Below are positions 1 to 32,069 of a DNA stretch of 32,069 nt, piece after piece. Both the position numbers and the translations under genes were made by a program. The notes under the pieces are model-generated. The model was given only the letters and a program-made list of their open reading frames with translations, did not search any database and was not told where the DNA came from. This DNA comes from Endomicrobiia bacterium. GTDB taxonomy: Bacteria > Elusimicrobiota > Endomicrobiia > Endomicrobiales > Endomicrobiaceae. Positions within the stretch are counted from its first letter, which is position 1, and every line of letters begins with the position of its first letter. The stretch spans positions 1-32,069 of the forward strand of contig WRNH01000017.1 in NCBI GenBank assembly GCA_009776745.1, in the 5' to 3' direction.

Positions 1-3000
1 TGCGTTACCGGCGGGTATCATACAAAAGGGCTGACAGATCTGCTTTCTTCTAAAAATATTTCGTATGCCGTGCTGACACCCAATATTTCAGACGGAGGCG
101 ACATTGGGGCGATTCACAAAAATTATGAAAATACGGCTCTTGAACAGTCGGGAATTTTATCGGAGGGATTGCAGCTGACTTTATTTTCTCAAATATTGAA
201 CGGCGAAGCGGGTCCCGAATTTATGCAATTTGCGGCAAAACTTTTTGCTTCGGCGGCAAAAACTCTTGAAAATATGCCGTATTCCGAAGCAAAAGTAGAA
301 GAATTGCTGCAATATATGAACGAAGCCGTAGGCGAAAATTATAAATTTGAGCGCGATATAAAGTTTCCGGAAAAGATTACTCTGAAATCCGCAGACGGCA
401 GATATTCTGAAAATTTTATCGAAATATACGGCAGAAAAGGAAAAATATCCGTAAAAAATATCTATGCGCGCAATACCGCAGACAAGGTTTTTCTTAAAGA
501 TTCGGGTAAACTTCTTTCAGGCAAAGAAACAGCTGGATTTCTGGAAAATTTCACAAAAACTTTAAATATTGCGTCTTTGGATTTCGGCGCCGGAGTTTTT
601 GTGCCGAAAATATATCCGGCGGCTGAATCCGTTTTTGACTGGGCGGCGAAAAAAGGACTGTATATCAATATAGATGAAATAAACGGGATCGATTTTGACG
701 CCGAGCTTTACGGGCTGTCGGATATTTTGCTTTCTGAAAATCCGGATACGGCGAAACTTCCAACCGACCTGCAAAAAGCAAAAGTACGCAGTTATATAAA
801 AGCCGAAAAATATAAGGGTAATGCTTTTTATGCCGCCGGCTTATTGAATGAAATGCTGTTTTTGGATGAGGAAACATTGGCGCGGAGAATTGTGCTCGCT
901 GATGAAAGGATAGAAAAAGGATATTTGGATGATATTGTCCCTGCGTTTAAAAATTTTCTTGGCATAAACAGCGATGAGGATTTTGAGGAGTTTAAGAAAA
1001 AGGCAGCCGCAAGCTCTGTATTTCATGAAAACGAAAAAATAAGAGATGTCTTGAAACAGCTTGGATTTGCAGGTGTGAAAAGCGGGAAAATTAAAGCAAT
1101 AGAAGAATTTACTCCTAATGAAAAACTTTTAATATTTGAATGGTTTATCGGTAATAGTAAAGATAGTAAAGCTTCCGTGGTAGAGAGTCCTGTTATTACG
1201 GCGGCGGCAGCAAAACTTCGTGCGAAAATTGCAGAAGAGAAGAAAAAAGAAGAAGAGAAGGATAAAAAAATTGAGGCGGCAGATGAGATTGCTGAAAAAA
1301 GCGAAGCTCAAAATCTGTTTGAAGAAGAAGTTGAGAGAATAATGAAAAATAAAGGCAAATATACAGAAGGCGTAGATTATGTGCAATCGGATGACGGAGA
1401 GATTTTGCCGATAGGTGAAAAATTTATGGGAAAACTCAGAAGCGCTGTTAATTTTGCTACTAAGCCGGGTACGGCAGTATTTTATTCCAGACTTAAAGAT
1501 GCTGCGGCAAAGTATGCCAATAAGAATAAAAAACAAACTTTAGAAATGACTGATGACGGAAAATATTTTGACAGCCTTAAAATATGGGATAAATTCGGCG
1601 AGAAGGCTTCTCATATTTACTGGGATATGTTTTCCGAAAAATTTGCCGAGCAGGCAACCGGCGAAGTAACTCTGTTTTTGAACAATCCGGCGCAAACCAG
1701 CGTGTACATAATCAGAGAATGGCCAAGCATTCATCTTAACGATAATATTTCTAAAATCGTGATCAGGGATTACGGAAGAATTATAGGGAGCGATTACGGC
1801 GCTGTCGCGCTTGGAGAAGAATTTTTTGAAAAAGACGGATTTATGCCGGATATATTGCTGTCGGGAATTCTGGCTCGAAGCGGCAAAACACCTTCGGAAA
1901 TACTTAGCGAGGTATATTCTAAAGTCGGATATGTTCCGAGCATGGAAGAAAGTACGATTGAGTTTGCGGACAGGGAAGAAAGAGAGAATGCGGAGAAAAA
2001 TCTTTTTGATCTTTCGGAACCCGGCATAAACGAGCTTATTGATTTTGAGGCTCTCGGATTTGATGCCGGAACCGGAGCGTCTGGAATACAAATTATAGGA
2101 GATATGGATTTATATGAATACAGGCTGCGTAAAGGGATAAAAATAACTATAAACGACAGTGCGTGGATTGTTATAAGACAAGCTCCAGCTGAAAACGCGC
2201 TGCAGATATATGTCGAAACAGACAGTAAGTTAAAAACAAAAAATCTTTCGGATAAAATAAATTCCATGCTTAAAGACGGTTTCAGGCTTGACCGGACGGC
2301 AAGCCAAAGCAGCCGGAAAACCAAATGGTATGATCTTGCGTTGATTTCTGAGCTTATAAATTTCGGAAAAATACAAGACTTACTGAAATATACCGGTAAA
2401 AAAGCTGTCGATGTTGAATACAGATATATTAACGGTTTGGAGAATTATATAAATGCGTACAAAAAAACAGGCAGGCAGGATTTAAAAAAATCGAACCGCC
2501 TTGAAGTTTTGATAATAAATCAAATGCCCGAAAATCCTGAAAACCTAGGCTTTAAAAATACCGGTTTAAAAGTTAACGGTTCAATCGTATGGGAAAGTCT
2601 GACAACGGGCACTCTTGTAATGTATGCCCGCAATGCCGACGCTAACGATATCGCGAAAGCCGCGACCGACATAATGCCCGTGGTCTTGAAAAGAGAAACA
2701 GGCTCTTCGGAATTCTCGGCAGTAGCCGTTGACGAAAGAAGAGAGCATACAAAAGCTTTTAAATATCTTGATAACGGCATGCTTGTCATGACAAAGAGAT
2801 TTTATGACGAAACGTTCAGATTTTACAAAAACAGTCCGGAAGCTGCGGCAGAGAAAATAATAAACGAACAAAAAGCCGAAAAAGCGGCTTTCGGCAGAAA
2901 TTTCATTATGGATTTAAGCCGCATTAAACGCGATAAAATGCAAAAAGCCTTAGAAGCTTACAATAAGTCCGGAAACCGTCAGATAGCTTTACCTTTGGAT

Positions 3001-4011
3001 TATTTTGAAGGAAAGACCGAAGCGGAAATAAGTTCATTCGTTTCGGAGATGTCTAAAAACGGCACAAGGGTTTTTGCTGTTATAGACGAAAACTCTTCTT
3101 TGAATGAATTTGATTCTGAAAGATTAAAGACGGCTTTGCTGAAGTATAATTTTTCAGGGTTTTTGCTGAAGAAGGACGATAAAATAATTTCTTTCAGAGA
3201 TTACTTTTCAGAATCTGAAAACAAAGTTTCAGAAATAAATGATTTCGCGGATGAAAATGAACTTGTAAATAAAATAAATTCATCCGATGAAGATTCCGTA
3301 AAAGTTATAGACATTGAAAATTATGTTTCCCTTGCTGACGGAGGGATAAGAGATATATCCGAAAGAATCGATAGTTTTGTAGGTTTGTTCGGGGACAAAA
3401 TATTGAAATTTTTTAACGGAAACATATCGCGCGACGCAGCTGTTAAAACAGCGCTTGCTTTTGATATGCCGGTTGTTCCTGATAATGTAAATGAGCGCGC
3501 TCTTGCCAATATAATGGATAACGAACCTTCAAAAGCCGTCAATGAGCGTCTTGCCGGCATGTTAAAAGTAAATGAGATCCCTGAGTTTAAAATTTACCTT
3601 AAAAGGATCGATGAAAATGCCGCCAATGATGAAGAGAGAATAAAATTGAAATACGCTTTTCTTTCGACGATCGCTAAAAAAGCCAAAGTTAAAGCGGATT
3701 TAAAAGACAGACAATTCCCTGCAGGGTTCGATACTAAAGAGCTTGAAGAACTTATGATTTTGAGCGCTTTATCGAAAAGAGCAGCAGATAACAGATTTAT
3801 ATCCGAGCTTTATGAAGCCGAATCTGCTGAATCGCGGTATGCCGCGGTCAAAACATTGGCAGCAGGGCTGAACATGACTGAAGGCGAAGCTGCCGCGGCA
3901 ACGATTTATCAGTTGATTCTTGCTTTCAGTGAACAAAGAACAGGTATCAGGTCTGTGCCTTCCGAAACAATTAGCATAGAAAGCGTATCGCAGATATTGA
4001 AAGCCGCATAA
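1..4011 (+). CDS. Giant protein of unknown function, 5' end cut by window edge
   Basis: The reading frame is open from base 1 without a stop, so the first start-like codon inside the window (GTG at 70) is very unlikely to be the true start. The visible part has 1336 codons and ends at TAA 4009-4011. The first residues read TGGYHTKGLTDLL and then ISYAVLTPNIS, an alpha/beta-looking segment that I associate, from memory and without a search, with giant proteins of Elusimicrobia and Omnitrophica. A Lys/Glu-rich probable coiled coil lies near nt 1210-1350. The rest is mixed alpha/beta with no catalytic motif I can name, and the C-terminal 250 residues are mostly helical. No membrane segment is obvious in the visible part. 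The next gene is 286 bp downstream behind its own promoter, so this is probably the end of a transcription unit. Function unknown. Confidence 0.85.
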   Translation, partial: CVTGGYHTKGLTDLLSSKNISYAVLTPNISDGGDIGAIHKNYENTALEQSGILSEGLQLTLFSQILNGEAGPEFMQFAAKLFASAAKTLENMPYSEAKVEELLQYMNEAVGENYKFERDIKFPEKITLKSADGRYSENFIEIYGRKGKISVKNIYARNTADKVFLKDSGKLLSGKETAGFLENFTKTLNIASLDFGAGVFVPKIYPAAESVFDWAAKKGLYINIDEINGIDFDAELYGLSDILLSENPDTAKLPTDLQKAKVRSYIKAEKYKGNAFYAAGLLNEMLFLDEETLARRIVLADERIEKGYLDDIVPAFKNFLGINSDEDFEEFKKKAAASSVFHENEKIRDVLKQLGFAGVKSGKIKAIEEFTPNEKLLIFEWFIGNSKDSKASVVESPVITAAAAKLRAKIAEEKKKEEEKDKKIEAADEIAEKSEAQNLFEEEVERIMKNKGKYTEGVDYVQSDDGEILPIGEKFMGKLRSAVNFATKPGTAVFYSRLKDAAAKYANKNKKQTLEMTDDGKYFDSLKIWDKFGEKASHIYWDMFSEKFAEQATGEVTLFLNNPAQTSVYIIREWPSIHLNDNISKIVIRDYGRIIGSDYGAVALGEEFFEKDGFMPDILLSGILARSGKTPSEILSEVYSKVGYVPSMEESTIEFADREERENAEKNLFDLSEPGINELIDFEALGFDAGTGASGIQIIGDMDLYEYRLRKGIKITINDSAWIVIRQAPAENALQIYVETDSKLKTKNLSDKINSMLKDGFRLDRTASQSSRKTKWYDLALISELINFGKIQDLLKYTGKKAVDVEYRYINGLENYINAYKKTGRQDLKKSNRLEVLIINQMPENPENLGFKNTGLKVNGSIVWESLTTGTLVMYARNADANDIAKAATDIMPVVLKRETGSSEFSAVAVDERREHTKAFKYLDNGMLVMTKRFYDETFRFYKNSPEAAAEKIINEQKAEKAAFGRNFIMDLSRIKRDKMQKALEAYNKSGNRQIALPLDYFEGKTEAEISSFVSEMSKNGTRVFAVIDENSSLNEFDSERLKTALLKYNFSGFLLKKDDKIISFRDYFSESENKVSEINDFADENELVNKINSSDEDSVKVIDIENYVSLADGGIRDISERIDSFVGLFGDKILKFFNGNISRDAAVKTALAFDMPVVPDNVNERALANIMDNEPSKAVNERLAGMLKVNEIPEFKIYLKRIDENAANDEERIKLKYAFLSTIAKKAKVKADLKDRQFPAGFDTKELEELMILSALSKRAADNRFISELYEAESAESRYAAVKTLAAGLNMTEGEAAAATIYQLILAFSEQRTGIRSVPSETISIESVSQILKAA

Positions 4012-4072
4012 AAAATATTAAAATATCTCTTGTTTTCAGTATTGCGATGCGTTGCGTGTGTCTATCCGTTAA

Positions 4073-4101
4073 TTGACTTTCCGTATTCTGTTTTATAGAA
4101 T
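4073..4101 (+). promoter_or_regulatory. Sigma70-type promoter upstream of trigger-factor paralog
   Basis: TTGACT at 4073-4078, a 17-base spacer and TAGAAT at 4096-4101 make a good housekeeping promoter. It closely resembles the tRNA promoter at 5548-5576 (27 of 33 bases identical over the aligned block). The inverted-repeat element at 4100-4228 begins at the -10 box, so the transcript would carry that element in its leader before the gene at 4298. Confidence 0.6.
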
Positions 4102-4228
4102 CGGGTGTCTCGAAAAACCTGTATTTTCAGTGTCGTCATTGCGACCCCCGAGCCGCAATCTAGTCGTGAACCATAGATTGCGGGTCAAGCCCGCAATGAC
4201 AAAAGTGGGGTTTTTAGAGAGACCCAAT
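4100..4228. repeat. Terminal-inverted-repeat element, copy A, with REP core
   Basis: The left end (4100-4119) and the reverse complement of the right end (4209-4228) agree at 17 of 20 bases. They match the termini of the copies at 5902, 28340 and 28674. Inside, 4135-4200 is a second long inverted repeat starting gtcattgcg and ending cgcaatgac, a REP type widespread in bacteria. The element carries no protein gene; the small open frame across it is a by-product. It could be a MITE-like non-autonomous element or a structured RNA leader. Confidence 0.75.
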
Positions 4229-4297
4229 CCATATTCAGAAGGTTCGTACGCGGCAGATTAAACTGCCGGCTGCAAAACTATCGTATCGTGGAGTACT

Positions 4298-5341
4298 ATG
4301 AAGATAAATTTTTCAGAAATTATAAGGTCGTTAAAAGACAGCTTTAAAGTAAGACATTACAAGCGCATACCTATAAAAAAGGTATTGTTCAGAGTTACTG
4401 AAGAAGATATTGAGCAGTATTTTGAAAGCAGCAAACGCTTGTTTTTGTACTCAAATAAATGGGTGGAATCTGCAGACGGTGTTGTTGCTGCGGGAAGATG
4501 GGTATATGTAAATATTGATGTTTTTGATCCAAACGGCGATATAGTTCCTAAATTGTCAGAAAGAAATGTCAGAGTTGAACCTAAGCAGAGACTTTATGAA
4601 TATGATTACAGTCCGCTTAGAGGGGCAAAGAAAGGCGATATAATTGAGTATAAGCAGGGATTTCCTAAACCTTTTTATCAGGAGCGAGTTGAGGGAAAAG
4701 AAGCGACATTAAGGGTGGAAATTCTTAAAGTTGAAGAGAATGAACCATTGCCATGGGTTGAAAGTGATTATTTAGAATATCATAGAGTCAAGGATTTAGA
4801 AGAGGATAAAGATCTTATAAGACGTATTCTTGAATCACGCGATGAAAAACGCAGCGAAGAGTCTGTCAAACAGCAAATAAGAAAGTATTTGTTGGAAAAA
4901 AATAAATTTAAAGTTCCGCAAGATATAGTAAATTTAACAAAAAAAGAATTGATAGCTTTTTTCAGAGGCCATCTTAACTGCAAATACTGTACCCCTGCAT
5001 ATGTTGAAGAGCAAGTCAGCTTAAATATGAATAAATTTGAGATACAGGCTGAAGAACTCGTAAGGTATTTGTGCATATACGAAATTATCTGCGGCAAAGA
5101 GAACATACTTGTAAGCAAAGAAGAAATTGAATCTGACGCAAGTGCTCTGATAGGAAGATTAAGAACAATAGACGAAGATCTTAGAGCATATGAATACGGT
5201 TTTATACCTGCGTTAGAAAAGTTTTATTTAAAATCTTTAAAGGATGAAAAGTTTACGAATTACCGAGCCGAAAAAAAGAAAGGATTCTATAAGTTTCTTA
5301 TAGAAAATGCGGCAATAACCGAAGAAATAAGAGATAAATAA
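4298..5341 (+). CDS. Trigger factor paralog lacking the ribosome-binding domain
   Basis: The 347-residue product aligns collinearly with the second and third domains of the full trigger factor at 6119-7444. Shared landmarks are IPIKK near residue 24, the KNKF-VP block near 201-207 matching KNKFDVP, and the C-terminal KFLIENAAITEEI matching KFLLDNANIKEEV. It begins where the PPIase-like domain begins. The whole N-terminal ribosome-docking domain, with its GFRxGxxP signature, is absent. What remains is a divergent PPIase-like domain and a SurA-like C-terminal chaperone domain. A C-x2-C pair (Cys228, Cys231) sits where the full protein has a short loop. It has no signal peptide, so it should be cytosolic. 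ATG 4298 follows a usable ggag (4289-4292). The long intact frame and its own promoter argue for a working gene rather than debris. Likely role: ribosome-independent holdase or a specialised chaperone (inference). Confidence 0.85.
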   Translation: MKINFSEIIRSLKDSFKVRHYKRIPIKKVLFRVTEEDIEQYFESSKRLFLYSNKWVESADGVVAAGRWVYVNIDVFDPNGDIVPKLSERNVRVEPKQRLYEYDYSPLRGAKKGDIIEYKQGFPKPFYQERVEGKEATLRVEILKVEENEPLPWVESDYLEYHRVKDLEEDKDLIRRILESRDEKRSEESVKQQIRKYLLEKNKFKVPQDIVNLTKKELIAFFRGHLNCKYCTPAYVEEQVSLNMNKFEIQAEELVRYLCIYEIICGKENILVSKEEIESDASALIGRLRTIDEDLRAYEYGFIPALEKFYLKSLKDEKFTNYRAEKKKGFYKFLIENAAITEEIRDK

Positions 5342-5342
5342 A

Positions 5343-5408
5343 GCGGGCATGGCGGAATTTGCAGAGGCGTATGGATACTGTAAGGCGCGGGCTGTAAGTT
5401 CCTATGCT
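5343..5408 (+). pseudogene. Decayed tRNA-Leu copy missing its anticodon loop
   Basis: Bases 5343-5374 match the first 32 bases of the intact tRNA-Leu at 5777 at 29 positions, covering the acceptor 5' strand, the D arm and the start of the anticodon stem. The alignment then resumes at 5375 (atac-g-aagg) only if 11 bases (5809-5819 in the intact gene, including the TAG anticodon) are deleted. The T arm is weakly recognisable to about 5408 and no matching acceptor 3' strand follows. It cannot act as a tRNA. It starts 1 base after the stop of the trigger-factor paralog. Confidence 0.75.
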
Positions 5409-5424
5409 TGTAAATAAAGTTAAA

Positions 5425-5470
5425 GATCCGGCTTGTCAACAACTGTTGAAAAGGTGCGATGACGCGGATC
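5425..5470. other. Nested hairpin of unknown role
   Basis: Outer arms gatccg (5425-5430) and cggatc (5465-5470) are perfect reverse complements. Between them lies a second perfect inverted repeat, tcaaca (5436-5441) and tgttga (5444-5449). The segment sits between the tRNA-Leu relic and a half-copy of the terminal-inverted-repeat element. It could be a remnant of a repeat or a weak transcription barrier. No T-tract follows, so I do not call it an intrinsic terminator. Confidence 0.4.
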
Positions 5471-5478
5471 GGAAATAA

Positions 5479-5497
5479 GATTTTTAGAGATGCCCAA
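5479..5497. repeat. Half copy of the terminal-inverted-repeat element
   Basis: gatttttagagatgcccaa matches the right terminus of the elements at 4100 and 5902 with a few changes. I cannot find a matching left terminus within about 140 bases upstream, so this looks like a solo or decayed end. Confidence 0.5.
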
Positions 5498-5547
5498 CAG
5501 GTATTTATTTCGTCGGTAAATGTTTTTTTATGCGGTTACCCTCTTAA

Positions 5548-5576
5548 TTGACTTTTTGTATCCAGTTTTGTAAAAT
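5548..5576 (+). promoter_or_regulatory. Sigma70-type promoter for the tRNA-Lys/tRNA-Leu (and tig) unit
   Basis: TTGACT at 5548-5553, a 17-base spacer and TAAAAT at 5571-5576 lie 20 bases before the first base of tRNA-Lys. It is the best-formed promoter in the window and is homologous to the one at 4073-4101. No terminator is evident after the tRNAs, so read-through into tig is possible. Confidence 0.75.
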
Positions 5577-5595
5577 CCATATTTAGAAAGTTTGG

Positions 5596-5668
5596 GCGCC
5601 ACTAGCTCAATTGGTAGAGCAAACGACTCTTAATCGTTAGGTTATAGGTTCGATTCCTATGTGGCGCA
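5596..5668 (+). tRNA. tRNA-Lys (anticodon CUU)
   Basis: A full cloverleaf folds. Acceptor gcgccac (5596-5602) pairs with gtggcgc (5661-5667), with discriminator A at 5668. The D stem is gctc/gagc. The anticodon stem aacga/tcgtt encloses loop ctcttaa, whose central three bases are CTT (5629-5631), reading AAG. The variable loop has 5 bases, and the T stem ATAGG/CCTAT encloses TTCGATT. The 3' CCA is not encoded. Confidence 0.96.
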
Positions 5669-5674
5669 TGCGAT

Positions 5675-5771
5675 TAAAATAAAAAATATAAAATGTAAAA
5701 TATAAAATGTAAAAAGTATGGCTTTTGCCGTTAATATTTTATATTTTGCTTTTTATATTTTATTTTATGTT
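5675..5771. repeat. Heptamer-type inverted repeat between the two tRNAs
   Basis: The left arm (5678-5717) is a run of degenerate 7-base units of the type AAAATAT / AAAATGT. The right arm (5731-5771) is a similar run in reverse complement (ATTTTAT-type), with a short gc-containing centre near 5719-5730. The whole spacer can fold into one long A/T hairpin. It shares its design, but not its word, with the spacers at 7443, 12955, 14651 and 18081. Confidence 0.6.
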
Positions 5772-5776
5772 TTTTT

Positions 5777-5858
5777 GCGGGCGTGGCGGAATTGGCAGAC
5801 GCGTATGGCTTAGGACCATATACCGCAAGGTGTGGGGGTTCAAGTCCCTCCGTCCGCA
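5777..5858 (+). tRNA. tRNA-Leu (anticodon UAG)
   Basis: Acceptor gcgggcg (5777-5783) pairs with cgtccgc (5851-5857), one pair being G-T, with discriminator A at 5858. Anticodon stem tatgg/ccata encloses cttagga, whose central bases are TAG (5811-5813), reading CUA. A long variable arm (ta-ccgcaaggtg type) marks a class II tRNA, and the T arm carries GTTCAAG. The 3' CCA is not encoded. A damaged copy lies at 5343-5408. Confidence 0.96.
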
Positions 5859-5901
5859 AATAAAGGCTATTACGGACAGAAAAGAAATCTGTAATTTAGT
5901 A

Positions 5902-6050
5902 ATTGGGTTTCTCTAAAAACCCAATTTTGTCATACCCGTGAAAACGGGTATCCACGCTGCTTTTAAATATGTCCGACGATAACGACAAAAATGGATTCCC
6001 GTTTTCACGGGAGTGACGTCACTGTAGATAGGTTTTTAGAGAGACCCAAT
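5902..6050. repeat. Terminal-inverted-repeat element, copy B, with REP core
   Basis: The left end attgggtttctctaaaaacc (5902-5921) and the reverse complement of the right end (6031-6050) agree at 19 of 20 bases. The core holds two facing copies of the REP motif (cccgtgaaaacggg near 5935 and cccgttttcacggg near 5998). It lies between tRNA-Leu and tig, and abuts a heptamer-type repeat on its right. Confidence 0.8.
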
Positions 6051-6102
6051 TGCCGTTGATTTGTAATCGGGACGAAGTCCTCGTAATTCGTAATTGATTT
6101 TA
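6051..6102. repeat. Heptamer-type repeat upstream of tig
   Basis: The words cgttgatttgtaat (6054-6067) and tcgtaat repeated twice (6081-6094) flank a small hairpin ggac-gaa-gtcc (6069-6079). The same words recur at 14684-14706 before the CpXC gene. The segment ends just before the tig ribosome-binding site. Confidence 0.5.
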
Positions 6103-6118
6103 AAAGGGGTTTATAAAA

Positions 6119-7444
6119 ATGCAACAGGAAAGCAAAAAAATTGATTTTAAATCCACGGTCGTGGATAAAAAAGCGTGCTCAATAACGCTTGATATTGAAG
6201 TTTCTCCGGAAACCGCTCAAAATGAAGTTAACGCCGCTTTTGAAAGTTTGCAGCGTCAGGCAAGGCTTGACGGTTTCAGACAGGGGAAAGCTCCTATCAA
6301 CATGGTCAAAGAGAAGTTCAGCCATGAGGCAAAAGACAAAGTCGTGGAAAACATAATAAAAGGCACCGTCTTTGACGCTTTAAGCAAAGAAAAATTTTTG
6401 CCGATGGAATTTCCTGCCATTGAAAACGTAGAATTTGAAATCGGGCAGGCGCTCAAATACCGTTTTACCGCGGAATGCCATCCTTCTTTTGATATTAAGG
6501 ATTATAAAGGGATACCGATAAAAAAAGAAATATTTAAAGTTACCGACGCAAGCTTGAATCAAAGCCTTGACGCTTTGAGAGAAAGAAACGCTAAACTTGT
6601 TCCTTCCGAAAAAGGCATTGTGGGCGGCGGAAGTTTTGTGTGCGTTGATTACGAAGCTTTTGACAAAGACATTGCTCTGCCTGATGTTACCGCGAAAAAC
6701 CATATGCTTGATTTAGGCTCTGAAAATACGGTGAAAGGTTTTAAAGAAGCTCTTAAAGGAGCTAAAACGGGTGATGAAAAAGACGCGAAAATAGAATATC
6801 CGGCCGATTATCCCAATAAAGCTTTGGCGGGAAAAACAATAACTTTCAAGACCAAAGTTTTAGAAATAAAAGAAAAAGAACTTCCGGCGCTTAACGATGA
6901 TTTCGCAAAAGACATGGGCACGGAAAATCTTGAAGATTTGAAATCTAAAGTAAAAGAAGCGGTGGAATCGGAAGAAAAACGCCGTCAGGATATGGAAGTT
7001 GAAAAACAGGTCGTCGAATATCTTGTCGATAAAAATAAATTTGACGTTCCGCGGTCTTTGGTCGCGCATCAGCGGGAAAAATTAATTGAAAGAATGAAAG
7101 AGTATATGCAAAAACAGGGCGCGCCTAAGGATTATATCGAAAAGCAGGCTGAGCTCGGCCGGGAAAAATTCAAAGAAGAAGCGGAAAAAAACGTAAGGCT
7201 TTCATATATACTTAACACGATTTACTCAAATGAGAAGCTTGAAGTTACCGACCATGATTTGGAAGAAGAAAAAAATAAGATGAAAGCGTCCAATTCAGGA
7301 AGAGACGAAGCCGTAGAAAAATATTTTGCAGAACATAAAGCGAATATCTCTCTTTCTCTCAAAGAAACGAAGCTTTTTAAGTTTTTGCTGGACAATGCGA
7401 ATATAAAAGAAGAAGTTAAGGATATGCCGTTGAAAGACAAGTAA
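6119..7444 (+). CDS. tig: Trigger factor (ribosome-associated chaperone, PPIase)
   Basis: The protein binds the ribosome exit site, shelters nascent chains and has a peptidyl-prolyl isomerase fold. The 441-residue product is of normal family length. Residues 1 to about 115 form the ribosome-binding domain with the signature GFRQGKAP at 52-59. The PPIase domain covers about 160-245 (GGG-FVCVDYEA, KGAKTGD, EYPADYPN). A long, charged, helical SurA-like C-terminal domain follows. ATG 6119 is preceded by aaaagggg (6102-6109). It heads the conserved order tig-clpP-clpX-lon, linking folding to degradation. A shortened paralog lies 0.8 kb upstream. Confidence 0.97.
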   Translation: MQQESKKIDFKSTVVDKKACSITLDIEVSPETAQNEVNAAFESLQRQARLDGFRQGKAPINMVKEKFSHEAKDKVVENIIKGTVFDALSKEKFLPMEFPAIENVEFEIGQALKYRFTAECHPSFDIKDYKGIPIKKEIFKVTDASLNQSLDALRERNAKLVPSEKGIVGGGSFVCVDYEAFDKDIALPDVTAKNHMLDLGSENTVKGFKEALKGAKTGDEKDAKIEYPADYPNKALAGKTITFKTKVLEIKEKELPALNDDFAKDMGTENLEDLKSKVKEAVESEEKRRQDMEVEKQVVEYLVDKNKFDVPRSLVAHQREKLIERMKEYMQKQGAPKDYIEKQAELGREKFKEEAEKNVRLSYILNTIYSNEKLEVTDHDLEEEKNKMKASNSGRDEAVEKYFAEHKANISLSLKETKLFKFLLDNANIKEEVKDMPLKDK

Positions 7445-7504
7445 AAAGTAATAAGTAAAAAAACAAAGCGATATTTTTGTTGTTGCCGTAACTTATTACT
7501 TATT
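7443..7504. repeat. Heptamer-type inverted repeat in tig-clpP spacer
   Basis: The left arm (7443-7457, AAAAAGT AATAAGT) overlaps the tig stop codon. The right arm (7490-7504) is its near-perfect reverse complement and ends a few bases before the clpP ribosome-binding site (tggag, 7508-7512). The two arms differ at 1-2 of 15 bases. Confidence 0.65.
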
Positions 7505-7517
7505 AAATGGAGCTTAA

Positions 7518-8120
7518 ATGTTAATACCAACAGTCATAGAAAGATGGAGTCAGGGCGCGGCGGTAACTTATGATTTGTACTCGCGCCTGCTTAAGGACAG
7601 GATTATTTTTGTCGGAGGGCAGGGCGGAGCGATAGCTACGGACTCGGCAAACGTTTTGATAGCCCAGCTTTTGTATCTTGATTCGGAAGATCCCGGAAAA
7701 GACATCAGTTTATATATTAATTCACCGGGCGGAATGGTTACTGCCGGGCTTGCGGTTTATGATACGATGCAGTTTATTAAAAGCCCGGTCACTACAATAT
7801 GCATGGGAATGGCAATGTCTTTTGGCGCGGTTCTTCTTGCCGCAGGCCAAAAAGGCAAAAGATACGCTTTGACGCACTCAAGAATAATGATCCACCAGCC
7901 TTTAATTTACGGCGGGGGATTGTCCGGAACGGTTTCAGACATAGATATTGAAACAAAAGAGCTTGTTTCCACAAAGCAAAAACTTTCGGAAATAATCGCG
8001 AAACATACCGGCAAAAAAACAGAGCAGGTTTTGCAAGATACGGACAGAAATTATTATATGTCCGCCCATGAAGCAAAAGAATACGGAATAATTGACGAAG
8101 TAGTTGTCAGTTTAAAATAA
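7518..8120 (+). CDS. clpP: ATP-dependent Clp protease proteolytic subunit ClpP
   Basis: This is the serine protease barrel subunit that works with the unfoldase ClpX encoded next. The product has 200 residues, the normal mature size. The catalytic triad is visible: Ser101 in [11 protein letters not shown], His126 in MIHQP, Asp174 in LQDTDR. The oxyanion-strand motif NSPGG is at 68-72. The residues around the serine (GMAMSFG) differ from the usual GQAASMG, though the serine and following glycine are kept. ATG 7518 has tggag 5 bases upstream. The clpX start is 44 bp downstream. Confidence 0.97.
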
Positions 8121-8164
8121 TTTTAAAGTCCTTAAAAAATACCGGTAAAAAAATAAGGTCTAAA

Positions 8165-9415
8165 ATGGACAATCACAACAACGAACAACGCTGCATGTTT
8201 TGCAAAAAAGGCGCTCCGCACAGGCTTGTGGGCGGAAGCGGAAATTATATTTGCGAAGAGTGCACAAAAAGTTCTAAAGAAATATTTGACAACTTAAATA
8301 AAAAAGAAGCCAAAGAAGCTGTCAAAAAGCTTCCTAAACCTAAAGAAATCAAAAAACATCTCGACGATTACGTTATCGGACAGGAACACGCGAAAAAAAC
8401 TCTCTCCGTTGCCGTGTATAACCATTACAGAAGAATAGAAACTGCGGCGATGTCCGGAAAAAACGACGTTGAACTTCAGAAATCAAATATACTTCTTTTA
8501 GGCCCTACGGGAACCGGCAAAACTCTGCTTGCCCAGACTTTGGCGAGAATTTTGGACGTTCCTTTTGCGATTTCCGACGCTACGACTTTGACCGAAGCCG
8601 GTTACGTCGGAGAAGACGTTGAAAATATACTTTTAAGGCTTATCCAAAACAGCAACTTTGATATCAAGAAAGCCGAAAAAGGCATAATTTACGTTGACGA
8701 AATAGATAAAATATCAAGAAGATCCGACACTCCGTCTATCACAAGGGACGTTTCCGGCGAAGGCGTGCAGCAGGCTTTGTTAAAAATTTTGGAAAGCACC
8801 GTCGCGAGCGTTCCTCCGCAGGGCGGAAGAAAACATCCTCAGCAGGAATATTTGAAAATAGACACTACCAATATTTTGTTTATATGCGGCGGAGCTTTTG
8901 ACGGGCTTGAAAAAATAATCGAAAGAAGAATTTCAAAAAAAACTTTGGGTTTTGTTACCGACGGTTCCGACAACAGAGACAAAATAAAAGACAAAGATTT
9001 TGTTCTTTCAAAAGCGCAGACTGAAGATTTGATAAAATTCGGGCTGATCCCCGAGTTTGTCGGAAGGCTGCCGGTCGTGTCGACGCTTAATCATTTGACC
9101 GTTGACGATCTGGTTCATATTTTGACGCAGCCGAAAAACGCTTTGGTAAAACAGTATAAAAAGATGTTTGAAATAGAGGGCGTTGAACTTTTATTTGAAG
9201 AAGACGCTTTGGAATTTATTGCGAAAGAGGCTTTAAAAAGAGGCTCCGGAGCAAGAGGTTTAAGATCAATAATTGAAAGTATTTTGACTGACACGATGTT
9301 TGAAATTCCCGACAGTGAAGACATTGAAAAGTGCATTATAACCTTGGAAGCCGCCGAAAAAAAAGAAAAGCCAAAACTGGTGTGCCGCAGCAAAGGCGCA
9401 AAGGAGACGGCATGA
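8165..9415 (+). CDS. clpX: Clp protease ATP-binding subunit ClpX
   Basis: This AAA+ unfoldase feeds ssrA-tagged and other substrates into ClpP. The product has 416 residues. The N-terminal zinc-binding domain has Cys10, Cys13, Cys32 and Cys35. Walker A GPTGTGKT is near 113-121, the pore loop GYVGED near 145-150, and Walker B IIYVDEID near 173-180. The ClpP-docking loop reads LGF rather than the commoner IGF (near 261-263), and sensor 2 is GSGARGL near 359-365. Its TGA overlaps the lon start as ATGA, so lon translation is probably coupled. Confidence 0.97.
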
Positions 9416-11793
9416 GCGAATTAGACAGATTTGCAAGCGACAAAAATGAAAACCAGAAGATACCCGACACATTGCCGATGCTTCCCGTCAGGGATATTAT
9501 TCTTTATCCGGCTATGGTTCTGCCTTTGGCGGTCGGCAGGGAAAAATCGGTAAAAGCTTTGGAAGAAGCTATGGCGACAAACAGGCTTGTATTTGTCGTT
9601 ACGCAGAAAAATATACAGATCGAAGATCCTACGCCCGACGACGTTTTTAATATCGGGACGGTATGCGAAGTTTTGCAGATGCTGAAAATGCCCGACGGAA
9701 CTTTAAAGGCACTGGTGGAAGGATTAAACAGGGCGCAGTGGACGGATTTCAGGCTTAATGACAAAGGTTATGTCGAAGTCGGTTTGAAAGTTTTTGACGA
9801 GAAAGTTGAAAAAAATCCCGAAGCCGAAGCTATTATGCGCCGCGCGATTTCGCTTTTTGAACAGTATGTAAAATTAAATCCGAGAATGCCGATGGAAGTT
9901 TCGGTGTCCGTGAACAATATTTCAGATCCGGCAAGGCTTGCCGATACGATTGCTTCTCATCTGGCTATTAAAAATAATGATAAGCAGTCTATTCTGGAGC
10001 TTGTTGATCCGGTGGAAAGGCTTGAAAAAATAATACAGATCCTTAATGCCGAGATAGAGATATTGAATATCGAGAGGCGCATTCAAAACCGCGTAAGAAA
10101 CCAGATAGAAAAAACGCAGAAAGAGTATTATCTTACCGAGCAGATGAAGGCTATCCAGAAAGAGCTTAAACAGAAAGACGACGCGCAAAAAGATTTGGAT
10201 GAGCTGAGAACAAAACTTAAAAATACAAAAATGCCGGACGCCGCAAGAGAAACGGCCGAAAAAGAGTTTGCAAGGCTTGAAAAAATGATGCCGATGTCTC
10301 CGGAAGCTGCGGTAATAAGAACGTATTTGGATTGGATTATCGACCTTCCGTGGGAAAAAACGACCGAAGATAATCATGACCTTAAAAGAGCGAAAGAAAT
10401 TCTTGATCAGGATCACTACGGACTTGAAAAAGTTAAAGACAGAATTTTAGAATACCTTGCCGTTCTCTCAAGAGTTAAAAAGATAAAAGGTCCCATTCTG
10501 TGTTTCATCGGACCTCCCGGAGTCGGGAAAACATCCATAGCAAAATCCGTCGCCAGAAGCCTAGGCAGAAATTTCGTAAGAATTTCGATGGGCGGCGTCA
10601 GAGACGAAGCCGAAATAAGAGGGCACAGGCGCACGTATATAGGATCTATGCCCGGAAAAGTAATTCAGTCGATGAAAAAGGCCGGTTCAAGCAATCCGGT
10701 GTTTATTCTGGACGAGATAGATAAAATGGGCTCCGACTGGAGAGGCGATCCTTCGGCGGCGCTGCTGGAGGTTTTGGATCCGGAGCAGAATTACGCTTTC
10801 GGAGACCATTATCTCGACGTGGATTTTGATCTGTCAAAAGTTATGTTTATAACCACGGCCAACTCTCTTTACAATATTCCGACTACCTTGCTCGACAGGC
10901 TTGAAACTATAAGATTTTCCGGATATACCGACGATGAAAAACGCAATATTGCCGAACAGTTTGTTATTCCCAAACAATTAAGCGAGCACGGATTGAACAA
11001 AGAAGAACTTGTTATAGAGCGGAGCGCTCTTGAAGCAATAATAAAGAGTTATACGCATGAGGCGGGCGTAAGAAATCTTTCGAGGGAGATCGCGAATCTC
11101 TGCAGAAAAGCCGCAAAAGATCTTGCTTTTGACGCAAACATAAAAAATATTACAGTAACTTCCGCAAATTTGAATAAATATCTCGGCGTTCCGCACTATG
11201 AAAGGGAGCGCATCGCGGAAAATGATGTCGGCGTGGTGACCGGTCTTGCATGGACTGAAGTAGGAGGTGAAACTCTTACGATTGAAGTTAACAGGATGAA
11301 AGGAAAAGGCGGATTGGTTTTGACCGGAAAACTCGGCGACGTGATGAAAGAATCGGCGCAGGCCGCTCTTACATATGTGCGTTCATCGGCGAAAAAGCTC
11401 GGAATAGAAGAAGATATTTTCGTAAATACGGATTTTCACGTGCATGTTCCCGAAGGCGCTGTTCCTAAAGACGGCCCCAGCGCAGGCATAGCTTTGGCAA
11501 CCGCGCTTGCGTCAGTCTGCATGAATAAGCCCATGAAGAAAAAGACGGCGATGACCGGCGAAGTTACTCTCAGGGGAAGAGTTCTTGGTATCGGCGGATT
11601 AAAAGAAAAAGCTTTGGCGGCATTCAGAGAAGGAATAACGTCCGTTTTATTTCCCGAAGGAAATAAAAAAGATCTTGCCGACATTCCCGAGGATATAAAA
11701 AAGAAAGTCGAAATGATCCCCGTTTCACATATGGATGAAGTTATAAAAATTGCGATAGGCGCTGATAAAACAAAAAATAAGAAACAAAAATAA
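9412..11793 (+). CDS. lon: ATP-dependent protease Lon
   Basis: Lon degrades misfolded and regulatory proteins in the cytosol. From ATG 9412 it has 793 residues, normal for LonA. I chose this start because aaggag (9401-9406) lies 5 bases upstream and it overlaps the clpX stop as ATGA. A longer frame from 9331 would lie inside clpX. The N domain starts [14 protein letters not shown] central coiled coil covers about 210-300. Walker A GPPGVGKT is near 367-374 and Walker B FILDEID near 435. The C-terminal protease domain has Ser690 in KDGPSAG and Lys733 in GGLKEKALA, spaced 43 residues as in the E. coli dyad. Confidence 0.97.
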
Positions 11794-11814
11794 AGCAATA
11801 TTGGAGGCTGTAAA

Positions 11815-12948
11815 ATGAAGAAACAGTATCTTTTAACTCCGGGACCTACTCCTATCCCGCCGGAAGTTGCGCTTAAAGAAGCATTGCCGATTTTGCATCA
11901 CCGTACAAGCGAGTTTGCCGCGATTTATAAAGACGCCGCGGAAGGACTGAAATACGTTTTTCAGACTAAAAACGACGTTTATATGCTTGCCGGCTCCGGA
12001 ACGGGCGCCATGGAAATGGCGGTCGTAAATCTTCTCAGCCCGGGCGATGAAATAATCGTTGCAAGCTGCGGAAATTTCGGCGACAGATGGATAAAGATAG
12101 CCGAAACTTACGGCGTTAAAGTTACTTCCGTTTCAGTGCCGTGGGGAAATGCGGTAAAACCTGCCGAAATAGAAAAAGCTTTAAAAGCAAACTCCAACAT
12201 AAAAGCCGTTTATACGACGTTTACGGAAACCTCGACCGGCGTTGTAAACGATATTAAATCTATCGGCGAAATTGTCGCCAAAACAAACGCGGTTTTGGTT
12301 GTCGATTCAATTTCCGGTCTTGGCGGGCAGGAGTTCAGGACTGACGAATGGAAAGTAGACGTAAACGTCTGCGGTTCCCAGAAAGGTCTTATGCTTGCTC
12401 CTGGACTTGCTTTTATTTCTTTCAGCGAAAAAGCGTGGAAGCTGGCGGAAACGTCGAAAATTCCCAAATTTTATTATGACATAAAAAAATATAAAAAATC
12501 GTTTGCCTCGAACGAAACGCCTTTTACGCCTCCCGTAACTCTTATCGTTGCTCTTCGGGAATCTCTGAGAATGATAAAAGAAAAAGGGATCGAAAATATG
12601 TGGAACGATTACAAACTTCTTGCCAAAGCAGCCAGAGCGGGAATGAAAGCTATCGGGCTTGAACTTTTCGGCGAAGTTCCGTGCGAAGTTGTCACCAGCG
12701 CGAAAGTTCCCGAAGAAATCGGCGGAAAGATAGTAAAAACCCTCCGAGAAAAATACGGAGTTTCAATTGCCGGCGGGCAAGGCGATTTGAAAGGCAAAAT
12801 TATAAGATTTGCCCACATGGGATATATCGGCAAAGCGGATTTGCTGGTCGGGTTTGCATGTCTTGAAATGGTTTTGGCTGAACTTGGAATGAAAATAGAA
12901 AAAGGCAAAGCCGTTGCCGCGGCGGAAGAAGAACTTATAAAAGGATAA
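11815..12948 (+). CDS. Class V aminotransferase (alanine-glyoxylate / serine-pyruvate type)
   Basis: This is a PLP enzyme of the serine-pyruvate/alanine-glyoxylate family, 377 residues. The start LLTPGPTPIPPEV and HHRTSEF are family hallmarks. The PLP-binding stretch SGTGAMEM is near 61-68, the Asp in VVDSISGLGG near 164-173, and the Schiff-base lysine is Lys190 in GSQKGLM. A ggagg (11803-11807) precedes ATG 11815, 21 bp after lon. It is followed by serA, and no classical serC is visible. The pair may therefore make serine, with this enzyme converting 3-phosphohydroxypyruvate, or it may interconvert serine/pyruvate or glycine/glyoxylate. Family assignment is firm; substrate is inferred from context. 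Confidence 0.9.
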   Translation: MKKQYLLTPGPTPIPPEVALKEALPILHHRTSEFAAIYKDAAEGLKYVFQTKNDVYMLAGSGTGAMEMAVVNLLSPGDEIIVASCGNFGDRWIKIAETYGVKVTSVSVPWGNAVKPAEIEKALKANSNIKAVYTTFTETSTGVVNDIKSIGEIVAKTNAVLVVDSISGLGGQEFRTDEWKVDVNVCGSQKGLMLAPGLAFISFSEKAWKLAETSKIPKFYYDIKKYKKSFASNETPFTPPVTLIVALRESLRMIKEKGIENMWNDYKLLAKAARAGMKAIGLELFGEVPCEVVTSAKVPEEIGGKIVKTLREKYGVSIAGGQGDLKGKIIRFAHMGYIGKADLLVGFACLEMVLAELGMKIEKGKAVAAAEEELIKG

Positions 12949-12954
12949 AAAAAA

Positions 12955-13048
12955 GAGTTAAGAATGAAAAGTGAAGAGTGAAGATAATGCGTTTTCGCCA
13001 AAGGCGAAACAAGGCATTCCGCTCTTCAATCTTCACTCTCCGCTCTTC
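12955..13048. repeat. Heptamer-type inverted repeat in aminotransferase-serA spacer
   Basis: The left arm (12955-12983) contains degenerate units AGAATGA, AAAGTGA, AGAGTGA. The right arm (13020-13048) is a reverse-complement run of CTCTTCA / CTTCACT units. A perfect hairpin tttcgcc-aaa-ggcgaaa (12993-13009) sits in the middle. The repeat holds a false GTG start for serA at 12971. Confidence 0.65.
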
Positions 13049-13063
13049 TTTAAAGAGGGAACA

Positions 13064-14644
13064 ATGTACAAAATTTTAATGACTTACGACAGCATGGAAG
13101 GTTTGGACGCTTTAGTCGCCAATAAAGAGTTTAAAATTGAGGTGCACAATAAACCTTCTCCGGAAGAGTTTAAAAAACTTATAAAAGATTACGACGGACT
13201 TTTAATACGCTCGGAAGTAAAAGTTACCGCCGAGATAATCGAAGCTGCCGAAAAGCTTAAATTTATCGGCCGCGCCGGTACGGGCGTTGATAATGTCGAT
13301 AAAGCGGTCGCTACGCAAAAAGGCATAGTCGTCGCGAATGTTCCCGGCGGAAATACTGTTTCCGTAGCCGAACATACCATAGGTCTTATTCTTTCAATGG
13401 CAAGAGGCCTTCCGGATGCCTGCGCTTCCATGAAGAACAAAAAATGGGAAAAGAAAAAATTCATGGGCAATGAAATATTCGGCAAGACTTTAGGGCTTAT
13501 AGGTTTGGGGAGAATCGGCACGGAAACTGCCAAAAGACTTTTGTCTTTCGGAATGAAAGTTGTCGCATACGATCCTTTCGCGAACGCCGATATGGCGAAA
13601 AGCCACGGCATAAGTTTAACGTCTCTTGACGAAGTTTTCGCGCAGTCCGATTATATTTCCATACATTCGCCTCTTACGGACGATACGAGAGGAATGATAA
13701 ATACCTCAAACATAGCAAAAATGAAAGACGGCGTAAGAATAATCAATTGCGCAAGAGGCGCGATTATTAATGATAAAGATTTGGCTCAAGCCGTAAGATC
13801 CGGCAAAGTCGCCGGCGCCGCTCTTGACGTTTTTGTTAAAGAACCGCCTGAAGACTGGAGCCTTATTGAGACGGGAAATATTATTGCCACGCCTCATCTT
13901 GCCGCTTCCACGGAAGAAGCGCAGGTTAAAATAGCCATAGAAATGAGCGAAGTCATAATAGATTTTTTCACTAAGGGTCTTATAAGGAATGCCGTAAACG
14001 TTCCTACGGTGGATTGGGAAACTTACAAGCAGATGAAGCCTTATATAGATCTTTCCGGAAAAATCGGTTCTTTTGCCGGACAGATTACCGAAGGCGGAAT
14101 TAAAGACGTAGAAATAAGCTATTCCGGAAATGTCGCGAATTTTAACGTAAGTCCTCTTACCGTTTCTTTTCTTGCCGGTTTACTCGGACGCATTCTTGAC
14201 ATAAAAGTAAATTCCGTTAACGTTTCTTTGATGGCCAAAGAAAGAGGAATCAACGTAAAAGAAATTAAACATAGCGCTGCCGGCGATTACACCGGGCTTA
14301 TCAGCGCAAAAATAATTACGGATAAGGCTGAAAGCATGGTGTCGGCAACGCTTTTCGGCGATAAGAACGCTAAAATAGTAAAAATTAACGGATTGAGCGT
14401 TGATGTCGCTCCCGAAGGCGGAAAAGTGATGATTATTAACGACGACAAACCCGGCGTAGTCGGCAAAGTCGGAGTTTCTTTGGGCGATAACGGCATAAAC
14501 ATAGCGGGAATGAACGTAGGAAGAAAAAATCTCGGCGGCGAAGCGCTCACTATTATTGAAGTTGACAGCGAAGTTTCAAATGAAGTTGTTGATAAACTGT
14601 CTAAAATAGCCGGCGTGAAGAAAGCAAAGTATATAGCGCTTTAA
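13064..14644 (+). CDS. serA: D-3-phosphoglycerate dehydrogenase
   Basis: SerA oxidises 3-phosphoglycerate to 3-phosphohydroxypyruvate with NAD, the first step of serine synthesis. From ATG 13064 (agaggga just upstream) it has 526 residues, the standard long form. An upstream in-frame GTG at 12971 would add 31 residues encoded by an intergenic repeat, so I reject it. The substrate-binding domain is followed by the Rossmann motif GLGRIG near 146-151. The catalytic Arg is in NCARGA near 229-234, a Glu in KEPP near 258-261, and His in HLAAS near 278. The intervening ASB domain covers about 310-450, and a C-terminal ACT domain (MIINDDKPGVVGKVG) can give serine feedback. Confidence 0.95.
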   Translation: MYKILMTYDSMEGLDALVANKEFKIEVHNKPSPEEFKKLIKDYDGLLIRSEVKVTAEIIEAAEKLKFIGRAGTGVDNVDKAVATQKGIVVANVPGGNTVSVAEHTIGLILSMARGLPDACASMKNKKWEKKKFMGNEIFGKTLGLIGLGRIGTETAKRLLSFGMKVVAYDPFANADMAKSHGISLTSLDEVFAQSDYISIHSPLTDDTRGMINTSNIAKMKDGVRIINCARGAIINDKDLAQAVRSGKVAGAALDVFVKEPPEDWSLIETGNIIATPHLAASTEEAQVKIAIEMSEVIIDFFTKGLIRNAVNVPTVDWETYKQMKPYIDLSGKIGSFAGQITEGGIKDVEISYSGNVANFNVSPLTVSFLAGLLGRILDIKVNSVNVSLMAKERGINVKEIKHSAAGDYTGLISAKIITDKAESMVSATLFGDKNAKIVKINGLSVDVAPEGGKVMIINDDKPGVVGKVGVSLGDNGINIAGMNVGRKNLGGEALTIIEVDSEVSNEVVDKLSKIAGVKKAKYIAL

Positions 14645-14650
14645 AAAGGC

Positions 14651-14705
14651 AATTACGAATAAAAAACTAAAAAGGCGGTTTGTCGTTGATTTGTAATTCG
14701 TAATT
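14651..14705. repeat. Heptamer-type inverted repeat in serA-CpXC spacer
   Basis: aattacgaat (14651-14660) and attcgtaatt (14696-14705) are perfect reverse complements. The right arm extends as degenerate 7-base units TTTGTAA TTCGTAA. The left flank aaaaaggcaatta is shared with the spacer at 18081. The repeat starts right after the serA stop and ends just before the next ribosome-binding site. Confidence 0.65.
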
Positions 14706-14725
14706 ACGGTTTGTTAAGGTTTTTT

Positions 14726-15379
14726 ATGTCAATTTCAAGTTTGGAAGAAATCAAATGCCCGTGCGGAGAAGTTTTTGAAGCAGAGCTTTTATCTGCGATA
14801 AGCGTATCGGATAATCCGGAGCTTAAAGAAGCTTTAATTTCCGGAGAGATAAATATTGTCTGCTGTCCCGCGTGCGGAGAAATGTTTTACGCGGAGCGGT
14901 TTATTCTTTATCATGACAGCGGGAACGAACTGATTGCTTTTGTGTATCCTTCAAGTTTTGAGGGACAGGCCGCTCAATGTAAGCAGAAAATGCAGAGCGA
15001 GTTCAGCTCCGCGATTAAAAACTTTGAAGACAAAAACAAAATTACATATGATCCGATGCTTTTTTTCGGAATAGACGATTTAACTCTCATGCTTAGGGCA
15101 GAGCAGGAACTTGAGGATGAAGAAAACGTTTTAATTTATACCGCCCAGAAAATCAATCTTAGTTTTGTTAAAATACCTCCGAGTTTTGCCAGAAAACTAA
15201 ACATGCCGAAAGCGCTTCCAGTTTTAAAAGGGGAAAAGAAGTTCGGCGAATCGTCTCTGGGCGCGTTAAAAATGCTTATTAAACATAACCCCAATCTTCT
15301 TCATTATGTAAAACTTTCGGAAAAACTTTCAAAAAATAAAAATCTTATTGAAGAAATCAACAAAAAACTGCAAAAATAA
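14726..15379 (+). CDS. CpXC domain protein, function unknown
   Basis: The 217-residue product has two Cys pairs in its first 55 residues: CPCG near 11-14, and CCPACG near 46-51 followed by MFYAERF. This is the layout of the CpXC family (C-P-x-C), probably one zinc-binding site. The remainder is alpha/beta then helical, ending in a Lys/Asn-rich helix. I chose ATG 14726, preceded by aaggt (14716-14720), over the in-frame TTG at 14711. There is no signal peptide or membrane segment. The neighbouring genes (serA, and an envelope operon 134 bp downstream) do not reveal its job. Confidence 0.8.
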   Translation: MSISSLEEIKCPCGEVFEAELLSAISVSDNPELKEALISGEINIVCCPACGEMFYAERFILYHDSGNELIAFVYPSSFEGQAAQCKQKMQSEFSSAIKNFEDKNKITYDPMLFFGIDDLTLMLRAEQELEDEENVLIYTAQKINLSFVKIPPSFARKLNMPKALPVLKGEKKFGESSLGALKMLIKHNPNLLHYVKLSEKLSKNKNLIEEINKKLQK

Positions 15380-15385
15380 CATATA

Positions 15386-15415
15386 TTGACCGCATCTAAA
15401 AATCTGCTTTGTAAA
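15386..15415 (+). promoter_or_regulatory. Possible promoter for the envelope operon
   Basis: TTGACC (15386-15391), an 18-base spacer and TGTAAA (15410-15415) lie about 100 bp before the deacetylase gene. The -10 box is weak. The following leader (15450-15500) is very A/T-rich and contains other -10-like strings such as TATAGT and TAAAAT, so the true box may lie there. Confidence 0.3.
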
Positions 15416-15513
15416 CGATCTGCTTTAAAATAAACTTAAACCGTAGAGACTTTCATATAAAAATATAGTAAAATTATTTAAAATATATTTATTTTTTATA
15501 TGCGGAGAGTGAA

Positions 15514-16224
15514 ATGAAATACTTACGCTACAGGCATCTTTTCAGATTGTTTGAGCATATCCAGCCTTTTGTTAATTATTCAATACCGAAAGAGGAAGCT
15601 CTTCCGGCGGAGAAGGTTCTTGTTATCGCTCCGCATCAGGACGATGAAGCCGTAGGGTGCGCGGGGACGATTTTAAAACATACAAAAGCCGGCAAGAGCG
15701 CCGAGATCGCGTTTTGTACGTTTGACAGCGCCGAAAGAATGAAAGAGTCTGAGCATGCGGCGGCGATGCTCGGTTCCAAACGGAATCATTTTTTACAGTT
15801 TCCGTTAAGATCTTTAGACGGAAATAAACATTTTGAAGAAAATTTGGAGATGCTTCTGAAAAAAACCGCTCCGGAGATAGTTTTTCTTCCGTTTTGGTTT
15901 GATAATCATCCCGACCACCGCGCCGTTTCAAAAGCTTTAATAAAAATAAAAAAGAAAATAGATTTGAACATTATGATATACGCTTACTCGGTGTGGACTC
16001 CGCTTAATCCGAACTGTATTTTTGATATAAGCGCCGAATGGGAAGATAAGAAAAAAGCGATTGAGTGCTATAAAACCCAGCTTGCGTCTAGGAATTATGT
16101 AAGAATTGCGCAGGGTTTAAACCAGTACTGGGGCGAAATCAAAAGCCACGGAATGAAATACGCGGAAACGTTTTTCAGGGCGACGGTAAAAGAGTACATA
16201 TCTCTCGGTAAAAAGATATTTTAA
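15514..16224 (+). CDS. PIG-L/LmbE family deacetylase
   Basis: This is a zinc-dependent N-acetylglucosamine deacetylase-like enzyme, 236 residues. The metal and catalytic motif reads APHQDDE at 39-45 (family consensus is HPDDE-like), and the second metal motif is NHPDH at 131-135. It has no signal peptide, so it should act in the cytosol on a sugar intermediate. ATG 15514 follows gagag, and its stop overlaps the next start by 1 base (TAATG). It heads an envelope operon with two glycosyltransferases, LpxK and GmhB. It probably deacetylates an acetylated sugar of LPS core or another glycan before transfer; the exact substrate cannot be read from sequence. Confidence 0.88.
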   Translation: MKYLRYRHLFRLFEHIQPFVNYSIPKEEALPAEKVLVIAPHQDDEAVGCAGTILKHTKAGKSAEIAFCTFDSAERMKESEHAAAMLGSKRNHFLQFPLRSLDGNKHFEENLEMLLKKTAPEIVFLPFWFDNHPDHRAVSKALIKIKKKIDLNIMIYAYSVWTPLNPNCIFDISAEWEDKKKAIECYKTQLASRNYVRIAQGLNQYWGEIKSHGMKYAETFFRATVKEYISLGKKIF

Positions 16225-17330
16225 TGAAATATAATGTGCTTCATATTTTTTCCTCAAAAGCTGTCGGCGGCGCGGAAAAAAAGACTCTTTTTCTTGCCGA
16301 CACTCTTCAAAAATCAGGACTTGCAGAAAATATAATGGGCGTTGCCGAAGACACTTATATGTTTGAGCAGTCCCTCGAAAAAAATCTCAAAACCGTTAAT
16401 TTTAAAGCCGGCGGATCTTTGGATCCCGTCGGAATTTTCAGGCTGATAAAAATAATCAAAAAATATAATATCGATATAGTGCACGTGCATCAGGGAAAGC
16501 TTTACTGGCAGTCGATCATAGCGGGAATTTTTTGCCCTAAAACAAAAATTATTTTTCACAGAAGGCAGGATACGCGTCACGGTTTTTACAGCAGACTGCA
16601 CTACAGATTGGCTGATGCAGTGATCACAGTTTCAAAAGCCGTTGCGGACGGGCTTATAAAATATGAGAAAGTTCCGTCGGATAAAGTTTATGTCGTTTAT
16701 AACGGATTAAACTTTGATAAATTTGATATCAATGCCGATTGCGCCGATATAATAAAAACTTATGATTTAAAAGGAAAAACCGTTATAGGAACGGCTGCCG
16801 CGATAGTTGATTTCAAAGGCAAGGGGCAGATTTATCTGATAGAAGCGGCAAAAAAACTCAGACAGCATTATCCCGATTTGCGCTATCTGATCGTGGGAGC
16901 CGGCGCCGGAATTGAAAAACAGAAAGAGTACGCGAAATCTTTGGGCGTTGACGATATAGTTTATTTTACGGGTTATCGGGAGCAGGTGCAGAAGTTTATC
17001 CTTGCCATGGATATATTTTGCCTTCTGTCATGGGATACCGAAGGCGTGGGAAACGTTCTTATTGAAGCGCAGGCTTTGGGAAAACCTGTTATAGGCACCG
17101 ATATAGGCGGAATTCCTGAAACGTTTATTGACGGGAAGACAGGCATTTTGATAAAGCCGTCCGATACGGATGAAACGGCGGAAGCGATAAAAATATTTAT
17201 AGAAGATCCTGAAAAAGCGAAACGGTTCGGGAAATGCGGAAAAGAGTTTGTCGAGAAAAAATTTACGATAGACAATATGGTGAAAGAAGTTACCGGCGTT
17301 TACAATAAAGTAATGACGGGGAAAAAATGA
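16224..17330 (+). CDS. Glycosyltransferase family 4
   Basis: This 368-residue GT-B retaining glycosyltransferase has an N-terminal acceptor half with GGAEKKTLFLADTL near 13-26. The C-terminal nucleotide-sugar half has IVGAGAG near 227-233 and the E-x7-E type motif in EGVGNVLIEAQALGKPVIG, followed by GGIPE. There is no membrane segment, so it likely works at the inner face of the inner membrane. Its ATG overlaps the upstream stop, and its TGA overlaps the next start (ATGA at 17327-17330). Context suggests LPS core or surface-glycan assembly. Donor and acceptor unknown. Confidence 0.92.
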   Translation: MKYNVLHIFSSKAVGGAEKKTLFLADTLQKSGLAENIMGVAEDTYMFEQSLEKNLKTVNFKAGGSLDPVGIFRLIKIIKKYNIDIVHVHQGKLYWQSIIAGIFCPKTKIIFHRRQDTRHGFYSRLHYRLADAVITVSKAVADGLIKYEKVPSDKVYVVYNGLNFDKFDINADCADIIKTYDLKGKTVIGTAAAIVDFKGKGQIYLIEAAKKLRQHYPDLRYLIVGAGAGIEKQKEYAKSLGVDDIVYFTGYREQVQKFILAMDIFCLLSWDTEGVGNVLIEAQALGKPVIGTDIGGIPETFIDGKTGILIKPSDTDETAEAIKIFIEDPEKAKRFGKCGKEFVEKKFTIDNMVKEVTGVYNKVMTGKK

Positions 17331-18088
17331 GAAAAGTTTCGGCTTATATTATTACAAAGAACGTTGAAAAACATATAAAAGCGTGCGTTGAAAGCGTTAA
17401 GTGGGCTGATGAAATTATCGTCGTTGACTCTTTCAGCGCGGACGCAACTGTCGATATTGCGAAAGAAATGGGCTGCAAGGTTATATTGAATAAATTCGAA
17501 GGTTTCGGCGCGCAAAGAAATTTTGCTTTGGAGCAGTGTTCTTATGAATGGGTGATATGTCTTGATTCCGACGAAAGAATTTCGCCGGAACTGAAAGAAG
17601 AAATAGTTTTACAGCTTAAAAATTCTCCTGACGGCGATATTTTTCTTGCGCCGAGAAGAAGCAGGTTTATAAACAAATGGATCCTTCATTCGGGCTGGTA
17701 TCCCGATTACAGGCATCCGGTATTGTTTAACAAAACTAAAGCAAAATATAAAAATCAGCTTGTTCATGAAGATATCGAATATAAAGGTAATAATAAAAAA
17801 TATTTTAAAGGCGACATACTTCATTATCCTTATGACAGCATAAAACATTTTGTCGAAAAATCGGACTATTATACCGATTTACGCGCAAAAGAAATGTTTG
17901 AAAAAGGGAAAAAATTCAGATTTATAAATCTTGTTTTTAACCCGTGCGCGATGTTTTTGAAAATGTACATATTCAAAAGAGGTTTTTTAGACGGTTTGAC
18001 GGGATTTATACTTGCTTTGCTTTATTCGTGTTTTTATACGCTGATGAAATATATAAAATTGTGGGAACTTTGTAAAAAAGGCAATTAA
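17327..18088 (+). CDS. Glycosyltransferase family 2, LPS-core (WaaE/KdtX-like)
   Basis: The 253-residue GT-A glycosyltransferase starts VSAYIITKNVEKHI. It has ADEIIVVDSFSADAT and the metal-binding CLDSDERI (DxD-like) near 83-90. The conserved GFGAQRNFAL and SGWYPDYRHPVLF stretches are typical of the LPS-core WaaE/KdtX/LgtF subgroup. A hydrophobic C-terminal helix near 210-240 may tie it to the inner membrane. It starts by ATGA overlap with the GT4. Its stop codon lies inside the left arm of the intergenic repeat that separates it from lpxK. It probably adds a hexose to the inner core. Confidence 0.9.
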   Translation: MRKVSAYIITKNVEKHIKACVESVKWADEIIVVDSFSADATVDIAKEMGCKVILNKFEGFGAQRNFALEQCSYEWVICLDSDERISPELKEEIVLQLKNSPDGDIFLAPRRSRFINKWILHSGWYPDYRHPVLFNKTKAKYKNQLVHEDIEYKGNNKKYFKGDILHYPYDSIKHFVEKSDYYTDLRAKEMFEKGKKFRFINLVFNPCAMFLKMYIFKRGFLDGLTGFILALLYSCFYTLMKYIKLWELCKKGN

Positions 18089-18127
18089 CAATGGAGGTTT
18101 TAGAGAGACCCAATTGTTAATTGTTGC
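18081..18127. repeat. Heptamer-type inverted repeat enclosing a half element, GT2-lpxK spacer
   Basis: aattaacaat (18083-18092) and attgttaatt (18113-18122) are perfect reverse complements, and the right arm continues as AATTGTT units. Between them lies ggttttagagagacccaatt (18096-18115), the right terminus of the 130-150 bp elements, without its partner. The left arm contains the GT2 stop codon. The right arm produces a false TTG start for lpxK at 18114. Confidence 0.65.
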
Positions 18128-18140
18128 AGGGAGAATAAAT

Positions 18141-19160
18141 TTGTCAAGAAAGCTGTTGTATCCTTTATCGCTTGTATATGATTTTTTGTCTAAAGCCGAC
18201 AGACGTTTTACAAAAACAAAAACGCTGGATAAACCGGTTATCAGCGTGGGGAATTTGACGTGGGGCGGCACGGGTAAAACGCCGGTAGTTATAGAGCTTT
18301 TAGATTTTATAACGCGGCAGGATTTGAAATCTGTTGTTTTGACGCGCGGTTACGGACGCAAAAGCAAAGAAGCGATGCTTTTGAAATCCGGCGCTTTTGA
18401 CGTAAATCCTTCCGACGGCGGAGATGAATCGCTTTTGATTGCGCGAAGCGTTCCTTCTGCCGGCGTTATAGCCGGTCCCGACAGATACGGCAATGCGTTA
18501 AAATTTTACGGCAGCATCAAACCTGACATCTTTGTTCTGGACGACGGCTTTCAGCATTGGAAAATTAAAAGAGATTTGGATATCGTGTGCGTCAATGCCG
18601 CAAATCCGTTTGGGAACGGAATGATTATTCCGGCGGGAATACTCAGGGAAAAACCGGATGCTTTGAGAAGAGCCGGTATGGTTATTATTACCAATTCCGA
18701 TATGGTTTCACAGCAGGAACTGGAAAAACTTAAAGATAAGATTTTTAATTATTCGGGAAAAGAGCCCGTTATAACTTGTTACGGGAATTACGAATACAAA
18801 AATATCAATTTAAATGAAGATTTTGACGTCAATAAATTTACCGGCAAAGACGTTTATTCTTTAAGCGGCATAGGTTTTGGCAAAGGTTTTATAAATTCGA
18901 TAGAAAAATCCGGCGTCAAAATAAAAAAGAGTTTTGTTTTGCGCGATCATAAAACTTATGATGAAAAAATGATTTTAGATATTTTTGACAAAACCGGCGG
19001 ATCATATTTAATTACGACCGCAAAAGACGCTGTCAAAATCGGGCATTTTGCCAACGATGAAATAAAAGAAAAAACCGCCGTTTTGACGGTAAAACCGGTT
19101 TTTAAAACGGGAAAAGAGCTATGGGAAAAAACAATACTAAAAAGCCTGCGGCATTCTTAG
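18141..19160 (+). CDS. lpxK: Tetraacyldisaccharide 4'-kinase LpxK
   Basis: LpxK phosphorylates the 4' position of the lipid A disaccharide, the sixth step of lipid A synthesis, at the inner membrane. From TTG 18141 the product has 339 residues. I chose this start because agggag (18128-18133) sits 7 bases upstream and the N-terminus then reads MSRKLLYPLSLVYDF, as expected. The in-frame TTG at 18114 lies in a repeat. The P-loop GNLTWGGTGKTP is at 37-48. The family motif DDGFQHWKI and the IPAGILREK stretch follow. Its 3' end overlaps gmhB by 40 bases. It shows the cell makes lipid A. Confidence 0.95.
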   Translation: MSRKLLYPLSLVYDFLSKADRRFTKTKTLDKPVISVGNLTWGGTGKTPVVIELLDFITRQDLKSVVLTRGYGRKSKEAMLLKSGAFDVNPSDGGDESLLIARSVPSAGVIAGPDRYGNALKFYGSIKPDIFVLDDGFQHWKIKRDLDIVCVNAANPFGNGMIIPAGILREKPDALRRAGMVIITNSDMVSQQELEKLKDKIFNYSGKEPVITCYGNYEYKNINLNEDFDVNKFTGKDVYSLSGIGFGKGFINSIEKSGVKIKKSFVLRDHKTYDEKMILDIFDKTGGSYLITTAKDAVKIGHFANDEIKEKTAVLTVKPVFKTGKELWEKTILKSLRHS

Positions 19161-19690
19161 ACAGGGACGGAACTCTTATTTTCGATAAGAATTATTTAAG
19201 TTCGCCCGATAAAGTAAAGCTTTATTCTTATTCCGCAGAAAGTATTGATAAGCTTCGCGGGGCCGGCTTTAAAATTATAGTAGTTACAAACCAGTCCGGC
19301 ATAGCAAGAGGAATGTTTAGCGGGAAAGAACTGAAAAAGGTAAATAAAAAATTTATTGATTTATTGAAAGAACAAGGCGCGAAAATAGACGGTTTGTACT
19401 TCTGCCCGCACATTGACGAAGACAATTGCGGCTGCAGAAAACCTAAAATCGGAATGGTTTTAAAAGCCGCAAAAGAACATAATATTGACCTTAAAAAATC
19501 TTATACCGTCGGCGACAGCATACGCGACTATCTTTTGGGATACAATTCCGGCGGCAAAGGCATTCTGGTTTTAACCGGACACGGCAAACGGCAGCAAAAG
19601 AAAATTAAAAGCCGGAAAATAAAACCTCTGGCGGTTTGCAAAACTTTAAAACAAGCTGCAAATCTTATAATCAAAGATTCGCAGGCATAG
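19121..19690 (+). CDS. gmhB: D-glycero-beta-D-manno-heptose-1,7-bisphosphate 7-phosphatase
   Basis: This HAD-family phosphatase of ADP-heptose synthesis for the LPS inner core has 189 residues. HAD motif I is FLDRDGTL, with Asp14 and Asp16. Motif II is TNQSGIARG. The zinc loop CPHIDEDNCGCRKP is typical of GmhB, and motif IV is VGDSIRD. ATG 19121 follows gggaaaagagct and lies inside lpxK, so the two are probably translated together. Related histidinol phosphatases share the fold, but the envelope operon favours the heptose role. Confidence 0.92.
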   Translation: MGKNNTKKPAAFLDRDGTLIFDKNYLSSPDKVKLYSYSAESIDKLRGAGFKIIVVTNQSGIARGMFSGKELKKVNKKFIDLLKEQGAKIDGLYFCPHIDEDNCGCRKPKIGMVLKAAKEHNIDLKKSYTVGDSIRDYLLGYNSGGKGILVLTGHGKRQQKKIKSRKIKPLAVCKTLKQAANLIIKDSQA

Positions 19691-19737
19691 CTGCACGGTA
19701 AAACGGCTCTGCCGTCAATTGCGGACTTGTTTTTAAT

Positions 19738-19766
19738 TTGCCGTTTTTGCAGCTGCCATGTATATA
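19738..19766 (+). promoter_or_regulatory. Possible promoter for the DUF3108 gene
   Basis: TTGCCG (19738-19743), a 17-base spacer and TATATA (19761-19766) lie 19 bp before ATG 19786. Each box matches 4 of 6 consensus bases. A small inverted repeat acggc-tct-gccgt (19703-19715) just upstream could end the gmhB transcript, but no T-run directly follows it. Confidence 0.35.
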
Positions 19767-19785
19767 TATGCATTAGGCTGTGATT

Positions 19786-20673
19786 ATGTTGAAAAAAATT
19801 GGTATTTTGATCATCTTGGCTGTTTCTTTTTCCTTTGCTTCGGGAGCTTTAAAACAAGCTGCGAATGAGGAAAGGATTGATTTTGTCGCAAATAAATTAA
19901 AGGAAGAACTTGCGAAAACCGAAGAGGCAAAGAGATCTCATGTATGGCGTAAACATGAAGGCAGCCCTTTGCCTGAATACGAAAAACTTGTGTTTAACGC
20001 GAGATGGAAGTTTATAACCGTCGGAGAAGCGACTTTAGAGCTTAGGGGTTTTGACGATATAGAAGGCAGAAAAGCGCATCATATATATTCTTACGCGAAG
20101 ACCAAACCGTTTTTTGACAATTTTTTTAAGGTGCGCGACGTAAATGAGTCGTGGCTTGACGAGGAAAGCAAAGTTTCTCTGAGATATTCGTCGAACATAT
20201 CCGAAGGCGGATGGAAAAAACTGGAAACTTTATACTTTAATCATCCGGAACGCACTTTTTTGCTTAACGACAACGGTAAAATGAAAAAAGGCGCGATTCC
20301 GGAAAATCTTCAGGATGTTCTTTCGGCTTTATACTACATAAGGACAATGGATATTAAAGCCGGAGATAAATACGTTGCAGACGCGCATTCCGGAGATTTG
20401 TCGTGGCCGCTTACGATCAGTGTTTTGAAAGAAGAAAAAGTTTCCGTTCCGGCGGGAACATTCAACTGTTTTGTGCTGGAGCCGGCAATAAGAAAAAACG
20501 CGGGCATTGTTAATGCCAGCGGCAAAATGCGTGTCTGGGTTACGGCGGACGAAAAAAAGATGCCGGTGCTTCTTAAAGTTAAAATCCCGATACTCGGGTC
20601 AGTAGAAGCGGAACTTGAAAGAATGGCAAAACAGCAGAACCTGGATAAGGAAGAAGCGGATAGCAAGGAGTGA
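19786..20673 (+). CDS. DUF3108 family exported protein
   Basis: The 295-residue product starts with a signal peptide (LKKIGILIILAVSFSFASG), so it is exported, probably to the periplasm. After a charged helix (about 25-50), the body is a beta-rich DUF3108-type domain. Typical pieces are EKLVFNARWKFITVGEATLEL, the YxYAKTKPFFDNFFKVRD stretch, DVLSALYYIRTMD and the VPAGTFNCFVLEP segment near the end. The family has no established biochemical role; many members are encoded near envelope genes. I take ATG 19786 over the in-frame GTG at 19780. The next gene begins 38 bp downstream. Confidence 0.85.
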   Translation: MLKKIGILIILAVSFSFASGALKQAANEERIDFVANKLKEELAKTEEAKRSHVWRKHEGSPLPEYEKLVFNARWKFITVGEATLELRGFDDIEGRKAHHIYSYAKTKPFFDNFFKVRDVNESWLDEESKVSLRYSSNISEGGWKKLETLYFNHPERTFLLNDNGKMKKGAIPENLQDVLSALYYIRTMDIKAGDKYVADAHSGDLSWPLTISVLKEEKVSVPAGTFNCFVLEPAIRKNAGIVNASGKMRVWVTADEKKMPVLLKVKIPILGSVEAELERMAKQQNLDKEEADSKE

Positions 20674-20711
20674 AATAAGAAGTTTGACTCTGCAGTCAGA
20701 GGGAATTATTC

Positions 20712-21704
20712 ATGAAAGAAGAGATAAAAAAACAGGCCGTAAAAACCGCGAAACTTTCGGTTTATTCAAACACTTTCTTAACCTCTGGCAAACTTATTGT
20801 CGGGATAGCGATAGGTTCCGTTTCCGTAATATCGGAAGCGGTTCACTCGCTTATAGATCTTATCGCTTCTTTTATAGCATTGTTTGCCGTCAAGAAATCT
20901 TCGCAGCCCGACGATAATGACCATCCCTACGGACACGGAAAGTTTGAAAATATATCGGGAACGATAGAAGCTTTGCTTATATTTGCCGCGGCAGTTTATA
21001 TTATTTATGAAGCGGTCGCCCGCCTTATCAATCCGCAGGAAATTGTAATGCCCGTTATCGGCGTTTTAGTTATGTTTATATCTTCTGCGGTTAATTTTTT
21101 TATTTCAAACAGATTATTTGCCGTTGCGAAAAAAGCGGAATCCGTAGCTTTGGAAGCCGACGGCTGGCATTTGCGTACGGACGTATATACTTCTCTCGGG
21201 GTCATGGCTGCGCTTCTTATTATAATCGTAGTTAAGTTTTTCTATCCTGAAGCAAATATTTATTGGCTTGATTCTGCAGCAGCATTGATCGTTGCCGCGA
21301 TGATTTTGAAAGCGGCATATTCACTGACCGTTAAATCGGCAAGAGATTTATTTGATATTTGCCTTCCCGACGAAGAAGTTGCAGCGGTTGAAAATATAAT
21401 AAGAACGGACAAAAATATAACGGGTTACCACGATTTAAAAACAAGAAAAGCGGGAAACAGAAGGTTTGTGGAATTTCATATTCTGGTTGCTCCGGAGATG
21501 ACTGTTTTGCAGTCTCACGAAATTACAAGAAAATTAGATTCCGCAATCGCCTCAAAGCTGGAAAATACGCTTGTTACCGTGCATGTAGAGCCGTGCGACA
21601 ACACCTGCACTCCAAAATGCCGGACGGGCTGTATAAACAAATACTATAAGCTTGAAAATAAGGATAAAATGAAAGATATTGAAAAATCAATCAAAAAGCG
21701 TTGA
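20712..21704 (+). CDS. Cation diffusion facilitator (Zn/Fe-type metal efflux)
   Basis: This inner-membrane proton/metal antiporter has 330 residues and six predicted membrane helices, followed by a cytosolic C-terminal metal-sensing domain. The transport-site residues line up with E. coli FieF by number: His45, Asp49 (SEAVHSLID), His153 and Asp157 (WHLRTDVYTS). FieF has Asp at 45, so this is the H-D-H-D form. The HPYGHGKFE loop is at 71-79. The C-terminal tail has a Cys cluster (CDNTCTPKCRTGC), which is not usual for the family and may bind metal. ATG 20712 follows gaggga. The stop overlaps the -35 box of the next gene's promoter. Confidence 0.93.
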   Translation: MKEEIKKQAVKTAKLSVYSNTFLTSGKLIVGIAIGSVSVISEAVHSLIDLIASFIALFAVKKSSQPDDNDHPYGHGKFENISGTIEALLIFAAAVYIIYEAVARLINPQEIVMPVIGVLVMFISSAVNFFISNRLFAVAKKAESVALEADGWHLRTDVYTSLGVMAALLIIIVVKFFYPEANIYWLDSAAALIVAAMILKAAYSLTVKSARDLFDICLPDEEVAAVENIIRTDKNITGYHDLKTRKAGNRRFVEFHILVAPEMTVLQSHEITRKLDSAIASKLENTLVTVHVEPCDNTCTPKCRTGCINKYYKLENKDKMKDIEKSIKKR

Positions 21705-21729
21705 ATTTTTTTCGAATTGTATTTAGAAT
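21701..21729 (+). promoter_or_regulatory. Sigma70-type promoter for the first giant adhesin
   Basis: TTGAAT (21701-21706), a 17-base spacer and TAGAAT (21724-21729) lie about 40 bp before ATG 21771. The -35 box overlaps the stop codon of the cation transporter gene. Confidence 0.55.
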
Positions 21730-21770
21730 AATAATGACATGGCAATACGCTTTTGCGGCAAGGAAAACTA

Positions 21771-24700
21771 ATGAAAAAGATTTTATTGTTATCATTGTTT
21801 TTGTTATTGTTTTGTGCTCCTTGGGCAGTCGGAGTGGATGTCTCTGATTGGACTGCATTTACTAGTGTTTTCACTAGTACAATTAATTACGATGGCAGCA
21901 GTAGTTCTAATACAATCAATTTAACTACTAGTACTATCATGCTTAATGGTACTAGTTCTTGGTTGGGCGGTACTGCCTCTAATGTTAAGACTATTAATGG
22001 CTTATTTAACGGTAATAAAAGTGCGTTAGATGGTTCTGGAAATGTAAATTCTGGTTTAGTGGTTTATAATAGAACTCCAGATGATCATAGAATTTTAAAT
22101 ATTAATGATCTTATTGTAAAGAATATGAGATATTCATATGGCGCAATTTATTTGTATTCATTGAATACGAATTCAAGTAATATCACCTTAAATTTATATA
22201 ATGTTGATTTTGATAATAACAATAGAGCAATTAATACCAATATGGGGGGTACTAATAGATCAATTGTAATAAATGCCAGTGGAACAATTGTATTTTCAAA
22301 TAATAATTTTAATGGAAGCGGCGGTGCAATGAATTTAGTTTATAGAACAACAACTACTTTCGAAAATAGCACCACAACATTTACCGGAAATAGCGCTAGC
22401 GGAAACGGCGGGGCAATATCCGTTACTGGCAGCAATACTGATGGCAATACTTTCTTAAATTTTACAGGCAGCAGTGTAACATTTACAGAAAATAGAGCCA
22501 CAGGGGTAAGCAGTTTAGGAGGAGCAATATATATTGCAGGAGGCACAGGCGGTACTCCCGGTAATCGTACTTCTTTTTTAAATTTCACAAACAGCAGCGT
22601 AATTTTTTCAGTTAACAGCAGCAACAGTAATGGCGGGGCATTATATTTAGCCGACAGAACATCTGCTGCTTTTACAAACAGCAGCATTGCTTTTACTGAA
22701 AATGTAACTGCAAACGGTTCCGGCGGAGCAATATACATTACCGGCAGCAACTCTCTTTTAGATTTCATAAACAGCAATGCAGCTTTTTCAGATAATAGGG
22801 CTAGCGTCGGTGGAGGGGCTATTGAACTGCAATCCGGCAGCATTGTTAATTTTTCAGGCAGTACAGTAACATTCAATAATAATATTGCTGCCGGAAATGC
22901 GGCAGGAGCGCTTCATGTTATGCAATCAATAGTTAATGTTGCAAACAGTTCAATGTCATTTAACAATAATAATGCGCGCGACAATGGTGGAGCAATAGAT
23001 GCATGGCAAACTTCATATATGAGTGTTCATAATAGTTATCTGGAATTTAATAACAATATTTCTTCAGCGGTACCAGTTGGGGGGCAAGGAGGCGGGGCTA
23101 TATTCATTGGTAATGGGACGAGAGCTATTTTTAATGAAGTAGAGGCTCATTTTTCTGTTAATAGCTCTAGCAGATCAGGCGGAGCAATATATGTCGGAGG
23201 GACAGCCTACAGCACAATGACATTTACCGACTCAACTTTAATATTTAACGGAAATGTTGCTGCAAGTTCCGGCGGCGCGATTTATATAGGGAATTATTCA
23301 ACGGTAACATTTAATAATTCGGCTGTATCATTTTTGTCAAATAATGCCCAAAATAATGATGGCGGGGCTATATATATTACCGCCACCAGCATTAACGATA
23401 GATCTTACTTAAATTTTATAGACAGTACAGCAACGTTTTCATCCAATACCGCTTCAGCTTCTGGCGGCGCCATGTACTTGGCTAGTTATACAAATACTAC
23501 TTTTACAAACAGTTTCGCTACCTTTATCGGAAATAAAGCCGAAAGCGGTAGCGGCGGCGCCATATATGCTGGCGGAGGGACAAACTACAGCACAATGACA
23601 TTTACCGATTCAACTTTGACATTCAGAGAAAATATTGCTGCAAGTTCCGGTGGAGCGGTATTTTTAGATCCACGAGGGAATATGACTTTTAGAAATACGA
23701 ATATTGAGGCAATAGGAAATATATCTCAGACCGGTTCCGGCGGATTTTTATACGCCAGCGCCACAACAGCTGTGTCAGGAACTGTTTTTAACGGTTCAGT
23801 GAATGTTTCCGGTAACCGCGCCGCCCTGTATGGCGGAGGGATATATACGGAAAGAAGTTTGACTTTCAACGGAGACGTAGAGCTTACAGGCAATACCGCC
23901 CAACGCGGCGGAGCAATATATGCAACAGGCGGTTCTACGATAACTTTTTCCGGTTTGTCTACTACAATTAATTATAATGAATCCAAGTTAGATGCAGCTG
24001 AAGGAAACGGCGTAATTTATATGAACGGGACATCAATTGTACGGTTTCTTGATACTTATCTCAGGGCTATAGGTAATGAGGCCTATAATGGTGGATTTTT
24101 ATATCTTAACAATAACGGAAACACCGATTTTACAAGAAACGTAAATCTGTCTAACAATAAAGCAAGAGTATCAGGCGGAGCTTTGTATGTTACAGGAACA
24201 TGGATCGGAGCCGGAACAAGAACAACTGTTTTAAACTTTAACGGCATTGATGTCAACATGTCCGGCAATACAGCAAATGTTTTCGGAGGAGCAGTATACG
24301 CTACCAGCAGCAATTCGGCTTTGAATTTTAACGGCAGTAATGTGACATTTTCAAGTAATACGGCTAATGAGGGGGGAGCTATATATGCAGTATCAGGAAC
24401 GACATTGGCTTTTACCGAAAGTTCAGTAAGCTTTAATCATAATAAAGCAGATACTGGCGGAGCGATATTTATTAACAGTAACAGTTCTTCTCTGTCTTTT
24501 ACAAACAGTGTTGTTACATTTACGAATAATACAGCTGCAGGCTCTGGGGGCGGGGCAATATTTTTGGGCGGCGGTAGTATAAATTTCACAGGTTCGGCCG
24601 TAACTGCAGTAGGGAATAAGGCAGAAAACGGATTCGGAGGATTTTTATATTCAATATCCGTTGCTGTTTTCGGAAATGTTACGATTACGAGCAATACGGC

Positions 24701-27700
24701 AAATTCCGGCGGAGCAATATATGCCGATAACAGTTTCTCCAATTTGAATTTTTCAGGGAATTTGACAACTTTTAATTATAATACGGCAACAAGCTCCGGC
24801 GGAGCAATATATGCTGACGACGATTCAAGATTGAACTTTACAGGAAGTTCAACAATCTTTAATAATAATCGGGCAACAAGTTCCGGCGGTGCAATATTTG
24901 CTAGTAGTGCGAATATAAATTTCACCAACATTGTAACATTTACAAGCAATACGGCAAGTTCCGGCGGAGCGATATATGCAAGTTCCGGCACGGCGCTTAC
25001 ATTTAGCGGAAGTTCAACAAAGTTTAATTATAATTCCGCAACCGGCACAAATAGCGGCGGTGCATTGTATATAATCGGTACGTCCGTAACTTTTGACGGC
25101 GGGTTTGTGTGGTTTACAGGCAATAATTCAGCCGGAAGCGGCGGAGCAATATATTCTAAATCTTCAACATTGAATTTTAGAAGCAGTTCTACACACTTTA
25201 CAGATAATTATGCCTTTAATGGCGGAGCAATATATTTGAACGGCGGAAATATAGATTTTTCAAGTACAAGTTTAACGGCAGCAGAAAACACGGCGAATCA
25301 TTTCGGCGGTTTTTTACATGCAGAAAATGCGGGAGTGATATTCGGCGAAGTTGAAATGACAGGCAATATGGCAAATCACGGCGGAGCAATATATGCGGAT
25401 GGCAATACGACACTTACATTTTCAAGTGTAACAGCATTTAATAATAATAGTGCGAGCGGAAACGGCGGAGCGATATATGCGGTTAACAACACGACGCTTA
25501 CATTTAACGGCAGTTCAACAATATTCCAAAATAACAGAGCCGGAGACGGCGGAGCCGTATATGTTGCTAACGGCGGTTTTGCGGAATTTTATAATGCTTC
25601 ATTTACGAATAATTCATCCGAAGGAAAAGGCGGAGCCGTATATGTGGAAAGTTTGAGCAATGTGATTTCAGTCGTTCATTTTTACAGTAATAATTCAAAT
25701 GGCACGGTATTTGAAAATAATACAGCCGCAAATGCAGACAGCGGTAACGGACTGTATGCCGGAAGAAACAGCAAAATTTATTTTATTACCGACTTCGGCG
25801 CTTCCGTAGAAATGCGCGATTCAATAGCAGGCAGCGCTGATAATGCAAAGATATTTATTGGAGGAGCTGGAGATTTCAATTTATACGCGAATTCTTTAAA
25901 TAATCATGCGAATATTTATTTATCAGGCGGGAATTTTAATTTTAAGGACGGCGCAAGTTTTAGCGCCGGACTATTTGAGTACAGTACGGGTACAATTTTA
26001 AATATGCAAGACGGGCAGCAAAATAAACTCTATGTTAAAGATCTTAAAGCCGACGGAACATTGAAAATGGACTTGATCAGCGGCGACGCAGGCGATAAAA
26101 TATGTGTTGACGGTACGGCAACTTTGGGCAGTTCTTCGGAACTTATCACAAATATATCCAATATGAATTTCAGAAAACAAATATTTACATTAATTAATTA
26201 TTCCGTTTTATTGGAAAGTTTTAGCGCTTATGACGTTATTAATATTTCAAGCGGAGTATCCGTTTCCAGCTACAGCCTGCAATATGACTATCTGCTCGAG
26301 GATAAAAACTGGATAGCTCTTACGGTTTACGGCGATAATTTGCAAACCAATTTCTCCAAACTGGAAGGCATTACGTTCAATCAAAAACAGACAGCCGGAG
26401 TATACGACGTACTTTCGGCGGATTCAGCCGGAGATTTGGATTATATAATATCTAAAATAGAAGGTTTGGAAGAAAAGGGGCAGCGCAGGGCGCTTTCGCA
26501 GGCGGCGGGATATTTTATAGCGAATGTGATAAGGAGCGGCGGAGCGGACGGAGGAAGCAATGAAATATATGACAGAATAAAAAACAGCGACGGAATGATA
26601 AGAAGCAAAGATTTATGGCTGCAGGCTAAAGTTAACGTAATAATGAATCAAGGCGATGAAAATTCGATAAATGATTATACGGATACCGCTATAGGCGTAT
26701 CAGCGGGATATGACATATTTACGGCGGAACCGGATATTATGTTCGGCATATTCGGAAAAATCAATAAACATAATGTATCGCAGGATCCGAATAATACGGC
26801 GGATGTCACAAATACAGGTTTAGGATTATACGGCGGGATCATAAAGGACAAATGGGAAGTAAAAGGGCTTTTATCCGGAAGTTTGGATTCATACAGCACG
26901 GAAAGATATATTGAATTTGCGCATCGTGAAGCGAGCTCCGAGTTTAAAGGCATGACATTAAACGCGGACATAGAAGGAGCCGGAAAAAAGCCGATAAACG
27001 ACATAACCGATTTTAGATATTACGCGGGAATGGAAATAAGGAATTCAAGTTATGACGGAATAAATGAAAGCGGAGCGGAAAGCCTGAATTTGATAGTTTC
27101 AAGAAACAGTTACAAAAGGGTTGCGGCGAGGTTAGGAGCAGGAGTCAATCAAGAAAGAGAAAAATATGCATGGCATGTAAGGGGCGAGTATAAATATTTG
27201 CTGGACGGAGATCTGCCTGAGATAGAAAGTAAGTTTGAAGGAACGGGGAGCAGTTTTAAAACAAGAGGTTCGAAGGAAGGAAAAGGCGCGGCGGGAGTGC
27301 GGGCAGGAGGAGTAGTAAATGTAACTCCGGATATAAAATTGTTTGCGAACGCGAGTTTTTATACAGCGGACAGATATCGTAATATTTACGCAAATGCAGG
27401 AATCAGATATACGCTGTCATCCGTATATAATGAAATGATAGTTCAAAACATAGAAGCCAAAGAAAAAGCCAGAAAAGAAAGAAAACGGATCAATGCGGAA
27501 ACCGCAGTTTATGAAAAAACAAGAAGAATTAGAGAACGTGAAAAAAGAAGAATCGAAAAAGAAGAGGAAAAAGAAAGAATAAAAGCAGAGAAAGAAAAAG
27601 CTGCAGCAGCAGCGGCATTGTCTTTAACTGTTCCGTTACATCAGGATATTCGCGCTAACGATGCGCATACTCAGCCGGAAAAAAGAAGAACGGACGCAAA

Positions 27701-28241
27701 GATCATGGAATATGAAATAATGCTTGCCGCAGAGAGGAAAACGGAAGATGCGCTGATAATAGCCGAACGGCAAAAAGCGAAAGAGGAGATCAGAAAAAAG
27801 CAGGAAGAGCAGGCAAGGCACACTGAGGAAAGAAGAAAAAGAGTTTCTGCTGAGATCAGCGATGAAGATCTGATGAAAAAGAAAAAAGAAATACAGGGAA
27901 GAATGCTTAAGCCGATACTTGAATCGTTTGAACTAAGATTTATGTCCGGAAAGCATGAGTTATCGCCGCATTGGATGATAGAGCTGAAAAAGCAGGCGGA
28001 AGCGATAAAAAAATACGAATACAAAAAAATATCCATAGAAGGACATGCGGACACTTTCGAGAATACGCCCAAAAAACTGTCAAGGTTAAGAGCCAAGACG
28101 GTGTATGATGAATTTGTAAACAGCGGAATATCCGCCGAAAAAATAGAATATGTAGGAGTTTCGTCGGTATTGCCTGCCGCTTCAAATGACACCGAAGCCG
28201 GAAGAATGGCAAACAGAAGAGTGGTTGTGGTGGTGGAATAA
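21771..28241 (+). CDS. Giant Pmp-like autotransporter adhesin with OmpA/Pal C-terminal domain
   Basis: The 2156-residue product is a predicted surface protein. A signal peptide (MKKILLLSLFLLLFCAPWAVG) leads into a beta-helix passenger with about 37 repeats of the GGA(I/L/V)Y type alternating with F-x-N/FxxS strands (about residues 180-1290), as in chlamydial Pmp proteins. A spacer to about 1600 follows. An autotransporter-like barrel runs from LWLQAKVNV (about 1614) to NAGIRYTL (about 1880). Then come about 155 highly charged helical residues, interrupted by an Ala-rich piece. The end is an OmpA-like domain (about 2045-2156): EGHAD, LSRLRAKTVYDEFVNSGI and NRRVVVVV. Barrels usually end the protein, so this periplasmic extension to peptidoglycan is unusual. 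I chose ATG 21771 after aagga (21760-21764) over the in-frame TTG 21753. Confidence 0.9.
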   Translation: MKKILLLSLFLLLFCAPWAVGVDVSDWTAFTSVFTSTINYDGSSSSNTINLTTSTIMLNGTSSWLGGTASNVKTINGLFNGNKSALDGSGNVNSGLVVYNRTPDDHRILNINDLIVKNMRYSYGAIYLYSLNTNSSNITLNLYNVDFDNNNRAINTNMGGTNRSIVINASGTIVFSNNNFNGSGGAMNLVYRTTTTFENSTTTFTGNSASGNGGAISVTGSNTDGNTFLNFTGSSVTFTENRATGVSSLGGAIYIAGGTGGTPGNRTSFLNFTNSSVIFSVNSSNSNGGALYLADRTSAAFTNSSIAFTENVTANGSGGAIYITGSNSLLDFINSNAAFSDNRASVGGGAIELQSGSIVNFSGSTVTFNNNIAAGNAAGALHVMQSIVNVANSSMSFNNNNARDNGGAIDAWQTSYMSVHNSYLEFNNNISSAVPVGGQGGGAIFIGNGTRAIFNEVEAHFSVNSSSRSGGAIYVGGTAYSTMTFTDSTLIFNGNVAASSGGAIYIGNYSTVTFNNSAVSFLSNNAQNNDGGAIYITATSINDRSYLNFIDSTATFSSNTASASGGAMYLASYTNTTFTNSFATFIGNKAESGSGGAIYAGGGTNYSTMTFTDSTLTFRENIAASSGGAVFLDPRGNMTFRNTNIEAIGNISQTGSGGFLYASATTAVSGTVFNGSVNVSGNRAALYGGGIYTERSLTFNGDVELTGNTAQRGGAIYATGGSTITFSGLSTTINYNESKLDAAEGNGVIYMNGTSIVRFLDTYLRAIGNEAYNGGFLYLNNNGNTDFTRNVNLSNNKARVSGGALYVTGTWIGAGTRTTVLNFNGIDVNMSGNTANVFGGAVYATSSNSALNFNGSNVTFSSNTANEGGAIYAVSGTTLAFTESSVSFNHNKADTGGAIFINSNSSSLSFTNSVVTFTNNTAAGSGGGAIFLGGGSINFTGSAVTAVGNKAENGFGGFLYSISVAVFGNVTITSNTANSGGAIYADNSFSNLNFSGNLTTFNYNTATSSGGAIYADDDSRLNFTGSSTIFNNNRATSSGGAIFASSANINFTNIVTFTSNTASSGGAIYASSGTALTFSGSSTKFNYNSATGTNSGGALYIIGTSVTFDGGFVWFTGNNSAGSGGAIYSKSSTLNFRSSSTHFTDNYAFNGGAIYLNGGNIDFSSTSLTAAENTANHFGGFLHAENAGVIFGEVEMTGNMANHGGAIYADGNTTLTFSSVTAFNNNSASGNGGAIYAVNNTTLTFNGSSTIFQNNRAGDGGAVYVANGGFAEFYNASFTNNSSEGKGGAVYVESLSNVISVVHFYSNNSNGTVFENNTAANADSGNGLYAGRNSKIYFITDFGASVEMRDSIAGSADNAKIFIGGAGDFNLYANSLNNHANIYLSGGNFNFKDGASFSAGLFEYSTGTILNMQDGQQNKLYVKDLKADGTLKMDLISGDAGDKICVDGTATLGSSSELITNISNMNFRKQIFTLINYSVLLESFSAYDVINISSGVSVSSYSLQYDYLLEDKNWIALTVYGDNLQTNFSKLEGITFNQKQTAGVYDVLSADSAGDLDYIISKIEGLEEKGQRRALSQAAGYFIANVIRSGGADGGSNEIYDRIKNSDGMIRSKDLWLQAKVNVIMNQGDENSINDYTDTAIGVSAGYDIFTAEPDIMFGIFGKINKHNVSQDPNNTADVTNTGLGLYGGIIKDKWEVKGLLSGSLDSYSTERYIEFAHREASSEFKGMTLNADIEGAGKKPINDITDFRYYAGMEIRNSSYDGINESGAESLNLIVSRNSYKRVAARLGAGVNQEREKYAWHVRGEYKYLLDGDLPEIESKFEGTGSSFKTRGSKEGKGAAGVRAGGVVNVTPDIKLFANASFYTADRYRNIYANAGIRYTLSSVYNEMIVQNIEAKEKARKERKRINAETAVYEKTRRIREREKRRIEKEEEKERIKAEKEKAAAAAALSLTVPLHQDIRANDAHTQPEKRRTDAKIMEYEIMLAAERKTEDALIIAERQKAKEEIRKKQEEQARHTEERRKRVSAEISDEDLMKKKKEIQGRMLKPILESFELRFMSGKHELSPHWMIELKKQAEAIKKYEYKKISIEGHADTFENTPKKLSRLRAKTVYDEFVNSGISAEKIEYVGVSSVLPAASNDTEAGRMANRRVVVVVE
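22318..25646 (+). repeat. Coding tandem repeats of the beta-helix passenger
   Basis: The DNA repeats the string tccggcggagcaatatatgc with small changes many times, for example near 24707, 24797, 24959 and 25463, each coding SGGAIYA. Units are about 75-110 bases and out of register in exact sequence, but always in frame. A longer in-frame repeat joins 23207 and 23585 (offset 378 bases, 126 codons). The reverse strand shows matching spurious frames rich in YIAPP, which is GGAIY read backwards. Confidence 0.8.
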
Positions 28242-28277
28242 AGGCATAGAAAAGATAATAGATAAAAGGTTTTTTTG

Positions 28278-28296
28278 TGCTGAACTTGTTTCAGCA
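28278..28296. repeat. REP-type palindrome
   Basis: tgctgaa (28278-28284) and ttcagca (28290-28296) are perfect reverse complements around cttgt. This tgctgaacttgtttcagca palindrome is a REP motif seen in many bacterial genomes, and it yields the spurious peptide MLKQVQH on the reverse strand. It lies 37 bp after the adhesin stop and may protect the 3' end or slow transcription. Confidence 0.7.
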
Positions 28297-28339
28297 TCTG
28301 GCCGTTAATTCTCCTCCTGCGTACTTACCTTTACACACA

Positions 28340-28484
28340 ATTGGACGTCTCTAAAAACCATGTCTACGCCATGTCATTCCCGTGAAAACGGGAATCCATG
28401 TTTGCCATTGTCGTCGAGAAAAAAGCAATGTGGATTCCCGTTTTCACGGGAATGACAAACAGGTATTTTTTAGAGACACCCAAT
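28340..28484. repeat. Terminal-inverted-repeat element, copy C, with REP core
   Basis: The left end attggacgtctctaaaaacc (28340-28359) faces a right end of the same family (about 28463-28484). The core contains two facing copies of the REP motif: gtcattcccgtgaaaacggg at 28373-28392 and its reverse complement at about 28437-28456. It gives spurious peptides such as WIPVFTGMT. It lies between the two giant adhesin genes. Confidence 0.8.
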
Positions 28485-28502
28485 TGTAGATGTTTCCTTT
28501 TG

Positions 28503-28588
28503 CTGGGTGAGTGTCCGACGAAGTCACGAACCGCGAGACGTGAGCGCACCGGAAGCAACTTGACTGCTTGGGTTGCCTTTCGTAGGTA
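28503..28588. other. GC-rich noncoding patch between adhesin genes
   Basis: About 59% of these 86 bases are G or C by my count (51 of 86), clearly above the A/T-rich surroundings. Short inverted repeats are visible (gac-gaa-gtc at 28530-28538; gcaac and gttgc near 28554-28576). No protein frame is convincing. It could be a small structured RNA, a remnant of another repeat family, or part of a foreign insert. Confidence 0.3.
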
Positions 28589-28622
28589 AATATTTTTCAT
28601 GCGTTTTCCGTGCCCGTTGATA

Positions 28623-28661
28623 CCGCACAGCTTGCTGTGCGGATATTCATTTTGGTATAAT
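28623..28661 (+). promoter_or_regulatory. Promoter with overlapping palindrome upstream of second adhesin
   Basis: TATAAT (28656-28661), preceded by TG at -15/-14 (an extended -10), has an 18-base spacer to TTGCTG (28632-28637). A perfect palindrome ccgcacag-cttg-ctgtgcgg (28623-28642) covers the -35 box. It could be an operator or a hairpin ending upstream transcripts. The start of transcription would be about 200 bp before ATG 28866, placing element copy D in the leader. Confidence 0.5.
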
Positions 28662-28673
28662 TAGAGTCTAACG

Positions 28674-28820
28674 ATCGGATGTCTCTAAAAATCCAGTCCG
28701 CGCTGTGTTATTCCGATAAAAATCGAAATACATTTTTGTCGCTGCCGCAGGACAAATCCAAAAAAACGCAGATACCTGCTTTTGCCGGTATGACAAACTG
28801 AGTTTTTAGAGCAATCCGAT
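28674..28820. repeat. Terminal-inverted-repeat element, copy D, degenerate core
   Basis: Left atcggatgtctctaaaaatc (28674-28693) and the reverse complement of the right end (28801-28820) agree at 17 of 20 bases. The core is a decayed REP pair (ttattccgataaaaatcg near 28709 and cttttgccggtatgaca near 28780). As with copy A, it lies directly downstream of a promoter and upstream of a gene. Confidence 0.65.
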
Positions 28821-28865
28821 TCCGTGATTATTATGAAAATTATTGATTATTTAAAGGTAAACCAG

Positions 28866-31800
28866 ATGAAAAAAATCTTATTTCTATCGCTATTTTTGTT
28901 GTTGTTTTGCTTGGCTAAGGTTGGGGCGCAGCAAAATGCTGGGAATTATAATGACTTTAAAACTTATTTTGAAAATAGTAGTAACAATACAATCAATATA
29001 ACCAGTGATTTTATATTTGGTAATAATGGTACTCCTACTTGGGGTACAAACTCTTCTGCTACCTATAAAACTATTAACGGGGGAAGTCATATATTAACAG
29101 GGAATGGCACTTCATCATATATAGAAGTAACTAACACAACTACATCATATACAAATAAATCTCTAATAATTAATGATATTACAATACAAAATATGTTATC
29201 TATGTATGGGGCAATTTATTTACATTCGAGCTATGATCAACCAGACGCTGATATTACTTTAAATTTATACAATGTTAATTTTTATAATAATAATAGAGCA
29301 ATTACTACTTTTTTTAATGGTGATAATAATAGTAGATCAATCGTAATAATTGCCAGCGGAACTAATGTCTTTTCAAATAATAACTTTAACCCTAGTTACT
29401 CACCCGGTGGCGGAGCTATGTATTTAATTGACAGAACAGCTACTACTTTTATGGATAGTAATACGACTTTTACGGGAAATCAAATAACAAACGGTTCCGG
29501 CGGAGCGATATATATTACAGGAGCTAATGCTTCTTTAACTTTTTCAAACGGTGTAGTAGAATTTATAAATAATACGGCAAGCAGTAACGGCGGAGCGATA
29601 TACAACAACGACAGAAGTAAAATAAGTTTTGAAAATAACACATCTGTTTTCACAAACAACAGTGCAGGAAATGCCTGCGGAGCAGTGCTTAATGATAATA
29701 GGGCAATAATAACAATTACAAGCTCTACAATGACTTTCAACAATAATAGCTCAAATAATACCGGAGCAGTGCTTAACCAGTTTAGAGCAGAAATAACAGT
29801 TACAAGCTCTACAGTGATTTTCAACAGTAATAGTTCAAATATTTTCGGCGGCGCGATAAATAACGGAAATAATTCAAGAATTTCATTTACGGAAAGCACT
29901 GTAACTTTCCACAGTAATAGGGCAAATAATTCCGGCGGTGCAATATTCAATGATAGTAATTCAGGAATAACATTCACAAGCGCTACAGTGATATTCAGCA
30001 GCAATACGGCATCTTCTGGCGGTGCAATATACAATACCGGTAATGCAAATATTTCATTTACTGGTAGTGCGGTAACATTCAGTAGCAATACAGCGGGAAC
30101 TGATGGCGGAGCGATATACATTACAAACCTTGCTTCTTTTTTAAATTTTTCAAATTCAATCGTGGATTTTATCGGAAATCGAGCAAGCGGTATCGGCGGT
30201 GCGATATATATTACAGGAGCTAATTCTTCTTTAACTTTTTCAAGCGGTGTAGCAACATTTATAAGCAATACTGCATATAATGTTGCAGTTAGTGTTGTAA
30301 ATAATGGCGGGGCTATATATGCCACAGACGGTTCAAATGTGACTTTTGAGAATGGAAATTTAGCAATATTTAACTATAACAGGGCAAGCAGCGGCGGGGC
30401 AATGTATGTAGACGCCGCAACTGCTACTTTTACAAATAGTATAGCGACTTTTACAGAAAATCGAGCTATAAACGGTTCCGGCGGGGCATTGTATATAAAT
30501 ATCGCAACTGCTGCTTTTATAAATAGTATATCGACTTTTACCGGAAATCAAGCTAGTAGTTACGGCTTCGGCGGAGCGATATATATTCTAGGTGATACCG
30601 ACAGGTCTTATTTAAGTTTTATAGACAGTACAGCTACATTTACAGATAATATGGCGGGTCAAAATGGCGGAGCAATATATACTACAGGCAGTAATTCTTT
30701 TGTAAATTTCTCAAACAGCGTTGTGACATTTACAAACAATGCAGCCGGCTCCGGCGGAGCGATATACAATTATCAGAATTCAACAATTTCATTTACTGGC
30801 AGTAGTATAACTTTCAGTGGCAATACGGCATCTTCCTCTTTCGGAGGAGCGATATACAATGGTTCTTCTTCAACAATTTCATTTACCGACAGTAGTATAA
30901 TTTTCAGTGGCAATACGGCAGATAGTAATAATGGTGGCGCGATATACAATATGAATGCTTCAACAGTAACATTTACTAATACTAATGCAATATTCAGCGG
31001 CAATACGGCATTTTCCGGAGGAGCGATATACAATAATACAAATTCGTTATTAAAAATATCAGGCGAAGGAGCTTTTATAGGAAACAAAGCAACGGCAACA
31101 AACGGAAACGGCGGAGCGATATACAATGCTGGACTTTTAGAGTTATCGGCAGACAGCGGAAAGAGCATATCGTTTACGGGAAACAGCGCCGGCTGGCAGG
31201 GAAATGACATATATAATACTGCTCAGGGAACGATAACGATAACTGGAGTCGGAACGGTAACGATAAGCAGCGGAATAAGCGGATTTGGCTTGATAGAAAA
31301 GAGCGCAGGAATATTTAATATAAACGGAAACAGTTCAGAATATACGGGAGTATTCACGCAGACAGGCGGAAATACGATAGTAACAAACAATACTTTTGCA
31401 GGCGTACATAATCTCAGCAACGGAAGCGTATTTGAGTTGGCAACGGGCGCAGCAATGAGCGCGGGCGCGCATTATGCATTAGACAATGCAACGATGACAA
31501 TAAGCGCGGACAATGATTTAGCATTTGGCGGACAAATAAATGGAACAGGTTGGATAAACAAAACCGGCGCCGGGGATATGCATTTTATGTCCGGAGCGGA
31601 CATAAATTTTGATGGAAGATTTGATTTGGCCGGCGGGAACGTACATTTTTCAACAAGCGCAAAAATAAGCAGTATGGAAATAGAAGCGGCGGGAACGCTG
31701 ACTTTAGATGTGGATTTTATCGGTTCGCTTACAAGCGTGCTGTATTTTGAAGATATCACGATAAACACGGCAAGTAAGTTGCATATTAATTATATCGGTA

Positions 31801-32069
31801 CACCTCCTGCCGCGGGTGCTGAGGTAACAATCTTTTACTCAAATATTGAAAATGGTGAATTTAGCGGTAATAATATAGCAGACGGCAGTTCCGGAAATTA
31901 TACTTTTGAATGGAAAACTTCAAATATTTCCGGATATCAGTATATGGGACTTTTGACATATAACGGTCCTTTAGTTTTAGGCCCGTGGAATAATTTTGTC
32001 AGCGAGTACAAAACAGCGTCGGGAACTACAATACTTTTATCGACAAGTATAACGGCTGGGGCGATTCTC
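28866..32069 (+). CDS. Second giant Pmp-like adhesin, 3' end cut by window edge
   Basis: I translated 1068 codons with no stop before the window ends. The signal peptide (MKKILFLSLFLLLFCLAKVGA) is nearly that of the first adhesin. The next 180 residues align with it too (for example ITLNLYNVNFYNNNRAI with ITLNLYNVDFDNNNRAI). About 20 GGAIY-type repeats span nt 29410-31130, often followed by Asn (GGAIYN), unlike the first protein. A region without such repeats follows (about residues 760-1035). At nt 31990 the sequence WNNFVSEYK resembles the N-terminal module again, so a second passenger module may begin. ATG 28866 follows aaagg (28853-28857); an in-frame ATG at 28833 is possible but would spoil the signal peptide. 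The barrel or anchor, if any, lies outside the window. Confidence 0.88.
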   Translation, partial: MKKILFLSLFLLLFCLAKVGAQQNAGNYNDFKTYFENSSNNTINITSDFIFGNNGTPTWGTNSSATYKTINGGSHILTGNGTSSYIEVTNTTTSYTNKSLIINDITIQNMLSMYGAIYLHSSYDQPDADITLNLYNVNFYNNNRAITTFFNGDNNSRSIVIIASGTNVFSNNNFNPSYSPGGGAMYLIDRTATTFMDSNTTFTGNQITNGSGGAIYITGANASLTFSNGVVEFINNTASSNGGAIYNNDRSKISFENNTSVFTNNSAGNACGAVLNDNRAIITITSSTMTFNNNSSNNTGAVLNQFRAEITVTSSTVIFNSNSSNIFGGAINNGNNSRISFTESTVTFHSNRANNSGGAIFNDSNSGITFTSATVIFSSNTASSGGAIYNTGNANISFTGSAVTFSSNTAGTDGGAIYITNLASFLNFSNSIVDFIGNRASGIGGAIYITGANSSLTFSSGVATFISNTAYNVAVSVVNNGGAIYATDGSNVTFENGNLAIFNYNRASSGGAMYVDAATATFTNSIATFTENRAINGSGGALYINIATAAFINSISTFTGNQASSYGFGGAIYILGDTDRSYLSFIDSTATFTDNMAGQNGGAIYTTGSNSFVNFSNSVVTFTNNAAGSGGAIYNYQNSTISFTGSSITFSGNTASSSFGGAIYNGSSSTISFTDSSIIFSGNTADSNNGGAIYNMNASTVTFTNTNAIFSGNTAFSGGAIYNNTNSLLKISGEGAFIGNKATATNGNGGAIYNAGLLELSADSGKSISFTGNSAGWQGNDIYNTAQGTITITGVGTVTISSGISGFGLIEKSAGIFNINGNSSEYTGVFTQTGGNTIVTNNTFAGVHNLSNGSVFELATGAAMSAGAHYALDNATMTISADNDLAFGGQINGTGWINKTGAGDMHFMSGADINFDGRFDLAGGNVHFSTSAKISSMEIEAAGTLTLDVDFIGSLTSVLYFEDITINTASKLHINYIGTPPAAGAEVTIFYSNIENGEFSGNNIADGSSGNYTFEWKTSNISGYQYMGLLTYNGPLVLGPWNNFVSEYKTASGTTILLSTSITAGAIL

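What the first reader, a model, noticed from the sequence alone, without database searches (positions are those of the whole stretch)
21771..28241. Autotransporter-type adhesin continued into a periplasmic coiled coil and OmpA/Pal domain
The sequence shows, in order, signal peptide, about 37 Pmp-like GGA(I/L/V) repeats, an outer-membrane-barrel-like segment (about 1614-1880), about 155 charged helical residues, and an OmpA-like peptidoglycan-binding domain (GHAD, LSRLRAK, NRRV). Type V autotransporters usually stop at the barrel, whose last strand is the assembly signal. Here the barrel would be internal, and one polypeptide would join the outside surface to the cell wall. That would be a surface adhesin with its own peptidoglycan tether, perhaps an assembly variant in which the passenger replaces the small loops of OmpA. 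The combined order is, to my knowledge, not a standard described class.
Basis: partly seen in the sequence, partly recalled or inferred. Interest (0 to 1): 0.78.

Follow-up and report, generated by a model that had tools for sequence, protein, structure and literature searches.

The report
Surface adhesin with built-in wall anchor
A termite-gut bacterium (Endomicrobium-like, phylum Elusimicrobiota) makes a giant predicted surface adhesin whose chain runs through the outer membrane and ends in a domain that should grip the cell wall; it is one member of a large family whose inner anchors differ from gene to gene and appear to be swapped between genes.

Summary
Window 21771-28241 encodes one intact 2156-residue protein. 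In order it has a signal-peptide-like start, a Chlamydia-Pmp-type repeat passenger (29 strict GGA[ILV] motifs; shuffles give 0.4), a 12-strand autotransporter barrel at residues 1611-1881, E/K/R-rich helices, and an OmpA-type peptidoglycan-binding domain at 2057-2149. The barrel scores E=8e-33 to PF03797 when searched alone, and in the AlphaFold model it matches solved NalP, EspP and EstA barrels. The OmpA fold matches YfiB, OprF and OmpA-peptidoglycan structures and keeps the Asp/Arg pair expected to bind diaminopimelate. So the barrel is internal.

It is not a one-off. Of 128 distinct barrels sampled across Elusimicrobiota, 59 carry an OmpA tail, 49 end at the barrel like ordinary autotransporters, 5 carry a TPR-like tail, 12 other tails, 3 are cut. 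The window's last 132 residues are about 80% identical to a relative whose barrel is only about 40% identical: tail swapping.

The idea that the passenger replaces OmpA loops is wrong: this is an autotransporter barrel. A close analogue is published for trimeric autotransporters (SLH, coil or OmpA tails; Béchon 2020). New variant of a known kind. Adhesion and wall binding are inferred, not shown.

The parts
21771..28241 (+). complete gene, 2156 aa: passenger - internal barrel - helical linker - OmpA domain; a TTG 18 bases upstream is an alternative start
   Evidence: recovered at full length as its own best hit in the genome search
21771..21833 (+). signal-peptide-like N-terminus, residues 1-21
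   Evidence: by eye from the translation; no signal-peptide predictor was available
22407..25712 (+). Pmp-type repeat region (GGA[ILV]/FxxN), residues about 213-1314, expected beta-helix passenger
   Evidence: PF02415 1.4e-61, TIGR01376 1.3e-65, motif counts against shuffles; beta-helix by analogy with PMC11166332, not folded here
26376..26579 (+). helical segment just before the barrel, residues 1536-1603 (alpha-helical linker of autotransporters)
   Evidence: AlphaFold model, five helices
26601..27413 (+). 12-strand autotransporter barrel, residues 1611-1881; last strand reads NAGIRYTL
   Evidence: PF03797 8.1e-33; profile match to NalP 1uyn up to its last residue; AlphaFold; Foldseek EstA, NalP, EspP
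27420..27842 (+). two long E/K/R/A-rich helices, residues 1884-1951 and 1972-2024, periplasmic linker
   Evidence: AlphaFold model with a low-confidence break between them; composition
27843..28238 (+). exchanged tail block, residues 2025-2156 (end of linker plus OmpA domain), about 80% identical to the tail of L030 while the barrels are about 40% identical
27939..28217 (+). OmpA-type peptidoglycan-binding domain (PF00691), residues 2057-2149; Asp2094 and Arg2107 sit at the diaminopimelate-binding positions
   Evidence: (YfiB 4zhw TM 0.88, OprF 5u1h, A. baumannii OmpA with peptide 3td5)
28866..32069 (+). second, tandem member of the family, N-terminal part only (runs off the contig end)
   Evidence: residues 1-208 of the first protein match at 55%

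Best explanation
The gene encodes a monomeric, Pmp-type autotransporter adhesin with its own cell-wall tether. Steps: (1) Sec export. (2) The barrel is built into the outer membrane by BAM, its last strand serving as the assembly signal although it is not at the chain's end, as it is not in OmpA. (3) The Pmp-type beta-helix passenger is moved through or with the barrel to the outside. (4) The chain leaves the barrel on the periplasmic side, runs through charged helices, and the OmpA domain holds peptidoglycan through diaminopimelate, so pull on the passenger is carried to the wall as well as the membrane. Shown by computation: domain order, barrel fold, OmpA fold and its two key residues, and recurrence of the arrangement across the phylum. 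Inferred: secretion, topology, wall binding, adhesion and load bearing. Within the family the part after the barrel is a replaceable module (OmpA, TPR-like, long helices, or nothing), changed many times and at least sometimes by recombination in the linker.
For: Intact frame. Pmp repeats far above chance. PF03797 8.1e-33; NalP matched to its terminal residue. AlphaFold 12 strands then helices then OmpA fold, mean pLDDT 84. Foldseek: EstA 4e-17, NalP TM 0.83 by target, EspP, BrkA; OmpA part YfiB TM 0.88, 1.3 A; OmpA-peptide complex 3td5 TM 0.80. Asp conserved in 57 and Arg in 60 of 60 fused OmpA tails. Family members without a tail end exactly at the barrel, typically with an aromatic last strand, so the barrel boundary is right. 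128 distinct barrels: OmpA 59, none 49, TPR 5, other 12, cut 3, in many genera of two family-level groups, f1 and f15. OmpA label needs 24 changes on the barrel tree, shuffled mean 43. Tail 2025-2156 about 80% identical to L030 against about 40% for the barrel; L008/L015 tails 82% against 36%.
Against: No experiment. pTM is 0.57: the relative placement of barrel and OmpA is not predicted, only each fold. The passenger was not folded. The window's OmpA domain is one of the weaker ones in its genome (54.5 bits) and lacks two residues and the usual Asn of the binding loop. Linker length varies from 11 to 576 residues in the family, so there is no fixed ruler between membrane and wall. About 40% of family members do without any tail, so the tether is dispensable for assembly.
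Confidence: 0.8

Rival explanations
1. The OmpA tail is a leftover or a folding aid, not a working wall tether: it helps assembly or keeps the protein in the periplasm on the way, and binding to peptidoglycan is weak or absent in this protein.
For: The window's domain is shortened in the binding loop and among the weaker scoring ones. In the AtaA-TpgA pair simulations suggest that the periplasmic partner strengthens anchoring even without peptidoglycan coupling (PMC13082670), and loss of TpgA lowers surface AtaA (PMC8151025).
Against: The two binding residues are kept in nearly all fused tails, and the tail block is conserved at about 80% with L030 although the rest is not, which argues for selection on it.
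Confidence: 0.15
2. The protein is a surface coat or immune-like decoy rather than an adhesin: many variable Pmp-type passengers form a changing outer layer, and the tether stabilises the outer membrane.
For: At least 20 barrel-bearing paralogues in a 2.3 Mb genome; 26 OmpA-domain matches in the genome. Cell-surface abundance would give many outer membrane to wall links.
Against: Chlamydial Pmps with the same repeats are described as important in infection, adhesion and immunity (PMC11166332). No direct evidence either way for this organism.
Confidence: 0.25
3. An OmpA protein whose small barrel loops were replaced by a passenger.
For: C-terminal OmpA domain.
Against: The passenger is N-terminal to the whole barrel, not in a loop; the barrel has 12 strands and belongs to PF03797.
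Confidence: 0.01
4. Assembly or gene-calling artefact joining two genes.
For: The contig ends close by and the genome is a 130-contig draft.
Against: Single open frame with no stop and the same order in dozens of other genomes, including genomes of a different family-level group.
Confidence: 0.01

Closest known systems
Trimeric autotransporters with C-terminal SLH, coil or OmpA domains (Veillonella, other Negativicutes, Fusobacteria; OmpA version in Streptobacillus moniliformis), PMC7549365
   Same: Autotransporter whose membrane anchor is internal and followed by a peptidoglycan-binding domain, OmpA PF00691 in eight Streptobacillus genes; different tails in related genes.
   Different: Those are type Vc with a YadA anchor (trimer). 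Here the barrel is the monomeric 12-strand PF03797 type, the passenger is Pmp-type, the phylum is Elusimicrobiota, and a TPR-like tail also occurs.
Chlamydia polymorphic membrane proteins (Pmp), PMC11166332
   Same: FxxN and GGA[ILV] repeats, signal peptide, PF03797-type barrel, large multigene family.
   Different: As described there Pmps end with the barrel; here OmpA follows. The Pmp middle domain was not reported by Pfam in the full-length scan.
Inverse autotransporters with periplasmic peptidoglycan-binding domain (intimin, YeeJ; type Ve), PMC6555100 and PMC5595812
   Same: One chain with periplasmic wall-binding part, barrel and surface adhesin.
   Different: Opposite order: periplasmic domain and barrel are N-terminal, passenger C-terminal.
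AtaA with TpgA (Acinetobacter sp. Tol 5), PMC13082670 and PMC8151025
   Same: Surface adhesin coupled to peptidoglycan through a periplasmic wall-binding protein.
   Different: Two separate proteins and a trimeric adhesin; here one chain.
OmpA / OprF / Pal / YfiB
   Same: C-terminal PF00691 domain, same fold and binding residues.
   Different: No surface passenger; OmpA has an 8-strand barrel of another family (general knowledge), Pal and YfiB are lipoproteins.

Membership tests
Type Va (classical monomeric) autotransporter | 12-strand PF03797 barrel | tested here: met
Type Va (classical monomeric) autotransporter | N-terminal signal peptide and passenger in front of the barrel | tested here: met
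   order read from the translation, Pmp repeats in front of the barrel; signal peptide judged by eye only
Type Va (classical monomeric) autotransporter | barrel at the extreme C-terminus | tested here: not met
   275 residues follow the last strand; 49 tail-less family members do meet it
Type Va (classical monomeric) autotransporter | passenger reaches the cell surface | not testable with these tools
   needs experiment
Chlamydial Pmp | FxxN and GGA[ILV] repeats | tested here: met
Chlamydial Pmp | conserved middle domain (Pmp_M) | tested here: inconclusive
   not reported by the full-length Pfam scan, but that scan also missed the barrel, so absence is weak evidence
OmpA/OprF | C-terminal PF00691 domain with diaminopimelate-binding Asp and Arg | tested here: met
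   (Asp2094, Arg2107)
OmpA/OprF | 8-strand OmpA-type barrel | tested here: not met
   12 strands, PF03797
Trimeric autotransporter with OmpA tail | YadA-type membrane anchor | tested here: not met
   barrel scan gives PF03797, no YadA anchor reported
Inverse autotransporter (type Ve) | barrel N-terminal to the passenger | tested here: not met
   barrel at 1611-1881, after the repeats

The most novel reading that the evidence does not exclude
The Elusimicrobiota family is a combinatorial surface system: one type of monomeric autotransporter barrel is paired with exchangeable periplasmic modules (OmpA, tandem OmpA, TPR-like, long helices, none), and recombination inside the low-complexity linker keeps swapping them between paralogues, so a cell tunes which adhesins are tethered to the wall and which are free in the membrane.
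Probability: 0.45. Interest if true: 0.65.

Novelty: new variant of a known kind. Interest (0 to 1): 0.52.

Why it matters
Autotransporter adhesins are usually thought to be held only by their barrel. This family contains both tethered and untethered versions of the same monomeric barrel, often many in one genome, so it is a natural comparison for two open questions: whether a barrel with a long tail assembles through BAM like one whose last strand ends the chain, and whether surface adhesins need a wall anchor to bear load. It also extends to monomeric autotransporters, and to a phylum with no autotransporter literature that I could find, an idea so far published for trimeric ones.

Tried and rejected
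Passenger in place of OmpA loops: rejected by fold and family. Artefactual fusion: rejected by recurrence. Plasmid-borne relatives: tblastn of barrel plus tail against 72,556 plasmids gave only weak OmpA-domain matches, no fusion. Literature: no paper holding PF03797 and PF00691 together; Elusimicrobi + autotransporter returned two irrelevant papers; large autotransporter surveys PMC3419190 and PMC9289746 do not mention Elusimicrobia or OmpA tails. Phase-variation tracts: no homopolymer of 7 or more G/C or 8 or more A/T lies in the gene. TPR-tail structure folded from one sequence gave only two confident helical stretches. Not done: a survey of other phyla for PF03797 followed by OmpA, since genome contigs allowed one scan and the genome search is centred on this phylum; so restriction of the monomeric version to Elusimicrobiota is not claimed.
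Full report
What is in the window. The window is the whole of contig C17 of a 2.29 Mb, 130-contig draft genome. The named relatives found by sequence are Endomicrobium and other Elusimicrobiota assemblies, many from termite-gut style isolates. Upstream of the finding lie ordinary housekeeping genes: trigger factor, ClpP, ClpX, Lon, phosphoglycerate dehydrogenase, glycosyltransferases, LpxK, a cation efflux protein. LpxK fits an outer-membrane (lipid A) bacterium.

The protein. Translation from ATG 21771 gives 2156 residues without a stop. The start looks like a signal peptide. Residues 213-1314 carry the FxxN and GGA[ILV] motifs of chlamydial Pmps: 29 strict GGA[ILV] against 0.45 expected and 34 FxxN against 13, PF02415 1.4e-61. 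In Chlamydia these repeats were shown by prediction to be coils of a beta-helix (PMC11166332); I infer the same here.

The barrel. A full-length Pfam scan did not report a barrel, but residues 1576-1890 alone match PF03797 at 8.1e-33. A profile of 20 paralogous barrels matches the solved NalP barrel from profile position 98 to 306 of 307 and to NalP's last residue. AlphaFold on residues 1525-2156 with 25 sequences gives mean pLDDT 84. I read twelve strands, 1611-1881, counting the short pair at model residues 293-308 as a hairpin in an outer loop. Foldseek puts EstA, AaaA, NalP, EspP, Hbp and BrkA at the top. With an even strand number both barrel ends face the periplasm.

The tail. Two long charged helices follow, with a low-confidence break between them, then an OmpA fold. 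It matches YfiB 4zhw (TM 0.88 by target length, 1.3 A), OprF 5u1h and the A. baumannii OmpA domain solved with a peptidoglycan peptide, 3td5 (TM 0.80). Asp2094 and Arg2107 fall on the conserved GHxD and LSxxRA positions, which I know as the diaminopimelate-binding pair of OmpA; in 60 fused tails Asp is kept in 57 and Arg in 60. The window's own binding loop is two residues short and lacks the usual Asn, so its strength is open. The pTM of 0.57 means the relative position of barrel and OmpA is not predicted.

The family. The window genome has at least 20 loci with this barrel. At least a dozen have OmpA after it, one of them (L016) two OmpA domains in tandem; three have a TPR-like tail (L010, L012, L014); two end at the barrel (L006, L019). 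In a search of 341 Elusimicrobiota genomes 97 have a match to the barrel profile. Among 128 distinct barrels whose downstream frame I could read, 59 have OmpA, 49 nothing, 5 TPR, 12 other, 3 are cut by contig ends. The sample was drawn by barrel score, so these are not unbiased frequencies. OmpA-tailed members occur in genera of two family-level groups, f1 and f15. Tail-less members end at the position where the tailed ones continue, typically in a G-x-x-Y-x-F/W-like last strand, so the tail is an addition to a canonical barrel.

Tail exchange. On a quick tree of the barrels the OmpA label needs 24 changes (15 forced by well-supported branches) against 43 in shuffles; several changes can be losses. 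Barrel and tail identities are correlated overall (Mantel 0.42, null maximum 0.22) but with clear breaks. The window's tail is 82% identical to that of L030, Candidatus Endomicrobium neocapritermitis, while the barrels are 41% identical. Along the alignment identity is about 0.4 up to residue about 2024 and about 0.8 from 2025 to the end. L008 and L015, both of the window genome, have tails 82% and barrels 36% identical. Contig C51 begins with 126 bases that are 97% identical to the end of the window gene and is followed by gapA and pgk, so another gene of this genome shares this tail end. The simplest reading is recombination or gene conversion in the linker. Strong purifying selection on the tail alone could also raise identity, but would not explain why other tails are only 40-50% identical.

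How it most likely works. Sec export; BAM inserts the barrel using its last strand, which need not be the chain's end, as OmpA itself shows (general knowledge); the passenger folds outside; the tail stays in the periplasm and binds peptidoglycan. Every step after the fold assignments is inference. Linker length ranges from 11 to 576 residues, so the tether is not a fixed ruler.

What is known. A 2020 study of Veillonella autotransporters reports that its trimeric autotransporters carry an SLH or coiled domain after the YadA anchor, and that Streptobacillus moniliformis has eight with an OmpA family domain at the extreme C-terminus (PMC7549365). Intimin-type inverse autotransporters have a periplasmic peptidoglycan-binding domain (PMC6555100), and AtaA binds the separate wall-binding protein TpgA (PMC13082670). 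The present family differs in having the monomeric PF03797 barrel, the Pmp passenger, the phylum, and a wider set of tails. I found no paper describing it, within the open-access library searched.

Verdict. Observation confirmed. Interpretation right in the main, wrong on the OmpA-loop idea, and the class has a published trimeric counterpart. New variant of a known kind; interest moderate, raised by the number of members, the mixture of tethered and untethered versions, and the evidence for tail exchange.

Noticed in passing
window 28350-28480, also 5906-6040; a similar stretch about 28680-28815: A palindromic repeat of about 130 bases (TCTCTAAAAA...TTTTTAGAGA ends) found at about 40 places in the genome at 78-95% identity; looks like a MITE or REP-type element.
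   Followed up: partly
window 28866-32069: A second Pmp-type gene in tandem, same strand, N-terminal 208 residues 55% identical to the first; it runs off the contig.
   Followed up: partly
L010, L012, L014, L025, L029, after the barrel: A TPR-like helical domain of about 270-330 residues replaces OmpA as the tail (weak TPR_2 match 3e-4; two confident helical stretches in a single-sequence model). Function unknown.
   Followed up: partly
L045 after residue 1323 of its 3119-residue frame: Nearly 1800 residues follow the barrel, ending in an OmpA-like sequence that the profile did not score.
   Followed up: no
L007 (G000:C13): A degenerate paralogue: the OmpA tail is broken by stops while the barrel frame is intact.
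   Followed up: no
L028 and L055; L059: Barrel frame ends and an OmpA domain follows in a separate frame downstream; split gene, frameshift or true two-gene arrangement.
   Followed up: no
L048, record titled Christensenellaceae bacterium isolate Roe453_bin112: An autotransporter barrel of this family in a bin named for a single-membrane group; probably a wrongly binned contig.
   Followed up: no
P0001 full length: HMMER scan of the whole repetitive protein missed PF03797, which scores 8e-33 when the barrel is scanned alone; automatic annotation may miss the barrel in such proteins.
   Followed up: yes
window 70-4011: A 1313-residue frame with no convincing family match.
   Followed up: no
window 4298-5341: A second protein with only the trigger-factor C-terminal domain, just upstream of the full trigger factor gene.
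   Followed up: no
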